A DNA stretch of 64,000 bases from NCBI RefSeq assembly GCF_014648275.1, contig NZ_BMQU01000003.1:297612-361611 (forward strand), given 5' to 3'. The stretch is from Pseudomonas laurentiana (GTDB taxonomy: Bacteria; Pseudomonadota; Gammaproteobacteria; Pseudomonadales; Pseudomonadaceae). Below, one piece after another: positions 1 to 64,000 of the stretch (the stretch's first letter is position 1; every line of letters begins with the position of its first letter). The notes under the pieces were generated by a model that was not told the DNA's origin, made no database searches, and saw only the letters and a list, made by a program, of their open reading frames with translations. The position numbers and the translations under genes are program-made.

Positions 1-311
1 GCCACTTGTTTGACAGCATCATCGCCCTTGGTGTCCGGATGTGCTTTAGACCAGGTTACCGCCTCGGCGACTTCCCCAGGGTAGGTGGTGGCCATTAGCA
101 CTTGTGCCAGCAGTGGATCCGGATAGAGCGCAATGGGCGCCAGCATTTGATCCAGTTGCTCTTCGGTAAACACGGCATCCTTGGCTACCGCCTCGACTGC
201 CGCTGTATCTGCAGTGTTTGGGGGTTCGCTCGCATCCAGTGGTTGCGCCAGGCAGGAAAGCCCGCTCAGCAACAGAGCAACTGACACCGCGTAAAACAAT
301 GGAATGCGCAT
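1..311 (-). CDS. DUF3300 family envelope protein (5' part; continues past left edge)
   Basis: The first 103 codons of a minus-strand gene are visible; the rest lies beyond position 1. A GGAGGTG Shine-Dalgarno (314-320) sits just before the ATG at 311. The N-terminus is a hydrophobic signal peptide ending near LSGLSCLAQ; the Cys at about residue 20 could be a weak lipobox, so the protein is either secreted or lipid-anchored. From about residue 53 it carries the motif APIALYPDPLLAQVL followed by a TYPxEV segment, the hallmark of the DUF3300 family. These are envelope proteins of unknown function, often with low-complexity C-termini. No function can be assigned from this fragment. The 266 bases to the next gene hold nothing I recognise. 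Confidence 0.8.
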   Translation of the reverse strand, partial: MRIPLFYAVSVALLLSGLSCLAQPLDASEPPNTADTAAVEAVAKDAVFTEEQLDQMLAPIALYPDPLLAQVLMATTYPGEVAEAVTWSKAHPDTKGDDAVKQV

Positions 312-577
312 TGCACCTCCCATCTGTCCGGCAGGCTTGAAATGAGTGGTTCCATGCCAGGGAGACAAGGGCTGACGTTGCCTGCTGCAGACCTCAATCT
401 CGATGTCGCTCGTTAATGGTAGCAAACCTGCAAGGTTGGCCATTAATTCATTGCCGCGAATACCCTCTGGTAGGCATTCGTGACTAGAATTCCACTGCCG
501 ACCCTGATCAAACCAAGTCAGATTTCAACTGTGAAACGTCAGGTCTCTAGCGCTATTTCCGTCCGTGGGATACCGGT

Positions 578-1276
578 ATGACGAATCTGCGAGACAAACC
601 CGAGTCGGAAGAGGATTTAGCCCAGATGGTGATAGGGCGAGGCCCTTGCACTTATCTATTGTTGCTGTTGCTCGGGTTGATCCTTCTGTTTCCCTTTCTT
701 GAAGAGGGCATATTCGCCCGCACGTTGCTGGGTATTCTGTTTTCAATCGTGCTGCTCGTGGGGGCTTTTGCCACCCGGCAGACTCGGCGGGGGTTTATCT
801 TCAAACTGAGCCTGGCGTTACTTGGGGTTGGCCTTCAATGGACGGCGTTATGGGCTGAGAGTATCGCGATGCTTGTCTTTGCCGGGATATCGTATGCGGC
901 GTCTCTTGCCGTCTCGTTTAGTGGCGTGCTCCGCTATATTCTCAAGCGCGGGCCAATTACAGCCGACAAGCTGCATGGCGCACTTGCAGGTTACATCATG
1001 CTGGCTTTCGTCTGGTCCTTCGTCTATGCCCTGGTCGAGATATCCAGTGCTGGCTCATTCGGCCCTGGCCACCTCGACTTCATACAGCCTGGCACGTTCT
1101 TCAAGCTGATCTATTTCAGCCTCACGACGCTCACAACCACCGGCTATGGCGATGTGCTCCCATTGACTGACCATGCCCGTTCGTTGGTGATGGTCGAAGA
1201 ATTTTCGGGCGTCTTTTACGTTGGTGTCGTGATCGCTCGGCTCGCCGGCCTTTATCCATCGAATCAGATTAAGTGA
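578..1276 (+). CDS. Two-TM pore potassium channel family protein
   Basis: A 232-residue inner-membrane protein. Four to five hydrophobic helices (about 25-41, 46-65, 75-117, 135-153) precede a pore helix and the selectivity filter TTTGYGD at about 186-192, followed by a last helix (about 205-225). TxGYGD is the K+-channel signature, so this belongs with the ion-channel family Ion_trans_2. There is no RCK/TrkA-N nucleotide-binding domain, so gating is probably not NAD- or Ca-linked. The pore occurs once, so a functional channel would need a tetramer. The gene stands alone between a divergent-looking gap and a convergent gene. K+ selectivity is inferred from the filter only. Confidence 0.8.
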   Translation: MTNLRDKPESEEDLAQMVIGRGPCTYLLLLLLGLILLFPFLEEGIFARTLLGILFSIVLLVGAFATRQTRRGFIFKLSLALLGVGLQWTALWAESIAMLVFAGISYAASLAVSFSGVLRYILKRGPITADKLHGALAGYIMLAFVWSFVYALVEISSAGSFGPGHLDFIQPGTFFKLIYFSLTTLTTTGYGDVLPLTDHARSLVMVEEFSGVFYVGVVIARLAGLYPSNQIK

Positions 1277-1362
1277 CGCTTGATGTTGATTGAGCCGTCC
1301 CTGATTGATCGGATACCTATCTGACTAATCCGCGAAGGGAATGCGGCGCAAATCCCTGGGGA

Positions 1363-2289
1363 TCAGAGCCCTCCGCCGAAGCGGTACTGCCAGACTATGC
1401 CAATGGCATCGTATTCGCTGCCCGTACGGGTATGCCCACCATTGCTCGCATTCAGCTTTAGCGAATGGTTGCGGTTCAAGGGCAGCGTGAGGGTGCATCC
1501 GTAGCGTGTATTTTCCTGAAAGTCGTGGTTACCAACCCCATCGACTGAGCTACTTCCGCCAGCGAAGTAGGTCGTATCCAGCGAAGCCCAGACACCGTTG
1601 CTAAAGGCATAGATAAGATGCCCCTGTACCTGGTAGATCGGGTTCTGTGACAGCGTATGGTCGCCGAGGAACTCGTTATTGTCGGTGTAGAAGGTTCCGG
1701 CGCCGGACAGTTCCAAGGTTACTGGCCCCAAGCGCTTGGAAATCCCCAGTTCGGGCTTGAACGACCAGCGGTTGTTGCCGAGATTGACCAGCTTGCTCGT
1801 GTCGTATTGACCCAGTGGCGCTGTGATCGCCAGGCTGGCGCCGATAATGACATCTTGTTGATAGCGGGGAAACTCAGCCAGGGACATCGCCGGGGCGCCA
1901 TACAGGTTGACCGAGAAGCGGAATCTCGGATCGATCAACCCTGTGACATTACGCTCCTTGGGTTCACCGTTGAACAGCGCAGAGCCGGCCAGTTTTGCCT
2001 CAGGCACGATGATATCGAACTTCCCGGAGCGGCCCCAGACATCCAGGGATCTGGCAAAGGCAAACACGACGGTCTTGATGTTGAGCTTGGCATCCTGAAG
2101 CGGGATTGAGGGGTTGGCTGTCACGTTGCCATGGAGATCGCTATAACCCATCAGCAGGAAATTGATACCGACCGGCGTATTGGCGTAGGACCTGGGTTCG
2201 AGATCCTCTGCGACTGCGCTGGGGGCTATTATGAATAGCGAAGCGGATGCGATCCGAGCCAGGCTGGTGACGCAGAGTGTGTGTTTCAT
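1363..2289 (-). CDS. Outer-membrane beta-barrel protein, MetA-pathway phenol degradation type
   Basis: 308 residues with a cleavable signal peptide (cut near SAVA/EDL) and a series of alternating hydrophobic strands ending in IGIVWQYRFGGGL, as expected for an outer-membrane barrel. The pattern (N-terminal SYANTPVGINFLLMGY, then GLIDPRFRFSVNLYG and an ITAPLGQYD segment) is typical of the Phenol_MetA_deg family, often annotated as transporters. Members are thought to let hydrophobic substrates cross the outer membrane; the substrate here is unknown and no catabolic genes lie nearby. It is divergent from the cupin gene, with a 141-base gap that may hold both promoters. It faces the channel gene tail to tail. 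Confidence 0.78.
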   Translation of the reverse strand: MKHTLCVTSLARIASASLFIIAPSAVAEDLEPRSYANTPVGINFLLMGYSDLHGNVTANPSIPLQDAKLNIKTVVFAFARSLDVWGRSGKFDIIVPEAKLAGSALFNGEPKERNVTGLIDPRFRFSVNLYGAPAMSLAEFPRYQQDVIIGASLAITAPLGQYDTSKLVNLGNNRWSFKPELGISKRLGPVTLELSGAGTFYTDNNEFLGDHTLSQNPIYQVQGHLIYAFSNGVWASLDTTYFAGGSSSVDGVGNHDFQENTRYGCTLTLPLNRNHSLKLNASNGGHTRTGSEYDAIGIVWQYRFGGGL

Positions 2290-2430
2290 CCACGTTCGCT
2301 CGCTTCCTGTCAGGCCCCCGGAGTTCTATGTATTGTTGTAGCGCATCTGCATGGGTTTGGCACTTGCCGCTGCCACCTGTGTGGCGTGAACTGATCGGTC
2401 GGGCACTGCCGCTACAGAGAGGAGAGCGCG

Positions 2431-2775
2431 ATGAGCAACGAACAGGCTGCACCCGAAACGAAAGGTGTTGCGGTGAAGTTACTTGCAACGGTTGACCTGG
2501 GCCCTGAGATCGAGGGCATGGCAGGGCGTCAACTTAGAATGCGTATGGTGACCATCGAGCCTGGAGGCGTCTTCGGGCCGGTTCACAACCATAAAGACAG
2601 ACCCGGTACTGTTTACATTCTGCAAGGTACGATCACTGACCATCGAAACGGGGTCGCTACGGACTATGGCCCGGGAGTGGGCTGGCCCGAGGACAGGAAC
2701 ACGACACACTGGCTTGAGAACAGAGGAACGATTCCGGCGGTGGAGATCTCGGTCGATATCGTCAGGCAAACGTAA
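2431..2775 (+). CDS. Cupin-domain protein
   Basis: 114 residues forming one small cupin barrel. The first motif is visible as GPVHNHKDRPGTVYILQGTI (His, His, Glu-like position replaced by nearby residues), the second around PEDRNTTHWLENRG, where a His could complete a metal site. A strong GAGGAG ribosome site precedes the ATG. Cupins of this size are often small-molecule binding or isomerase-like proteins; no reaction can be named. The gene is divergent from the MetA-type barrel, so it may share its control. About 240 bases with no recognisable feature follow before the next operon. Confidence 0.75.
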   Translation: MSNEQAAPETKGVAVKLLATVDLGPEIEGMAGRQLRMRMVTIEPGGVFGPVHNHKDRPGTVYILQGTITDHRNGVATDYGPGVGWPEDRNTTHWLENRGTIPAVEISVDIVRQT

Positions 2776-3016
2776 GCTCAGGCTCCAGATCTAACGCGAC
2801 CAGGCATGACACGCGGCGCTACCGGACGCGCTCCAGTCGGCTTCGTGTCTTTTTGCGCGCCGGTTCCTTTTTCAAAATCAAGCGTGTTACGCCCAGCGCT
2901 ATCCCCGCAAAGGCTACTTTGGCAAGCACCGTGCCACCCCTCAGTCTCAGCTAAGTATTGCGTTGTACCTTTTCTTCCGCGCACATTCAGCGCCGCTTAG
3001 AAGAGGTTATCAGCAG

Positions 3017-3781
3017 ATGAATCCCGCAAAAGCCGGATGGCTTAGTAAAGTGCCCGAAGTGACACTGTCTTTCTGGGTGATCAAGATCCTATCGACGACA
3101 GTGGGTGAAACCGGCGCTGACTTTCTAGCGGTAGATGCGGGTTTCGGCGCTGGCTGGACCAGCATCGGCATGGCGCTATTACTGGCGTGCGCGCTGTTCT
3201 TTCAAATGCGTAAAGCGGCCTATTCACCTTGGATCTACTGGTTGACCGTGGTGTTGGTGAGCATCGTCGGTACCCAGATCACCGACATCATGACCGACAT
3301 GCTCGACATCAGCCTGTACGTCAGCACGGCGGTGTTCTCGGTGTTGCTGGCAATCAATTTTCTGCTCTGGTTTCGCGTGGAGCACACTCTTTCGATCCGC
3401 GAAATCGACACACCGCGCCGCGAGTTTTTCTACTGGACGACCGTGCTCTGCACCTTTGCCCTTGGCACCGCCGCTGGTGATCTGGCCACCGAAGCCCTTG
3501 GGCTTGGTTTCACGCTCGGCGTCGTGATTTTCGGTGCGCTGATTGCAGCGACTCTGCTGGCTTGGCGTCTGGGCGGCAACGTGGTGTTGATGTTCTGGTT
3601 AGCCTACATCCTGACGCGTCCGTTCGGCGCCTCCCTCGGCGACTTGCTGACCCAGGCCAAGACCTACGGAGGCTTGGGTATGGGCGCCGCCTGGACGAGT
3701 GCGATCTTCCTGAGCGTCATCGTGCTGCTGGTGGTGGTCGCGCAAGTCAGCGTCGGCAACCGCAAAACCGTCATTCAGTAA
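3017..3781 (+). CDS. COG4705-family inner-membrane protein with fourfold repeat
   Basis: I place the start at the ATG at 3017, preceded by AGAGG, rather than at an upstream in-frame codon. The 254-residue product has about eight helices arranged as four two-helix units, each with a short signature of the form G-x4-D: VGETGAD, VGTQITD, LGTAAGD and FGASLGD. That internal repetition is characteristic of the COG4705 family of uncharacterised membrane proteins. It heads an apparent operon: 28 bases to a small lipoprotein, then a response regulator and sensor kinase. This suggests an envelope stress or metal-response target of that system; the ligand or transported species is unknown. Confidence 0.75.
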   Translation: MNPAKAGWLSKVPEVTLSFWVIKILSTTVGETGADFLAVDAGFGAGWTSIGMALLLACALFFQMRKAAYSPWIYWLTVVLVSIVGTQITDIMTDMLDISLYVSTAVFSVLLAINFLLWFRVEHTLSIREIDTPRREFFYWTTVLCTFALGTAAGDLATEALGLGFTLGVVIFGALIAATLLAWRLGGNVVLMFWLAYILTRPFGASLGDLLTQAKTYGGLGMGAAWTSAIFLSVIVLLVVVAQVSVGNRKTVIQ

Positions 3782-3809
3782 CCTTTCCGAAGCCTATCAA
3801 GGAACCGTC

Positions 3810-4247
3810 ATGCGCTCCTTTCAAATCGCTATTCGCCACGTTGCCATCGTCTCGTCCCTCGTGTTGTTCGGCAGTATGGTCGGCTGCTCGAAACCCGTCG
3901 ACAAACCCGGCACTGGCACGACCACCTCGTCGCTGAGTTCGCCCGCTCAATCCGGTTCGAAGCTGGGTGACCTGAGCGAGTTCCATGCCATTGCCGCCGA
4001 TGTGGCTGTACTGGTCGACAAAGACGATCTGCCCGGGGCGAAAGCCCGAATCAAAGACCTCGAAACGTCCTGGGACTCCGCCGAGGCCGGGATCAAACCC
4101 CGCGCCGCCGGCGACTGGCATGTGCTGGACAAGGCAATTGACCGGGCGCTCGATGCCCTGCGCGCCAGTACGCCGAAGCAGGTTGATTGCAAGGTCGCGA
4201 TGGATGATCTGCTCAAGGCCTTCACTTCGATGAAAGGCAAACAGTGA
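3810..4247 (+). CDS. Small putative lipoprotein of unknown function
   Basis: 145 residues preceded by AAGGA. A hydrophobic N-terminus ends in a lipobox-like MVGC with Cys at residue 26, so a periplasmic lipid-anchored protein is likely. After a Ser/Thr/Gly-rich linker, the body (about 50-145) is predicted helical, with a segment LPGAKARIKDLETSWDSAEA and a Cys near residue 131. Similar small proteins accompany COG4705 genes and two-component systems in pseudomonads (recalled, not searched). It lies 28 bases after the membrane protein and 96 before the regulator, so it is probably co-transcribed. No function is assigned. Confidence 0.65.
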   Translation: MRSFQIAIRHVAIVSSLVLFGSMVGCSKPVDKPGTGTTTSSLSSPAQSGSKLGDLSEFHAIAADVAVLVDKDDLPGAKARIKDLETSWDSAEAGIKPRAAGDWHVLDKAIDRALDALRASTPKQVDCKVAMDDLLKAFTSMKGKQ

Positions 4248-4343
4248 TGCTGCATGGAATCGGCGGCGGACAAAACCCCGGTTCAGGTGCTTCAATACAG
4301 GCGCGATAGTTGTGACCGTCGCGCCTTTTTATCGGAGCGAAAC

Positions 4344-5009
4344 ATGCGAATTCTGTTGGTCGAAGATGACCTGATGATTGGTGATGCCATCCAGAGTGCG
4401 CTGAACGATGCGAGCTACGCTACCGACTGGCTGAAAAACGGCCTCACGGCCTTGGCGGCCCTGGACGCCCAGAAGTATGACCTTGTGTTGCTCGACCTTG
4501 GGCTACCCGGCAAAGACGGACTCGATGTGCTCGATGTCATTCGCGCTCGCAACAACCCTGTACCGCTGCTGATCATCACCGCACGGGATGGCCTTGATGA
4601 TCGCCTGCGTGGCCTCGACGGCGGCGCAGATGACTTCCTACTCAAACCCTTCGCCATGGCGGAATTGCTGGCGCGTATGCGGGCTGTACTGCGCCGCCGT
4701 GGCGGTAATGCCCAATCAGTGCTGGATAACGGTGAGGTATCGCTGAACCTGGTCTCTAAACAGGCTACCACCGCTGAAACCACCGACGTTCAACTCTCCA
4801 GCCGCGAATTCGCCCTTTTGCAGGCCCTGTTGATCCGGCCTGGCGCCATTCTCTCGCGCAGTGAGCTTGAAGACCGTATTTACGGTTGGGGCCATGAAGT
4901 GGAAAGCAACGCGGTGGAGTTTCTGATCCACGCTTTGCGGCGAAAGCTGGGTAACCATGTCATCAAAAACGTCAGGGGGATGGGATGGATGGTTTCAAAA
5001 GGCGCTTGA
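4344..5009 (+). CDS. OmpR/PhoB-type response regulator
   Basis: 221 residues starting at the ATG at 4344 behind CGGAGCG. The receiver domain has the acidic pair at residues 8-9, the phospho-acceptor Asp51 (LLDLGLPG) and Lys101 (LLKPF). The C-terminal half is a winged helix with the SSREFALLQALL and HALRRKLG segments of the PhoB/OmpR DNA-binding class. It overlaps the next gene by 25 bases, so regulator and kinase are translationally coupled. It resembles the QseB/PmrA/CzcR branch, but the signal cannot be told from sequence. Its likely targets include the COG4705 and lipoprotein genes just upstream. Confidence 0.9.
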   Translation: MRILLVEDDLMIGDAIQSALNDASYATDWLKNGLTALAALDAQKYDLVLLDLGLPGKDGLDVLDVIRARNNPVPLLIITARDGLDDRLRGLDGGADDFLLKPFAMAELLARMRAVLRRRGGNAQSVLDNGEVSLNLVSKQATTAETTDVQLSSREFALLQALLIRPGAILSRSELEDRIYGWGHEVESNAVEFLIHALRRKLGNHVIKNVRGMGWMVSKGA

Positions 5010-6340
5010 GCGACTCGGTACAGTTAAGGCTTTCTGTAACGCTGTCGCTGGCCATCCTCATCGTGGCAGTACTGGCGGGTGTGTTCGCTTTCGTTTCCGC
5101 ACTCAAAGAAGCGCACGAAATGCAGGACGAAACCCTGCGCCAAGTGGCGGTGCTGTTTGATCGGCAGCAGATGACCCTGCGCTATCCCGGAGGGGAACAG
5201 GTCGTCGGCGACGACGAAGAATCCAGGGTCATCGTGCAATACCTGGTCGATAGCGGGAAAGCGACCGGCAATGACGACGCAACCATACCGTTGCCCTTTC
5301 CCACAAGCCTGGCCGATGGCTTGTCGACCTTGAGCATCGCAGGCGAAAAGTTTCGCATACTGGTCAGAACCACGGCCGCTGGCGAACGTATCGTTGTCGC
5401 TCAAGAGGCAGACGTGCGTGATAAGGAAGCGCGCAAAAGTGCCTGGCGCAGTCTGTTGCCATTTCTCATTCTGTTTCCGGTGCTGCTGGTGGTCGTGGCT
5501 GATCTGGTGCGCAAGCTGTTCCGTCCTATAGCGATTCTCTCGGCCGAAATCGATCAGCGTGACAAACAGGCGCTGCATCCTATCGACGAAACTCACTTGC
5601 CGACCGAAATACGACCTTTCGTCGTAGCCATCAATCGATTGCTCAAGCGTGTTGCGCAGGCCATGGAAGCACAGCGTCGCTTCATCGCCGACGCAGCGCA
5701 TGAACTGCGTTCTCCGATGACGGCCCTGTCACTGCAAGCGGAGCGATTGTCGTCCACGGAAATGTCGGCATCTGCCCACGAGTGCTTTTTACCGCTGTCT
5801 CAGGGAATTGAGCGCAGTAGAAAGCTGATCGAACAATTGCTTACCCTGGCGGCCGCACAATCGATTGCGGAACGATCACAAACATCGGTGTCCGTCCATG
5901 AAGTCTTTCGTCGAGTGTTGGAAGACTTGTTGCCACTGGCCGAACACAAGGGCATCGATATCGGTGTTGAAAGTACCGAAGACGTACAGATCATCATCAA
6001 TGAAATGGATCTGTTTATCGTGGTCAAGAATCTGGTGGACAACGCTATTCGTTATACCCCGGCGGGTGGACGCGTCGACCTGAGAGTCGAGTTGGCGCAA
6101 GAGACCGTGATCTTGGAAATCAAGGACTCGGGTCCGGGCATCAGTGTGGAAGAGCAATCGCTGGTATTCGATCCGTTTTACCGCAGCCTGGGAACCGGCG
6201 AAGCAGGCTCTGGGCTGGGTTTATCGATCGTCACTGCGATAACCGGTCGTATTGGGGCACGTATCCGATTGAGTTTCTCGGATGAGGTGAACCAGAGCGG
6301 ATTATGCGTTTCGCTCTGGTTAAAAAGGCATGGTTTTTAA
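4985..6340 (+). CDS. Sensor histidine kinase
   Basis: 451 residues. A first membrane helix (about 16-38), a periplasmic sensor of about 115 residues, a second helix (about 157-174), a HAMP-like linker, then the HisKA domain with the phospho-acceptor His239 in DAAHELRSP. ATP-binding follows: N353 in NLVDNAIRYTP, G1 box DSGPG (381-385), F box, G2 box GSGLGLSI (408-415). It is the partner of the regulator it overlaps. The periplasmic domain lacks obvious metal-binding His or Cys clusters. A 226-base convergent gap to the TetR gene follows, with no terminator I trust. Confidence 0.9.
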   Translation: MDGFKRRLSDSVQLRLSVTLSLAILIVAVLAGVFAFVSALKEAHEMQDETLRQVAVLFDRQQMTLRYPGGEQVVGDDEESRVIVQYLVDSGKATGNDDATIPLPFPTSLADGLSTLSIAGEKFRILVRTTAAGERIVVAQEADVRDKEARKSAWRSLLPFLILFPVLLVVVADLVRKLFRPIAILSAEIDQRDKQALHPIDETHLPTEIRPFVVAINRLLKRVAQAMEAQRRFIADAAHELRSPMTALSLQAERLSSTEMSASAHECFLPLSQGIERSRKLIEQLLTLAAAQSIAERSQTSVSVHEVFRRVLEDLLPLAEHKGIDIGVESTEDVQIIINEMDLFIVVKNLVDNAIRYTPAGGRVDLRVELAQETVILEIKDSGPGISVEEQSLVFDPFYRSLGTGEAGSGLGLSIVTAITGRIGARIRLSFSDEVNQSGLCVSLWLKRHGF

Positions 6341-6566
6341 GTGTGGTTCTGTCGTCATGAACGCCCCTTGAATGTATAGACTTCCAAGTTGGCAATTGGC
6401 TGGCGTCGGCGTGATGCAAAAGCATGGCCACGTAAAAATTCTAATCAAGAGCGTTCGACTCAGCGGCCCATGGGGTGCGGAGCACTCGCAGGGCAATCAT
6501 GGAAAGCACGTAGAGGGTGGTGCGCGACAGATCGCTGGCGCACCAGGCTGCGCCCTATGGGGCGCT

Positions 6567-7124
6567 TCATAGAGGGCCGCCAGACATTTCCATCCCCAAC
6601 ACCATCCCTCGCGCTGCCTCGATGAATGCCGTCGAAGCCCCATTGACCTGGCACGTAACGATCAACCCCTCACCGATCACGAAAAGCTGCAGCGCAGCCA
6701 CCGACGGGTGTTTGAACTGTGCCTCGGTACAGATCGCTTCCAGGTAGGCGAGCACCTGTTGCTTATGCTGTTTTGCCAGTAAGTGAGGCTGGTCGTCAGG
6801 ACTGCTGTATTCGGCGGAGGCATTGATGAAGGCACAGCCACAAAAGTCTGCGGATTGTGCCCAGGTGGCGATGAAGTCGATGTAGGCCAGTGGTCGCTGC
6901 AGGCTGGGGGCTGCGTCTACAGCAGCGCTCATTTGCCTCATGAACTCGGTATGGCGAAGCTGCAACGCGGCTTCGATCAGGTGTTCTTTGCTCGGAAAAT
7001 GGCGATACAGCGTTTTCTTGGTCACCCCGGCCACTTGGCTGAGTTGCTCTACGCCGGAGGCGTGGTAGCCCTGGCGGTAGAACAGGCGCAAGGCCGATTC
7101 GGTGATCGTCTGAGATGTGCTCAT
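6567..7124 (-). CDS. TetR/AcrR family repressor
   Basis: 185 residues from the ATG at 7124, which has AGGAGG at the right distance; an upstream in-frame codon (7175) would run through the operators and is rejected. Residues about 3-50 form the TetR helix-turn-helix (GVEQLSQVAGVTKKTLYRHFPSK). The C-terminal ligand domain contains CGCAFINASAEY, typical of the TetR_C group that governs small stress or efflux genes. It is divergent from an HPP-family gene, and two near-identical palindromes lie between them, so autorepression and control of the HPP gene are very likely. The inducer is unknown. Confidence 0.88.
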   Translation of the reverse strand: MSTSQTITESALRLFYRQGYHASGVEQLSQVAGVTKKTLYRHFPSKEHLIEAALQLRHTEFMRQMSAAVDAAPSLQRPLAYIDFIATWAQSADFCGCAFINASAEYSSPDDQPHLLAKQHKQQVLAYLEAICTEAQFKHPSVAALQLFVIGEGLIVTCQVNGASTAFIEAARGMVLGMEMSGGPL

Positions 7125-7159
7125 GTGTTCAGGCCTCCTGGCGTACTGGGCTAGTGTAC

Positions 7160-7195
7160 ACCGATCGGTTGACATGGATGTATACCGATCGGTAT
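7160..7195. promoter_or_regulatory. Paired TetR operators in divergent promoter region
   Basis: Two palindromes share the core ACCGATCGGT: one at 7160-7169, the other extended to ATACCGATCGGTAT at 7182-7195. Their centres are 24 bases apart. They lie 36-71 bases upstream of the TetR start and 37-72 upstream of the HPP start. This is where a repressor would block both promoters. Direct reading of the sequence shows the repeats; binding by the adjacent TetR protein is inferred. Confidence 0.8.
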
Positions 7196-7231
7196 CTTTT
7201 CGGTGTCTTAAGTCTCTCTGGAGTTGTTACG

Positions 7232-7732
7232 ATGCCCATCGGCCCCATCCTTAAATCGAGTGCGCCGCCCGCGCCGTCGCTGCATTTCAGCCTGCTGTCA
7301 TTCATCGGTGCGGTGGTCGCGATTGGTGCCACAGGTTGGCTTAGCCATGTGTCGGGGGCACCATGGTTGATGGCGTCCTTTGGTGCGAGTTGTGTGCTTG
7401 CGTTCGGCTTGCCTGAGTCGCCACTGGCTCAGCCGCGCAGTCTCATCGGCGGGCATCTGGTGTCGACACTGGTCGGCTTGCTGGTACTGCACACGTTGGG
7501 GAATGCGTGGTGGGCAGGTGCGCTGGCCGTGGGCCTGGCGTTGGTGGCGATGCAACAGACGCGCACCTTGCATGCCCCCGCAGGTGGCAACCCGTTGGTG
7601 GTGCTGGCGGCCAGTGCGCCGTTCAGTTTTCTGCTCACGCCCGTACTGGCCGGTTCAATCGTGATTGTTGCCGTCGCCTGGTGTTTGAACAATGCCCGCA
7701 GCCGTGGCAGCTATCCGAAGTATTGGCTATAG
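7232..7732 (+). CDS. HPP family membrane protein
   Basis: 166 residues, start at the ATG at 7232 behind CTGGAG. Four to five hydrophobic helices and the segments PWLMASFGASCVLAFG, SPLAQPRSLIGGH and HAPAGGNPLVV define the HPP family (the His-Pro-Pro motif is here His-Ala-Pro). HPP proteins are small inner-membrane proteins; a plant and cyanobacterial member transports nitrite, otherwise their substrates are unknown. It is under likely TetR control. A second, larger HPP protein with CBS domains is encoded at 38.7-39.9 kb. Confidence 0.8.
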   Translation: MPIGPILKSSAPPAPSLHFSLLSFIGAVVAIGATGWLSHVSGAPWLMASFGASCVLAFGLPESPLAQPRSLIGGHLVSTLVGLLVLHTLGNAWWAGALAVGLALVAMQQTRTLHAPAGGNPLVVLAASAPFSFLLTPVLAGSIVIVAVAWCLNNARSRGSYPKYWL

Positions 7733-7743
7733 GCGAATCATGC

Positions 7744-8400
7744 TCAGTCGTGTGCTTCGCCGCTGTCGGTCGAGGCCGGGCGGATGCCTTGCCTTTCGGC
7801 GACGGCGCGCAGGGTTTTCAGGGTAATCATCGGTGCGTCGATGACAAACTGATTAGCCAGCCATGAGGGAATATCCCCCGCAGGGTCAGCTTGCAGTTGA
7901 TAGGTGACTTCCGTTTCGTTGTCGCGCTTGGGTACCATCTTCCAGATGCCACTCAGCTGGCGTACGCGGGTTTGGCCCGGTACACCAGGCACCATGCCGG
8001 GCACGGCGCTGAGGTGGCGTATGACGGCACCGTCGTCGGTACGCTCGGTGTGTACCTTGAGCACGATATCGCGGGGGTTGGCGGGCCAGGGCAGGGCGGT
8101 AGTGATGTAGACCCAGGTGTTATCGCCTTCGACTTTCAACAGGCGCATGTCTGCGCAGGCGTACAGCCATTTGCAGGCGACCCGCAGGTTTTCCTGCAGG
8201 TCGGTGAGGGTGGCAACGCTGGCCTTGATCAACGCGATGCCACGAAAGCGCTGGTAGTGGGTGCCCGGTACGTTGCTCAGGTAGACCTGAATGTTGTCCT
8301 CGTTCGCGGCCAACTGCCAGTCCTCGGCGCTGGCCAGGGTTGGGCCGCACAGGCTCAAGGTCAGCAGCAGGCGTGTAGTCATCGCTGGCAGCATGTTCAT
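7744..8400 (-). CDS. START-domain lipid-binding protein
   Basis: 218 residues with a signal peptide (cleavage near LASA/EDW), so periplasmic. The body is a START-type fold: WQLAANEDNIQVYLSNV at the start, then TALPWPANPRDIVL and a C-terminal long helix (IPSWLANQFVIDAPMITLKTLR). START domains bind lipids or other hydrophobic ligands in a deep cavity. AGGT upstream of the ATG at 8400 supports this start. It is the last gene in a same-strand run behind a solute-binding protein, with an 84-base gap. Ligand unknown; the link to polyamine genes upstream may be accidental. Confidence 0.8.
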   Translation of the reverse strand: MNMLPAMTTRLLLTLSLCGPTLASAEDWQLAANEDNIQVYLSNVPGTHYQRFRGIALIKASVATLTDLQENLRVACKWLYACADMRLLKVEGDNTWVYITTALPWPANPRDIVLKVHTERTDDGAVIRHLSAVPGMVPGVPGQTRVRQLSGIWKMVPKRDNETEVTYQLQADPAGDIPSWLANQFVIDAPMITLKTLRAVAERQGIRPASTDSGEAHD

Positions 8401-8484
8401 GGTCTGACCTCCGAGGGCTCGTGAGCACGCGCTGAGTCATCAGCGCATGGCGGCAGGCATGTTGAGCCACCCTGGCCTTCGGAT

Positions 8485-9390
8485 TCAGGGTTGTGCATAC
8501 ACCTTGAACAGTTTCTTGGCCGTCTTGCCTGCACCTCCCAGGTACTTGTCGTAGGCCTGTTCGATCTCGCCAGAACGGTACATCTCACTTAGTGTCGTAT
8601 CGACCAGCAAGCGGAAGTTTTCATCACTGCGCTCCACCATCAGTGAAACCGGCGCGTATTCAAAGATACGGTCGAGTATCTTCAGCTTTCCGCTCGGGTA
8701 GTCCACCGCGACATGGGTTTTCAGCGACATGCGTTCAGAGAAGAACGCATCGGCCTTGCCATCGGCGACCAGTTTTATGCCTTCGTCGTTGTCCTTGACC
8801 GTAATCAGGGTGGCGACTACGCCGAGCAAGCGCATTTGCTCGCGGATCCACGACTCGGAGACGCCGCCACCGGTGGTCACAAAGGTCTGGTTGGCAAGAC
8901 CATGGTTGACGGTTGCACGCCAGGTCGGCCCGCTGTGGGCCACCTTGCCATTGAGCACATTGAGCAACGCCTCGGAAGCATCATCACGCACCACGACGGA
9001 GAGCCCGGCGGTGTATACCGGTATCGAGTAACTCACGGTTTTACGCCGCTCCAGTGTCGCCGGTGTTGGCGTACAGAGGATATCGATCTTTCCCGAGGCG
9101 ACAGCACTGGTCGCCTCGGTGATGTTGACGGGCTGGTAGTGCAGTTGCAATGAGGCCAGCCCCAGTTCGGCCTTGATCCTGTCGGCGATTTTCACGCACA
9201 GGTCGATGGAATAGCCGCTGACTTTGTCGCCCTCCATGCTACTGAACGGTGCGAAGTCTGGCAGGTAGCCCAGGTTCAGGGTGTTGTTGGCGCGAACGCG
9301 TTCAAGGGTATTTGCGCCAGCCACTACCGGCAGCAGCGCAAGCAGGCAGGTCATCAGCAGGCTTGCGGGTTTGGTTAACTGTACGTTCAT
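8485..9390 (-). CDS. Amino-acid-type periplasmic solute-binding protein
   Basis: 301 residues. A signal peptide (cleavage near VAGA/NTL) is followed by the SBP_bac_3 fold: LERVRANNTLNLGYLPDFAPFS, then GYSIDLCVKIADRI and the second-lobe DGKADAFFSERM. This family binds polar amino acids such as glutamate or aspartate for ABC importers, or serves as a signalling receptor. No permease or ATPase is adjacent, so it would have to pair with a transporter elsewhere. It follows the PotE-like gene by 47 bases in the decarboxylase operon, which hints at a basic amino acid ligand (inference). Confidence 0.82.
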   Translation of the reverse strand: MNVQLTKPASLLMTCLLALLPVVAGANTLERVRANNTLNLGYLPDFAPFSSMEGDKVSGYSIDLCVKIADRIKAELGLASLQLHYQPVNITEATSAVASGKIDILCTPTPATLERRKTVSYSIPVYTAGLSVVVRDDASEALLNVLNGKVAHSGPTWRATVNHGLANQTFVTTGGGVSESWIREQMRLLGVVATLITVKDNDEGIKLVADGKADAFFSERMSLKTHVAVDYPSGKLKILDRIFEYAPVSLMVERSDENFRLLVDTTLSEMYRSGEIEQAYDKYLGGAGKTAKKLFKVYAQP

Positions 9391-9437
9391 ATCCTGTTCC
9401 CCGTATTCAGATGTCTTTGCAGTCCTGAAAGCAACGC

Positions 9438-10778
9438 CTAAGGATTGCCGGCCCTGGCCTGGGCGGTTTGAGGCTCATTGACAAAACGTTTGGCGAGGAA
9501 GCCATAAAGCAGATAACCGAACGCAAGCACCAGTGTGCCACCGAACACGGCATCTTTGCCGCAGGCATAGAGGGCATATAGCGAATAGGCGACGGCAATC
9601 AACAACACGAGCGTATTACGCGAGTTGATCGCGGACGAGGCCTTGGCCTTGTACATCATTACCAGCAGCCCGGTGAGCGCTGTCACGTAGGGAATCAGGT
9701 TGGTCACCGCCGCCAGGTTGACCAGTTTGCTGAACTGGGCGCTGGCATTGGGCGAGATGGTCGATAGCGCCATGAGTGTCTGCAATACGCCGCAGACGAT
9801 CATGCCGACGATGGGGGCATTCAGCGCGCTGACCTTGCTGAACAGTTTTGGGAACATGCCCTGATCGGCGGTCATCTTGGCCGTTTGCGCCAGGGTGAAC
9901 TGCCACCCCAGCAGTGAACCAACGCACGCCATCACGGCCAGGGCCATGATGATGTTGCCGACCGTTGGGTTGAAAATGTGTGCATAGACGAGTGCGAAGG
10001 GGGCTGACGCATTGGCCAGCTCGGCGTTGGGGATGATGCCCTGGATGACGGTGGTCGACAGCACGTACACCACGGCGGCGCCCAGTGTTCCGAACAGGCA
10101 GGCCAGGGGTACCGTGCGTTTGGGGTCCTCCACTGCATCCGAGGCCTGTGCTGCCGACTCCATGCCCAGAAATGCCCACAGGGTCAAGGGAATGGCCTTG
10201 CTGACCGCTTCGGAGATCGGCAGGCTGTTCGGGTTCCAGGCCGCAGCCAGTACGTCGGGCTTGAACCAGAACCAGCCAATGAGGCTCAACCCGGCCACCG
10301 GGATGATCACGCCCCAGACCGTAATCGCGCCAATCTTGCCGGTGATGCTCGGGCCGCCAAAGTTGGCCAGTGTGGTCAGCCACAGCAGGCCAACCGTACC
10401 GATGAACAGCGGAATGGCGCCGCTGCCCAGCCACGGCACGAATGACGTCATGTAACCCACAGCTGAAATGGCGACGGCGACGTTGGCGATGGCCAGCGAG
10501 AGAAAGTACAGGTACGAACAGAGAAAGAACCCGGACTTTGCGTGCGCTTCTTCGGTATAGGCCGACAATCCGCCCGATCGTGCGCAAAAAATACCGCATT
10601 GGGAAAAACAGTAGGCGATGGCCATGGAGCCGATGGCCGTCACCACCCACGACAACAACGAGACCGCTCCGAGTTGGGCCATGCTTGTGGGCAGCATGAT
10701 GATGCCGGAGCCCATCATGTTGACCGTCACTAGCGTGGTCAGCCCCACGAGGCTCATTTTCTTGCTTGAATCAGCCAT
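9438..10778 (-). CDS. potE: APC-family amino acid/polyamine antiporter, PotE-like
   Basis: 446 residues with twelve predicted helices and an AAGGAG site before the ATG. The first helix VTVNMMGSGIIMLPTSMAQLG and TLWAFLGMESAAQASDAVEDP are typical of the PotE / CadB branch of the APC superfamily, which swaps an external basic amino acid for its decarboxylation product. Its place directly behind two basic amino acid decarboxylases (78 bases from the second) argues for ornithine/putrescine or lysine/cadaverine exchange, removing protons from the cytoplasm. PotE fits best from length and the SpeF-like neighbour; exact substrate is not proven. Confidence 0.82.
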   Translation of the reverse strand: MADSSKKMSLVGLTTLVTVNMMGSGIIMLPTSMAQLGAVSLLSWVVTAIGSMAIAYCFSQCGIFCARSGGLSAYTEEAHAKSGFFLCSYLYFLSLAIANVAVAISAVGYMTSFVPWLGSGAIPLFIGTVGLLWLTTLANFGGPSITGKIGAITVWGVIIPVAGLSLIGWFWFKPDVLAAAWNPNSLPISEAVSKAIPLTLWAFLGMESAAQASDAVEDPKRTVPLACLFGTLGAAVVYVLSTTVIQGIIPNAELANASAPFALVYAHIFNPTVGNIIMALAVMACVGSLLGWQFTLAQTAKMTADQGMFPKLFSKVSALNAPIVGMIVCGVLQTLMALSTISPNASAQFSKLVNLAAVTNLIPYVTALTGLLVMMYKAKASSAINSRNTLVLLIAVAYSLYALYACGKDAVFGGTLVLAFGYLLYGFLAKRFVNEPQTAQARAGNP

Positions 10779-10856
10779 CTGAAAACTCCTTGCGCTCTCA
10801 AAGCACTGACCCTGAGTCCGGCGGCTTACTGCGTGCCGCAGGGGAGGGGTTAAACA

Positions 10857-13157
10857 CTATTGTTTGACCACATACACCCTGTAGATTGGCCGCCCCTGGT
10901 CGTCACGCTCAATCTCGATGCCATGGTTGTCGTGTTCGAAACCCGGAAAGTGGCCGTCGAACAACTCCATGGCCAGCAAGTAATCGACGATGGCCTTTTT
11001 GTCGGCACCGGCTTTCTCCCCCGGCATCATCAGCGGTATGCCTGGTGGGTAGGGAACGATCTGCACGGCGACCGTTCGATCGAGCATGTCGCGTACGGCA
11101 ATCTGCTCTATTTCGCCGCGTACCAGCCTGGCGTAAGTGGCGCGCGGGGAGGTCACCGGGTCTGGCAGCAGGGTATAGGCGGCATCCATGTTGTGGAGCA
11201 TCTTCGAGGCGAGCATGTCCTGGTGCATCTGCTCGGCCAGGTCCTTCAGGCCCATGTCGCAGTAACGATCACCATGACTGGCGACCAGGTCGGGCAACAC
11301 CTGTTCCAGTGGCGAGTTGTTGTCATAGTGCTTCTTGAATTCCATCAGTCCTGCGACCAATGTGCCCCATTTGCCTTTGGTCACGCCGATGCTGAACAAC
11401 AGCAGTATCGAGTAGGGTTCGGTCTTTTCCACCACCGTTCCACGACTGGCCAGGAAGGTCGAGACCAAAGGGGCCGGGATGCCGCTCGGCTCCATTGCAC
11501 CTTCAAGCGTCTGGCCGGGGGTCAGGACTGTGACTTTGATCGGGTCAAGCATGCAGTAGTCGTCACCCAGGTCGCCGAACCCGTGCCAACTGGCCGTTGG
11601 CTTGAGCACCCAGGACTCACCACGGTGCAGCGTGTGCGGGTCGAGTTCGGCGAAGGGCACACCGTTGACTTCATCCGGTTGCCAGACGCCAAACCACCAG
11701 TCGTTGGGGTCACGCTCATGCACTTCGTTGTTCAGGCGGACCATGGCCTGGCGAAAGGCGATGGCTTCGCTGATCGACTCGTCGGTGAGGTACTCGCCGG
11801 CATCGTCCATCATCTTCGACGAGACATCGATAGACGCGATGATGCTGTACTGCGGAGACGTCGAGGTGTGCATCATGAACGCTTCGTTGAACAGTGCCGG
11901 CTTGACCGGCACCTTGCCCGAGCGGATGTGGATCATGGAGGCTTGTGACAACGCCGCCAGCAGTTTGTGGGTCGAGTGGGTAACGGTCACCGTCGCATCA
12001 TCGGGGTGACGCTCGCCGCGGTGCATGCCATAGCGTCCTTCGTACAGCGTATTGAAGCGCGCATAGGCGAACCAGGCTTCATCGTAGTGGATACGGTCGA
12101 CGCTCTGGCTCAGTTCTCGGGTGGTGACCTGAACGTTGTAGCACAGGCCATCGTAGGTCGAGTTGGTCAGTACGGCCAGTACCGGGCGTGCCTGCTTATG
12201 GATCGCCAAGGGGCTGTCGGCACGCTTCTGTGCCACCGCTGCCGGTGTCAATTCGCTGCGCGGCACTGGGCCGATCAGGCCCCGCGCATTACGGCGTGGG
12301 CGCAAATAGAGCGGTACCGCACCGGACATGTTCAACGCATAGTTCAACGATTTATGGCAATTGCGGTCAACCAGCACGGCATCGCCGTCGGTCACGGCCG
12401 AGTGCAGGACAATCTGGTTGCTCGCTGAGCTGCCACCCATCGAAAAGAAGGTGTAATCGGCGCCGAACACGCGTGCGGCATACCTTTCCGCTTCATCCAC
12501 CGGGCCTGAATGGTCGTTCAGCGAGCCCAGTTCGCCCACTGAAACACTGAGGTCCGAACGCAACATTTGCTCGCCGTAGAAGTCGAGAAAGCTACGTCCG
12601 ACGGCGGTTTTCATGAAGGCCGTGCCGCCCGTATGGCCCGGGGTGTGCCAGGAGTATTCATGGGTGCCGGCGAAGTTGACCAAGGCACCAAAGAAGGGTG
12701 GCAGGATGCTGTCGAGATAGCGACGGGCAGCTGTTTCGATGCGCCCGGCGATGAACTGGGGACTGTCTTCGGGTTGCCAGATAACGCCGTCGATGTTCTC
12801 GACGAATGCCAGCGGAACCTTGCTCTGGTTCGCCTGGCTCATGCCCAGCATGATGGGCAGTTGTCCTGTGCGCCGGCGTATCAAGCGAATGAGTTGCAGC
12901 GCCTGTTCGGGAGCGGCCTCGCACAGCCCCCAACCAATAATGGCGCAGCTGTAGGCTGAGTTGGCACTGATGGCAATCTCTGCTTCATCCAGCGACCCTA
13001 CCAGTTCAACCTCCAGTTCATGCTCATGCAGCGCTTCTGCGATGGCGTGGGCACTGCGCACAATGATGCTGTCGTCGTGCGCCTTGGCGTCGATCACGAT
13101 CAGGACCGGAAAACGTTGCACCATGTCGGCGGGTAAACGCGTTTGCGATCGACTCAT
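10857..13157 (-). CDS. Orn/Lys/Arg decarboxylase, LdcA/AdiA-like
   Basis: 766 residues, GGGAG before the ATG. A wing domain (about 15-145) with a response-regulator-like fold precedes the PLP fold: PGHTGG (173-178), DRNCHKS (264-270) and the Schiff-base lysine K398 in THSTHK. The C-terminal part has YPPGIPLMMPGE, a family landmark. The GELGSLNDHSGPV segment and length place it with the lysine/arginine type rather than the ornithine type encoded just upstream (36-base gap). In pseudomonads such enzymes include LdcA, the lysine decarboxylase. Arginine or lysine is the likely substrate; the choice is not settled by sequence. Confidence 0.85.
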   Translation of the reverse strand: MSRSQTRLPADMVQRFPVLIVIDAKAHDDSIIVRSAHAIAEALHEHELEVELVGSLDEAEIAISANSAYSCAIIGWGLCEAAPEQALQLIRLIRRRTGQLPIMLGMSQANQSKVPLAFVENIDGVIWQPEDSPQFIAGRIETAARRYLDSILPPFFGALVNFAGTHEYSWHTPGHTGGTAFMKTAVGRSFLDFYGEQMLRSDLSVSVGELGSLNDHSGPVDEAERYAARVFGADYTFFSMGGSSASNQIVLHSAVTDGDAVLVDRNCHKSLNYALNMSGAVPLYLRPRRNARGLIGPVPRSELTPAAVAQKRADSPLAIHKQARPVLAVLTNSTYDGLCYNVQVTTRELSQSVDRIHYDEAWFAYARFNTLYEGRYGMHRGERHPDDATVTVTHSTHKLLAALSQASMIHIRSGKVPVKPALFNEAFMMHTSTSPQYSIIASIDVSSKMMDDAGEYLTDESISEAIAFRQAMVRLNNEVHERDPNDWWFGVWQPDEVNGVPFAELDPHTLHRGESWVLKPTASWHGFGDLGDDYCMLDPIKVTVLTPGQTLEGAMEPSGIPAPLVSTFLASRGTVVEKTEPYSILLLFSIGVTKGKWGTLVAGLMEFKKHYDNNSPLEQVLPDLVASHGDRYCDMGLKDLAEQMHQDMLASKMLHNMDAAYTLLPDPVTSPRATYARLVRGEIEQIAVRDMLDRTVAVQIVPYPPGIPLMMPGEKAGADKKAIVDYLLAMELFDGHFPGFEHDNHGIEIERDDQGRPIYRVYVVKQ

Positions 13158-13193
13158 AGGGCGGCTCCCGGAGGGTGTGTAGTGGGGGTTGCA

Positions 13194-15374
13194 TCAAGTC
13201 TTGAGCACGTAGCCATAAGCGCGGGTGCGTCCACCTTCCTGTTTCAAGTAGACGCCCTGCAGTTCAGGGGTGAAGCCGGGCAATTGATTGATGCCTTCCT
13301 CCAGGACCAGGAAATACTTCAAGACCGCTCCGCCCCATACTTCGCCGGGTACAACACAGAGCACGCCTGGTGGGTAGGGCAAGGCGCCTTCGGCAGCGAT
13401 GCGGCCATCGGCGTCTGCCAGTGCGACCAACTCGACATTGCCGCGCATGTATTGAATCTGGGCGTCCTGAGGGTTCAGTGCCTTTTTCGGAAAATGCGCC
13501 TTGCGGAACATGTCTTTCTGCAATTGTTGAACGTTATGCCGACGGTAAAGGTCGTGCATCTCCTGACAGAGCTGGCGGATCGTGTAGCCGTTATAGCGCG
13601 CCTGATACTGCTCATAGAGGGTCGGCAGCACCCGGCTCATGGGCGCGTTATCGTTGATGAAGCGCTCGAAGCGTGCAATTTGTGCAGCCAGATGACTCAT
13701 CTTTGCCCAATCTTCGGCGGGGGTCAGCAGGAACAGGATCGAGTTGAGGTCGCACTTCTCCGGAACAATGCCGTTCTCGCGCAGGAAGTTGGCCAGGATG
13801 CCGGCATGAATGCCGAAGTCGGCGTAGCTGCCGTCGGCGGAGTTGATACCCGGTGTTGTAAACAGCAGTTTGCAGGGGTCGATGAAATACTGTTTATCGG
13901 CATAACCTGGGAAAGCGTGCCAGCGCTCTCCCGGGTGAAACTCGAAGAAGCGAATGTCCTTGGCGATCTCATCGGTTGGGTGGTCTTGCCATGGACGGCC
14001 ATCAAGGGTGTCAGGCACGAATGGGCGAACGAGTGTGCAGGCTTCCAGAATCAATTTGCGCGCATTGATGCCGAATTTGATGCAGTCGTCCCACAGCCGC
14101 AGGCCACTGCGACCGGAATGGATGCGTGCATTGACGTCCAGGGATGCAAACAACGGATAGAACGGGCTGGTGGAGGCCTGGGCCATGAACGAATTGTTCA
14201 AGCGGGCATGATTACAGTAGCGTGCCTGTCCTTTGATGTGCCGGTCTTTTTTGTGGATCTGCGAGGCCTGAGAAAATCCGGCTTGCTGCTTGTGTACTGA
14301 ATGAGTAACGAAAATGCCTGGGTCGTTTTCGTTGAGATCCAGCAGCAGGGGCGAGCAGTCCTTCATCATCGGTATGAACTGTTCGTAACCTACCCACGCG
14401 GAGTCGAAGAGGATGTAGTCGCACAGTGTGCCGATACGGTCCACTACCTGGCGGGCGTTATAAATAGTGCCGTCATAGGTGCCCAACTGGATGATCGCCA
14501 GACGAAACGGCCGCGCCAGCGTTGCCTTGTCTGGTGCGACTTCGCTGACCAGCTGGCGCAGGTAGCTTTCGTCGAAACAGTGAGCATCGATACCGCCGAT
14601 GAAGCCATAGGGATTACGCGCGGTCTCCAGGTACACCGGAACGCCGCCCGACTGGAGTAAGGCGCCCTGATGGTTGGACTTATGGTTGTTGCGGTCGAAC
14701 AAGACCAGATCACCTGGTGTGATCAGCGCGTTGGTGACCACCTTGTTGGAGGCTGAAGTGCCATTGAGCACGAAGTAGGTCTTGTCGGCGTTGAATACCT
14801 GCGCGGCATGTTTTTGTGCAAGCAGCGCCGGGCCTTCATGGATCAGCAGGTCGCCCAGCTTGACATCAGCATTGCACCTGTCGGCACGAAACAGTGTTTC
14901 GCCGAAGAAGTCGAAGAATTGTCGGCCAGCCGGATGTTTACGAAAGAACTGGCCCCCCTGGTGCCCTGGGCAGGCAAATGTTGAACTGGCCGCCTCCGTG
15001 TAGTGTTCAAGTGCGTCGAAAAACGGCGGCAGCAGGGTCTCCTCGTAGTGTCTGGCGGCGGTCTCCAGTTGGTGGCCGTAATAGTCGGCATTACTGCTGG
15101 AAGGGTCGAACACGCCATTGACCTGCAGCAGTACGTCTTGCACACGCTTGTAGTTTTCAAGGGCACGTTTGCCCTCTTGTGCCACAACCAGGAAAATCGG
15201 GATATCGAAGCCGTTACGCTTGATAGCCTCAAGGGCACCTGCCAACACATCGTCCAGCGAAAATACCGCCACGGCGACGTCGGTGTAATCGGTCTGGTCG
15301 AGGGAAACCACTTCTCGGTTGGTATGGAAACAGGCACGAACCGGATGATTGGCGGCGACTTTCAAGGCATTCAT
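13194..15374 (-). CDS. speC: Ornithine decarboxylase, SpeC/SpeF type
   Basis: I set the start at the ATG at 15374 behind GAGAGG, giving 726 residues; upstream in-frame codons (to 15548) would add a tail absent from SpeF as I recall it. The PLP enzyme converts ornithine to putrescine and CO2. Landmarks: CPGHQGG (135-141), DRNNHKSNHQGALLQ (228-242), active-site K362 in THSVHK, and YPPGVLCVVPGE near the C-terminus. It is strikingly close to E. coli SpeF along its length. It heads the operon with the second decarboxylase and the PotE-like antiporter, the same logic as speF-potE. I found no clear SpeFL-like arrest peptide upstream. Confidence 0.9.
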   Translation of the reverse strand: MNALKVAANHPVRACFHTNREVVSLDQTDYTDVAVAVFSLDDVLAGALEAIKRNGFDIPIFLVVAQEGKRALENYKRVQDVLLQVNGVFDPSSSNADYYGHQLETAARHYEETLLPPFFDALEHYTEAASSTFACPGHQGGQFFRKHPAGRQFFDFFGETLFRADRCNADVKLGDLLIHEGPALLAQKHAAQVFNADKTYFVLNGTSASNKVVTNALITPGDLVLFDRNNHKSNHQGALLQSGGVPVYLETARNPYGFIGGIDAHCFDESYLRQLVSEVAPDKATLARPFRLAIIQLGTYDGTIYNARQVVDRIGTLCDYILFDSAWVGYEQFIPMMKDCSPLLLDLNENDPGIFVTHSVHKQQAGFSQASQIHKKDRHIKGQARYCNHARLNNSFMAQASTSPFYPLFASLDVNARIHSGRSGLRLWDDCIKFGINARKLILEACTLVRPFVPDTLDGRPWQDHPTDEIAKDIRFFEFHPGERWHAFPGYADKQYFIDPCKLLFTTPGINSADGSYADFGIHAGILANFLRENGIVPEKCDLNSILFLLTPAEDWAKMSHLAAQIARFERFINDNAPMSRVLPTLYEQYQARYNGYTIRQLCQEMHDLYRRHNVQQLQKDMFRKAHFPKKALNPQDAQIQYMRGNVELVALADADGRIAAEGALPYPPGVLCVVPGEVWGGAVLKYFLVLEEGINQLPGFTPELQGVYLKQEGGRTRAYGYVLKT

Positions 15375-15662
15375 CAATGAGCCTCTCAGTGTTGTGTGTA
15401 CCACCTGTTTCAATGGAACAGCATCAATGGGGGAGGGTTGACGATTCCTGCCCCACGCCATCGGTTTTATTGGGTATAGATCAGTTTTTTGAACTGGCAA
15501 TACGTTATCGACGCAATCTCGGATGAAGTGGCAGTCGCTCGGCATCAACAGGGTTGCACGTTCTGAGCACTTGCCAGGCCGGTATGCGAGCTATAGGCAA
15601 TACCCCGGCATTGACGTCTGAGATGATTGTCGTGCACCACAGTGCAACCCTGGCTGCGTATC
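15375..15662. other. 288-base leader/promoter region of the decarboxylase operon
   Basis: This gap lies between the minus-strand speC-type gene and the arsenic-side thioredoxin-like gene. It must carry the promoter of the decarboxylase operon. The frame of the decarboxylase stays open through about 58 extra codons, but ribosome-site and family-length arguments put translation start at 15374. I looked on the minus strand for a leader ORF like SpeFL (His-Arg-rich arrest peptide) and saw none. No hairpin stands out. Confidence 0.5.
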
Positions 15663-15899
15663 TCAAGCGCTGAGCCATTGCTCGACCTTGTCACGGGACG
15701 GGATGCCGCCTGAATGAACAACCTTTCCATCAATCACGACGCTGGGCGTGGACATTACCCCGTAGCTGACGATCTGTTGCATGTCTTCGATTTTTTCCAG
15801 CTTTACGGGGACGCCTTTCGCACTCGCCACCTGTTCGATGATGGCCACTGTCGATTTACATTTTGCACAACCGGTGCCCAGAACTTTGATGTCTTTCAT
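15663..15899 (-). CDS. Glutaredoxin/thioredoxin-like small protein (TM0996/MTH895 type)
   Basis: 78 residues beginning MKDIKVLGTGCAKCKS; the redox or metal-binding pair is C11-x-x-C14. The rest is a thioredoxin fold with STPSVVIDGKVVHSGG, the cis-proline loop. Proteins of this subfamily are commonly encoded beside ArsP/DUF318 permeases, and here the permease lies 19 bases upstream on the same strand. A role in passing a metalloid or electrons to the permease is an inference. It ends the minus-strand arsenic set. Confidence 0.85.
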   Translation of the reverse strand: MKDIKVLGTGCAKCKSTVAIIEQVASAKGVPVKLEKIEDMQQIVSYGVMSTPSVVIDGKVVHSGGIPSRDKVEQWLSA

Positions 15900-15918
15900 A
15901 GAAACCTCGGTAGGTGGA

Positions 15919-16956
15919 TTACAACGCGAAGTTGAATATGTAACCAACGATGAGAATGCCGACCGCGACGACCCCGATGAAGGTGGCTATCAGGCGAACT
16001 TTCAGCACCTTGCGCAAGATCACCATCTCTGGAAGGGATAGGGCAATGACACTCATCATGAAAGCCAGCACGGTGCCCAGCGCCGCGCCCTTTGCGAGCA
16101 GTGCCTGCACAATGGGAATGATGCCTGCCGCATTGGTATACATGGGGATGCCGATAAGCACCGCGAGCGGAACCGACCACCACGCTTCTTTGCCCATAAA
16201 ACTGGCCATGAAATCCTCAGGTACATACCCGTGAATGCCAGCGCCAATGGCAATGCCGGCAAGGATGTACGGCCATACTCTCCCGACGATTTCGCGTACG
16301 CTGCTAAAACCGGTACGTATCCGCTCATACAGCGGCATACTCGTGTCACCGGCGGTTGCCTGGATTTTGGGCATGTCACGAACCCAGTCCTCCAGGTAGG
16401 CCTCCATTTTCAGGCGACCAATGACCCAACCTGCGACAATTGCAATAAACAAACCCAGGCCCAGGTACAGCAGTGCAACCTTCCAGCCGAACAGGCCAAG
16501 CAGCAGTGTAAGCGCTACCTCATTCACCATAGGCGCGGAAATGAGGAAAGATAACGTCACCCCTAGTGGCACTCCCGCTTGTACAAAGCCTATGAACAGA
16601 GGAACGGCTGAGCAGGAACAAAATGGGGTAAACACACCGAGAGACGCCGCCATGACATTGGCCATCCCCTCGCTTCGTCCCGCCAAGATTGCGCGGGTGC
16701 GCTCAGGTGTGAAGTGGGAGTTGATCATGCCCATCAAGAACACGATGCCGGTCAGTAACATCAGCACTTTGGGTGTGTCGTAGAAGAAAAACTGTAAGGC
16801 GCCTCCAAGGTGGCTATTCCGATCAACGGGAAGCGCTGCGACCACAGCCTCTGAAACGGGAGCCAGGGCTTTATACAGCGCGAGCCAGACGAGTGCGGCT
16901 ACCGTTAAAAAGAGGCGTGGATTGCGCTCAGGCCAACGCACAACCATTTCGTTCAT
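15919..16956 (-). CDS. ArsP/DUF318-family permease
   Basis: 345 residues with eight or more predicted helices; GGAG precedes the ATG. The diagnostic segment is FTPFCSCSAVPLFIGF, with C113 and C115 in a membrane helix, plus SAPMVNEVALTLL and the matching second-half GIPMYTNAAGIIP. The family (PF03773) includes ArsP, which exports trivalent organoarsenicals such as methylarsenite and roxarsone products, but also uncharacterised YraQ-type permeases. Its place between the thioredoxin-like gene and an ArsO-like oxidase, opposite arsR-arsH-arsJ, supports an arsenic role. Substrate not proven. Confidence 0.82.
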   Translation of the reverse strand: MNEMVVRWPERNPRLFLTVAALVWLALYKALAPVSEAVVAALPVDRNSHLGGALQFFFYDTPKVLMLLTGIVFLMGMINSHFTPERTRAILAGRSEGMANVMAASLGVFTPFCSCSAVPLFIGFVQAGVPLGVTLSFLISAPMVNEVALTLLLGLFGWKVALLYLGLGLFIAIVAGWVIGRLKMEAYLEDWVRDMPKIQATAGDTSMPLYERIRTGFSSVREIVGRVWPYILAGIAIGAGIHGYVPEDFMASFMGKEAWWSVPLAVLIGIPMYTNAAGIIPIVQALLAKGAALGTVLAFMMSVIALSLPEMVILRKVLKVRLIATFIGVVAVGILIVGYIFNFAL

Positions 16957-16983
16957 GTCCGCAACTCCTATGGTGTTGAGGCG

Positions 16984-18063
16984 CTAGACCACGGATGCAT
17001 CACCGAGGAAGGCCAAGATCTCATTGACTGTGCTGCGTGCGGTGCGTGCTACGCCGATCAACGTGGCAGAAGCCGAACCTGTCCACTCGCCATAACCGAC
17101 CAGCCATAGCCGTGGCTCTTGGGTCGAGTGAGTGCCTTCAACCTCAACGCGGCCTTCCGTGTTGATCACCCCAAGCGTATCCAGGTGCTGAAGGGCGGGC
17201 CTGAATCCGGTACACCAGATCACCACATCCACGGCAGATTCAGTTCCATCGGCCCACATCACACCGTTGCGAGTGAAATGTTCGAAAGGGCGTACAGACG
17301 TGAGCACTTTACGCTCACGGGCTTCAACAACGGGTGGCACCATCACAATGTCTCCCAAACCGCCGACGGGCTGGTCGATGAGACGTCCCTCTTGTTGAGC
17401 CTTCAAACGCTCAGTGGCGCGCTCGAAAAGCACCCGGCCATCGACGTCGTCAGGCAAAAACACTGGCTCAGCAGGGGTTACCCACGTGGTCTCGGCGACC
17501 TTGGAGACTTCTGCCAGAATCTGCGCCCCGGAATTCCCGCCACCCACCACCAGCACCTTCTTGCCCGTAAATACGTGCGCTTCAACATAGTGCGCAGAGT
17601 GCAGCTGCCTACCAGCGAACCGATCGGCATCGGGGTAGTGAGGTATGTAGGGGTTGCTCCAGGTACCTGTCGCGCTGATTACAACTTTGGCATCCCAATG
17701 CCTGGCGTCAGAATGCACGCGCAAGCCTGACGCTGTGCGCTCCACAGACGTGACCCGTACTGGGCGTTCGACGGGAAACTGGTAACGCTGCTCGTACTGG
17801 CTGAGGTATTCGATCACATGATTTCGTGTGGGATAGCCATCGTGCGCAGGTGGCATCATCCAGCCAGGGATTGAACTCCACGTGGACGGTGAGAACAGGC
17901 GCAGTGAGTTCCAGCCGTGTCGCCAGGCGCCTCCCGGTGCTTCCTCTGCATCGAGGACGACGAACGAAAGCTGGGTGCGGCGCAGGAAATACGCGACAGC
18001 CAAGGCTGATTGGCCCCCACCGATAATGACGATGTCTAGTTGATTGCCAAGCGGGTGAGCCAT
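16984..18063 (-). CDS. arsO: ArsO-like NAD(P)H flavin monooxygenase
   Basis: About 359 residues from the ATG at 18063; an ATG at 18078 is the alternative and adds five residues, but the AGG-containing site fits the inner one. Two dinucleotide folds are visible: FAD site [16 protein letters not shown] near the N-terminus, and the NADPH site [12 protein letters not shown] about 160 residues on. [13 protein letters not shown] is the usual family link. ArsO-type enzymes occur in ars operons and are proposed to oxidise arsenic species. It lies 27 bases upstream of the ArsP-type permease. Assignment leans on context; other small FMO-type oxidases look alike. Confidence 0.72.
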
Positions 18064-18309
18064 GGGAGGGGGCCTCATATCAATGCGGGGCGGTGCCTAG
18101 TGTAGCGACTCTGTTTGGGCGTCAACTGATCTAGCTCACAAAGCCACTGCACTGGCTGGTTAAATACGAAAATACGGATATAGGATTAAGCCGATGTCAG
18201 GTAAAAATGCGCTATCAGATGGCTGTGCTCTGCATTTCTATAGCGTTTCGTGAAAGATACGGGCTTCTTGAGTCTGCATCTATCCACGGCACGCGGGCGC
18301 CTCTTTACT

Positions 18310-18331
18310 ATATATCTGGAAAAACATATAT
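18310..18331. promoter_or_regulatory. Candidate ArsR operator overlapping a -10 region
   Basis: ATATATCT (18310-18317) and ACATATAT (18324-18331) form a near-perfect inverted repeat with a six-base centre; seven of eight positions pair. A -10-like TACTAT (18307-18312) overlaps its left arm. ArsR/SmtB repressors bind AT-rich dyads of this shape over promoters. It lies 150 bases before arsR. Binding is inferred. Confidence 0.6.
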
Positions 18332-18343
18332 TTGAGGAGCCAT

Positions 18344-18367
18344 ATGAGTTCCGGAGCTTGGCAATGA
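18344..18367 (+). CDS. Seven-codon leader ORF upstream of arsR
   Basis: Directly after the operator, TTGAGGAGCCAT is a strong ribosome site for ATG at 18344, which opens a frame of only seven codons (MSSGAWQ) ended by TGA at 18365. The site is better than that of arsR itself. It may be a translated leader minigene, a relic of an old start, or chance. Nothing is known of its function; no conservation could be tested. Confidence 0.3.
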   Translation: MSSGAWQ

Positions 18368-18480
18368 CTCACGCTGCCCGGTAACGATTAACAGGCCTGA
18401 TTCATACCGCCACACGCTTCACGAGCGCCATGAACGTACCAAGATGTTCATGCAGGTTAAGACCCAACGTTGAGACCCCT

Positions 18481-18837
18481 ATGGCTGACCACCTGACGCC
18501 AACCACCGTATTTAAATGCCTGGCCGATGAAACGCGCGTTCGCCTGATGTTGCTCGTTACCCGCGAGGAAGAACTATGCGTTTGCGAACTCACCTGTGCA
18601 CTCGATGAGAGCCAGCCCAAGGTTTCCCGGCATCTGGCACAGCTGCGCAATTGCGGGTTGCTGGAGGATCGTCGGCAAGGTCAGTGGGTTTATTACCGTC
18701 TGCATCCCAACCTCCCGGATTGGGTGGTCGACGTACTGAAAACCACCCTTGAAGCAAACCAGCACTGGCTCCGTCCCGACGCCAAGCGCCTCGACGTGAT
18801 GGGGGACCGTCCGCAGCGCTTGTCTGCTTGCTGCTGA
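18481..18837 (+). CDS. arsR: ArsR-type arsenic-responsive repressor
   Basis: 118 residues of the ArsR/SmtB winged-helix family. The metalloid site is ELCVCELTC with C33, C35 and C39, as in classical ArsR; the recognition helix is [18 protein letters not shown] and the wing [12 protein letters not shown] Cys-Cys pair at the very C-terminus could add thiol ligands. It heads the plus-strand arsenic operon (73 bases to arsH). I prefer the ATG at 18481; an upstream ATG at 18430 in frame would add 17 residues. Arsenite is the expected inducer, releasing the operator at 18310-18331. Confidence 0.9.
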
Positions 18838-18910
18838 GTTGATGCATGCCCGAGCTGTGCTCGGCGTTTATGAGATAGCCCGCAGGGCGCACGTGCTTAG
18901 GAATCAATCC

Positions 18911-19627
18911 ATGACTGAAGACCATCTCCCTAATCTCTATACTGAACTGGTCGAACTGCCAACTCCCGATAAGTTCGGCAGTACGCTATCGGTCACGCAC
19001 AAGCCACGCATCCTGCTGCTATACGGCTCGACCCGCGAGCGCTCGTTTAGCCGCTTGCTGACCGAGGAAGCGGCTCGTCTGCTGGAGCATTTCGGTGCCG
19101 AAACTCGGATATTCAATCCATCCGGTCTGCCTCTACCTGACGATGCCCCGGACCACCATCCCAAGGTGCAGGAACTCCGGGAACTGATGCAGTGGTCGGA
19201 AGGGCAGGTCTGGTGCTCACCTGAGCGTCACGGTGCGATGACTGCTGTGTTCAAGGCTCAGATTGACTGGGTACCGTTGGCCATGGGAGCCATGCGTCCG
19301 ACCCAGGGCAAGACCTTGGCAGTGATGCAAGTCTGTGGAGGGTCTCAGTCTTTCAATGTGGTAAACCAACTGCGCGTGCTCGGACGTTGGATGCGCATGT
19401 TCACCATCCCGAACCAGTCATCGGTACCTAAGGCTTACCTGGAATTCGACGAAGAGGGCCGTATGAAACCGTCGACGTTCTATGATCGCGTCGTCGACGT
19501 GATGGAAGAACTGGTGAAATTCACCCTGCTGTTGCGTGAGCGCTCTGACTATTTGGTCGACCGCTATTCCGAGCGAAAGGAGTCGGCAGAAGAACTCTCG
19601 AGGCGGGTCAATCAACGCGCCATTTGA
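18911..19627 (+). CDS. arsH: ArsH NADPH-dependent FMN reductase / organoarsenical oxidase
   Basis: 238 residues with the flavodoxin-like fold of Ars[24 protein letters not shown] for the FMN phosphate loop, [20 protein letters not shown], and the C-terminal helix ending in the family-typical [20 protein letters not shown]. ArsH oxidises trivalent methylated or aromatic arsenicals to less toxic pentavalent forms and reduces quinones. The start at 18911 follows TAGGA. It sits between arsR and the GAPDH gene in the same operon. Confidence 0.93.
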
Positions 19628-19738
19628 AGAGCGCGTCATCGTTTCACACTACCCGTACGTCATTATCAACGACATCGGCCAGTTCGACATTGCCACGTCG
19701 TGACTGCTTGCAGGCCACTGTTTCAAGGGAACAAACAC

Positions 19739-20743
19739 ATGCGTATAAAAGTAGGTATCAACGGTTTCGGTCGTATCGGTCGTCTCGCCCTGCGCGCTGC
19801 CTGGGGCTGGCCGGAGTTTGAGTTCGTACAGATCAACGACCCGGCAGGCGATGCAGCAACGCATGCTCACCTGATCAACTTCGACTCGGTGCATGGCCGT
19901 TGGCACCACGAAGCCGGGGCTGAAGGCGATCAGGTCGTGATCGATGGCAAGCGCATCAAGGTCACGGCCAACAAGGCGATTGCCGATACCGACTGGTCGG
20001 GCTGCGATCTGGTGATTGAGGCCAGTGGCAAGATGAAAACCGTTGCGGTACTTCAGGCCTATCTGGATCAGGGTGTGAAGCGTGTGGTGGTGTGCGCGCC
20101 GGTCAAGGAAAAAGGTGCACTGAACGTTGTCATGGGGGTTAACCAGCATCTGTTCGACCCGTTACAGCACCGTATCGTGACTGCCGCTTCCTGCACGACC
20201 AACTGCCTGGCCCCCGTGGTCAAGGTGATCCATGAGAGCCTGGGTATCCGCCATGGCTCGATCACCACCATTCACGACCTGACCAATACCCAGAGCATCC
20301 TCGATCAACCGCACAAGGATTTGCGCCGTGCCCGTGCCTCGGGCATGAGCTTGATCCCGACCACTACAGGGTCGGCTACCGCAATCGCCGAGATTTTCCC
20401 TGAGTTGCGCGGCAAGCTGAACGGCCATGCCGTGCGCGTGCCGCTGGCTAACGCTTCACTCACAGACTGCGTGTTCGAAGTCGAGCGTGCTACTTCGGTG
20501 GATGAGGTCAATGCGCTGCTCAAGGCTGCGGCAGAAGGCCCACTGAACAATATCCTCGGTTACGAGGAGCGCCCGCTGGTTTCCATCGACTACCGGACCG
20601 ACCCGCGCTCTTCGATCATTGATGCGCTGTCGACCCTGGTGGTCAATGACACCCAGGTGAAGATCTACGCCTGGTACGACAACGAATGGGGGTACGCCAA
20701 CCGTGCTGTCGAGCTGGCCAGGCTGGTCGGTTTGGCGGGCTAA
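19739..20743 (+). CDS. ArsJ-associated glyceraldehyde-3-phosphate dehydrogenase
   Basis: 334 residues of the GAPDH family: NAD site [15 protein letters not shown] at the N-terminus, catalytic Cys152 in AASCTTNC, and C-terminal [10 protein letters not shown]. The start at 19739 follows AAGGGA. Encoded 12 bases before arsJ. In this pairing the enzyme uses arsenate in place of phosphate to form 1-arseno-3-phosphoglycerate, which ArsJ exports and which then decays to arsenate outside. That role is known for such pairs; here it is assigned by neighbourhood, because the sequence alone also fits housekeeping GAPDH. Confidence 0.9.
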
Positions 20744-20755
20744 AGGGGAGTGACC

Positions 20756-21976
20756 ATGCACGTGCTGTCAGCCCTATCCCCGCAAGTGCGTCAGTACCTG
20801 CTGGTCACCGGTAACTACTGGGCGTTTACGCTCACCGATGGCGCGTTGCGCATGTTGGTGGTGCTGCATTTCCATACGTTGGGCTATACACCGCTGCAGA
20901 TCGCCGCGCTGTTCCTGTTCTATGAGATCTTCGGTGTGATCACCAATCTGGTGGGCGGCTATCTCGGCGCTCGCCTGGGGCTGAACCGCACCATGAACAT
21001 CGGGTTGGGCCTACAGGTTGCCGCCCTATTGATGTTGACCGTCCCCGCCGCCTGGCTGACGCTTCCCTGGGTGATGGGGGCACAGGCGATGTCGGGTATC
21101 GCCAAAGACCTCAACAAGATGAGTGCCAAGAGTTCCATCAAGCTGCTGGTGCCCGGCAACCAGCAAGGCAAGCTCTATCAGTGGGTAGCGGTCCTTACCG
21201 GCTCAAAGAACGCGCTGAAAGGGGTTGGTTTTTTCATTGGTGGTGCGTTGCTGGCTTTGCTCGGTTTCACCAGCGCAGTACTGGCGATGGCTGCAGCACT
21301 GGCACTGATCTGGATCGCCAGCCTATTCCTGTTGAGTCACGACTTGGGCAAGGCCAACGCCAAACCCAGGTTCCGCGATATCCTGTCGAAAAGCCGGGCC
21401 ATCAACATGTTGTCGGCGGCACGGCTATTCCTCTTCGGTGCCCGTGATGTGTGGTTCGTGGTGGCCTTGCCGGTCTACCTGAGCACGGTTTTCGCCTGGG
21501 ATTTCTGGCAGGTTGGCAGTTTTCTCGCTGTCTGGGTCATTGGCTACGGCGTGGTGCAGTCGTTCGCTCCCTACATCACCGGAAAAAAACGTGGTCATGT
21601 TCCGGATGGTCGAGCTGCTTTTGTTTGGGCTTCGCTACTGGCAGGCCTGCCGGCGATCATTGCTTTCGGTCTTTCGGCAGGCGGGTCACCGCAGATTGTG
21701 CTGTTGGGCGGGCTACTGGTGTTTGGCGCGTTGTTTGCCGTCAACTCGTCGCTGCACAGTTACCTGATCGTGTCCTACGCCAAGGAGGACGGTGTGTCGT
21801 TGGACGTGGGCTTCTACTATATGTCCAATGCAATGGGCCGATTACTGGGCACGGTGTTGTCGGGCTGGATTTATCAACGTCATGGGCTGGAGGCGTGTTT
21901 GTGGGTATCCACGGCGTTCGTCTTGCTGGCCGCACTGATTTCTACGGCCTTGCCTCGGCACGCTACTGTGGACTAA
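20756..21976 (+). CDS. arsJ: ArsJ organoarsenical efflux MFS permease
   Basis: 406 residues with about twelve helices; the ATG at 20756 follows GGGGAG (a GTG six bases earlier is less likely). Family landmarks include RQYLLVTGNYWAFTLTDGALRML, SGIAKDLNKMSAKSSIKLL and TGSKNALKGVGFF. ArsJ exports 1-arseno-3-phosphoglycerate made by the GAPDH encoded just upstream, giving arsenate resistance without reduction by ArsC. It closes the operon. A GC-rich inverted repeat about 50 bases downstream may mark its end. Confidence 0.92.
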   Translation: MHVLSALSPQVRQYLLVTGNYWAFTLTDGALRMLVVLHFHTLGYTPLQIAALFLFYEIFGVITNLVGGYLGARLGLNRTMNIGLGLQVAALLMLTVPAAWLTLPWVMGAQAMSGIAKDLNKMSAKSSIKLLVPGNQQGKLYQWVAVLTGSKNALKGVGFFIGGALLALLGFTSAVLAMAAALALIWIASLFLLSHDLGKANAKPRFRDILSKSRAINMLSAARLFLFGARDVWFVVALPVYLSTVFAWDFWQVGSFLAVWVIGYGVVQSFAPYITGKKRGHVPDGRAAFVWASLLAGLPAIIAFGLSAGGSPQIVLLGGLLVFGALFAVNSSLHSYLIVSYAKEDGVSLDVGFYYMSNAMGRLLGTVLSGWIYQRHGLEACLWVSTAFVLLAALISTALPRHATVD

Positions 21977-22021
21977 CGCATCGGATAGGCAGCACAGGGC
22001 TGTTGACCATCCCCATTTTCA

Positions 22022-22041
22022 GGCGCCGCCTCGCTGGCGCC
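22022..22041 (+). terminator. GC-rich hairpin after arsJ (weak terminator candidate)
   Basis: GGCGCC at 22022-22027 pairs with GGCGCC at 22036-22041 around an eight-base loop, 45 bases after the arsJ stop. There is no T-run behind it, so it may be a pause or processing site and not a true factor-independent terminator. Confidence 0.3.
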
Positions 22042-22242
22042 GTCCAATACTCTGCACTAACGTTCAATCAATCGGCCTGAACCACTCAACAGGCCGCTCA
22101 ACGCTGTGTGTTCTCCGCTAGAACGCTCCACGGAACTGTGCTGCATTTCGTGCCTCGGCCACTGATAAGTTCCGCGCTGTTTTCACTCAGGATGTTCGGG
22201 GCACGATTATCTTCGTATGGATCAAGCGGAGTGACAAACACT

Positions 22243-25074
22243 ATGCTGGATGCCCGCCCAAACCCGACACTCACATTGGAATACTGTGCCGAACGTCCCA
22301 TATTCATGGATTTTCTACGGCATGCGGCAAGTTCACCCGACGCAACGGCGGTCATCTCGCAAGACGCGACGTGCAGCTATCGTCAGCTTGAAGCAATAAG
22401 TCTGGGCATCGCGTCATTCTTGATTGCCCATGGCGCTGCAGCGTCTGATCGTGTTGTGATTGTCTCGAGTCGCTGTGCAGGGCTCGTATATGCAATGCTT
22501 GGTGCAGCGCGTGCCGGGTTGACGTTCACGGTTGCCGATATCGCTTACCCGCCCGCGCGCATAGATCAAATCATTCAAGCGCTCCAGCCTTCCTTCATCC
22601 TGCTAGGCGGTGAAGCAACCGTTGATCTCAATCTTGAGCGCATGGGGCCAAGGGCAGAGCATGCTGATCCGCAGGTTGTCAGCATTCCGGAAATGCCCAC
22701 TGAAGCATTACAGGCGTTCCCCTTTTCCTCGGGTGCGTTGCCCGAAGTCGACCCCCGTCAGCCGGCCTACATCACCTTTACCTCGGGAAGTACGGGTGAA
22801 CCCAAGGGGATTGTGGCCCAGCATGGGCCGTTGGTTCACTTTGTCGAATGGCATGTCCGGCGTCATTCCTTATCAAAACACGATTGTTTTTCCTTGCTTT
22901 CAGGGCTTGGCCATGACCCTGTATACAGGGATATATTTACGCCGCTTTCTATTGGCGCGAAGGTCATTATTCCGGCGTCGTCAACGGTCACAGATCCTTC
23001 GGCGTTGGCAACGTGGATACAGACCAATCGAATATCCATCATTCACCTGACGCCACCCTTGGGGCGACTTGTTGAAGCGGGTGCGAACATTAATGGGGTT
23101 GAACTCACTGACCTGCGGTATTTTTTCTGGGGGGGCGATGCGTTAAACAGTAGTTTGTACGAACACATACGCCTTATTGCCCCCCATTCGATCAGTGTGA
23201 ATTTCTACGGCACGACGGAAACCCCGCAGGCGATGGCGTACCATCAAATCGATCCTGAGGCGAGCAATGCCAGAATTCCACTGGGGAAAGGGATTGAAGG
23301 GGCACAGTTGCTTGTCGTGGATGAATCGAATCGGTTGGTCAGCGAAGGGGAGGTCGGCGAAATTCTTATACGCAGCCCTTATTTATCGCTCGGTTACTGG
23401 AGGGATATAGAAAAAACCAGAGAACGCTTTGTCGTGAATCCATTTACGCATGAAGAGAACGACCTCTGCTATAGAACCGGCGACCTTGGGACATACCTTG
23501 CGGATGGTAGTGCGATCTTTCTGGGGCGAGGCGATCATCAGGTAAAGATTCGTGGTCATCGAATTGAACTCGCTGAAATCGAAGGTGCGCTGTCACGGCA
23601 TGCCTTGATCACGCAGTGTGTTGTCCTGGCGATCAATGACCGTTCAGGTACTAAGCTGGCAGCATGCTGCGTTACAAAAACGCCGGTGTCATCTATTGAG
23701 TTACGCGAGCATGTCAGCCGTCAGCTACCCGATTATATGGTGCCGGCACTGTTCGTTTTCCTGGATGATATTCCACTTACGCCAAACGGGAAGATCGACA
23801 GGCAGGCGTTGTCTTCGCAGCTAGGGTGCACGGATCCGGTACCCCTGAACGCAAGTCAGAGTTTGTCTCCGCTCGCACTGAAGCTGGCAGATGCCTGGGC
23901 GGAAATACTGAAGGTCCCCAGTATCGATGCAAACTTATCGTTCGTGGAACTCGGTGGGGACTCGCTGTCGTTTGTCCAGGCTTCAATGGCCCTTGAGACG
24001 CTGCTTGGACAGTTGCCAGCGCGATGGGAGGTCACGCCATTACGTGCGCTTTGTGAACAGGCTGGTGAGGCAAGAATATCAGCGCCATTTCTTCGGGAAA
24101 TGGAACTTCCCGTACTCTTGCGGGTCGTGGCTATAGTGCTTATTGTTGTCGGGCATTTCAATGTGTTCTCGACGTGGCCCATTGTTGGCGAAACGACGAC
24201 GCTATTCATCGTGTCGGGCATCAGTTTGGCTAGATTTCAATTCAACGCTATCGCTGAACGCGGTAATGTGCGTCTGCTGGTACGGTCCATTGCCAGTATC
24301 GTGGTGCCAACCATTTTATATACGCTCTTGATTCAGCTGCTGTTCGGTAAAGTTCATTGGCAGGCCGTATTACTGATATCGAACTGGTTTCCACCGATGC
24401 TCACTGAGGGCTTTGCGTATTGGTACATTGAGGTGCTCGTGCAGATGCTCTTGGCCATTGGGTTTGTGCTGTCGTTTGCACGCGTCAGGGCAATAATAAT
24501 CGCTGATCCATTCCGCTGTTTGATCGTGGCGTCGTGTGCATTGGCAGTCGCCGGCGTTTTGATAAATGCGTATGTATTTGATGCCAGCGTATTGTACAAC
24601 CGGGTGCCACAGCACTATCTTGCGGTCATGGTGCTGGGAATGGCCATTCATTATGCCGATACACGTCAGCAGAAGTGGATCGCCAGTGCGGTGACTGTCA
24701 TGGTGATGGGGTGGCAAGATGTGCTTGCCGTCTTCGACAGTGGATCGCACACCCTCGCAATGCTTGAACATATTGATGTAGGCGTTCCTGCCGTACTCGG
24801 CGTGATTTGGGTTCGGTCTATCCCTGTGCCAGACATCATCGCGCGGGCACTTGCATTAATCGCATCGTCAACGCTGTTTATCTATCTGACGCATTTTCAA
24901 TTTCAGTCCGTGGCCCGTCGCATAGTCGATCAACCGGTGTTCGCGGTAGTCATTGCCATCGTCGGTGGCATCGCGGTTGGCTATGTCTGGAACAAGGGGG
25001 CTCGGATGGTGTTGATGCGCTGGAGTGGAGGAGGGAAGAGGAGCCGCGCTGAGAAAATTGAGCGAGTCGCATGA
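22243..25074 (+). CDS. Adenylation - carrier protein - membrane acyltransferase fusion (NRPS-like)
   Basis: 943 residues from the ATG at 22243 (GGAG 11 bases upstream); GTG at 22108 would add 45 residues. Domains: an adenylation domain (about 10-525) with FTSGSTGEPKG (179-189), NFYGTTE, YRTGDLG and NGKIDRQ (Lys517); a carrier domain with phosphopantetheine Ser574 in LGGDSL; then nine to ten membrane helices (from about 622) like the acyltransferase-3 family, with VVGHFNVF (His638) and FIYLTHF near the end. The LSGLGHDPVYRDIFTPL stretch resembles Lys2-type adenylation domains; its Asp225 matches the amino-group-binding Asp of NRPS domains. It probably activates an amino acid and passes it to an envelope or small-molecule acceptor. 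GC is visibly lower than in neighbours, suggesting acquisition. Confidence 0.82.
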   Translation: MLDARPNPTLTLEYCAERPIFMDFLRHAASSPDATAVISQDATCSYRQLEAISLGIASFLIAHGAAASDRVVIVSSRCAGLVYAMLGAARAGLTFTVADIAYPPARIDQIIQALQPSFILLGGEATVDLNLERMGPRAEHADPQVVSIPEMPTEALQAFPFSSGALPEVDPRQPAYITFTSGSTGEPKGIVAQHGPLVHFVEWHVRRHSLSKHDCFSLLSGLGHDPVYRDIFTPLSIGAKVIIPASSTVTDPSALATWIQTNRISIIHLTPPLGRLVEAGANINGVELTDLRYFFWGGDALNSSLYEHIRLIAPHSISVNFYGTTETPQAMAYHQIDPEASNARIPLGKGIEGAQLLVVDESNRLVSEGEVGEILIRSPYLSLGYWRDIEKTRERFVVNPFTHEENDLCYRTGDLGTYLADGSAIFLGRGDHQVKIRGHRIELAEIEGALSRHALITQCVVLAINDRSGTKLAACCVTKTPVSSIELREHVSRQLPDYMVPALFVFLDDIPLTPNGKIDRQALSSQLGCTDPVPLNASQSLSPLALKLADAWAEILKVPSIDANLSFVELGGDSLSFVQASMALETLLGQLPARWEVTPLRALCEQAGEARISAPFLREMELPVLLRVVAIVLIVVGHFNVFSTWPIVGETTTLFIVSGISLARFQFNAIAERGNVRLLVRSIASIVVPTILYTLLIQLLFGKVHWQAVLLISNWFPPMLTEGFAYWYIEVLVQMLLAIGFVLSFARVRAIIIADPFRCLIVASCALAVAGVLINAYVFDASVLYNRVPQHYLAVMVLGMAIHYADTRQQKWIASAVTVMVMGWQDVLAVFDSGSHTLAMLEHIDVGVPAVLGVIWVRSIPVPDIIARALALIASSTLFIYLTHFQFQSVARRIVDQPVFAVVIAIVGGIAVGYVWNKGARMVLMRWSGGGKRSRAEKIERVA

Positions 25075-25162
25075 CCCGTGATTGTTGCTGCGTCAGCACA
25101 TTCCTCAGGCAGGCTCGTCTCTTTGGCCGGTTGAGCGTACAGAATGGCCAGCCTGGTCATAC

Positions 25163-25837
25163 TCAACGAAGGCTGAAATCCGAGGGATCGAACCTATCGG
25201 TCGTGTCCATCCGAACATTTCGCAGGCTCGCTGTTTCCAGGTGCGATGCGTATAGAGGTTCAGAAAAATAGCTGATCAGGAGGGTGCGGCGGGGTGCGCC
25301 GATCGCGTTCAGACTGGCCGCATGCACTAAGTCGACATCAAACACCAAGATGTCACCCGCAGAGCCTGAAAGCTGCACAGACCGGGACTCGTCATTGAAG
25401 TCGAATGGCGGTTCTCCTTGCCCAGGGCGATGGCTGCCAGGGACGATACGTGTCGCGCCGTTTTCGGGGCCGTAATCGTCGAAATAAGCTAAAGCGCTCA
25501 CGATGTCGCCTGGCCGTTGCGCCGACAAGTCGCGGTGCAGCTGCTGATGTCCACCCCCTGCAAGGGGGTCGCGACCCTCCACGTGTGAGAGGAAGAACCG
25601 CTCTCCAATCAACTCACCGACTACCGCCAGTACCTCCGGCAGACGACACACCGCTTGAACCTTCGAATCAGTGTCCAGCAGTGAGTGACGCCAGTCCATG
25701 CCACGCGGCACTGGCCATTGGTCCGACGGCTTCACGCCCGCATCGAATACGGCACGAAGGTCATCCAGCCACTCAGTCGGGATTGCGCGACGGAGCAGCA
25801 CATAACCCTCTCGATGGAGCTGTTCGCGGTCAGTCAT
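25163..25837 (-). CDS. PhyH-family Fe(II)/2-oxoglutarate oxygenase
   Basis: 224 residues of the phytanoyl-CoA dioxygenase fold. The iron triad is H101-x-D103 (LHRDLS) and H172 (VHAASLN), and R183 or R184 would bind 2-oxoglutarate. Because the Asp is present it should be a hydroxylase, unlike SyrB2-type halogenases where it is Ala or Gly. Such enzymes often act on amino acids, free or carrier-bound, in natural product pathways. It converges on the adenylation-acyltransferase gene (88-base gap) and sits 19 bases downstream of a hydrolase gene on its own strand. A functional link to either is only possible, not shown. Confidence 0.8.
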   Translation of the reverse strand: MTDREQLHREGYVLLRRAIPTEWLDDLRAVFDAGVKPSDQWPVPRGMDWRHSLLDTDSKVQAVCRLPEVLAVVGELIGERFFLSHVEGRDPLAGGGHQQLHRDLSAQRPGDIVSALAYFDDYGPENGATRIVPGSHRPGQGEPPFDFNDESRSVQLSGSAGDILVFDVDLVHAASLNAIGAPRRTLLISYFSEPLYASHLETASLRNVRMDTTDRFDPSDFSLR

Positions 25838-25856
25838 GGTGTCCTCAATGTCCTGC

Positions 25857-27272
25857 TCAAATTACCGGGGCACACCCTGGATCGATGTCAGCCGGCGCGG
25901 TCTGGCGGTCATTATCCGACAGTGTGGAGAGCAAAATCACCTGTTTGATGAACTCGATGATCTGTGGCTCGTCAATGTCGTTGTGCCCATTGATCAAATC
26001 ACCGGCAACACTCACGTTCAGATAGGGGTTGCGCTCGCTCAGCTGCTTCCGGCTCAGGGTCAGGCCCGCCACGCAGAGGTCGCGGTCGGGCTTGGCGTTT
26101 TTGAGCCACGCCTGCTTCAAGGTAATGCCGGGGGCGCTTGGCGATCGGCTCAGGGTGTGAGTGATGTACGGTTTGTAGTGCCCCACCGCCGTGACATTCT
26201 TGGGGTCCCAGCCGTTGCGATCAAAGAGGGTGGATACATACCGACCGGCAGGGAAAAGGTACTTAGTCGCGTCGTCCGACTGTGAGGTGAGGATCAGCTC
26301 CACCGGCAGTTGTTGCGCAGGGTAGTAATTGCGCGTTGCGGCCAGGTTGTGAATGACTGAGTAGCGCTGGGCTTCGAACGCTGGATTGATCAGTACGACC
26401 AGGTTGCCGAAGCCTTCCACGTCCAGTTGGCAGCCGTAGTCGCCGCCTTTGGTGCGCACGGCGCGGTCTTCCAGGATCTGGCCAACTGCGGACTGCACTA
26501 CCAAGCCACCGAAGCTGTGGCCAACCACGACCAGTTTGGTCTGGCTAGTGATAGCTTGCCCAGTGGCGGTCAGGCGCTCGCAGCCCGTTGCGGGCACTGA
26601 CAATGCCTTGAGACCGGCACCCGTGACTGCTGCGTCTCGGGCCTTGCTGTCCTGGGTGCGCTTGATCAACTCTATACGGCTCAACAGCTCCGTGACGCCG
26701 CCATGGCCGACTTGTGCCGCGGTGTTCTTGCGATCCCAGAAGGTCAGTTCGTTCAGGCCCTTGAGGGTGATGGAGTCGCCACGCCAACCGACATAGATAC
26801 CTGCTACCTCGCGTGGTGCGCGGTGGAGCACAGCAGCCTGCTTGCGTTCAGCCTGGGACAGACCCAGGAGTACGTTCTGGAAGGTCTTCACGTTGCCATC
26901 GCGGTCATCTTCATGCAATGACGTCGCACCGGGCGTCTGCCCCTTCGCCGAATGGTGCCAGCCATGCACGAATACCACCATCAGCAGATCCTGATGGGCG
27001 GCCTGGCGCTGCAGATAATCGAGCACTACCGCCATTTGCTGTTGTGAACCTGACGCAGGCCACAGGTCACCTTGATCGTTGAATTCGACGAAACCCAGCG
27101 AGTAATCGAATGTGGCCTGGCCCGCGTCCTTATGACGGTAAAGCATCGAGTCTGTACAGGCGCTGGTGCTGCCTTCGCAGAGCGCCGGCGATGTTCGGTA
27201 GGGGCCATATTGCGCACAGCCAGCAATGGAAACAAACACGCTGAACAGCAGGTGGGCGAAGATGCTTTTCAT
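25857..27272 (-). CDS. Alpha/beta-hydrolase lipoprotein
   Basis: 471 residues from the ATG at 27272, behind AGGTG; a GTG at 27281 is rejected. A signal peptide ends in lipobox SIAGC with Cys at 19, so lipid-anchored. VVFVHGWHH (about 100) would form the oxyanion region and GHSFGG (about 251-256) carries the nucleophile Ser253. Asp and His are not certain; HYKPYITH near 395 is a candidate. It resembles large serine hydrolases of unknown substrate. It is divergent from a membrane-embedded patatin phospholipase across 220 bases, so the two may be co-regulated lipid-active enzymes. Two Cys pairs could form disulfides in the periplasm. Confidence 0.72.
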   Translation of the reverse strand: MKSIFAHLLFSVFVSIAGCAQYGPYRTSPALCEGSTSACTDSMLYRHKDAGQATFDYSLGFVEFNDQGDLWPASGSQQQMAVVLDYLQRQAAHQDLLMVVFVHGWHHSAKGQTPGATSLHEDDRDGNVKTFQNVLLGLSQAERKQAAVLHRAPREVAGIYVGWRGDSITLKGLNELTFWDRKNTAAQVGHGGVTELLSRIELIKRTQDSKARDAAVTGAGLKALSVPATGCERLTATGQAITSQTKLVVVGHSFGGLVVQSAVGQILEDRAVRTKGGDYGCQLDVEGFGNLVVLINPAFEAQRYSVIHNLAATRNYYPAQQLPVELILTSQSDDATKYLFPAGRYVSTLFDRNGWDPKNVTAVGHYKPYITHTLSRSPSAPGITLKQAWLKNAKPDRDLCVAGLTLSRKQLSERNPYLNVSVAGDLINGHNDIDEPQIIEFIKQVILLSTLSDNDRQTAPADIDPGCAPVI

Positions 27273-27492
27273 GATCTGCACCTGTGCGGGATGTAGATTG
27301 ACTGTGGTTTCAAATCACTGTGAAAAGGCATTCAAACGTGGGCTTGTCGTTCTTGCGTAGGTGTAGCAGGCCGGAAGGCGGTGTACCAGCGACGTTAGTG
27401 CAGGTCGGCGTCACAACACTGGCGAGGCATGGCGGCAGTGCTTTACTTACCTGAACTCGGCACCCGCGCGTGCTGACGGGAGGCAAGCGGAC

Positions 27493-30036
27493 ATGGCACT
27501 GGAGACGGAGCAGTACAACGCAGAGCGCGAGCGCATCAACAAGCGTCGTGAGTACCTCGACCTGCAGGAATACCAACAGGAGCAGAACACCGGTCGACCC
27601 TGGGGCCTGGCGCTGTCGGGGGGCGGCATCCGCAGTGCCACGTTCTGCCTCGGGGTACTGCAAGCGCTGGCTCGGGCCCGACGCACCGATCGTTCGGAAG
27701 ACAAGCCACTGCTCGCACGTTTTGATTACCTTTCGACCGTCAGCGGTGGTGGCTACATCGGCTCATTTTTTTCCAGCTTGTTCCTGCCTAACCGGTTGCG
27801 AGGCACTGTAGCGGGACAGCCGCCGCAATCACCCTACGATGCCGCCCAGGATGCCTACGCGGTGTTTCGCTACGAGCCGCCGGGTAAGATCAGCACGGCT
27901 ACCGACTACTCCCGCGCACCCGTCGGCAGTGGCCCCGGCGCCTGGCTCAGGGAGAACGGGCGCTACCTGACGCCCACCGGTGGCGGCGACATGTTTTACG
28001 CGCTGGCGATGGCTTGGCGAAACTGGCTTTCACTGCATTTCGTGATCGGCATGCCGATGGTGCTTGCTTTGTCGTTTTTGTTCCTGGTGCAGACCAGCCT
28101 TGGCATCAACCTGTTTGTCTGGCCGCTGGTGGCGCTCGTGGTGCTGGCGCTGCCATGCGCCCTGGCCTATTGGCTGATTATTCCGCGGCAGAGCCTGACC
28201 GAGGCACCCAGTCTCGCCAACCTGGCGTACCGGGCCACGTTCGGCGTGGCTGCCGCGCTGCTGGTCTTGAGCCTATTGGCCTACGGGCTGGGTTATTCTC
28301 CGAGGGTCGCGGTGTTGGCCTTCTGTTTTGCGGTGATTGCCGGGTCAGGGCTGCTTATCACCTCGTTACTGGTGCGAAAGCTCGCGTTGAACGAAGAGGG
28401 CAACACGCTACGCAATTACCGTGTACTGATCACCCGCTATCTCAGCAATGCAATCATCGCGGTCGTTACCCTGTTGCTCCTGGCGAGCGTGGCAACCTTG
28501 GCGCAAGACATTTATAGCGTTCTGTTCAAGCAGTTCGGTCTGGTCAGCGTTGGCGTGCTGCCGACGCTGATCTGGTTAGTGCGCAAGTTGGCGCTGCTCA
28601 AGGATGAGAAAGCATTGCCAGCTTGGTCATTGAAGTTGCCGTTGGAGGTGCTGGCACTGATCGGCGGCACCTTGCTGGGCATGGTGGTGTGTCTGGTTTG
28701 GGCTTTGTTCGTGTTGTGGGTCGCAAACGGCGGCCGCGATCAGGTATTGAGTGCCCAAGGCAATCTCAGCTTGTTGATAGTGGGGGCACTGGCCTTGGCG
28801 CTGATTGTTGTGGCGGCCAGGTTCGTCGGTTTTCTCAACCTTTCCTCGCTACACACCTTTTACGCCTCGCGTCTGACGCGGGCCTACCTTGGTGCTTCCA
28901 ACGGCAGGCGCTTCACCGCCACCAGTGGTGCCAGGGAGCGGAGCGTTGCCGAGCCATTGGCTGATGACGACATCTCCCTGGAGACTTACTACGGGACACA
29001 GACGGCCGGCCCGCTGCACCTGATCAATGTGACCATGAACCTGACCGTCGACCCTGCGGAACAACTGGTGCAGCGTGACCGCAAGGGTAAACCCCTGTGC
29101 CTTGCGCCTCACGGCTGGACAGTTAACGGCGGGAGGCCGACGAACTACATGCTCGATGGCGTGAGTTATCAGCGAGGCCCGAGCCCCAGCCAACCTTCGG
29201 AAATCATGCTGCCGCTTAGCCTTGGGCAGTGGATTGGTACCTCCGGCGCCGCCTTCAGCACTGGGCTGGGACGCACCACGAGCTTGGGTATGTCCTTGGC
29301 ACTAGGCTTGGCCAACGTCCGCCTGGGGGTCTGGTGGTCCAGTCAGTTTCTCTCTGAAGGTGAAACACACTACCGGCACAAGGATCCGCGGTGGGTACGT
29401 CGATTCCCCACCCAGTCCTACCTGTTTTACGAGTTAACGGCGCATTTCCACGGGCATCGCCGAGACTTGCATTACCTTTCCGATGGCGGACATTTTGAAA
29501 ATACCGCCGCCTATGAGCTGGTTCGCCGCGAGCGTGATATCGCGCTGATCGTGGTATGTGACTGCGGCTGCGACCCTTCGTACCAATTTGACGACGTGGC
29601 CAACCTGGTTCGGCTGGCGAGGATCGACCAGCAATTGGACATCCGTGAAGACCTCACGGTGCAGCATCACCCAGTGCTCAGTCAGGTGTTCGGCAGTATC
29701 AGCCATTTCCAGCAACCACCCGCCAAAGACAGTAAAAAATGCGCGTTGCTACTCGACGTATTTGACACCACCGATGAAACCGAGCCCCCTTTGCCGCAGT
29801 GCCGGATCCTGGTGCTCAAACCGCGGCTGATTGCCTCGCTGACGCCGGACGTTTTCAATTATGCCCTGGCCAATGAAGCATTCCCGAACCAGACCACCGC
29901 CGATCAGTTCTTCGATGAGGCCCAGTTCGAAAGTTACCGCCAACTGGGCTTGAGCATTGGTCGTATGCTGTTTGGCGAAGAGGGTACTGTCGATCCGGTG
30001 AGCAGCGCGTTGTGGCATTACCTGAATCTTCCATGA
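27493..30036 (+). CDS. Patatin-like phospholipase with inserted membrane domain
   Basis: 847 residues. The start of a patatin fold is clear: oxyanion loop SGGGIRSA (42-49) and nucleophile Ser84 in STVSGGG. The catalytic Asp is D664 in LSDGGHFEN, 580 residues away. Between them, about 182-450, lie seven to nine predicted membrane helices, so the hydrolase is split by a membrane region. Patatins cleave acyl chains from phospholipids. There is no signal peptide, so the catalytic halves probably face the cytoplasm. C-terminal residues 665-847 include a Cys-rich VVCDCGCDPS. Divergent from the lipoprotein hydrolase. Physiological role unknown. Confidence 0.82.
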   Translation: MALETEQYNAERERINKRREYLDLQEYQQEQNTGRPWGLALSGGGIRSATFCLGVLQALARARRTDRSEDKPLLARFDYLSTVSGGGYIGSFFSSLFLPNRLRGTVAGQPPQSPYDAAQDAYAVFRYEPPGKISTATDYSRAPVGSGPGAWLRENGRYLTPTGGGDMFYALAMAWRNWLSLHFVIGMPMVLALSFLFLVQTSLGINLFVWPLVALVVLALPCALAYWLIIPRQSLTEAPSLANLAYRATFGVAAALLVLSLLAYGLGYSPRVAVLAFCFAVIAGSGLLITSLLVRKLALNEEGNTLRNYRVLITRYLSNAIIAVVTLLLLASVATLAQDIYSVLFKQFGLVSVGVLPTLIWLVRKLALLKDEKALPAWSLKLPLEVLALIGGTLLGMVVCLVWALFVLWVANGGRDQVLSAQGNLSLLIVGALALALIVVAARFVGFLNLSSLHTFYASRLTRAYLGASNGRRFTATSGARERSVAEPLADDDISLETYYGTQTAGPLHLINVTMNLTVDPAEQLVQRDRKGKPLCLAPHGWTVNGGRPTNYMLDGVSYQRGPSPSQPSEIMLPLSLGQWIGTSGAAFSTGLGRTTSLGMSLALGLANVRLGVWWSSQFLSEGETHYRHKDPRWVRRFPTQSYLFYELTAHFHGHRRDLHYLSDGGHFENTAAYELVRRERDIALIVVCDCGCDPSYQFDDVANLVRLARIDQQLDIREDLTVQHHPVLSQVFGSISHFQQPPAKDSKKCALLLDVFDTTDETEPPLPQCRILVLKPRLIASLTPDVFNYALANEAFPNQTTADQFFDEAQFESYRQLGLSIGRMLFGEEGTVDPVSSALWHYLNLP

Positions 30037-30105
30037 CCCTCAGTAACTGCCCGGATCAGCGGTAGCATTCTCGCGTTTTTTTATAAACAATAGCGCGCGC
30101 AAAAC

Positions 30106-30122
30106 GGCCGCTGCCTGCGGCC
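30106..30122 (+). terminator. Hairpin between patatin and GNAT genes (weak terminator)
   Basis: GGCCGC (30106-30111) pairs with GCGGCC (30117-30122) around TGCCT, 70 bases after the patatin stop. The following bases are TTCATTCG, a poor T-run, so termination is uncertain; it may also lie in the GNAT leader. Confidence 0.4.
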
Positions 30123-30151
30123 TTCATTCGTATTTCCTCTCCGAGCTTCCG

Positions 30152-30664
30152 ATGCCTTCGACTACCGACGTCACCCTTGAACTGGTGCAGGCCAGCCCTG
30201 ATCAAATCGAACTGGTGCGCAACCTGTACCAGTTCTATGCTTACGAGTCCTCGGACTGGGAGCAGGAAGACGTTGAGCTTGACGGTCGCTTCTATATCCA
30301 CGATGAGCACTTGCTGCGCTACTGGCAAGAGCCTCAGTGGAGCGCCAACCTGTTGCTGGTCGACGGTTTCATTGCCGGTTTTCTGCTGATCGAACGCAGT
30401 GACTTACCCGGTATCGATGCTTTGGAACTGGCAGACCTGTTCATTCTGAAAAAGTATCGCCGTCGAGGCATCGGGCGTGCCGTTGCGGCCCAGATGCTGA
30501 TGAGTGCGGAGCATGCCTGGCTGGTGCGTTTCTACTATCAGGATGAAACCGCAGCGGCATTCTGGCGTTCAGTCCTGGAGCACCTGCCGCGTGCGGTTCA
30601 GGCTATCGAGCTGGATGACGACCCCGAACTGTTGAACTTCCTGCTGCCGCGCGTGGTGCACTGA
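30152..30664 (+). CDS. GNAT-family N-acetyltransferase
   Basis: 170 residues with the GNAT core: LLLVDGFIAGFLLIERS, ELADLFILKKYRRRGIGRAVA, where R-R-G-I-G is the acetyl-CoA pyrophosphate loop, and a closing strand WLVRFYYQDETAAAFWRSVL. The acceptor amine cannot be predicted. Its ribosome site is weak. It stands alone: the patatin ends 115 bases upstream and an ABC operon starts 251 bases downstream. Confidence 0.85.
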   Translation: MPSTTDVTLELVQASPDQIELVRNLYQFYAYESSDWEQEDVELDGRFYIHDEHLLRYWQEPQWSANLLLVDGFIAGFLLIERSDLPGIDALELADLFILKKYRRRGIGRAVAAQMLMSAEHAWLVRFYYQDETAAAFWRSVLEHLPRAVQAIELDDDPELLNFLLPRVVH

Positions 30665-30915
30665 GTGCATGCATGAAAGTGAAGCACTGCTAGCCTTCAA
30701 TCACGTGATGATTTCTTCATGAAATCGAGATGTTATTTGTTTGATTTCTACCGTGCAGGAATTTAGTTTGCGCACGCACCCGGGGCCTTGCAGCGGCTCC
30801 GCCCCGTCCCGTTATCCCGGGCAATTGCAACAGACCAAAATGGCAAGCCAGTCCGTTGGGTAGGCATGTACTTGCGGGTACGGCAACCAGCTCCTGAATG
30901 GCCTAGGAGGATGCC
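30665..30915 (+). other. 251-base leader of the ABC operon with potential RNA structure
   Basis: The stretch before the ABC permease gene is rich in short complementary segments: CGGGGC (30781-30786) with GCCCCG (30801-30806); CCCGGG near 30779 could instead pair with CCCGGG near 30816; GTTG near 30854 with CAAC near 30884. AGGAGG (30905-30910) is the ribosome site. This could be a structured regulatory leader. It does not match a riboswitch consensus I can recognise. Confidence 0.35.
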
Positions 30916-32649
30916 ATGCTTGAACGTTTCAACCTGCAAAAGCGCGAAGCCTCATTGGTCGGCAAAGCCCCAAATCGCTGGGATTGGGCGCTTTTACCCT
31001 TGGTACTTGTCATCCTGGTAGCGCTTGCTTTTGGTGCGATGCAGATGAGTCGGCCATTTGCGGTCGGTGAATCACTGTCGATTTCGCTCGATCCGGCTTA
31101 TCTACCGTATTACCTGCTGCGTACCATTTTGCGAATGTTCTCGGCGTTGGCGGTCTCGCTCTTGTTCAGCCTGGTTTTTGCGGCGATTGCCGCCAAGTAC
31201 CGGGCTGCCGAGAAGGCGATGATCCCCCTGCTGGACATTCTGCAATCGGTGCCTATCCTGGGTTTTCAGGCTATTGCCATCGCACCGTTCATTGCTCTAT
31301 TTCCAGGTAACATCCTGGGCGTTGAATGTGCCGCGATTTTTGCCATTTTTACCTCCCAGGCATGGAACATGGCGTTCAGCCTGTACCAGTCCATACGGAC
31401 TGTCCCACCTGAATTGAACGAAGCTTCGCGGATCTTCCGGCTGTCCGGCTGGCAACGCTTTTGGCGGCTTGAACTGCCTTTCGCGATACCGGGGTTGTTG
31501 TGGAACATGATGATGTCGATGTCAGGTGGCTGGTTCTTCCTGGTGGCCGCCGAGGCCATTTCGGTCGCCGGTCAGGACATCAAGCTGCCAGGTATCGGCT
31601 CCTATATTGCGGTGGCCATTGAAGCCAAGGATGGACATGCCATTGCCTGGGCGATTGGCGCCATGCTGGCGGGCATCCTGCTTTACGATCAACTGTTCTT
31701 TCGACCCTTGCTTGCCTGGGCTGACAAGTTTCGCTTTGAAGAGTCACAAGGTGAATCCGCGCAACAATCCTGGTTGCTCAATTGGGTGCGAAGAAGCCGC
31801 TGGATGCACCGGTTGACCGGACGCTTCTGGGCGTTGATGCGTCGGGCACTTAGCGGGTTCAGCGTGAACAGCAACGGCCGCAGCATGGGGCACCGCTCGG
31901 CGGCATCGTTCAAGGCCTGGTCACGGCTCTGGGATATCGTCCTGATGCTCGCCACCCTGGGTGCGGTCTACCGGCTTGTGGTTTTTGTACACAGCGATGT
32001 GGGCTGGGGAGAGGCGGGGCATGTGGTTGGCCTGGGCTTTATCACATTGCTACGTGTGCTGCTGTTGATCGGGCTGGCTTCGTTGGTGTGGGTGCCGATT
32101 GCAGTCTGGATCGGGCTGCGGCCGCAGTATTCCCAGCGCGTGCAGGCCGTGGCGCAGTTTCTTGCGGCGTTTCCGGTCAACCTGATGTTCCCGTTGGTCG
32201 TGTTCGTGCTGGTGACGTTGCAACTGAACCCGAACATCTGGCTCAGCCCGCTGATGGTGTTCGGCACCCAATGGTACATCCTGTTTAATGTCGTCGCCGG
32301 TGCGTCGGCCATTCCCCATGAGCTGCGCCTGGCTGCCGATAATCTCGGCTTGAAGGGCTGGCTCAAGTGGAAACGTGTCTACCTTCCAGCGGTATTCCCG
32401 AGCTACATCACTGGCGCGATCACCGCCAGTGGTGGCTCATGGAACGCCAGTATCGTGGCCGAGTACGTCACGTGGGGGAAGACCACACTTATGGCCGACG
32501 GCCTGGGCAGCTATATCAAGCAGATGACTGAAACGGGGGACTTCCATCGCATCGCATTGGGAATCGGTGTGATGTGCGTATTCGTGATGTTCTTGAACCG
32601 GTTCTTCTGGCGCAAGCTGTACCTGCTCGCCGAAAACCATAGTCGCTGA
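30916..32649 (+). CDS. Two-domain ABC transporter permease (NitT/TauT type)
   Basis: 577 residues containing two copies of a BPD_transp_1 permease domain. The EAA loops are visible as ELNEASRIFRLSGWQRFWRLELPFAIPG in the first half and ELRLAADNLGLKGWLKWKRVYLPAVFPS in the second. A charged cytoplasmic linker (about 275-330) joins the halves. This fused layout belongs to a branch of the nitrate/sulfonate/bicarbonate-type ABC importers. Start is set by AGGAGG at 30905. The ATPase gene follows by 10 bases; no substrate-binding protein is encoded nearby, so the substrate is unknown. Confidence 0.88.
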   Translation: MLERFNLQKREASLVGKAPNRWDWALLPLVLVILVALAFGAMQMSRPFAVGESLSISLDPAYLPYYLLRTILRMFSALAVSLLFSLVFAAIAAKYRAAEKAMIPLLDILQSVPILGFQAIAIAPFIALFPGNILGVECAAIFAIFTSQAWNMAFSLYQSIRTVPPELNEASRIFRLSGWQRFWRLELPFAIPGLLWNMMMSMSGGWFFLVAAEAISVAGQDIKLPGIGSYIAVAIEAKDGHAIAWAIGAMLAGILLYDQLFFRPLLAWADKFRFEESQGESAQQSWLLNWVRRSRWMHRLTGRFWALMRRALSGFSVNSNGRSMGHRSAASFKAWSRLWDIVLMLATLGAVYRLVVFVHSDVGWGEAGHVVGLGFITLLRVLLLIGLASLVWVPIAVWIGLRPQYSQRVQAVAQFLAAFPVNLMFPLVVFVLVTLQLNPNIWLSPLMVFGTQWYILFNVVAGASAIPHELRLAADNLGLKGWLKWKRVYLPAVFPSYITGAITASGGSWNASIVAEYVTWGKTTLMADGLGSYIKQMTETGDFHRIALGIGVMCVFVMFLNRFFWRKLYLLAENHSR

Positions 32650-32659
32650 GGGTAGGGTG

Positions 32660-33961
32660 ATGAGCCAGGACGTGTTGATTGAGTTGAAAGGCGTTGCCAA
32701 ATCCTTCCGTGCCGCAGATGGCAGTGCACGCAGTGTGTTGGAGCAGGTCGATTTCACGCTGAAGACGGGTGAAATTGTGGCCTTGCTCGGCAAGTCCGGT
32801 TCGGGAAAGTCAACATTGTTGCGCATCATGGCCGGCCTGATTCCCGCCGACAGTGGCAAAGTAGGCTACCGCGACCGGCCCATTCAAGGCCCTGTGCCCG
32901 GCATTGCCATGGTGTTTCAGTCGTTTGCGTTGTTTCCCTGGCTGACGGTTCAACAGAACGTAGAGCTTGGGCTGGAGGCTCAAGGTGTCTCGGCCAACGA
33001 ACGAGAAAAGCGTTCCATGGCCGTGCTTGAGCTGATCGGTCTGGCTGGATTCGGCGGGGCGTTGCCACGCGAGTTGTCCGGTGGCATGAAGCAACGTGTC
33101 GGCATCGCCCGGGCGCTGGTGGTCAACCCGGACATTCTGTTGATGGACGAGGCTTTCTCCGCGCTGGATGTGCTGACGGGGGAAACGCTGCGCGATGACA
33201 TGCTTGAGTTGTGGGATGGCGAGCGGATTTCCACCAAGGGCATGCTGATCGTCTCTCACAACATTGAAGAAGCCGTGATGATGTCGGACCGAATCATCAT
33301 TCTGTCCAGCGACCCGGGGCGTATTCGGTCTGAGCTGAAGATCGGGCTGCCGCGTCCACGCAATGTCGACTCACCCGAGGTGCGAGCCCTTATCGACCAG
33401 GTCTATGATTTGATGACCATGCGTCCGACGCATGGCGTGGTCGGCGAAGCGCCGGCCATTGCCCATTTGGCCTATCGCCTGCCAGACACCGATGTCAGTC
33501 GTATCGAAGGTGTGATAGACCTGCTTGCCCAAGCACCGTTCAACGGCAGGGCCGACTTGCCGCAGCTTGCTGCAGAGGCTGAACTGTCTGATGAGGAGTT
33601 GTTCCCGACCTATGAAGCACTGGCGCTCCTCGGCCTGGCCTTGGTCGCCAAAGGCGACATCGCGCTGACCTCCTTGGGCCATCGATATGTGGCGGCCGAC
33701 CAAGCACTGAAACAGGACATTTTCGGACAGCAGCTGCTGACACATGTCCCACTGACGGCCCATATTCGTCGCAGTCTCGAGCAGGAGGCGAGCGGTACAT
33801 TGGCGGAGAAGCGCATTCTGGAGTTGCTCGAAGAGTCGCTCAAGGCTGACGAGGCAAGACAGGTCTTGAAAGTGGCGGTCGAGTGGGGGCGTTATGGCGG
33901 CATCTTTGAATACGACTTCCATACCGGTCGACTCGAGTTGCCGCAAACAAGCGAGGAATGA
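32660..33961 (+). CDS. ABC transporter ATPase with C-terminal AAA-associated domain
   Basis: 433 residues from the ATG at 32660. The N-terminal ATPase has Walker A GKSGSGKST, Q-loop VFQSFALFPW, signature LSGGMKQR and Walker B ILLMDEAFSALD. After about residue 265 a helical, winged-helix-like region (LSDEELFPTYEALALLGLA...) fits the C-terminal AAA-associated domain (PF09821 type) known from NitT/TauT-like ATPases. Such a domain may sense a ligand or regulate ATPase activity. It forms the importer with the two-domain permease upstream. No terminator of note follows. Confidence 0.88.
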   Translation: MSQDVLIELKGVAKSFRAADGSARSVLEQVDFTLKTGEIVALLGKSGSGKSTLLRIMAGLIPADSGKVGYRDRPIQGPVPGIAMVFQSFALFPWLTVQQNVELGLEAQGVSANEREKRSMAVLELIGLAGFGGALPRELSGGMKQRVGIARALVVNPDILLMDEAFSALDVLTGETLRDDMLELWDGERISTKGMLIVSHNIEEAVMMSDRIIILSSDPGRIRSELKIGLPRPRNVDSPEVRALIDQVYDLMTMRPTHGVVGEAPAIAHLAYRLPDTDVSRIEGVIDLLAQAPFNGRADLPQLAAEAELSDEELFPTYEALALLGLALVAKGDIALTSLGHRYVAADQALKQDIFGQQLLTHVPLTAHIRRSLEQEASGTLAEKRILELLEESLKADEARQVLKVAVEWGRYGGIFEYDFHTGRLELPQTSEE

Positions 33962-34144
33962 CGGTAGCCTGACTGAGGTCTGTTGGAGGCTAGACAGTAA
34001 ATTGCTGTTTTAAAACCGATTTTTTTGTTTTGGAGGCTTCCCATACAACGCAAAAGTTGATAAATTTCGCACATTCCTGCAGCGGCGGTATCCACAAGCT
34101 GCAGAATCAGACAGTGAGTGCCATGCACTCATCGCAACAGATAC

Positions 34145-34219
34145 AGGGGCGTCGCCAAGCGGTAAGGCAGCAGGTTTTGATCCTGCCATGCGTTGGTTCG
34201 AATCCAGCCGCCCCTGCCA
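34145..34219 (+). tRNA. tRNA-Gln (UUG)
   Basis: A 75-base cloverleaf including encoded CCA. Acceptor stem AGGGGCG (34145-34151) pairs with CGCCCCT (34209-34215), then discriminator G and CCA. The D arm has GCCAAGCGGTAAGGC; the anticodon stem GCAGG/CCTGC closes the seven-base loop TTTTGAT, giving anticodon UUG; the T arm carries GGTTCGAATCC. The layout matches E. coli tRNA-Gln closely. Just upstream (34115-34131) TGAGTGC-CAT-GCACTCA is a perfect small hairpin. The 183 bases between the ABC ATPase and the tRNA otherwise hold nothing I recognise. Confidence 0.97.
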
Positions 34220-34396
34220 TTTTCATTATCCTCATTCTGGTATGACTCCGTTGTCACGTATTGCTCTGCTCGAGCATGATCGTCTCGACGGCAAGCGCCA
34301 TGCTGCGATTCTTGTACCAGTCACCGACTCCTACCCCTGAAGTCTCCGGTAGTGCGCCTGTTTGTGCGCGGCCGTATTTCCTGGCATTGGCATGAT

Positions 34397-34437
34397 GGCC
34401 GGGATCGAAGCCTGTGCAGCTCCAATCCCGGCCTTTT
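34397..34437 (+). terminator. Rho-independent terminator downstream of tRNA-Gln
   Basis: GGCCGGGAT (34397-34405) pairs perfectly with ATCCCGGCC (34425-34433), followed by TTTT. The nine-base GC-rich stem and T-run on the plus strand fit termination of the tRNA transcript, 178 bases behind it. The opposite strand lacks a T-run on the exit side, so it is not an obvious amidase terminator. Confidence 0.7.
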
Positions 34438-34439
34438 CG

Positions 34440-36152
34440 TTACTGGCCAGTCGACAACGGTGGCGTACGAGGAGGGATCACCCGCTTAGTCCCGGTCGAT
34501 TCAAACGCGCAAGCAAGTCGCAGCAGGGTCGAGTCGTCATAGGCTCGTCCAGCAAAGGTCAGCCCTACGGGCATACCGATGTCCGCCATGATACCCATCG
34601 GTACAGTGACGGTTGGAACACCCAGGTGGCGGATGGCAAGGTTGCCGTTAGCGACCCAGACACCGTTGCTCCAGGCAATATCTGCGGCTTTCGGATCGAC
34701 ATCGGCCGTTGCCGGCCCAACGTCGGCTACCGTCGGGAAGATCACCGCATCGAGGCCAAGTCGTTCCATCCAGTCTTCAAGGTCGATCTGGCGGGTCTTT
34801 TCAAGCCCACGTAGCCCATCGGGCACGGTTGGGATCTTGTCCCAGGGCGTAATGCCGCGCTCGGCCATCCGAACATACTCATCCATGCCAGCGGCCAGGT
34901 CGCCCTCCCGGTTGGGCAGGGTGCCCGGGTCGTGCGGAAAAATCAGCGAGCCGTCCACATCGACCAGACGGTTCAATTTCGGATCACCGTTGGCCTGCAG
35001 GAAGTCATCGAACGCCCACGCCGTAAGGTCCCACAACTCGTGATGCAGGAACTCCTTGGACACCAGGCCCCGGGTGAACACGGTTGGTGCGCCCGGACGA
35101 TCACCCTCGCAATTGGAGACCAGCGGGAAATCGACTTCGATCACTTCCGCGCCGGCGGCCTCAAGCGCCTTGCGTGCGTCTTCCCAGAGCGCAATCACTG
35201 ACGGACGGGTGTTGATGCGTTGTCCTGTCGGGCCTCCGATACCGGGCGCCTCAGAGGTGCCCGCCTCGGGGTCGGCATTGATGTACATGCGCGGGACACC
35301 GAGCCGCTTGCCAGCAAGAGCCTCAGGCTTCGCCGCCAGTGACGGGTAGCTGGCAGGACGAACCGAGGCGACACTCGGAATCGGCACCCAGGGTTGCATC
35401 CGCCACAGATCACCCCGCGTATCGGGATCCTCTGCAACCACCACATCGAGCACTTCGAGCAGGTCGGCCATGGTCCTGGCATACGGCACGACAACGTCCA
35501 TCGTCGGCGTCAGCGGCCAGTTGCCACGCACCGAAATCACCCCACGCGAAGGCGTGTAGGCGCACAGGCCGTTGTTCGAGGCCGGGCCGCGTCCGCTCGA
35601 CCAGGTCTCTTCCGCCAGGCCGAAGGCTGCGAAGCTGGCTGCGGTGGCAGTGCCGGCACCGTTCGATGAGCCCGATGCGAAGGGGGCGGTGAGGTAGTCG
35701 GCGTTGTAAGGGCTTTCCGCGCGGCCGTAGACCCCGCGTTGCATGCCACCGTTGGCCATGGGCGGCATATTGGTTTTGCCCAGGCAAATCGCGCCAGCGG
35801 CGCGCAGCCGTTCGATGGTGAACGCATCACGATAGGCCATCAGGTTGGCGAAGGCGGGGCTGCCAGAGGCAGCGGTGAGCCCTTTCACCAGATAACTGTC
35901 TTTGGCCGTGTAGGGGATGCCATCGAGTGGACCCAAGGTCTCGCCCCTGGCCCGACGGGCATCGGAAGCCTGCGCGTCCTTGAGTGCATCAGGGTTGCGA
36001 ACCACAACCGCATTGAGCGCGGTGGGTGTGTCAGGGCCGTCATAGGCATCGATCCTGGCGAGGTAAGCCTGAACAAGCGCTACCGCTGTTGTTTGCCCGG
36101 ATTCGAGCGCCGCACGCAGGTCGGCAATGGAAACCTCGGTTACCTCGATCAT
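34440..36152 (-). CDS. Amidase signature family hydrolase
   Basis: 570 residues. The amidase-signature triad can be placed as Lys84 (PYTAKDSY), a cis-Ser in SGSSNGAG (162 or 163) and nucleophile Ser186 in ETWSSGRGPAS. The last segment normally reads T-x-G-S-I-R, so the Gly before the Ser is replaced by Ser, a mild oddity. Other family landmarks are LDGIPYTAKD and AGAICLGKTNMP. Such enzymes hydrolyse amides of many kinds; substrate unknown. GGAGC precedes the ATG. It is divergent from the quinone oxidoreductase gene. Confidence 0.82.
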   Translation of the reverse strand: MIEVTEVSIADLRAALESGQTTAVALVQAYLARIDAYDGPDTPTALNAVVVRNPDALKDAQASDARRARGETLGPLDGIPYTAKDSYLVKGLTAASGSPAFANLMAYRDAFTIERLRAAGAICLGKTNMPPMANGGMQRGVYGRAESPYNADYLTAPFASGSSNGAGTATAASFAAFGLAEETWSSGRGPASNNGLCAYTPSRGVISVRGNWPLTPTMDVVVPYARTMADLLEVLDVVVAEDPDTRGDLWRMQPWVPIPSVASVRPASYPSLAAKPEALAGKRLGVPRMYINADPEAGTSEAPGIGGPTGQRINTRPSVIALWEDARKALEAAGAEVIEVDFPLVSNCEGDRPGAPTVFTRGLVSKEFLHHELWDLTAWAFDDFLQANGDPKLNRLVDVDGSLIFPHDPGTLPNREGDLAAGMDEYVRMAERGITPWDKIPTVPDGLRGLEKTRQIDLEDWMERLGLDAVIFPTVADVGPATADVDPKAADIAWSNGVWVANGNLAIRHLGVPTVTVPMGIMADIGMPVGLTFAGRAYDDSTLLRLACAFESTGTKRVIPPRTPPLSTGQ

Positions 36153-36535
36153 GCGGCTGGTGCTCCGTCACACAGGAAGTTGGACGCTGGGATATCAGTT
36201 GTCTGAACAGGAAGTCTCATATTGGTTCTCATTGCACGGCAGGGGCTGGGCTTGCACGTTGAGCCTGGGTAGCGCTTGCGCACGTTGCGGGTGCTGTAGA
36301 CGCAAAGGCGTCAGTGTAACGGCTCACGGCTGTTGACGGCGTTCGTCAAAGCGGCAGGTTCTGGCAAATCTTGGCTGCAACCCGGGCATTCGGGATTAAA
36401 CCGGAAGCACATGCACGGTAATTGCTGCACATGATGCATCAATGAACTGCAGTGGCGTCGTCTTGTTCGATTTGAGGCTGCTTTTCATAATCAGGCACAC
36501 CGTTGAAACACGTTCCTGACCGCAAGGAGATAACC
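36153..36535. other. 383-base divergent intergenic region, amidase / quinone oxidoreductase
   Basis: No gene is visible. One dyad, TTGACG-GCGTT-CGTCAA (36333-36349), could be a regulator site. The last bases hold AAGGAGA, the ribosome site of the next gene. Confidence 0.4.
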
Positions 36536-37510
36536 ATGGTATCCGTGATCCGGCTTAGCCAGGTGGGCCAGCCTGAAGTAATGAAAGTCGAGACACTGAG
36601 CGAACAGACGCCAGGGCCAGGTGAGGTGTGGCTGGCGCATGAAGCAATTGGCGTCAACTTTCTGGATGTCAGCCAGCGCAACGGCGCCGTGAGCATCCCG
36701 CTGCCTTCCGGCCTCGGCCTGGAAGGGGCTGGTCGTGTGCTGAGCGTCGGAGCGGGTGTAAGCACGGTACGTGCAGGTGATCGTGTGGCCTATGCAACCG
36801 GTCCCCTTGGCGCTTATGCAACGGCCCGGCTCTACCCGGCGGAGCGGTTGGTCAAAATGCCCGACGCGTTGTCATTCGATGACGCGGCTGCGGTGATGTT
36901 CAAGGGCATCACGGCGCACTACTTGCTCAAAAGCACCTATCCCGTAGGGCCGGATACCACGATGTTACTTTATGGCGTCGCCGGTGGCTTGGGTGAAATC
37001 ATGGTGCAGTGGGCAAAGCACTTGGGCGCTACTGTCATTGGCGTTGTTTCAAAGCCTGCCAGCGTTGAAAAAGCCCAGGCACTGGGGTGCGACGAGGTGT
37101 TGGTGTTCGATCCCCGCACCCTGGCTACCGAGGTTGCCCGTATTACCCAAGGTAAAAAGGTCGATGTGGTCTACGACCCGATTGGTCGGGTTTCCTTCGA
37201 CGCCTCTTTGGACAGCTTGCGGCCACGTGGCCTGATGGTGTCCTTTGGCGCATCATCAGGCGCTCCCGCAGCCGTGGCGGTGGCGACGCTCAATGGCAAA
37301 GGCTCGCTGTTTTTGACCCGTCCTGCTTTGGCGGCCCACACTGCGACTACGGCTGAGTACCAGGCGCGTGCCCAAGAGGTGTTGTCGGCGGTAGAGGCAG
37401 GTATCATCACGCCTCGTATTTGGGGCCGCTATGCGCTGGCAGACGCCGCATCGGCTCATGCCGATCTGGAGTTCGGACGTTCATCTGGAGCGATCATTCT
37501 AAAACCATGA
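36536..37510 (+). CDS. Zinc-independent NADPH:quinone oxidoreductase (MDR family)
   Basis: 324 residues of the medium-chain dehydrogenase fold, ATG at 36536 behind AAGGAGA. ALGLEGAG-type segment GLGLEGAGRVLSVG and nucleotide site LLYGVAGGLGEIMVQWAK match the quinone oxidoreductase (Qor) branch; structural zinc cysteines are absent. It likely reduces quinones with NADPH by one or two electrons. The LysR gene downstream overlaps by four bases (ATGA), so the two are co-translated and the regulator is likely tied to it. Confidence 0.87.
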   Translation: MVSVIRLSQVGQPEVMKVETLSEQTPGPGEVWLAHEAIGVNFLDVSQRNGAVSIPLPSGLGLEGAGRVLSVGAGVSTVRAGDRVAYATGPLGAYATARLYPAERLVKMPDALSFDDAAAVMFKGITAHYLLKSTYPVGPDTTMLLYGVAGGLGEIMVQWAKHLGATVIGVVSKPASVEKAQALGCDEVLVFDPRTLATEVARITQGKKVDVVYDPIGRVSFDASLDSLRPRGLMVSFGASSGAPAAVAVATLNGKGSLFLTRPALAAHTATTAEYQARAQEVLSAVEAGIITPRIWGRYALADAASAHADLEFGRSSGAIILKP

Positions 37511-38442
37511 ATCTTGATGTTCTGGACAATCAGCACAGTGATGAAATCGCTGCGTTCCTCGCGGTGGCGTCACAGGGGTCGTTTGTGGCGGCGGGACGGC
37601 TGTTGCAGCGTCATCCTACGGTCATTTCCAAGCGACTGGCTGCAATGGAAAAGCGCCTGGGCGTTCGGCTGGTAGAGCGCTCTACACGGCAGGTGCGCAT
37701 CACGGATGCCGGTGCAAAACTTGAGCAGCGTCTTCGCTCAGCCGTTGGGCTCATTGTTGAAGCCGAACAGCAGGCGAGCGAGGGGGCTGCCGAGGTCCGT
37801 GGAACGTTGCGCCTGGCGCTGCCAGCAGCAATGGGCCGGCTCTGGCTTGGCCCCATGCTGCCCGAGTTTCTCAAGGCGTATCCGCAGGTCTCGATCATTG
37901 CCGACTATAGCGAACGTGTAGTCGACATCATTGAAGAGGGATTCGACGTCGCGATTCGGATCGGTGAGCTGCAAGACAGTCGATTGATCGCCAGGAAGTT
38001 GTGTGAGCACCGCCGCATATTGTGCGCCTCGCCTGGCTATGTGGAACGGCATGGTTGGCCTGAGACGCCGCAGGATCTCAGCGCACACAATTGTCTGCGG
38101 TTCAGTGGGCTGGCGTCTTTTCCGCAATGGCGGCTGCATTGCGGCAGCCGTCAGCACACGGTCGTCCCCAAGGGAAATCTGACGGCCAACGACAGCGAGT
38201 CACTGTTGGCCGCGGCCCGTGCCGATGTTGGCATTCTCGGCGCTGGCGAGTGGTTGATGAGTCGGGACATTGCCGATGGGCATCTCTTGCACATTCTGCC
38301 GGACTGGCAATTGGACGCTGCAGGTGGTGTTTACCTGGTCAGGCCCTCGGCCAGGTTTCCATCTGCGACGGTGATTGCTTTCAAGGCGTGGATCGAATCC
38401 AGGTTTGCCCATGATCTGCCCTGGAACAGGGCATCTCGCTGA
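37507..38442 (+). CDS. LysR-type transcriptional regulator
   Basis: 311 residues, start ATGA overlapping the oxidoreductase stop. The N-terminal winged helix is recognisable (FLAVASQGSFVAAGRLLQRHPTVISKRLAAMEKRLG), followed by the LysR substrate domain with ARADVGILGAGEWLMSRDI. It belongs to the CrgA/AaeR-like group by the RSTRQVRITDAG stretch. Unusually for LysR proteins it is in the same operon as its probable target, and not divergent. Effector unknown. Confidence 0.9.
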   Translation: MNLDVLDNQHSDEIAAFLAVASQGSFVAAGRLLQRHPTVISKRLAAMEKRLGVRLVERSTRQVRITDAGAKLEQRLRSAVGLIVEAEQQASEGAAEVRGTLRLALPAAMGRLWLGPMLPEFLKAYPQVSIIADYSERVVDIIEEGFDVAIRIGELQDSRLIARKLCEHRRILCASPGYVERHGWPETPQDLSAHNCLRFSGLASFPQWRLHCGSRQHTVVPKGNLTANDSESLLAAARADVGILGAGEWLMSRDIADGHLLHILPDWQLDAAGGVYLVRPSARFPSATVIAFKAWIESRFAHDLPWNRASR

Positions 38443-38497
38443 CCTTCATTCCTCTCCCATCATGCAATGCGTGCGCGCAAACCACCGTGCACCCCTC

Positions 38498-38527
38498 AAA
38501 AAAAATGCAGCGTCCCCTCATTTTTTT
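38498..38527 (+). terminator. A/T-rich hairpin between LysR and HPP-CBS genes
   Basis: AAAAAAATG (38499-38507) pairs with CATTTTTTT (38519-38527) around an 11-base loop, 57 bases after the LysR stop. The stem is almost all A-T, so it is weaker than a usual terminator but ends in a T-run on the plus strand. Confidence 0.4.
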
Positions 38528-38699
38528 GCATTACCGCCATGCTGTTCATCTCCTTCAAAATCCGTCCGCAATCGCGAGTTCTCCCCCCAACCCTGGTTTC
38601 CACCCGTAAGGCATGAGCCTTTTGCGTACTGGTTTTGCTGCCACGCAGATCGCTCGGTCTTGGATGGGCGTGTTTTATCAAGAGGTGTTTGCTCGTCCC

Positions 38700-39866
38700 A
38701 TGGCTAATCGTGGTCTGAGTCACTGGCTTCAGCGCCTTGCCCCGGCAACGCTGAACATCCCCCCAAAAGAATGGTTTCGCGCCGGTCTCGGTGCCTTGCT
38801 CGGTGTGTTCATCTCCGGCTGGTTATGCAGCCTGTTGTTCGGCAGTGCGGTGGCACTGCACCTGCTGGGGCCGTTGGCGGCCTCGGCCGTGTTGTTGTTC
38901 GGGGTGCATTCCGGTGCGTTGTCACAGCCGTGGCCACTGATCGGCAGCTACGTCATTGCCACGCTGGTGGCGTTGGCGCTGCATCATTGGATTGGCCCCG
39001 GGCTGCTGGCCGCCAGTTCGGCCTTGGTGTTGGCCATTTTGCTGATGTGCCTGTTGCGTTGCCTGCATCCACCCGGCGGGGCATTGGCGGTGAGCCTGGC
39101 ATTGGCCGATCCATCGCTCGCGGCCTTGGGTGTGCAGGTGCTGGAGCCGGTGCTGCTCAACGCGTTGTGCCTGGTGCTGGTGGCAGTGCTGTACAACCGG
39201 GCAACCGGGGTGCGCTATCCAAAGACCGCAGTGCCGCGCAAAGACCTGCACCACACCCTCGACCCGTTGCCGAGTGAGCGGGTAGGGGTCAGTGGCGATG
39301 ATCTGGATCAGGCCTTGGAGGCCTTGGGTGAATTTGTCGATGTTACCCGCGATGAGCTGGAGCGAATCATAGTGGCCACCGAGCAGCAGGCGTTGAAGCG
39401 TAGCCTCGGTGGTATCACCGCCGCGCGCGTCATGTCGCGGGATGTCCAGTTCGCCACGCCCGATACCACGCTGGAGCAGGCCTGGCAGCAGTTGTCGGCC
39501 CATCATGTGAAGGCGTTGCCGGTACTCGATGAGACGAAGCGTCTGATCGGTATTGTCAGCCTGAGTGATTTGATTGGTCCTGCCATGGCCCAGCAACGGT
39601 TCAGTTGGCGTGCACTGTTTGGTCGGCGTCAGCCGGTGCGGCTTGAGACGATCATGAGTCGGCGTGTGGTCAGTGTCAGCAGTCAACAGCAGGCGGTCAC
39701 GCTGCTACCGTTGCTCTGTGAGCAGGGCCTGCATTGCCTGCCGGTGCTGGACGGTGAGCAGGTCGTCGGGGTGATCACCCAGACCGACCTGATTGCTGCG
39801 CTCAAGCGTCAGTTGCTCAGCAACGTGGCGACGGTGCGCTCAGATCTGCGGGTCCCAGCGTTGTGA
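38700..39866 (+). CDS. HPP family membrane protein with two CBS domains
   Basis: 388 residues from the ATG at 38700, which has AGAGGTG upstream; an ATG at 38613 in frame adds 29 residues unlike the family. The N-terminal half (about 20-165) is the HPP membrane domain: LGPLAASAVLLFG, QPWPLIGSYV, and CLHPPGGALAVSLAL, with a true His-Pro-Pro. After a linker come two CBS motifs (about 240-300 and 320-385; AARVMSRDV and ETIMSRRVV), which commonly bind adenosine nucleotides. A nucleotide-gated membrane protein is likely. Its last 27 bases overlap the end of a LysR gene on the other strand. Confidence 0.83.
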   Translation: MANRGLSHWLQRLAPATLNIPPKEWFRAGLGALLGVFISGWLCSLLFGSAVALHLLGPLAASAVLLFGVHSGALSQPWPLIGSYVIATLVALALHHWIGPGLLAASSALVLAILLMCLLRCLHPPGGALAVSLALADPSLAALGVQVLEPVLLNALCLVLVAVLYNRATGVRYPKTAVPRKDLHHTLDPLPSERVGVSGDDLDQALEALGEFVDVTRDELERIIVATEQQALKRSLGGITAARVMSRDVQFATPDTTLEQAWQQLSAHHVKALPVLDETKRLIGIVSLSDLIGPAMAQQRFSWRALFGRRQPVRLETIMSRRVVSVSSQQQAVTLLPLLCEQGLHCLPVLDGEQVVGVITQTDLIAALKRQLLSNVATVRSDLRVPAL

Positions 39867-40703
39867 CCAGTCATTGTCGCGGGCGACGACTTCGCGTAAC
39901 ACGCTGAACGCCTGTTGCAGCGCCGCCGAGTCGCGCTCGCGGGCATACACCAGGTAGGTGGGGTAGGTGAACTCTGGGGCTTGCGGGACGCGCTCAAACA
40001 CGCCGCTGTCGAGGTAGGCTTGTACCACGCGGGTGCGGAAGTAACCGCTGCCGCCGTGTTCAAGTATGTACTGCAGGGCCATCGGGCCAAGGTTGAAACT
40101 CAATGCCGGGCGGGCGCACTCGGGCAGTGCGGCATCGTGCAGGCGGCGGAACGCGTCGCCCCAGTCGATGTACACATAGGGCTCAGGCATGCTGACCTTG
40201 CGGATGCGGATCAGTTTTTCTTCCATCAGTTGCTCTACCTGCAGGCCCGGGCCATAGCTCGGCTGGTAGACCAGCACGGCGTCGAGTACACCCAGCTCAA
40301 GTTCTCGCAGCAAGGCGTTGCGCTCACTGACTTCACAGCGCACGGCATGGTCGGGCAGCGCCTGGTGCAGGGCGCTGATCCAATTTAGCATCAGCGGGTT
40401 GCACAGGCTGACTTCGCCCCCCATGTGCAGCACCTGGCGGCAGCCATCGGGTAATGGCAGATCGCGGCGGGCGGCTTCCCAGGTTTGCACCAATTGGTTG
40501 GCATACACCACGAACGCTTCGCCGTCGGCGGTGAGGCTGGCGCCACTGCGGCTGCGCACGAACAGTTGGCAGGCCAGTTGTTGCTCGAGCTTCTGTACCC
40601 GGGCGGTGATAGCGGTCTGGGTGACGTGCAGCCGCTCGGCGGCCGACGCCAGGCTGCCGCAGCGGACAATTTCAAGAAAGGTTCTGGCCAGCTCGATATC
40701 CAT
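39840..40703 (-). CDS. LysR-type transcriptional regulator
   Basis: 287 residues, AGGT before the ATG at 40703. HTH: FLEIVRCGSLASAAERLHVTQTAITARVQKLEQQLACQLF. The effector domain is typical but the second half is unusual in size and His content. It lies 137 bases downstream of the nitrilase gene on the same strand, so it may be the local regulator of the permease / nitrilase pair. Its 3' end overlaps the HPP-CBS gene by 27 bases tail to tail. Confidence 0.88.
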   Translation of the reverse strand: MDIELARTFLEIVRCGSLASAAERLHVTQTAITARVQKLEQQLACQLFVRSRSGASLTADGEAFVVYANQLVQTWEAARRDLPLPDGCRQVLHMGGEVSLCNPLMLNWISALHQALPDHAVRCEVSERNALLRELELGVLDAVLVYQPSYGPGLQVEQLMEEKLIRIRKVSMPEPYVYIDWGDAFRRLHDAALPECARPALSFNLGPMALQYILEHGGSGYFRTRVVQAYLDSGVFERVPQAPEFTYPTYLVYARERDSAALQQAFSVLREVVARDNDWSQRWDPQI

Positions 40704-40840
40704 GAGTTCACCTGATCGACAAGGTGGTCATTCTAGTGGTTTTGTCGTGGCACAGGGATGGGTGTCAACAAGGTGGCCGATGGCGGTTTCGGTAAGGCCG
40801 ACACCATAGAGGCAGTGCCGGCGTTACCAGGGCGATGTGC

Positions 40841-41677
40841 TCAGTCGTACAGCGCCGGCTGTCGGTCCTGGTGAACGTGATTGAGGGCGCTGATGCGCTT
40901 GTCGCGGGCCTCGCCAAGGTCCAGTCTGGCAATGAGCAGTGTGTGCTCGGCCGGAGCATCGTGCAGTGGTCCGGCCAATGGATAGCCGTTGGCATCGACG
41001 ATTACCGAACCACCGACCCAGTCCACGCCACGCTCGGTGCCGCTACGGTCGCAGGCAGCGATGTACAGTCGGTTGACCGAGGCGTTGGCCTGCACCCGCA
41101 CCACTTCAGCGGGGCGCTCACCGACAGGGCGCGGAGCGTCCGGCCAGTTCACCGGCGCGCATAGCAGTTCAGCGCCGGCCAGCGCCGGCAGCCGCACCCA
41201 TTCCGGGAACTCAAGGTCGTAACAGATCATGACGGCAATGCGGCCAAAGCGTGTTTCAACCACCGGTGGTGGGCAGTTGCCGGGGGTGAAGAGGCGTTTT
41301 TCATCGTTCCACAAGTGCGTCTTGCGGTACACGGCCTGCACGCCGTCGGCATCGATCAGTGCCGCGCTGTTGTACAGTTCGTCGCGTTCTGTGCGCTCGC
41401 AGAAACCGCCGACGATGACGATATCCAGCTCCGTGGCCAGCGCAGACCATTGACGCAGTGTTTCACCGTGGGCGGTTTCAGCCAGGCTCAGGGCTTCGGC
41501 CTTGTCGATGAAGACGTAGCCGCTCTGCACCAACTCTGGCAGGACTACCACCTGTGCGCCCTGACGGGCTGCGGCGCGAATGGCGGCCAGCGCCTGGCGC
41601 CGATTGTGCTCAAGGTCGCCGATCCTGGGCGCCAGTTGGCAGCAGGCGACGGTGATGCGTGTGGGGGTTGGTTTCAT
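40841..41677 (-). CDS. Carbon-nitrogen hydrolase (nitrilase superfamily)
   Basis: 278 residues with the nitrilase catalytic triad Glu48 (VVLPELVQSGY), Lys119 (YRKTHLW) and Cys152 (MICYDLEFPEW). This class hydrolyses C-N bonds in amides, ureido compounds or N-carbamoyl amino acids. The start ATGA overlaps the permease stop by four bases, so the two are coupled: an NCS1 permease would import the substrate and this enzyme cleave it. Ureides and hydantoin- or pyrimidine-derived compounds are plausible, not shown. Confidence 0.87.
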   Translation of the reverse strand: MKPTPTRITVACCQLAPRIGDLEHNRRQALAAIRAAARQGAQVVVLPELVQSGYVFIDKAEALSLAETAHGETLRQWSALATELDIVIVGGFCERTERDELYNSAALIDADGVQAVYRKTHLWNDEKRLFTPGNCPPPVVETRFGRIAVMICYDLEFPEWVRLPALAGAELLCAPVNWPDAPRPVGERPAEVVRVQANASVNRLYIAACDRSGTERGVDWVGGSVIVDANGYPLAGPLHDAPAEHTLLIARLDLGEARDKRISALNHVHQDRQPALYD

Positions 41678-43104
41678 CGTGTGGCTTCCTCAAGCTGGCG
41701 GTCGTTAGCGACCAGCAGGCGTTGTTCGGCGTTCAGGTCCAGGGTTCGGCAGAGGCGCGCATAGGTCACCCCGGTTACCAGCAGGCCGACGGCAAAGGCG
41801 ATATCGGCACCGCCGAGGGCTACGGCAGCAGGACCGGTATAGAAGCTCAGTGACATGAACGGCACCATCGCCAGCAGGCCAATACCGTAGGCGCTCAGGC
41901 CCGCTTTGCCCCAGGCGCCGTAGATGCCATTGGGGTTGAAGATCTCGCTGATTACATAGTGACCCTTGCGCACGCCGTAGAAGTCGACAAGGTTCACTGC
42001 CGTCCATGGCACCAGGAAGTACAGCATCAACAGGATGAAGGTGTTGAAGCTGCCCAGGTAGCTCTCGGGAATTGCCAGCGCAACGATGAAGACAACGGCA
42101 GCGATGATTGCGATGCCCGTGACGCGAATCTTCAATGACGGGGTGACCTTGCGGAAGCTGTCGATGGCGCTGATGCTGGTGAGCATGGCCCCGTAGCAGT
42201 TCACGGCCATGATGCCGACCAGGGCCGGTATCGAGATCAGCACGGTAAAGGTACCCAGCCCCGGTATGAACTGATTACCCACTTCGCGCACGCTGCCGAT
42301 GGCGTCCGGCGACGGCAGGGCCGAGGCCAGGAAAGCGCCAAGCGACATCAGCCACAGGGCCGAACCGGCTGCACCGAGGTAGGTCCAGAACACCACCTTG
42401 CGGGTGGGGGTGTCGTGGGGCAGGTAGCGTGAGTAGTCGGATACATACACCGAGTAGCTGATCTGGTAGCCGGCGGCAGCGGACAGTTGCACCAGGAAGG
42501 CGCCCCAGGAGAAGTGTGCGTTGGCCAGGGCGGCATCAGCCTGCAGGGTCATCACGGCGCTGACGGTCAAGGCGCCGAACACCACGATCATCACGTAGGT
42601 CAGCCAGCGTTGCACCGTGTGCAGCAGGTCATGACCTACCACTGCCAGCACCACGGCAACGGCGATGACCCCCAGGTACCAGGGGGCACGCTGCCCGGGA
42701 AGTACGGTGTTGATGGCGTCGGTGGCGAGGATGACGTTGAAGACATTGAAACCGATGTACACGAATACCACGGCGGCGAAAGGCACGATGGCGCCTTTGA
42801 GACCGAACTGGGCGCGTGACTGAATCATCTGCGGCAGGCCCATACGGGGGCCCTGGTTGGCGTGAAAGGCCATGAAAAAGGTGCCGAAGCAGACACCGAT
42901 GATGATCGCAAGAATCGAGTACAAGGCACTGAGGCCCAGTGCCGGGCCGGTGAAACCCGTAACCATGGTGGTGAGGACGAAGTTGCCGGTAAACCAGAAT
43001 GGCGCCTGATGCCAGACCTTGCCGTGGCGTTCGGTGCGCGGCACGTAGTCGATGGAGCGAACCTCGATTTTCGGTCGAGCGTTGACCGGGTTGGCGTTGC
43101 TCAC
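41674..43104 (-). CDS. NCS1-family nucleobase/cytosine-type permease
   Basis: 476 residues. I use the GTG at 43104, preceded by GAGG, because homologous starts precede the RPKIEVRSIDYVP stretch by only a few residues. Twelve helices with FWFTGNFVLTTMVTGF, FHANQGPRMGLPQMIQSRAQFG and PWTAVNLVDFYGVRKGHY define the NCS1 symporters (CodB, Mhp1, PucI, HyuP). They take up cytosine, purines, allantoin or hydantoins with Na+ or H+. The nitrilase gene overlaps its end. A 20-bp palindrome 119 bases upstream probably regulates it. Confidence 0.87.
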   Translation of the reverse strand: MSNANPVNARPKIEVRSIDYVPRTERHGKVWHQAPFWFTGNFVLTTMVTGFTGPALGLSALYSILAIIIGVCFGTFFMAFHANQGPRMGLPQMIQSRAQFGLKGAIVPFAAVVFVYIGFNVFNVILATDAINTVLPGQRAPWYLGVIAVAVVLAVVGHDLLHTVQRWLTYVMIVVFGALTVSAVMTLQADAALANAHFSWGAFLVQLSAAAGYQISYSVYVSDYSRYLPHDTPTRKVVFWTYLGAAGSALWLMSLGAFLASALPSPDAIGSVREVGNQFIPGLGTFTVLISIPALVGIMAVNCYGAMLTSISAIDSFRKVTPSLKIRVTGIAIIAAVVFIVALAIPESYLGSFNTFILLMLYFLVPWTAVNLVDFYGVRKGHYVISEIFNPNGIYGAWGKAGLSAYGIGLLAMVPFMSLSFYTGPAAVALGGADIAFAVGLLVTGVTYARLCRTLDLNAEQRLLVANDRQLEEATR

Positions 43105-43222
43105 TGGGAACCTCACGTCTTGTTGTTGTGTACGCGTGTACAGGGCCCGCCTTGGCGGACATAAGTGGGGTGGATGTTCCGACAGCGGGCAAGGTCGAGG
43201 GAATCGGCGTAGGGAAATAATC

Positions 43223-43242
43223 ACTTCAGAAATTTCTGAAGT
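43223..43242. promoter_or_regulatory. Perfect 20-bp palindrome upstream of the NCS1 permease
   Basis: ACTTCAGAAATTTCTGAAGT reads the same on both strands at all 20 positions. It lies between the NCS1 permease start (43104, minus) and the end of ada, so it should serve the permease / nitrilase operon. A dimeric regulator site is the simplest reading; which protein binds is unknown (the LysR at 39.8-40.7 kb is a candidate, but LysR sites are usually T-N11-A). Confidence 0.6.
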
Positions 43243-43270
43243 AATACCGGTGGTTACCTGAGGCCGGTCA

Positions 43271-44353
43271 TCAGGGCTTGACTTCACGCGCCAGCAAGGC
43301 GCGTTTACGCTCCACGCCCCAGCGATAACCCGACAGGTTGCCGTCGCTGCGCACCACGCGATGGCAGGGGATCGCGACGGCCAGTGTGTTCGCGGCGCAG
43401 GCCTGTGCAACGGCACGTACCGCCTTGGGTGAGCCAATGCGCTCGGCGATCTGCGCATAGCTGGCGGTGGTGCCCGCCGGGATCTCGCGCAAGGCCTGCC
43501 ATACCCGTTCCTGAAAGGCCGTGCCGCGTACGTCCAACGGCAGGTTCAGACCAAGGGCCGGGGCTTCGACAAAGCCAACCACGGTGGCGATCAGTTGCTC
43601 GAAGTTGGCGTCTGCACCAATGAAATTGGCATTGGGGAATCTGTCCTGCACGTCGTACAGCAGCTGTTGCGGGTCATCGCCCAGGAGAATCGCACAAATA
43701 CCACGTGCACTCTGCGCCACCAGAATCGAGCCCAATGAGCATTCACCCACGGCAAAGCGGATATCCAGGTGCTGGCCGCCGGCGCGGTAATCACTCGGGC
43801 GCATGCCGAGCAGGTTGTCCGAAGCCGCATAGAAACGGCTGTTGGAGTTGAAGCCTGCATCATACAAGGCATCGGTGACCCGGCCGCCAAGGGCCAATTG
43901 CTCGCGTACCCGGCGTGCGCGGTGGGCATTGGCGTAGCCTTTTGGGGTCAGGCCGGTTACGGTCTTGAACACCCGATGAAAGTGAAACGGGCTCAAACCG
44001 GCACACGCCGCGAGGTCAGCGAGAGAGGGAAGTTCAGCGCTGGTCTCGATCAGTCGGCAGGCACTGGCGACTTGGGCTGTGTGCTGGGCCAGCACGCTGG
44101 AGGGCGAAGCCCCGGCACGTTTCGATGGACGATAGCCGGCCGCCTCGGCGTCCTCGGGCGAGCTGAAAAACTCTACGTTCTCCGGGCGCGGCAAGCGTGC
44201 GGTGCTGCCAGGGTGGCAGTACACACCGGTGGTGCGTACGGCATAGACGAAGCGCTCATGGGCGCTTGTGTCTCGTGCCAGTACCGCTTGCCAGCGAGGG
44301 TCCTGTTCCACTGGCGTGGTCGGTACTGTGGCGCGGTCCTTGTCTGTGTTCAT
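43271..44353 (-). CDS. ada: Ada: alkylation-response regulator / O6-methylguanine-DNA methyltransferase with degenerate N-terminal zinc site
   Basis: 360 residues. Middle AraC-type HTH (about 95-190) and C-terminal methyltransferase with acceptor Cys330 in IPCHRVV, so O6-alkylguanine repair should work. The N-terminal sensor normally holds zinc on four Cys and takes methyl from phosphotriesters on one of them. Here only Cys46 (GVYCHP) remains; the others read Ser50, Ser77 (YRPSKR) and Ala80. I confirmed this at the nucleotide level. The methyl switch that turns Ada into an activator should therefore be lost or altered. It lies 135 bases downstream of alkB on the same strand. Confidence 0.92.
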   Translation of the reverse strand: MNTDKDRATVPTTPVEQDPRWQAVLARDTSAHERFVYAVRTTGVYCHPGSTARLPRPENVEFFSSPEDAEAAGYRPSKRAGASPSSVLAQHTAQVASACRLIETSAELPSLADLAACAGLSPFHFHRVFKTVTGLTPKGYANAHRARRVREQLALGGRVTDALYDAGFNSNSRFYAASDNLLGMRPSDYRAGGQHLDIRFAVGECSLGSILVAQSARGICAILLGDDPQQLLYDVQDRFPNANFIGADANFEQLIATVVGFVEAPALGLNLPLDVRGTAFQERVWQALREIPAGTTASYAQIAERIGSPKAVRAVAQACAANTLAVAIPCHRVVRSDGNLSGYRWGVERKRALLAREVKP

Positions 44354-44488
44354 GAATGCTGTTCCCGGTGTCAGTGACCTACAGGCTGCACATTAAACCG
44401 CCGCGAGCGACCAGACACTCCGACTCTTGCGGTTGAATTCCGTATACAGCGTGAGTCGCGCATCGAGATACGATGAAACGGTCCTTCG

Positions 44489-45145
44489 TCAACCTGCCTT
44501 GCGAAAGGTAAGGTTGATGCGTTGCGCGCCCAGTACCGAATGCAGTGCCTCCCTGATGGGCGCCACACCATGGTAACGCAACCGGTCTTCACCGCCCCAG
44601 ACCACCACATCGCCATGAAACAGTGGCACACGCTGGGCCTTGTCGGCTCGGTGATGTCCGCCAAAAAGGAAAGTGGCCGGGATGCCTAGAGAGACGGAGA
44701 TGATCGGCCAGGCATAGTCGCGCTCATCTTTGTCCTGATGCAGGGACATCCGCGCGCCGGGTTGATATCGGTTGATCAGGCAGGCATCAGGTACGAAATC
44801 GGGGAAGCCCGCGGCGTCCGCTGCGGCTGTCGCCAGCGCCAGAAACGAGGTTGGCAGCGCGGGCCAGGGCTGTTCAGTGGTGGGGTCGATCGCGCTGTAG
44901 CGGTAACCACTGCGGTCGCTTGTCCAGCCCAGGCGCCCACAGTTGGTCAGGGCCACGGACATACTGAAACCGCCTGGGGTGACCATGTGCCGAAACGGCG
45001 CCGCCGCGCAGATGGAGTCCAGTGCGGGCAGCAGTGCCTCGACAAAGGGCAGGGCAAACCCGCGCAATACGCAGGCCTGTTGTGCTAGGGATTCTATCGC
45101 CTGCGTCGGTGTCTGCAGGCCTTCAAACAGATCGAGTGTGCTCAT
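44489..45145 (-). CDS. alkB: AlkB DNA dealkylase
   Basis: 218 residues from the ATG at 45145; longer in-frame starts are unlikely. Fe(II) ligands H136-x-D138 (LHQDKDE) and H192 (RYHGV), 2-oxoglutarate Arg in RINLTFR (R209, R215) match AlkB. It oxidatively removes methyl groups from 1-methyladenine and 3-methylcytosine. The TPGGFSMSVALTNCG stretch is the nucleotide-recognition lid region. It precedes ada on the same strand, the classical adaptive-response neighbours. Confidence 0.92.
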   Translation of the reverse strand: MSTLDLFEGLQTPTQAIESLAQQACVLRGFALPFVEALLPALDSICAAAPFRHMVTPGGFSMSVALTNCGRLGWTSDRSGYRYSAIDPTTEQPWPALPTSFLALATAAADAAGFPDFVPDACLINRYQPGARMSLHQDKDERDYAWPIISVSLGIPATFLFGGHHRADKAQRVPLFHGDVVVWGGEDRLRYHGVAPIREALHSVLGAQRINLTFRKAG

Positions 45146-45260
45146 GGCGCTTGCTTCGCAGTAGGGAGGATGCGGCCTTTGGCCTATCACATCAGCGCCA
45201 ATGTACTCCATTACGCGGGCGACGGGCTCAGGTTCGCGCAAGCCCGTGCCCAGCGGCCAG

Positions 45261-46253
45261 TCAGGCGGCGCGCTCACCGCACAGGTCCAGGGCGAACCAG
45301 CGTTCGGCCTCGTCCACGCTTAGCCCGGCACCGAGCAGGGCGAACAGTTTGCCCAAGGCCGCTTCCCGGGTCATACCGCCGCCTGATACCAGGCCGGTGT
45401 CGCGCAGGCGGCTGCCGGCGGCGTAGGTGTCGAACAGTACGCTGCCTTGTGGGCACTGGCTGATAGCAGCCAGCAATACGCCTTGCTGACGCGCCTCGCT
45501 CAGCACCTGCAGCAATGCTGCGTCATCGGATGGCCCGGTACCGCTGCCGTAGCATTCCAGCAGCAGGCCCTGGATGCCGCTGTTGAGCAGGCCTCGTAAC
45601 TGTTCAGCCTGAAGGCCGGGGAACAGCGGCAGTACTGCGAGCCTGACCGGCGTGCGTCGCTGACGGTAGTCCAGCGTTGCCGGCAGTGAGTCGGCACAGA
45701 CACCTTCGCGATGACGAGGCTGTACGGCGAACGCGTCGAAGGCTTCGCTGCGCAGTTTGCTGGCGCGAGTACCCTGCAGCAGCGCGCCATTGAAGAACAG
45801 GTGTACGCCACGTTCAATGCCTGACGCCATGATGCCGAGGGCGCCACTGAGGTTGTCCCAGGCATCGCTGTTCGGTGTGCCCGCCGGCAGCATCGAACCG
45901 GTCAGCACTACCGGAACGTTCAAGCCGAGCAACAGGAATGACAGGGCTGCGGCACTGTAGGCCAAGGTGTCGGTGCCGTGCAGTAACAGGACGCCGTCGT
46001 GGCCATCTTCGACCACGGCTTTGACGATAGCGTCCCGCATGGCCAGCCAGTTTGCTTGCTGCATGTTGGCACTGTCCAACAACGGTTCCAGCTCAAGCAG
46101 GCGCCAGTCAGGTGCCTGTACCTCGGGATGCGCCAGCAGATAATCGTGCAGACGGGCCTCGAAGCCGCTGGCCGGTGCCAAACCCTGTGGGGTCTGCAGC
46201 ATGCCGATGGTGCCGCCGGTATAGAGGACGAGAAGGTTTTTTACTGCGCGCAT
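45261..46253 (-). CDS. ansA: Type I (cytoplasmic) L-asparaginase
   Basis: 330 residues from the ATG at 46253, without signal peptide. The two catalytic Thr motifs are TGGTIGM (12-18) and HGTDT (92-96), with the expected Lys/Asp residues of the asparaginase family. It hydrolyses asparagine to aspartate and ammonia. It lies downstream of the AGCS symporter on the same strand with a hairpin in the 96-base gap. AlkB follows after 115 bases. Confidence 0.88.
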   Translation of the reverse strand: MRAVKNLLVLYTGGTIGMLQTPQGLAPASGFEARLHDYLLAHPEVQAPDWRLLELEPLLDSANMQQANWLAMRDAIVKAVVEDGHDGVLLLHGTDTLAYSAAALSFLLLGLNVPVVLTGSMLPAGTPNSDAWDNLSGALGIMASGIERGVHLFFNGALLQGTRASKLRSEAFDAFAVQPRHREGVCADSLPATLDYRQRRTPVRLAVLPLFPGLQAEQLRGLLNSGIQGLLLECYGSGTGPSDDAALLQVLSEARQQGVLLAAISQCPQGSVLFDTYAAGSRLRDTGLVSGGGMTREAALGKLFALLGAGLSVDEAERWFALDLCGERAA

Positions 46254-46311
46254 GGAAGTCGTCCAGGCAAATGGAAAAATGCGGTATGAAAGGAGACGGG
46301 GAGGGGCCGTG

Positions 46312-46338
46312 AAGGCCGCCCCGGGGTGGGGCGACCTT
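46312..46338 (-). terminator. GC-rich hairpin between symporter and asparaginase
   Basis: AAGGCCGCCCC (46312-46322) pairs with GGGGCGACCTT (46328-46338) with one mismatch and a five-base loop. It lies 12 bases past the symporter stop. No T-run follows on the minus strand, so it may slow but not end transcription. Confidence 0.35.
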
Positions 46339-46349
46339 CGCGTGGTCAC

Positions 46350-47792
46350 TTAGCGTTGTGCCGGTGCCAGTTGGGGGGCAGCGGGTACTGGACGGTCGGC
46401 GTGTTGGCCAGCGGGCCAGGCTTGCGGGTCCAGGTCGAGGTCGGCGAAGCGTGCGGCGTCGAACACTGGTTGCGCGATACCGGCGCGGCGCTGTTCGTCA
46501 TAGTCACGCATCACCCGCAGGCCGACCTTGAACAGCATGACCAGGGCGGCCAGGTTGACGAAGGCCAGGCAGGTCATGGTGATGTCGGCAAAGGCGAAGA
46601 CGGTGGAGAGGTCTTGCACCGAACCCCACAGGATCAGCAGCACCACAAGGGCGCGGTAGGCGATCAGCACCAGACGGTTGCGGCTAAGGAACTGCAGGCT
46701 GGTTTCGCCCAGGTAGTAGTTGTAGAGGATGCAGGTGAAGACGAACAGCGACAACGCAACGCTGACGAACAGCCGCCCCCAGTCACCGACGACTGCGGCC
46801 AGCGAGTTCTGGGTCAGGGCGATACCATCACCTTCAAAGCCTGGGGTGTAGAAGCCCGAGAGCAGGATCAGCAGCGCGGTACAGGTGCAGATCACGAAGG
46901 TGTCGAGGAATACGCTGAACGCTTGTACCACACCTTGCGCGGCCGGGTGGCGCACGGCCGCGACAGCGGCGACGTTAGGGGCGCTGCCCAGGCCGGCTTC
47001 GTTGGCGAAAACCCCGCGCTTTACGCCCATGACGATGGCGCTGCCCAGCAGGCCGCCGAATGCCGGATCGAGGCCAAAGGCGCTCTTGATGATGGTTTCC
47101 AGCATTGCCGGTACGTGCTCGATCTGGGTGATGATCACGTACAGGGTGACACCGATGTAGGCCAGGGTCTTGACCGGTACCAGAAGGTCGGACACCGAGG
47201 CGATGCGTTTGATGCCGCCGATGAACACCAGGCAGAGCAAGGCTGCCAGGGCAATGCCGGTCTGACGGGGTTCAAAGCCAAAGGCGTTTTGCAGCGAGTG
47301 AGTCACGGTGTAGGACTGCAGGCCGTTGAAGGTGAAGCCATAGGTCACCAGCAGCAATACGGCAAACACCACGGCCATCCAACGCAGCTTCAGGCCGTGC
47401 TGGATGTAGTACGCCGGGCCACCGCGGTACAGGCCGTCACCGTCGCTCCGTTTGTAGACCTGGGCCAGGGTGCATTCAAAAAAGCTGCTGGACATACCGA
47501 CCAGCGCGGTCACCCACATCCAGAACACAGCGCCGGGGCCGCCAAGGGTCACGGCGATGCCGACACCGGCGATGTTCCCTGCGCCGACGCGGCCGGCAAG
47601 GCTCAGCATCAGGGCCTGGAACGAACTCAGTTGGCCTGCCTGGCCGCGCAGCGATTCCTTGAACACACTGAACATGTGGCCGAAGTGACGGAACTGGACG
47701 AAACGCGAGCGCAAGGTGAAGTAGCTACCCAGGCCGACGATCAGCACGATGAGGAGTTTCCCCGAGAGGAAATCGTTGAGCGCTTCAAGCAT
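46350..47792 (-). CDS. AGCS-family sodium:alanine/glycine symporter
   Basis: 480 residues from the ATG at 47792 with GAGGT behind it; upstream frame extension has no support. The family hallmarks are SLAGRVGAGNIAGVGIAVTLGGPGAVFWMW and GVKRGVFANEAGLGSAPNVAA. It imports alanine, glycine or a related amino acid with Na+. It diverges from an XRE regulator with a nested operator between them, so it is probably the regulated target. The asparaginase gene follows 96 bases downstream. Confidence 0.9.
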   Translation of the reverse strand: MLEALNDFLSGKLLIVLIVGLGSYFTLRSRFVQFRHFGHMFSVFKESLRGQAGQLSSFQALMLSLAGRVGAGNIAGVGIAVTLGGPGAVFWMWVTALVGMSSSFFECTLAQVYKRSDGDGLYRGGPAYYIQHGLKLRWMAVVFAVLLLVTYGFTFNGLQSYTVTHSLQNAFGFEPRQTGIALAALLCLVFIGGIKRIASVSDLLVPVKTLAYIGVTLYVIITQIEHVPAMLETIIKSAFGLDPAFGGLLGSAIVMGVKRGVFANEAGLGSAPNVAAVAAVRHPAAQGVVQAFSVFLDTFVICTCTALLILLSGFYTPGFEGDGIALTQNSLAAVVGDWGRLFVSVALSLFVFTCILYNYYLGETSLQFLSRNRLVLIAYRALVVLLILWGSVQDLSTVFAFADITMTCLAFVNLAALVMLFKVGLRVMRDYDEQRRAGIAQPVFDAARFADLDLDPQAWPAGQHADRPVPAAPQLAPAQR

Positions 47793-47908
47793 GAAGAGAC
47801 CTCGATTCTTATTGTTTAAGTGAAAGACAAACGACCGCAACAATGCGCCGCAGGCATGACGCGCATGGTTGGCCAAGCAAAGCCTGGTTACAATTTCGCG
47901 GATTGATC

Positions 47909-47952
47909 TCAAGTGATGCGACTTGATGCTAAACTGGCGTCGCTAGCATCAA
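47909..47952. promoter_or_regulatory. Nested inverted repeats between symporter and XRE regulator
   Basis: TCAAGT-N6-ACTTGA (47909-47926) overlaps a second perfect dyad, TTGATGCTA (47923-47931) and TAGCATCAA (47944-47952), separated by 12 bases. A -10-like TACAAT lies at 47889-47894. The sites are just ahead of the XRE start (47967) and 117 or more bases upstream of the symporter start. A dimeric regulator, most likely the XRE protein, should bind; this is inference. Confidence 0.7.
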
Positions 47953-47966
47953 TCGGAAAAGCGTCA

Positions 47967-48785
47967 ATGAGTGAAAACCTGGGTGTAAACCTCAAGTTGG
48001 CGTGCAGCCACTACCGTTCTATTTCGGAGGTTTGCCGACAGTTGTCGATCAACCGCGGGCAGTTCAACAAGTACCTCAGCGGTCAGAGCCAACCGACGCC
48101 CTACAACCTCAAGCGCATCGGTGACTTCTTCGGTGTCGAGGATTACGAGTTGGGGTTGCCACCGGAGCAGTTCGCCCGCCTGATCGGTGCACGCGTCACG
48201 GTATTACCCGGTGTCGGGCAGGAAGATCCGCTTGCCGAATTGCTCCGGCCTTTGCGTGAGCATGCCGGTAACCTGTCGCGGTACTGCGGTTACTACTTTG
48301 AGTACTCCAACTGCATGTCGGTACCGGGTTTGATCTTGTTGTCGCTGGTGCATTTGCGTGAGGAACGGGGCACGTTCCTGTTCGAGCGCCAGGAACGTCA
48401 GGAGCGTACCAGCAGCACCGATGTCCAGTCCGAAGACTGGGTGCGTTGTCGTTACCTGGGGGCAGCGTTCCAGTTGCAGGATCGTCTGTTTCTGATCGAC
48501 TACGAGTCACTGACGGTCAACGAGATGAGCCAGACCATCCTTATCCCCAGCTTCAAGAGTCGTATTACCCGTCTCAACGGGCTGAAGACTGGCGTCTCCA
48601 GCGGCGATCGACGTACCCCGGCCTGCACCAGGGTGGTCTGGGAGTACTTGGGGCCGGAAATCAACCGTATCAACGCCTACCGTCAGGTCAGGCTGTACCG
48701 GCCGGATGATCCACGCATTGATGATGACATTCGTGCGCGCCTGGAGGTGGGGCCAATCCGTAACGGTCTGTTCGAGATTTCCTGA
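47967..48785 (+). CDS. XRE-family regulator with C-terminal effector domain
   Basis: 272 residues from the ATG at 47967 (GGAAAAG site). Helix-turn-helix at about 10-60 (SISEVCRQLSINRGQFNKYLSGQSQP). The rest, about 200 residues, is an uncharacterised domain with Tyr-rich CGYYFEYSN and RINAYRQVRLY segments. It is divergent from the AGCS symporter and its dyads overlap its own promoter, so it likely regulates the symporter and itself in response to an amino acid (inference). Confidence 0.82.
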   Translation: MSENLGVNLKLACSHYRSISEVCRQLSINRGQFNKYLSGQSQPTPYNLKRIGDFFGVEDYELGLPPEQFARLIGARVTVLPGVGQEDPLAELLRPLREHAGNLSRYCGYYFEYSNCMSVPGLILLSLVHLREERGTFLFERQERQERTSSTDVQSEDWVRCRYLGAAFQLQDRLFLIDYESLTVNEMSQTILIPSFKSRITRLNGLKTGVSSGDRRTPACTRVVWEYLGPEINRINAYRQVRLYRPDDPRIDDDIRARLEVGPIRNGLFEIS

Positions 48786-48799
48786 GCACGCGGTGGGTT

Positions 48800-49870
48800 T
48801 CAATAACCGGTCATTTCCAGGTAGCCGCGTCCGGTGCTGCTGCCCTGCAGTTGCACCGGGCCTTCCCAGTAGGCAACAGTGGTACCCATCCATGCATGCG
48901 GCTGCAGGGCCTCGACCTGCACATCCAGGTTGTGTGCGGCCACTTGCAGCCGCCAGCGTGTGGGTAGCTGCCTGCCATTGTCCTGGCGCGTCCAGGCTTG
49001 CGGGGCGAGCTGGATCTGCTCGTTCCGCAAGGCTTCGGCTCGTCCGTCAGGGCTGATCCAGGTGCCCGCGCGGTAGGGCTGACCGTCGCGTTGGCGTACC
49101 TGGAACAGCATCAGCTTGGCGCCGTTTTCCAGGTGCAGTGAGAACCAGTCCCAACCCTGTTGGGTGCTGCTCAGGGGTTGGCTGCTCCACTCCCGGTCGA
49201 GCCAGGCACGTCCCGTTACCGGGTAGCGTTGGCCGTGGCGCTCAACCTCGCCACTGACCCGATAAAACGGTTGGCTGTAGTAGTACGATGCTTGACCCTG
49301 ACCGGACTTTTCGCTGTAACCGTAGTCGCCATGCAGCACCAACGGCCCTTGGCTGGTCAGTTGCAGCTGATAGCTGAAGCCTTTTCCAGTAGCGTGCATC
49401 TGCAACTGATCAAGCCCCTGGCCTGAGGTACTGGCCAGTGACCAGTTGTCGATCCAGGCACGGAAGGGCTGTGCCTCGACCCCTGCCTGACCGATGCCGC
49501 CACGGGCGAATGTCTGGCTGTATTGATGGCTGGATGGGCTGCTCAGCGCGGCATGTCCCAGCCATACCGTCGGGCTTGACCAGCCCTGCGTCTCGGCGCC
49601 CGGATGCAGGGCAGAGCGGAACAGCGTCCATTGCACGCCCCAGTCATGTCCTTGCTCGTCGATGAGGTTGGCGGTCACATACCACCACTCGATGCGGTAA
49701 CCCACATGGGCGCCGTGGTCGGCAGGAAAGCGGAGCGCTTGTCCGCGCAGCACCGGCGTGTACGTCGTAGCATCCTGGCCAAGCCCGGCAAAACCTTCGC
49801 TCGCTGGCGGGGCGTTGTCGCAACCGCTGAGCAGTAGGGCGCAGGCGATGATCTGGACGTTACGCTTCAT
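48800..49870 (-). CDS. Lipocalin-like / CrtC-type lipoprotein
   Basis: 356 residues; lipobox LLSGC with Cys17 marks an outer-envelope lipoprotein. The body is two lipocalin-like domains of the CrtC/AttH type: RIEWWYVTANLIDEQGHDWGVQWTLFRS at the start and WYE-like RAWLDREWSSQPL in the second. Despite the name carotenoid hydratase, no carotenoid genes are nearby. Its start overlaps the end of the FtsX-type permease gene by 11 bases. Lipocalin plus FtsX permease plus LolD-like ATPase suggests a lipid-handling export system; substrate unknown. Confidence 0.82.
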   Translation of the reverse strand: MKRNVQIIACALLLSGCDNAPPASEGFAGLGQDATTYTPVLRGQALRFPADHGAHVGYRIEWWYVTANLIDEQGHDWGVQWTLFRSALHPGAETQGWSSPTVWLGHAALSSPSSHQYSQTFARGGIGQAGVEAQPFRAWIDNWSLASTSGQGLDQLQMHATGKGFSYQLQLTSQGPLVLHGDYGYSEKSGQGQASYYYSQPFYRVSGEVERHGQRYPVTGRAWLDREWSSQPLSSTQQGWDWFSLHLENGAKLMLFQVRQRDGQPYRAGTWISPDGRAEALRNEQIQLAPQAWTRQDNGRQLPTRWRLQVAAHNLDVQVEALQPHAWMGTTVAYWEGPVQLQGSSTGRGYLEMTGY

Positions 49871-52337
49871 CGGCGAATTGCCTCAACAGGTCGGCCGGTT
49901 GGCTGCGCAGCAGCTGCCACAAGGGCGCGGCGGCAGCCAGCAGACTGGTCATCAGGCCCAGTAAAACCAATTGCAGTAGTTGCAATGGAAACACCTGCAA
50001 TGGCAGGCGCCAGCCAAAAGCCTGCACATTGACCACCGCAACCAGACACCCTGCCAGTAACAGCCCCAAGGGGATTGCCAGCAATACCGTCAGGCCGGCC
50101 AGCATCAAGGTTTGCCCCAGGTTCAACCAGGCCAGCGTGCGCCGCTCGACACCCAGTGCCCAGAGTGGGGCCAATTGCCCGAGGCGGCTCTGGCCGAGGG
50201 TCAACAGGCTGATGAACAAAGCCACGCCGGCGACTGCCAGGGTCAGGCTGTTCAGCGCGGCGGTGGCGACGAAGGTGCGCTCGAAGACCTCACGGGACCA
50301 GCGTTTGAGTGAGGCCTGGTCTGTCAGTTGGTCGTTGTTCAGGGCGAATTGCTGTTGCAGCTGCGCCATTAACGTCGACACCTGCTGTGCAGGCAGACGA
50401 ATGCTCAGGGCGTAGAAGTTTGCTTCGGGCCAGTAGCGCTGCAGCCAGTCGACACTGACCAGCAGGTGCCCCTTCGGGTTGCCATAGTCAGCGTATATTC
50501 CGACGACCCTGAGATTGGCTGTGGCAGTAGGTGCGGGCAATGACAGGCGATCACCCAGGTTCAGGTGAAGGTGTCGGGCCAACTGCTCGCTGAGCATCAC
50601 GCCTTGGCCGTTGGCCAGTTGTCGCCAGGCATCCTCCTGTTGTTCCAGAAGCGCCCAGTGTTGCCGGTAGTAAGGGTGGTCAATGATCCCGAACAGTTGG
50701 GCGGGCCAGCCCTGCAGGCGCAGGTCTACCCGCCAGCGCGGCAGGACGGCGTCGACCTGTGGCTGGGCCTTCAACCAGTCGTTGATCGCCTGCGCCTGTG
50801 CGGTGTCACGTGGGCTCAGGTAGAGCTCGGCGGCAAGACGCTGGTCGAGCCAGCCCATGAAGGTCTTGCGAAAGCCTTCGGTCATGCTGCCGACGCCGAC
50901 GCTGGCGCTCAAGGCCAGCAGCAGCGCCATCAAGGCCAGGGCCAGTGCTGGTAGTTGTTGGCGGCTATCGGCAATGAACCATTGCGCCAGAGGCCGATGA
51001 CAGTAGCGTCCGAGCAGGGCCAGCGCGGCGTCGAGCACGGCTGGCAATAGCAGGGCGGCGGCCAGCAGTAATGCGGTAATCATCACAAAACCGATGCGCA
51101 GGCTGTCACCGAACTGCCAGCAGGCCAAGGCCAGTAGCGTCAGGACAACCGCCAACAGGACCTGGCGGCGCTGCCAGAGGCTGTGTGCCGCCCGCCAGGC
51201 GTGTGGTTGCGCCAGGGCCAGCAGTGGCAGGCGAGCCGCGCGCAACAGGCTGTTTGCCCCGGCCAACAGTGCACCGAGCAGGCTGATGCTCAGGCCTGTC
51301 AGCCACCATGAGGGTGACAGGCTGAGTTGGCCGGCCACCTGAACGCCATAGAGGCCCCGCAGGCTGGCAGCGACGTCGTTCAGCAGCACGGCTGCCAGCA
51401 GGTAACCACTGAACACGCCCGCCAGGCCACCCAACACGGCAAACAGGCCAAGCTCAAGCGCCAGGGCGCTGATCAGCTCTGCGAGGCTTACGCCGCAGGC
51501 GCGTAAGGTGCGCAACAGACTGCGGCGCTGTTCCAGGGCCAGGCCAATGGCGGCATGCACGATGAAAAGCCCCACCAGGAACGCCAGCAGGCCAAGGGCA
51601 CTGAGGTTCAGATGGAAACTCTCGGTCAGGCGTTGCAGGTCTTGCGCATCGCTCGAAGTCTGCAGTTGCAACGTGTCGGCCAGATTGACCGGAAGGTGTG
51701 GTGCGCTGTCGGCGAAGTCTGCGGGCATCAGTAGCCGCGAAACCTGCCCTGGTGCTTTGAGCAGTGCTTGCGCGTAGCCAATATCGACGACGATCACCCC
51801 AGGCGCCAGTTGCCCCTGCAGGTGCAGCGGTGGCAGGTATTGGCCATCTTCGGTCCGTGCCTGGACGCCCGGTTTCAGGCCTAGGCGTTGCAGGGTGTCT
51901 GGGCCCACCCAGGCTTGCCCGGGTGGGCCAATGAAGCCGCTGAGGTCCAGTGCTTCGTTGGTTTGTCCGGCGATGGCCGAACCCTGGGGCAGGGTGAGCG
52001 GCTCGATACCGATCAATCGCACAGTGAGCGTGTTTCCGCCGACAAGGTTCAGGCGGCCTTCCAGTACCGGTGAGACGGGCCAGCCTTCACGACGCAGGGT
52101 AATGTAGGTCGCCTGGTCGATGTGCTGGCCTTGGCGCGGCGCCCAATACGCCTGTGCAATGCCACCGAGTACGGTACTGGCTCGCGCGTAGTCGGCCCTT
52201 GCCTGGGTATTGAGTGCCTGTACGCCGGCCCAGAGTGCGGTAGCCAGCCAGAGCCCGGTGAAAATGCTGAAGCACTGTAGCGGGTGGCGCCGCCAGTGGC
52301 TGAGCAGGGCCAGCAGGCTGATCCTTACGCAACTCAT
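49860..52337 (-). CDS. FtsX/MacB-type ABC transporter permease
   Basis: 825 residues from the ATG at 52337, where TAATG joins it to the ATPase stop. Two FtsX-like halves: about residues 10-45 and 230-350 hold the first helix set, about 390-480 a central helix block, and 690-800 the last set, with large periplasmic loops between. This is the LolC/E or MacB class, which works by moving lipids or lipoproteins out of the inner membrane instead of importing a solute. It forms a three-gene unit with the ATPase upstream and the lipocalin lipoprotein downstream. Confidence 0.85.
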   Translation of the reverse strand: MSCVRISLLALLSHWRRHPLQCFSIFTGLWLATALWAGVQALNTQARADYARASTVLGGIAQAYWAPRQGQHIDQATYITLRREGWPVSPVLEGRLNLVGGNTLTVRLIGIEPLTLPQGSAIAGQTNEALDLSGFIGPPGQAWVGPDTLQRLGLKPGVQARTEDGQYLPPLHLQGQLAPGVIVVDIGYAQALLKAPGQVSRLLMPADFADSAPHLPVNLADTLQLQTSSDAQDLQRLTESFHLNLSALGLLAFLVGLFIVHAAIGLALEQRRSLLRTLRACGVSLAELISALALELGLFAVLGGLAGVFSGYLLAAVLLNDVAASLRGLYGVQVAGQLSLSPSWWLTGLSISLLGALLAGANSLLRAARLPLLALAQPHAWRAAHSLWQRRQVLLAVVLTLLALACWQFGDSLRIGFVMITALLLAAALLLPAVLDAALALLGRYCHRPLAQWFIADSRQQLPALALALMALLLALSASVGVGSMTEGFRKTFMGWLDQRLAAELYLSPRDTAQAQAINDWLKAQPQVDAVLPRWRVDLRLQGWPAQLFGIIDHPYYRQHWALLEQQEDAWRQLANGQGVMLSEQLARHLHLNLGDRLSLPAPTATANLRVVGIYADYGNPKGHLLVSVDWLQRYWPEANFYALSIRLPAQQVSTLMAQLQQQFALNNDQLTDQASLKRWSREVFERTFVATAALNSLTLAVAGVALFISLLTLGQSRLGQLAPLWALGVERRTLAWLNLGQTLMLAGLTVLLAIPLGLLLAGCLVAVVNVQAFGWRLPLQVFPLQLLQLVLLGLMTSLLAAAAPLWQLLRSQPADLLRQFADEA

Positions 52338-53002
52338 TACGCCGCCTGGGACTGGACACGGCCCAGGTGCAAATAGCACTGCCGGGACAGGCGGGCGGCA
52401 AGGCGCGGGCTGTGGGTGACCATCAACAGGCTGCTACCGGCCTCGCCAACCAGCCGCAAGAGCAGTTCGAGCACCGTGTCGCTGCTGGCTTCGTCCAGGC
52501 TGCCAGTGGGTTCGTCGGCCAGCACCAGCGAGGGTCGTGCCGCCAGCGCCCGGCCGATGGCAAGGCGCTGTTGCTGGCCTCCTGAGAGTTGTTCCGGGTA
52601 GCGCTGGAGTAAAGGGCTTAGCCCCAGATGCTCTGCCAGGTAGGCAACCCAGGCCGGATCGTGACGTTCGGCAAGGCGTGCCTGGAAGGCCAGGTTGGCG
52701 GCCACATCAAGGCTGCCGATCAAGTTGTACTGTTGAAACACCAGGCCAATACCGAGCCGTCGCCAGCGCGCTAGTTCTGCCTCGTGGCGCCCTTGCAACG
52801 GTGTGCCATCGACCAGAATGTGCCCGCTGTCGGCCCGTTCCAGGCCAGCGATCAGGTGCAGCAGGGTACTCTTGCCGCTGCCGGACTCGCCCATCAACGC
52901 CATGCTCGTCCCGTTGGGCAGATGCAGGTCTACGCCACGCAGCACGGGCAGCGAGCCTTGGGCGGTGATGAACGACTTGTACAGGTTTTCGACGCTCAGC
53001 AT
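52337..53002 (-). CDS. LolD/MacB-type ABC transporter ATPase
   Basis: 221 residues from the ATG at 53002; a GTG at 53011 is possible. Walker A GESGSGKST, Q-loop, signature LSGGQQQRLAIGRALA and Walker B VLADEPTGSLD are complete; the QYNLIGSLDVAANLAF stretch is LolD-like. It couples to the FtsX-type permease through the one-base overlap TAATG. It is the first gene of the operon, with no clear promoter in the 88 bases before it. Confidence 0.9.
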   Translation of the reverse strand: MLSVENLYKSFITAQGSLPVLRGVDLHLPNGTSMALMGESGSGKSTLLHLIAGLERADSGHILVDGTPLQGRHEAELARWRRLGIGLVFQQYNLIGSLDVAANLAFQARLAERHDPAWVAYLAEHLGLSPLLQRYPEQLSGGQQQRLAIGRALAARPSLVLADEPTGSLDEASSDTVLELLLRLVGEAGSSLLMVTHSPRLAARLSRQCYLHLGRVQSQAA

Positions 53003-53090
53003 GGGTACCACACTTGCACGAGGAGCATCTGAGTAGGGTAGGCCATCCGTTGGGCGCTATCGAGGCTTCAATCTAACCCCCCGTATCAGC

Positions 53091-54029
53091 CTAGCCGCTG
53101 GGCAGCTCCACCTCCGGGCTGAGCGTACCCAGCCAGGCCACCAGGCCAAGCACGAGCACCGCTACTGATAGCTCCAGGACCATGCTGCGCCGCAAGGCGT
53201 TGACCGCGCTTTTGTAATGGCCGGTTTGCAGCGAGGCTTCCAGCAGCGGGCTCAACTGGAAGCGATTCAGCGCGGCAAACACCAGCATGCCGGCAAACAG
53301 TATGAGCTTGAGCGAAAGCAACCAGCCGTAAGTGCTGTTTGTCAGCGGTTCCAAGGTCATCCCGATGATCAGCAGGTAGTTGACGACGCCGGTGAGCACC
53401 AGCACGACGACGATCAATGTCCCTGTGACTTCAAAACCCCGAAGCGCCTGGGCCAGTGCCCGCAGTTGTTGGTGTGCCGTGAGGTATTTTGCCTTTAACA
53501 ACACGGCAAAGGCGAGCAATGCTCCCAGCCAGCCACCTGCGGCCAGCAGGTGTGCAATATCACTGGTGAAATGCAGGTAGCGCCTGTAGCCATCGTCCAT
53601 GGCACCGTGCCCGCTCCAGGCCAGGGTTGCCAGGGCAATCGCGCCACATAGCATCACCAGCCACTGACCTACGGGTGAGTCGCGTCCTGCACCGAGGGCA
53701 ACGATGGCCGCGAGGGCCAGCGCGGCTACGCGCAGCCACCAGGTGTGCCCGACATCGGTTTCCATCAGTACCATCTGCAGCATGTGCGGGTGCAGCTCAG
53801 TGAAGTCTGAGGCGCCACTCATCGTTTTTGTCAGTTGCAGCATGCCGAGCGCCGACAACAGCACACCCAGCATGACGCCAGTGACAAGCAGCGCATTGAA
53901 ACGCGGGATGGACCTTTCGGGCGCAACCTGCGTCACAGGGCTGTACAGGCGAAAGGCCGCCAGCCCAAAGAGCAGCATCAGATCGATGTAGAGCGCCAGG
54001 CGCAGGGTGATGTTGAGCGCGTCATCCAT
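53091..54029 (-). CDS. copD: CopD copper homeostasis membrane protein
   Basis: 312 residues with about eight helices and His residues in helices (LHFTSDIAHLLAAGGWLGALL; GHTWWLRVAALALA) typical of CopD/PcoD. It moves copper across the inner membrane together with CopC. It starts four bases after the copC stop and ends the copABCD unit. No stand-alone copRS genes are in the window. Confidence 0.9.
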   Translation of the reverse strand: MDDALNITLRLALYIDLMLLFGLAAFRLYSPVTQVAPERSIPRFNALLVTGVMLGVLLSALGMLQLTKTMSGASDFTELHPHMLQMVLMETDVGHTWWLRVAALALAAIVALGAGRDSPVGQWLVMLCGAIALATLAWSGHGAMDDGYRRYLHFTSDIAHLLAAGGWLGALLAFAVLLKAKYLTAHQQLRALAQALRGFEVTGTLIVVVLVLTGVVNYLLIIGMTLEPLTNSTYGWLLSLKLILFAGMLVFAALNRFQLSPLLEASLQTGHYKSAVNALRRSMVLELSVAVLVLGLVAWLGTLSPEVELPSG

Positions 54030-54033
54030 GCTG

Positions 54034-54417
54034 TCAGTTCACGGTGAAGGTAACGGCGCCGGTAATAGGGTGAGTATCGGAAGACACGGCTCGCCATTCG
54101 ACCTTGTAGGTGCCGGCACTGAGCGGCGCTGCCGGGGTGATGAGCATGGCTTTCGGGTCACTGCTGCCGCTGACGGAGGCTTTGACGGCCATGGGGGCGT
54201 GCGTCATGCCCTGCATGCCGGTCATCATCAGTTTTGCGCCTGAGAATTGCGTCACCAGGTTCTCGGAAAAGTGCAGTTCGATTTTTGCCGGCGAGGCAAC
54301 GGTGGTGCCCTCTGCCGGGCTGGATGAGAGCAGCTTGGGATGTGCTTGGGCGCTGAGGCTGAGAAACAGACCGGCGCTGAGTGCGGCGGCGACACTGAGT
54401 GTTTTCAGACGGGACAT
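54034..54417 (-). CDS. copC: CopC periplasmic copper-binding protein
   Basis: 127 residues from the ATG at 54417 behind AGGAG. A signal peptide ends at SAQA, so the mature protein starts His-Pro-Lys, the usual CopC Cu(II) site. The Met-rich Cu(I) loop reads LMMTGMQGMTHAPM, and VSSDTHPITG carries the second site's His. It passes copper to CopD. Confidence 0.93.
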   Translation of the reverse strand: MSRLKTLSVAAALSAGLFLSLSAQAHPKLLSSSPAEGTTVASPAKIELHFSENLVTQFSGAKLMMTGMQGMTHAPMAVKASVSGSSDPKAMLITPAAPLSAGTYKVEWRAVSSDTHPITGAVTFTVN

Positions 54418-54490
54418 GCAAGGCTCCTGACGGCGGGGACCGCGGGTGGGGTTAGTGTATGTTCGGGACTTCAACGGGTGTTTGCGCGAT

Positions 54491-55381
54491 TTAGAACCAC
54501 ATACGTACGCCCATCACCAGGCGGGCCTCGCTGCGCTCTTCACCGTCTTCAAGGGCATAATCGGCGGTTTTGCCATAAGTGCGATTCCAGGTCACACCAA
54601 TATAAGGTGCAAACTCTCGGCGGACTTCATAGCGAAGCCTCAGGCCGACCTCGGTATTGGCCAAGCCGGAGCCTGTAGCCCGTTGCGGGTCGTTCTTGCC
54701 GTAGAGGTTCAGTTCAGCCGTAGGCTGCAGGATCAGGCGGTTGGTGAGCAATACGTCGTACTCACCTTCAAGGCGTGCGGCCGTTTGACCGTTCTCGCCC
54801 AGATAGGCGGTCGCCTTCGTTTCAAGGTCATACAGGGCCATGCCTTGTATACCCAGTGCTGCCCAGGTCTGCGGATCTCCCGGCTTGAAGTCCTGACGTA
54901 TACCGCTGACGACGTCCCACCAAGGGCCGATGGCATGCCCCCAAAGCGCCTGCAGCTCGGCCTTTTCAGTGACACCATTGGTGCGTTCACCTTCAGAGCG
55001 TACCCACAAACGGTTCAGGTCGGTGCCAATCCAGCCATTCACATCCCAGTTGAGTACAGCGCCATTGTCCGCGTCTTGCCATTCCAGTTTATCGATCAGC
55101 ACCTTTGAGTTGATCGCGCCATCATGCATCTCATGGCCACCAGAACTGTCAAAGACGGCCGCTCGGTCAGCGTCCGTGAGCGCCGGAATCGGTGTGCGGC
55201 TTTCCTGCGTCGGGCTCGGCGCCATGCCCTGCATCGGGGTGTAATCCATGTCCTGCATCTGGGAAGGGGCCATGCCTTGCATGGACTGTTCCTGCGCTTG
55301 CGCTACAGGGAAGTACAGCAGGCCCAGGCTGACAGCTACCAGGCTTGTGCGTACAGGTTTGATGCTTTTTTCGATGATCAT
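54491..55381 (-). CDS. copB: CopB outer-membrane copper resistance protein
   Basis: 296 residues with signal peptide (cleavage near VAQA/QEQ). A Met-rich N-terminal tail (repeats of MQGMAPS / MQDMDYTPM, about 33-60) is followed by a beta-barrel ending in MGVRMWF, a proper outer-membrane C-terminus. The barrel pattern [23 protein letters not shown] is typical of CopB. It binds copper at the outer membrane. The gap to copA is nine bases. Confidence 0.92.
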
Positions 55382-55390
55382 GCCGTTCTC

Positions 55391-57199
55391 CTACTCATCT
55401 ACCCGTACTTCGCGGAACATGCCCATTTCCATGTGGTACATGAGATGGCAGTGATAGGCCCATCGACCCAGTGCATCGGCGGTGACGCGGTAACTGCGCT
55501 TGGTGCCCGGCGGCATGTCTATCGTATGTTTGCGAACCATGAAATTGCCATTTTCATCTTCCAGATCGCTCCACATGCCGTGCAGGTGTATCGGGTGCGT
55601 CATCATGGTGTCGTTGACCAGAACAATACGGATACGCTCCCCGTACTTGAGCCGAATCGGCCCAGCATCGGCGAACGGGATGCCGTCGAACGACCACGAG
55701 AATTTTTCCATGTGCCCGGTCAGGTGCAAGGTGATCGTACGGCTTGGCTCGCGGCCATCGGGGTCCTGGAAGGTGCTCTTCAGGTCAGCGTAGGTCAGCA
55801 CGCGTCGACCATTGTTCCTCAGGCCCATGCCGGGATCGCTGAGCTTGGGAGCCGGGGCCATGGTTTGCATGTCTACCAGCGGGTTGTCGGTTTCCGAGGC
55901 CGGATGGGTTTCCATGCCACTCATCGCGCTCATGTCATGCATGCTGTGGTCAGTCGTGGTGGCTGGCTGGCCAGGGTCCATGCTCTGCATGCCATCCATG
56001 GTTTGCATGCCGTCCATGCTCTGCATTGAGCCGTGGTCCATGTTGGTCATATCGCCAGGGTCCATGCTTGCGTGGTCCATCCCCCCCATGCCCATGTCGC
56101 TCATGCTGATCAGTGGGCGTGGGTCGAGCGGCGGCACGGGTGCGCTCAGCCCTTCACGTACCGCGAGCGTGCCTCGGGCAAAACCGGTGCGGTCCATCGA
56201 TTGGGCGAAGAGGGTATAGGCCTCCTGGGTCGGCTCAACGATCACGTCATACGTTTCGGCCACGGCGATACGCAACTCATCCACACTCACTGGCGTCACA
56301 TATTGGCCGTCTGCTGCGACAACGGTCATTTTCAGGCCTGGAATGCGCAAGTCGAAGTAGCTCATGGCCGAGCCGTTGATAATCCGCAGTCTTAACCGTT
56401 CACCCGGTTTGAACAGGCCGGTCCAGTTAGTGTCGGGAGCGTGCCCGTTGAGCAGGTAGGTGTAGGTGGCTGCACTGATGTCGGCAAGATCGGTGGGGTT
56501 CATCTTCATCTGTGCCCACATCTTTCGATCGGCCACAGTGGCAGCCCAGCCGTTCTTGCTGACATCATCAATGAAGTCACCGACGGTACGCTTGTGGTAG
56601 TTGTAGTAGTCAGACTGCTTCTTCAGCTTTTTCATGACCCGCGTCGGGTCTTCGTCAGTCCAGTCCGACAACATCACCACATAGTCCCGGTCGTAGCGGA
56701 ATGGTTCGGGCTCCTTCGCGTCAATGACCAGCGGTCCATAGACACCGACCTGCTCCTGAAAGCCGGAGTGGCTGTGGTACCAGTAAGTGCCGTTCTGTTT
56801 GACCTTGAAGTGGTACACATACACGCCACCCGGTTCGATTCCGTGGAAGCTCAGGCCAGGTACGCCGTCCATGTTCACCGGCAGGATGATTCCGTGCCAG
56901 TGAATCGAGGTGTTTTCCTTCAGGCGGTTCCTGACTCGCAGGGTGACCGTATCACCTTCGCGCCAGCGCAGTAGCGGCCCTGGCAGGCTGCCATTGATCG
57001 TCATGGCGGTACGTGGCGTACCCGTGAAGTTAACGCCCATTTCACCAATGGACAGGTCGAAGTCGTTGCCCGCCAGTACATTCGGCTGGCCAGGGCTGGT
57101 AATCGCCCATACCGGCGTGCGCCACAGGCCGAATCCTGCCAGCAATCCGCCTGCGGCCAGGGCTTTGACAAAGGTGCGTCTGGAGGTGTTGGAAGACAT
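55391..57199 (-). CDS. copA: CopA multicopper oxidase of the copper resistance operon
   Basis: 602 residues with a Tat signal (SRRTFVKALAAG). Four copper sites are visible: HWHG (100-103), HSHSG (142-146), HPIHLHG (535-541) and HCHLMYHMEMG (583-593). Between domains lies a Met-rich region (about 366-450) rich in MDGM, MQSM and SMD steps. It oxidises Cu(I) in the periplasm and binds excess copper. A MCP gene lies 151 bases upstream on the same strand; that gap must hold the copper-regulated promoter, but I see no clear CopR box. Confidence 0.95.
   Translation of the reverse strand: MSSNTSRRTFVKALAAGGLLAGFGLWRTPVWAITSPGQPNVLAGNDFDLSIGEMGVNFTGTPRTAMTINGSLPGPLLRWREGDTVTLRVRNRLKENTSIHWHGIILPVNMDGVPGLSFHGIEPGGVYVYHFKVKQNGTYWYHSHSGFQEQVGVYGPLVIDAKEPEPFRYDRDYVVMLSDWTDEDPTRVMKKLKKQSDYYNYHKRTVGDFIDDVSKNGWAATVADRKMWAQMKMNPTDLADISAATYTYLLNGHAPDTNWTGLFKPGERLRLRIINGSAMSYFDLRIPGLKMTVVAADGQYVTPVSVDELRIAVAETYDVIVEPTQEAYTLFAQSMDRTGFARGTLAVREGLSAPVPPLDPRPLISMSDMGMGGMDHASMDPGDMTNMDHGSMQSMDGMQTMDGMQSMDPGQPATTTDHSMHDMSAMSGMETHPASETDNPLVDMQTMAPAPKLSDPGMGLRNNGRRVLTYADLKSTFQDPDGREPSRTITLHLTGHMEKFSWSFDGIPFADAGPIRLKYGERIRIVLVNDTMMTHPIHLHGMWSDLEDENGNFMVRKHTIDMPPGTKRSYRVTADALGRWAYHCHLMYHMEMGMFREVRVDE
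55855..56104 (-). repeat. Met-rich short repeat region inside copA
   Basis: The copA bases for residues about 366-448 contain near-copies of a 12-base unit coding for Met-Asp-Gly-Met, Met-Gln-Ser/Thr-Met and similar steps, best seen at 55975-56035. The repeats likely expand or contract by slippage and set how much copper the protein binds. Confidence 0.7.
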
Positions 57200-57350
57200 G
57201 CCTGGATTGTCCCGTCAGTCAGAAACTCTCAGTGGGAGAGGCCTTGTTTGAATCGGGGCGGGCGACATTTTGCGAATGCCGGGCGCCATGGACCTAACGA
57301 TGCCACAGCGCAATCGGGCAGATGATTACATTTCAGTCAGGTTGGCTGAT

Positions 57351-58703
57351 TCAGGGCATGCTGCCCTTGGCGCCGTGATCGCTCTCAAGGATCTCGGAGA
57401 AACGACCGATCGCTTCGACCACATGCTTGGCACCGATATGAATCGCCTGCATGGCAGCACCTGCTTCCTCGGCGAGTGCCAGGCCTTGTTCGGCCTTGAG
57501 GGTGCTACCCTGCATGCTTTTGACCGCCTGCTGGGCAAGCGCCTGGCTGCGTGCCACGACCTCGCCGATTTCCACCGTGGAGGCGCTGGTGCGTGTTGCC
57601 AGGTTGCGTACTTCGTCGGCCACCACCGCAAAGCCGCGGCCTTGTTCACCTGCACGCGCCGCTTCGATGGCCGCATTGAGCGCCAGCAGGTTGGTCTGCT
57701 CGGCAATGCTGCGAATGGCGCCAACAATACTGCCAATTTCTTCGGACAACCGACTCAGCCCATTGATGTTGTCGGCGGCCTCGCGTAGCTCCTCGGCAAT
57801 GTCCTGTACACGGCTGACGGCCTGGGCCACCACGGCCGTGCCCTGACTGGCGTGCTCATTGGTTTCCCGCGAGGTCTCGAAGGCCAGCATCGCCGCCTGC
57901 GACTCGGATCGCCGCTGTTCGATTCTCTCGGTGATGTCGCTGGCCAGCTTCATGACCCCATACAGCTTGCCGTCTACGTCATACAGCGGGTTATAGGTCG
58001 CCTGCAGCCATATGTGCCGGCCTTGCCTGGCCACGCGCTGGAACAGCCCGGAGCGCGGTTCACCGCGGCACAAGCCGAGCCAGAATTCTTTATAGGCGGC
58101 GCCCTGTACTTCACTGGGCAGGCAGAAGGTGCTGTGGTGTTTGCCACGAATGTCTTCCAGGCGGTAACCCATGGTGTTCAGGAAATTCTGATTGGCATTG
58201 ACCACCTTGCCCTGCAAGTCAAACTCGATCACCGCCATTGAGCGATTCACTGCATCCATCACGCTGGCGTGCATCTGGTTGCGCAGCGTACGTTCAGTGA
58301 TGTCGGAAGCCACTTTGATGACTTTTTCGACCTGTCCATTGACGCCGCGAACCGGCAGGTAAGTCGCCTCCAGCCACACCGTCCTGCCGGTGCTCGACAG
58401 GCGCAGGAACTCGCCACTGACGGATTCGCCCTGTTGCAGGCGGCGCCAGAGCGTAGCGTACTGCGGGCTGTTGGCATGTTCGTTGGTGCAGAACAGGCGG
58501 TGGTGGCGACCCATGAGAGCACTCAGGGAGTAACCCATCACGGCGAGGAACAACGGGTTGGCATCTCGTATTTCACCGCTAGGGCTGAATTCGATGATTG
58601 CCATCGACTCGCGCAGGGCGTTGCGTTCCGCGTCGCGCTCGGCCAGGCGCTGCTGGCAGGCATCCAGGGCGTTTTTCAGGAGGGTGGATCTGCGTGTGAA
58701 CAT
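57351..58703 (-). CDS. Soluble chemoreceptor with two PAS domains (BdlA-like)
   Basis: 450 residues from the ATG at 58703. No membrane helix is seen. Two PAS domains (about 30-135 and 150-260, both with an ITER boundary) precede a methyl-accepting signalling tip with the conserved hairpin [32 protein letters not shown]. The layout matches the cytoplasmic biofilm-dispersion receptor BdlA (PAS-PAS-MCP); the PAS ligand may be haem, flavin or none. It lies upstream of copA on the same strand with a gap, so a copper link is not implied. A long perfect inverted repeat sits 75 bases upstream. Confidence 0.87.
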
Positions 58704-58777
58704 GCCGGGAGTTCCAGAGAGAAGCGTAGTGTGAGAGTCGCAGGAGGCAATTTGATACTGTCGTACCATTGTGCATC

Positions 58778-58815
58778 AAATACTTGTACATAAGTAATTT
58801 TATGTACAAGTATTT
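58778..58815. promoter_or_regulatory. Perfect 16-bp inverted repeat upstream of the chemoreceptor gene
   Basis: AAATACTTGTACATAA (58778-58793) and TTATGTACAAGTATTT (58800-58815) are exact complements around GTAATT. It lies 75 bases upstream of the chemoreceptor start. It could be a dimeric regulator site or a hairpin in the transcript. Nothing else in the window resembles it. Confidence 0.7.
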
Positions 58816-58881
58816 TGGGGTGAGGTGTTTGGCCTTCCAGGGCAATGGCACAGCGATTTACGCTTCTTCCATGGGCTAACC

Positions 58882-58898
58882 CAGGCGCTGAGCGCCTG
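58882..58898. other. Short perfect hairpin CAGGCGC-TGA-GCGCCTG
   Basis: Seven complementary bases flank a three-base loop. No gene ends here on either strand, so it is not an obvious terminator; it may be a small structure in the ThpR leader. The surrounding 230 bases (58816-59049) hold nothing else I recognise. Confidence 0.3.
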
Positions 58899-59049
58899 TT
58901 TCGTGGGGCAACTGCGTGGGAACTGACATTGCACCTGAAGCGTTTGCAGCCGTAAATTGAGCTTTAGGCGTAGGCTTGTCGTGGGCGTGGCGCTGCTTGG
59001 TGTTCCACGCGCTGAAGCTGCCGTCGTGCCTTTTCGAGCGGAGGCCTGT

Positions 59050-59595
59050 ATGCGTAATGAGTCCCGTGAGCCGGGTGAGCCTTTCAAGCGCCTGTTTTTC
59101 GCCTTGCCCTGCGCGCCGTCCCCGCGTCGAGCCATCGCTCAATGGCGCAGTGCGCTGGAACTGGGCATCGGGCGCCCGGTGCCTGCGGAAAAATTCCACC
59201 TCACGCTGATGTTCCTTGGGACGGTTGCCGTTACACAGGTACCCGTCATCTGCGCAGCAGCTGTGAATGTTGCTCAAGCAAGTCAGCGGGTAATCGTACC
59301 GTTGGACTGCCTGGATGTCTGGCGCCGAAGTCACGTGTTACTGCTCACGTCGACGCAGACGCCCCTGGTGCTGCGTCAATTGGTCTATGCCCTGCAGGAG
59401 GCCATGTTGCCACTGGGGTTCGTTGAGTTGCCCCGGGAGTTCCGTCCACACCTGACCCTGATGCGCGACTATCATGCAGACGTCCCCGAAAGCAGCACGC
59501 CGCCAGACTTTCGCTTGAGCGCCGACCACCTCATCTTGTTCGAGTCGCACAAAGGCCAGTATCGGTCCGTGGGGGAGTGGCGTTTGGGCGGTTAA
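59050..59595 (+). CDS. thpR: RNA 2',3'-cyclic phosphodiesterase (2H family)
   Basis: 181 residues from the ATG at 59050 behind GGAGG. The two HxT motifs are HLTLMFLG (His50, Thr52) and HLTLMRDY (His134, Thr136), the signature of 2H phosphoesterases. ThpR opens RNA 2',3'-cyclic phosphates to 2'-phosphates. It converges on the AraC gene with an eight-base gap. Confidence 0.92.
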   Translation: MRNESREPGEPFKRLFFALPCAPSPRRAIAQWRSALELGIGRPVPAEKFHLTLMFLGTVAVTQVPVICAAAVNVAQASQRVIVPLDCLDVWRRSHVLLLTSTQTPLVLRQLVYALQEAMLPLGFVELPREFRPHLTLMRDYHADVPESSTPPDFRLSADHLILFESHKGQYRSVGEWRLGG

Positions 59596-59602
59596 GTCAG
59601 GA

Positions 59603-60415
59603 TCAGGGCGCGGCCTTGGTGCCACCTCGCAGCCATTCTCCGGGTGATCTGCCGAACTGCTGGCCGAACGCTGCAATAAACGCCGACAACGACTCGTATC
59701 CGCAGGCCAGCGCCACATCGGTCACGCGTTCGCCACGCTTCAGCGCGGGTAGCGCACTCAGCATACGCAGACGCTGACGCCAGGCACGGAAGGTCAGGCC
59801 CGTTTCGCGCCGGAACACTCGGCTGAGGGTTTTCTCCGAGACACCCAGTTGCAGAGCCCAGTCCGCGAGCCCTGTCGTATCCTCGGGCTGCTCTTGCAAG
59901 CGCCGGCACAACCCCCCGAGGCGCTCATCACTGGGCAGTGGCAAACGCATGTCTTCCTCGGGCGCGACGGCGAGTTGGTCGAGCAACACCTGCACCAGAC
60001 GACCATCGGCACCGTATTGCTCGTAGTCCACCGGTAGGCCGCTGAAGGTGGAGATCAGCTCGCGCAGCAGCGGGTTGACGCTCAGTACGCGGCAGTCGGT
60101 TGAGCGCCTGCAGCTGGCTGTCTGGTCCACGTACAGGCTTCGAATGCAGGTGCCTGTCGTGCAGGTTACTCGATGCACGGTATTGGCGGGTATCCATACC
60201 GCGCGGTGTGGCGGTACGACGTAGAGCGCCTGTTCGGTACGCACCTCCAACACGCCACTGATGGCATGGGACAACTGCGCCCATGGGTGGCGGTGCGCGT
60301 AGCCGAGCGCAATGTTGGGCAATGCGTGTGCATGGCCATACACCGGGCGCGGCAGTTGCTTGAGCGCGGCGAGGCGTTGCGGGGGGTGTGTGGTGGGTTG
60401 TCCGTTTGGCGACAC
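59603..60415 (-). CDS. AraC-family regulator (NimR-like)
   Basis: 270 residues starting at GTG at 60415; no ATG is near and no clear ribosome site is seen, so the start is uncertain. A cupin sensor domain (about 30-130, AHRHPWAQLSHAISGVLEV) is followed by two helix-turn-helix units (LGVSEKTLSRVFRRETGLTF; VTDVALACGYESLSAFIAAFGQQFGRSPGEW). This matches the NimR-type regulators of efflux genes. Divergent from a BASS transporter gene, which is its probable target. Confidence 0.85.
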   Translation of the reverse strand: MSPNGQPTTHPPQRLAALKQLPRPVYGHAHALPNIALGYAHRHPWAQLSHAISGVLEVRTEQALYVVPPHRAVWIPANTVHRVTCTTGTCIRSLYVDQTASCRRSTDCRVLSVNPLLRELISTFSGLPVDYEQYGADGRLVQVLLDQLAVAPEEDMRLPLPSDERLGGLCRRLQEQPEDTTGLADWALQLGVSEKTLSRVFRRETGLTFRAWRQRLRMLSALPALKRGERVTDVALACGYESLSAFIAAFGQQFGRSPGEWLRGGTKAAP

Positions 60416-60507
60416 TGGCAGCGTTCTGGCGTTAGTCGGAATGGGCCACAGACCGTATCGTCTCGCCCGGCAAGCTACAAGCCTAACCTCATTCGCCAGG
60501 AAGTCCG

Positions 60508-61473
60508 ATGAAGTCGTTACGTGTGCTGTTCGATAATTTCACCCTTGCGCTGCTCGCGGTCGTCCTCGTCGCCACGCTATTGCCGTGTGAGGGGCTGGCT
60601 GCGTCGGTGTTTGCGGGTTTGACCCACCTGGCTATCGCCCTGCTGTTCTTTCTGCACGGGGCCAAGCTTTCCCGCACGGCGGTCGTTGCCGGGGCGGGGC
60701 ACTGGCGTCTGCACCTGCTGGTGTTTGGTTGCACCTTCTTGATGTTCCCGTTGCTGGGGTTGGCGCTCAAACCGCTGTTTCTGCCGCTGGTAGGCGATGA
60801 GCTGTACCTTGGCGTGCTGTACCTGTGTGCCTTGCCGGCGACGGTACAGTCGGCCATCGCCTTTACCGCTCTGGCGCGGGGCAATATTCCGGCGGCTATC
60901 TGCAGCGCGGCCGCGTCGAGCCTGCTGGGTATTGTACTGACGCCTGTGCTGGTGATGCTGTTGATGGGGGTGGAGGGTGAGGGGGCCTCCAACCTTGATG
61001 CGCTGTTGAAGATTGTTCTGCAACTGCTGGTGCCCTTTGTGGCGGGGCAACTGGCCCGACGCTGGATTGGCGCCTGGGTCATGCGTAACGCTACCTGGTT
61101 GAAAACCGTGGACCAAGGTTCAATCTTGCTGGTGGTCTATACCGCCTTCAGCGATGCGGTAATCAGCGGGCTCTGGCAATCCGTCGCGCTCCCACGACTG
61201 TTGGGCCTGACGGTGGCGTGTTGCGTACTGCTGGCCGTGGTGCTGTGGTGTACCCAGGCATTGGGCCGTTGGCTGGGTTTCAGCCTGGAGGATCGCATCA
61301 CCATCCTCTTTGCGGGCTCAAAGAAAAGCATGGCCACCGGCGTGCCAATGGCCCAGGTGCTGTTTGCCGGGGGTGGCATTGGTGCGGTAATCCTGCCGCT
61401 GATGATCTTTCACCAGATCCAGTTGATGGTCTGCGCGGTCTTGGCGCAACGTTATGCGCGCCGCGCGGATTGA
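60508..61473 (+). CDS. BASS-family bile acid:sodium symporter-like transporter
   Basis: 321 residues with about ten helices; AGGAAG precedes the ATG. Landmarks: GLTHLAIALLFFLHGAKLS, ALPATVQSAIAFTALARGNIPAAICSAAASSLLGI and GSKKSMATGVPMA, of the SBF-like (PF13593, YfeH/Rch1) branch. Substrate unknown. The AraC gene is divergent across 92 bases. Confidence 0.9.
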   Translation: MKSLRVLFDNFTLALLAVVLVATLLPCEGLAASVFAGLTHLAIALLFFLHGAKLSRTAVVAGAGHWRLHLLVFGCTFLMFPLLGLALKPLFLPLVGDELYLGVLYLCALPATVQSAIAFTALARGNIPAAICSAAASSLLGIVLTPVLVMLLMGVEGEGASNLDALLKIVLQLLVPFVAGQLARRWIGAWVMRNATWLKTVDQGSILLVVYTAFSDAVISGLWQSVALPRLLGLTVACCVLLAVVLWCTQALGRWLGFSLEDRITILFAGSKKSMATGVPMAQVLFAGGGIGAVILPLMIFHQIQLMVCAVLAQRYARRAD

Positions 61474-61574
61474 TAATGGGGAGTCGTTGATTTCAGAACG
61501 GTCCTACAGCCGGTCTGCAGTCGGATCTGCTAGCGTCCAAGCTTTTCTGACGCTTGGCCCACAGGGATGCTGCC

Positions 61575-62579
61575 ATGTTCTACCTGCCCACTGTTCGCGT
61601 ACTTCTGCCCACCTGCGCACTGCTGTTACTGACCGCCTGTCAGGCCCAATCCCTGCCATTGCCCAAAAGCGAAAAACTCTCCGCCGAAAAAGTCGCGCAG
61701 ATTGCGACGACCATCGACCAGACCTACCCGAAGCTGTCCACCGACATACGCACCCAACTGCTCAACACCGTGGTGCAGTCACTGGACAATATGGTGTTTG
61801 TCGAAGGCGGCGAGTTTCAGATGGGGGACTTTGGCTGGAAGTGTGACTACGACCCCAGCACTATGTGTGAGTGGCCGTGCGGCGTTGAGCCCGAGCGGTT
61901 GTGCAATATCAGCATGGATGGGGATGATGACTTCGTTCATCCAGTTAAGTTGAGCAGTTACTATTTTTCGAAATTCCAGACCACGATACGCGATTTCGAT
62001 CTGTTTTTTATTGCTCAAGGCAAGCCGCTGTATGACGCAGAAGATCGTAAGCGCGAGGACATACAGTTCCTGTATAAACCCGATAACCCCGCGCCGTCCA
62101 AAAGCTGGGAGGAAGCTAAGGGTTACTGCAATTGGCTGGGCAAGCTGAGTGGTTACCCAGTAGATTTACCCAGCGAAGCACAGTGGGAATATGCCGCTCG
62201 CAACCGTGGCCAGTATGTTTTTTTTGCTACCGATAACGGTGGTTTGGACTATGGGCGAAATTTTCCCCACCCCGATGAAACGCGCACCTTTGCTGTAGAC
62301 CGTTTTGTACCCAACCCCTTGGGAATTCATAACCTTTCTGGTAACGCCGTTGACTGGGTTAATGACTGGTATGGTGCGGATTACTACTATCACTCCCCCG
62401 TAGAAAATCCAACCGGTCCAGAAACCGGAACACTCCGCGTGCACAGAGGCTCAACCTATGCCGAAGGGCCGCTAATTTCCGCGAGCACGGTTAGGCGCTG
62501 GGCTGATGAGCCAGTCAAAAGTGGATACTTTCCAGGGTTCGGCTTCCGCTGCGCCATACAGTCCGCACAGCCACTCTGA
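61575..62579 (+). CDS. SUMF1/FGE-type lipoprotein
   Basis: 334 residues from the ATG at 61575 behind AGGGA. The lipobox LTAC puts it in the envelope. The body from about residue 70 is a formylglycine-generating-enzyme-like fold: FVEGGEFQMGDFG, WEEAKGYCNWLGKLSGYPVDLPSEAQWEYAAR, NLSGNAVDWVNDW and C-terminal GFRCA. The typical catalytic Cys pair of true FGE is not evident, so it may be a non-enzymatic SUMF1 protein. Such genes often sit beside type VI secretion or toxin genes; here the neighbour is a large partial gene. Base use shifts to lower GC in the second half. Confidence 0.8.
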   Translation: MFYLPTVRVLLPTCALLLLTACQAQSLPLPKSEKLSAEKVAQIATTIDQTYPKLSTDIRTQLLNTVVQSLDNMVFVEGGEFQMGDFGWKCDYDPSTMCEWPCGVEPERLCNISMDGDDDFVHPVKLSSYYFSKFQTTIRDFDLFFIAQGKPLYDAEDRKREDIQFLYKPDNPAPSKSWEEAKGYCNWLGKLSGYPVDLPSEAQWEYAARNRGQYVFFATDNGGLDYGRNFPHPDETRTFAVDRFVPNPLGIHNLSGNAVDWVNDWYGADYYYHSPVENPTGPETGTLRVHRGSTYAEGPLISASTVRRWADEPVKSGYFPGFGFRCAIQSAQPL

Positions 62580-62628
62580 GTAAGGAGCAGGCAAAGGCGT
62601 AATCATCCGCCCTTGTCAATTTCAGCAT

Positions 62629-64000
62629 TTACGCCAGCCCGGTGAACCTGCCGCTGCGTTGCGCGGCCAACAGGATTTCCTGCTTGGTGCTAAAAGAACT
62701 CGGCGACCAGGCCATGCGCTCTTCACTGCGTTCGGCTTTCGGATTGACGGCTAGCCCATCAATAAAGCGATTGAAGAAGCGTTGCTCGCGGGCATCGAGT
62801 AGCGAGTTGATTCGTGCCAGACTCTCCATGGCATTTACCTTCTGGGCTTTGGGATCGCAGTGTTCCAACACCTCGATAAACTGTCGCCAAGTGCGCACAG
62901 CTGAAAGCAGCAAAATTAATGCACGCTCCCGACGCTCGTTAAAGCTCCAAACCAAGCTCTCTGACAACAGGTGGACCATGGGACCCATTGTCTCGGGCGG
63001 TAGCAGGCTCAGGGGAATACGTTGCCCACCTATCCATACAGCGTGATACTTAAGCAAGTGGTCTGTCAGTCGCTCTGCTTCCAGCTTGGTCGCATTTCTT
63101 TTATTCCACCAAGCTGCCATTTCATACAAGCTTTCATGAAGTATTCTCTGGCTCTCATCTATAGGATGACTAGCGACCTTAAACAACCCTGATACCAAGT
63201 AACTGAACGCATCTCCGGTTACCCCCAGCAAATACCGGTAATCCACCTCAGCCAACGCCTTGCAAAACAGTAGCGTCAGTTTCCCGACCAACTCCAGGTC
63301 AACCACCGTTGCAAAACCGCCTCCGGCACCGGGCCCGAGTACCAGCGAACCGCTGCAGCGTATAGCCAGTCGGTTCTTTGCGATTTCGATCCCAAACTCA
63401 CCGCTCAGCCCAGCCCCCAGCGCAACATTCCCCTCCGCCTTGATCTGCGCCAAATCCACCCAGTTGCTGCTGGCATTCGCCTGCCCGGGTTCGATTTTGC
63501 CGCTGCCTTGCAGGTCGGGCTCGATCCACTGAAAGTTGCCGGTCAGGGCGCCACCGGTTTGGGCGCCGGCAAACGCGGTGCCTTTGACCCCGATGTAACC
63601 GCTTTTACCGACGTCCATAGTTGGCGTGCCGAGCAAGGCCGTGGCGCCCGCGGGCTGTTCGCGGGGTTTGTACTGTGCCTTTGTCCCCGCTTCACCCTGT
63701 AATTGGCTGCCCACGAAGCAGCTCAGCTCCAGCCGGCCACTCAGGCGGAACACGCCCAGGGGGTGGCGCACGGTCTTACCCTCGCCGTTGCGGTAGGTGA
63801 TGCTGGCGAGGTAGCCGCCCTGGCTGGGGAAGTAGCGGTTGAAGGACACCGCGGCGTCGGCCAGGGAAAACTCGGCCATGCCCTTGACCCCGACGTCGAT
63901 CAAGCCCTGCGCCGGGTTCCAGCTGTTGATCCCGGCGCTGGCGCTGGCGGCGAAGCGCAAGGCCTGGGCGTCGGCCGAGACGGCGTAGCGGGCTGCATCG
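62629..64000 (-). CDS. 3' part of a large protein of unknown function (continues past right edge)
   Basis: The frame stays open from 62629 to the window edge (about 457 residues) and no start is visible. The N-terminal part shown is beta-rich and Gly/Ala-rich (AGAQTGGALTGNFQWIEPDLQGSG, NVALGAGLSGEFGIEIAKN); after about residue 235 it becomes helical, with a C-terminal domain rich in Leu, Arg and Glu. I do not recognise a family. A large secreted effector or VgrG-linked protein is possible because a SUMF1 lipoprotein converges on it; that is a guess. Confidence 0.6.
   Translation of the reverse strand, partial: DAARYAVSADAQALRFAASASAGINSWNPAQGLIDVGVKGMAEFSLADAAVSFNRYFPSQGGYLASITYRNGEGKTVRHPLGVFRLSGRLELSCFVGSQLQGEAGTKAQYKPREQPAGATALLGTPTMDVGKSGYIGVKGTAFAGAQTGGALTGNFQWIEPDLQGSGKIEPGQANASSNWVDLAQIKAEGNVALGAGLSGEFGIEIAKNRLAIRCSGSLVLGPGAGGGFATVVDLELVGKLTLLFCKALAEVDYRYLLGVTGDAFSYLVSGLFKVASHPIDESQRILHESLYEMAAWWNKRNATKLEAERLTDHLLKYHAVWIGGQRIPLSLLPPETMGPMVHLLSESLVWSFNERRERALILLLSAVRTWRQFIEVLEHCDPKAQKVNAMESLARINSLLDAREQRFFNRFIDGLAVNPKAERSEERMAWSPSSFSTKQEILLAAQRSGRFTGLA

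Follow-up and report, generated by a model that had tools for sequence, protein, structure and literature searches.

The locus analysed here raises the question of what a single gene may do that joins an adenylation domain, a carrier and a membrane acyltransferase in one polypeptide. The gene lies on the forward strand at positions 22243–25074 of a 64,000-nucleotide stretch of a Pseudomonas genome (the window) and encodes 943 amino acids, from an ATG at 22243 to a stop codon at 25072–25074. Our preferred answer, to which we assign a probability of about 0.55, is that the product is a self-loading membrane aminoacyltransferase, in which the carrier arm would feed a pore of the acyltransferase-3 (AT3) type and the envelope acceptor would most likely be a glycan or a lipid-linked sugar.

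A GGAG sequence 11 nt 5' of the ATG (22228–22231) is a likely ribosome-binding site. A longer ORF with a GTG start at 22108 is also present; position 22243 is the likely start because the start region M-x-x-x-RP-x-P is conserved in 12 named full-length relatives. All four Pfam domains of the protein exceed their curated cut-offs: AMP-binding (residues 26–386, E 8.8e-65) and AMP-binding_C (residues 445–517, E 8.6e-12), which make up the adenylation domain (22318–23793); PP-binding, the carrier (residues 547–589, 23881–24009, E 2.4e-7); and Acyl_transf_3, the membrane domain (PF01757; residues 625–914, 24115–24984, E 2.3e-9). No Condensation domain was found in the 943 residues by Pfam at E up to 0.001. 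The three-part gene of the original prediction (adenylation domain, GGDS carrier and acyltransferase-3 membrane part), made from the sequence letters, was thus confirmed, with its coordinates, and the membrane part does match an acyltransferase family, at 37.2 bits in the whole protein and 42.0 bits for the domain alone against a cut-off of 31. The GGDS serine singled out there is Ser574 (codon 23962–23964), the predicted phosphopantetheine site, which is Ser in 42/42 distinct close members (over 50% identity: 45 loci, 42 distinct proteins), and the highlighted His638 sits with Arg627 in an R-X10-H motif in TMH1 (24121–24156) that is likewise kept in all 42. When the window gene was compared with eight relatives domain by domain, dN/dS was 0.085–0.22 in 20 of the 24 domain-by-pair values, the other four being saturated and not computable. 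With the pocket code, the carrier serine and R-X10-H present in 42/42 close members and dN/dS low, the observation goes beyond chance.

The pocket positions, mapped through what we take to be the GrsA numbering, read DPRHFGFQAK (residues 225, 226, 229, 268, 295, 297, 321, 329, 330 and 517; Asp225, Pro226 and Arg229 lie within 22915–22929), so that the predicted D-P-R-L-F-G-F-Q-A-K was misread at position 4, which is His268. This code is identical in the 42 distinct close members and in a distant fusion of 32% identity (L037); other distant fusions have DMRHFGFQAK (L039), DPRHFGLQAK (L194) and DPRRFGVQAK (L196), and four HDPxxRD modules of other synthetases have DPRHAGFQAK, DPRHCGFQAK (twice) and DPRHLSCQIK. 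Asp225 aligned with the Asp of solved LgrA domains, and the window adenylation domain, with the amine-binding Asp present, scored 336.8–338.4 bits against TIGR01733 (cut-off 317.4). Scores against TIGR03443 (Lys2) and TIGR01733, respectively, were 322.9 and 338.4 bits for the window protein, 361 and 353.7 for L006, 317.7 and 317 for L008, 282.3 and 279.5 for L037, and 256.6 and 313.2 for L039, against 244.7–280.3 and 475.7–491.7 for five ordinary synthetase domains of relatives. The balance between the two models divides the fusions clearly from the ordinary domains, whereas the absolute TIGR03443 score is well over these controls only in the window protein, L006 and L008, that of L037 being barely over the best control and that of L039 under four of the five.

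Lys2, ACV synthetase and microcystin synthetase probably have D/E-P/A-R-H/N codes for side-chain-activated acidic amino acids; among the matches listed in our literature search, these codes were not found in print. Lys2 reduces alpha-aminoadipate, with delta-semialdehyde named in a reference title (PMC2823734), and therefore activates the side-chain carboxylate. Its adenylation domain is related to that of the window protein, including the region of the HDPxxRD motif, and in both a carrier follows (PMC2823734); unlike Lys2, the window protein ends in a membrane acyltransferase and not in a reductase, no reductase domain was found in it by Pfam, and its 322.9 bits, which come from the adenylation part only, lie far under the full-length TIGR03443 cut-off of 1030.1. 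The profile lean towards alpha-aminoadipate reductases is a hint that an acidic amino acid may be activated through the carboxyl of its side chain, and that the window protein shares the side-chain chemistry of Lys2 is a guess by analogy. The earlier suggestion that the Asp points to an alpha-amino acid is accordingly upheld for the amine, which Asp225 fits, but is qualified by the lean of the domain to an activator of side-chain carboxylates.

The 12 named full-length relatives share 57–72% identity with the window protein, 11 being labelled Pseudomonas and one, at 57%, Pantoea (L033, a label that may be wrong); no second full-length copy was present among the 15 matches listed in the window's own genome. 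Searches with a membrane-domain profile (A2, E up to 1e-20), in which the best five or six candidates per genome were scored, matched at least 34 of 399 genomes of the genus (with open frames of 931–1359 amino acids in all), at least 1 of 369 in a class sample, which was the window's own genome, and at least 9 of 398 in a phylum sample, the window's genome counted in. A family sample around G1013 gave matches in 9 of 248 genomes, at 12 places. Other proteobacteria and plasmids of Rhodococcus carry more distant relatives, and plasmid matches over 80% of the length comprised 13 records, including Pseudorhodobacter turbinis, Rhodococcus gordoniae, R. fascians D188 and several Rhizobium. An apparent N-terminal extension in one member (L107, 1309-aa ORF) was set aside, the sequence before the start resembling frame noise by eye. 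Among the matches listed, open-access titles and abstract openings described no adenylation-carrier-AT3 fusion.

The surroundings of the gene vary. The neighbourhood set comprised 53 of 55 loci, L105 and L113 being dropped. Single-linkage clustering on shared neighbours placed the close loci in eight groups, so that there are at least eight contexts, with LysR and AraC regulators, a GGDEF-EAL protein and a sulfatase as recurrent neighbours and a sigma factor-FecR-TonB receptor set in five loci. No neighbour family common to all groups was found among the close loci, and the fusion gene therefore behaves as a stand-alone unit. Its GC content, 53.2%, is lower than the 59.4% of the remaining window; transfer, which had been suggested from this, is in keeping with the window lineage, where the window gene and five named relatives at 71–72% identity lie 6 to 10 points under their flanks, but does not extend to the close members as a whole, since only 26 of the 45 close loci have a GC content under that of their flanks and 19 do not. 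Downstream, a PhyH-type dioxygenase gene (25163–25837) faces the fusion gene. PhyH lies two genes or fewer from the fusion in three loci, L092 and L094 being two of these and having one region in common; it also occurs with no fusion nearby, and is present in 17 of 76 genomes, among them the window's own. When eight PhyH loci with no nearby fusion were compared with window positions 10001–36000, PhyH was the sole match and the ars flank was missing, so that they offered no empty-site comparison; the PhyH association is a hint only. Further on, an 847-aa ORF (27493–30036) had a short patatin match at its N-terminus as its sole Pfam match.

The distant relatives bear on both the acceptor and the product. 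In L194 (8976–13004, 1342 aa) and L196 (6891–10979, 1362 aa), condensation, adenylation and Acyl_transf_3 domains were all over cut-off, the carrier being over cut-off in L196 and seen through the aligned serine in L194; the single 1401-aa ORF of L037 (8630–12835) has condensation and adenylation domains over cut-off, a carrier match that stays under threshold and an AT3-type part recognised by alignment; and in L039 a condensation ORF lies immediately upstream of the fusion. On their sequences, L194, L196 and L037 are apparent single peptide-synthetase modules that end in a membrane acyltransferase in place of a release domain. The last distant-fusion set comprised 10 of 11 loci, L189 being dropped because the ORF caller had picked an antisense frame. 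A second adenylation type, reading S-Y-S-x-T-A-M-x-R-K and similar and having no pocket Asp, is also found among the distant fusions, and the substrate of these is probably not an amino acid. To this type belong the relatives in glycan clusters: L174, a split pair of overlapping genes, one for a 655-aa adenylation protein (with a GGDS motif, no carrier being found at E 0.01) and one for a 338-aa acyltransferase that scores 41.4 bits, surrounded by one sugar transferase, three glycosyltransferases and three sulfotransferases; L192, with two glycosyltransferases 3–5 kb off; and L188, with a Wzy_C protein about 3.5 kb off. These contexts support a surface glycan acceptor in part of the family, which may not carry over to the window gene, as these relatives lack the Asp; no glycan genes were found near the window fusion gene.

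It is also conceivable, if rather doubtful, that the acyltransferase releases the carrier-bound amino acid onto a small acceptor and that the product, such as a metal chelator or a signal, is exported. The condensation-bearing relatives, in their resemblance to one-module peptide synthetases, would suit such a product, as would the ECF sigma-FecR-TonB receptor set, which follows the gene in five Pseudomonas loci, all from a single neighbour group, and antibiotic-acylating AT3 proteins exist (PMC9558356). Two Rhodococcus plasmids carry a distant adenylation-carrier-acyltransferase gene and then an iron ABC transporter (L040, 7929–14195; L042, 8013–14476), with the gene directly 5' of the transporter, but these two members have the adenylation type with no Asp, and no biosynthetic or transport genes were common to the close loci.

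A further question is whether the membrane domain still uses coenzyme A. PF01757 was matched by 12 of 14 aligned members at E up to 1. The structure model of the membrane part (pLDDT 64, modest confidence) is almost all helix, and fold comparison matched it to the ten-helix TmAT fold; the full-length model (pLDDT 58.8) was too poor for use, and a search of solved structures by sequence with the AT3 alignment gave no match at E up to 10. The window protein resembles AT3/TmAT proteins such as OafB, OatA and HGSNAT in its PF01757 match, R-X10-H, TMH6-Gly, TMH9-Tyr and predicted fold (PMC9833829, PMC9558356, PMC12423673) and differs in its N-terminal adenylation-carrier fusion and in having no RxxR and no TMH2-Phe; the passages of the AT3 review literature cited here name SGNH and alanine-racemase fusions and no adenylation fusion. 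The TMH3 RxxR, highly conserved in AT3 and tied to CoA in AT3 papers, is replaced by Ser-Ile-Ala-Ser (residues 682–685, 24286–24297) in the window protein and is absent from 42/42 close members, both in register and alignment-free, against its presence in 25/26 canonical AT3 relatives in register and 24/26 alignment-free (26 of 28 used; L163 and L165 dropped). Because of this absence we class the membrane part, by sequence, as a divergent AT3-type domain and not a canonical one. In addition, the TMH2-Phe of FxxxxG is Leu in 42/42 close members and Phe in 26/26 canonical relatives, and the Glu five after Trp is missing in the 42 and present in 22/26.

The loss of RxxR with the catalytic-end residues kept fits feeding by a tethered arm. 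Against such feeding speaks the split relative L174, in which RxxR is retained; in an alignment-free count, [RK]xxR was present in L174 and in 3 of 11 distant fusions. The domain might then still work on soluble acyl-CoA and acylate either the amino acid on the carrier or a surface sugar unrelated to it, the fusion doing no more than joining two activities. Known AT3 donors are acyl-CoAs (PMC9558356), and His638 is retained together with the TMH1-Arg, another residue that simulations of OafB put at the CoA 3'-phosphate (PMC9833829); all the same, with all three of the features discussed above missing from the close members and kept in most canonical relatives, we regard this use of acyl-CoA as improbable.

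An arsenic cluster occupies 16984–21976 of the window (by NCBIfam, an ArsO-type monooxygenase, an ArsR/SmtB regulator, ArsH, an ArsJ-associated GAPDH and the ArsJ exporter). Pattern scans found no terminator-like site between arsJ and the fusion gene, and one promoter-like site upstream of it against 2.5 in shuffles; a candidate terminator hairpin after arsJ (21977–22060) was rejected, folding no better than shuffles (z -0.52). That the gene belongs to this operon and acts on an organoarsenical is highly improbable: it starts 266 bases 3' of arsJ on the same strand, near arsO, arsR, arsH and the GAPDH gene, but L092 is alone among the 41 other distinct close loci in having, within five genes, a neighbour that clusters with the window ArsR, and no locus among them has neighbours clustering with arsH, GAPDH or arsJ, so that the arsenic link was rejected as a conserved association.

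Among known systems, epsilon-poly-L-lysine synthetase (Pls) is similarly an adenylation-carrier protein with a C-terminal membrane part, but it bears C-terminal condensation-like domains, which were not found in the window protein, and the latter is not a Pls member. DltB is of the MBOAT type, and the Alm system has a separate carrier and a lipid-A-acyltransferase-type transferase. The window protein shares with D-alanylation by DltA-DltC-DltB the sequence of adenylation, carrier loading and membrane acyltransferase transfer (PMC11253843 for DltA), and with LPS glycylation by AlmE-AlmF-AlmG the use of an activated, carrier-bound amino acid to modify the envelope (PMC11253843 for AlmE). Unlike Dlt, it is one chain with a membrane part matching PF01757, and two DltA equivalog models scored 246.5 and 225.4 bits on it, below their cut-offs of 476 and 559.85; unlike Alm, to which it does not belong, it is one chain with another acyltransferase class and a different pocket code, and no acyltransferase family other than PF01757 was found among its Pfam matches. 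The analogy that it may work like a Dlt/Alm-type system in one chain, as a member of neither, is partly supported.

The computation shows the domain content, conserved active-site and pocket residues, per-domain selection, varying neighbours and absence of the CoA-linked motif; the substrate, the acceptor, the direction in which the group is passed on and the role of the arm as its donor are inferred. In the self-loading aminoacyltransferase that we favour, the adenylation domain would activate an amino acid with ATP, Asp225 serving the amine; the substrate may be an acidic amino acid that is activated through the carboxylate of its side chain while Arg229 holds the alpha-carboxylate, which stays free. 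The activated group would be loaded onto the phosphopantetheine arm at Ser574, and the arm, standing in for the acyl-CoA of canonical AT3 members, would enter the cytosolic mouth of the fused pore, where His638 would help to hand the group to a hydroxyl or amine of the envelope acceptor. The original proposal that one protein performs all three steps with a different membrane acyltransferase thus gains partial support, short of proof, from the domain content, from conservation, from the gene standing alone and from the missing CoA-linked motif. More tentatively, the AT3-type pore may operate with no coenzyme A, fed by the phosphopantetheine arm of the same chain, and export an acidic amino acid linked through its side chain (as gamma-glutamyl, beta-aspartyl or delta-aminoadipyl) to an extracytoplasmic acceptor. 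In condensation-bearing relatives this pore would serve a one-module peptide synthetase as its membrane release domain.

If this reading is true, nonribosomal amino-acid activation and membrane acyl transfer would be united in one chain, giving a single-gene system for envelope aminoacylation, for which known systems use several proteins. The family would also offer a natural test of donor recognition by AT3 proteins, as it carries an arm and lacks the CoA-linked motif, and through its condensation-bearing relatives a membrane acyltransferase would join the product-release routes known for peptide synthetases.
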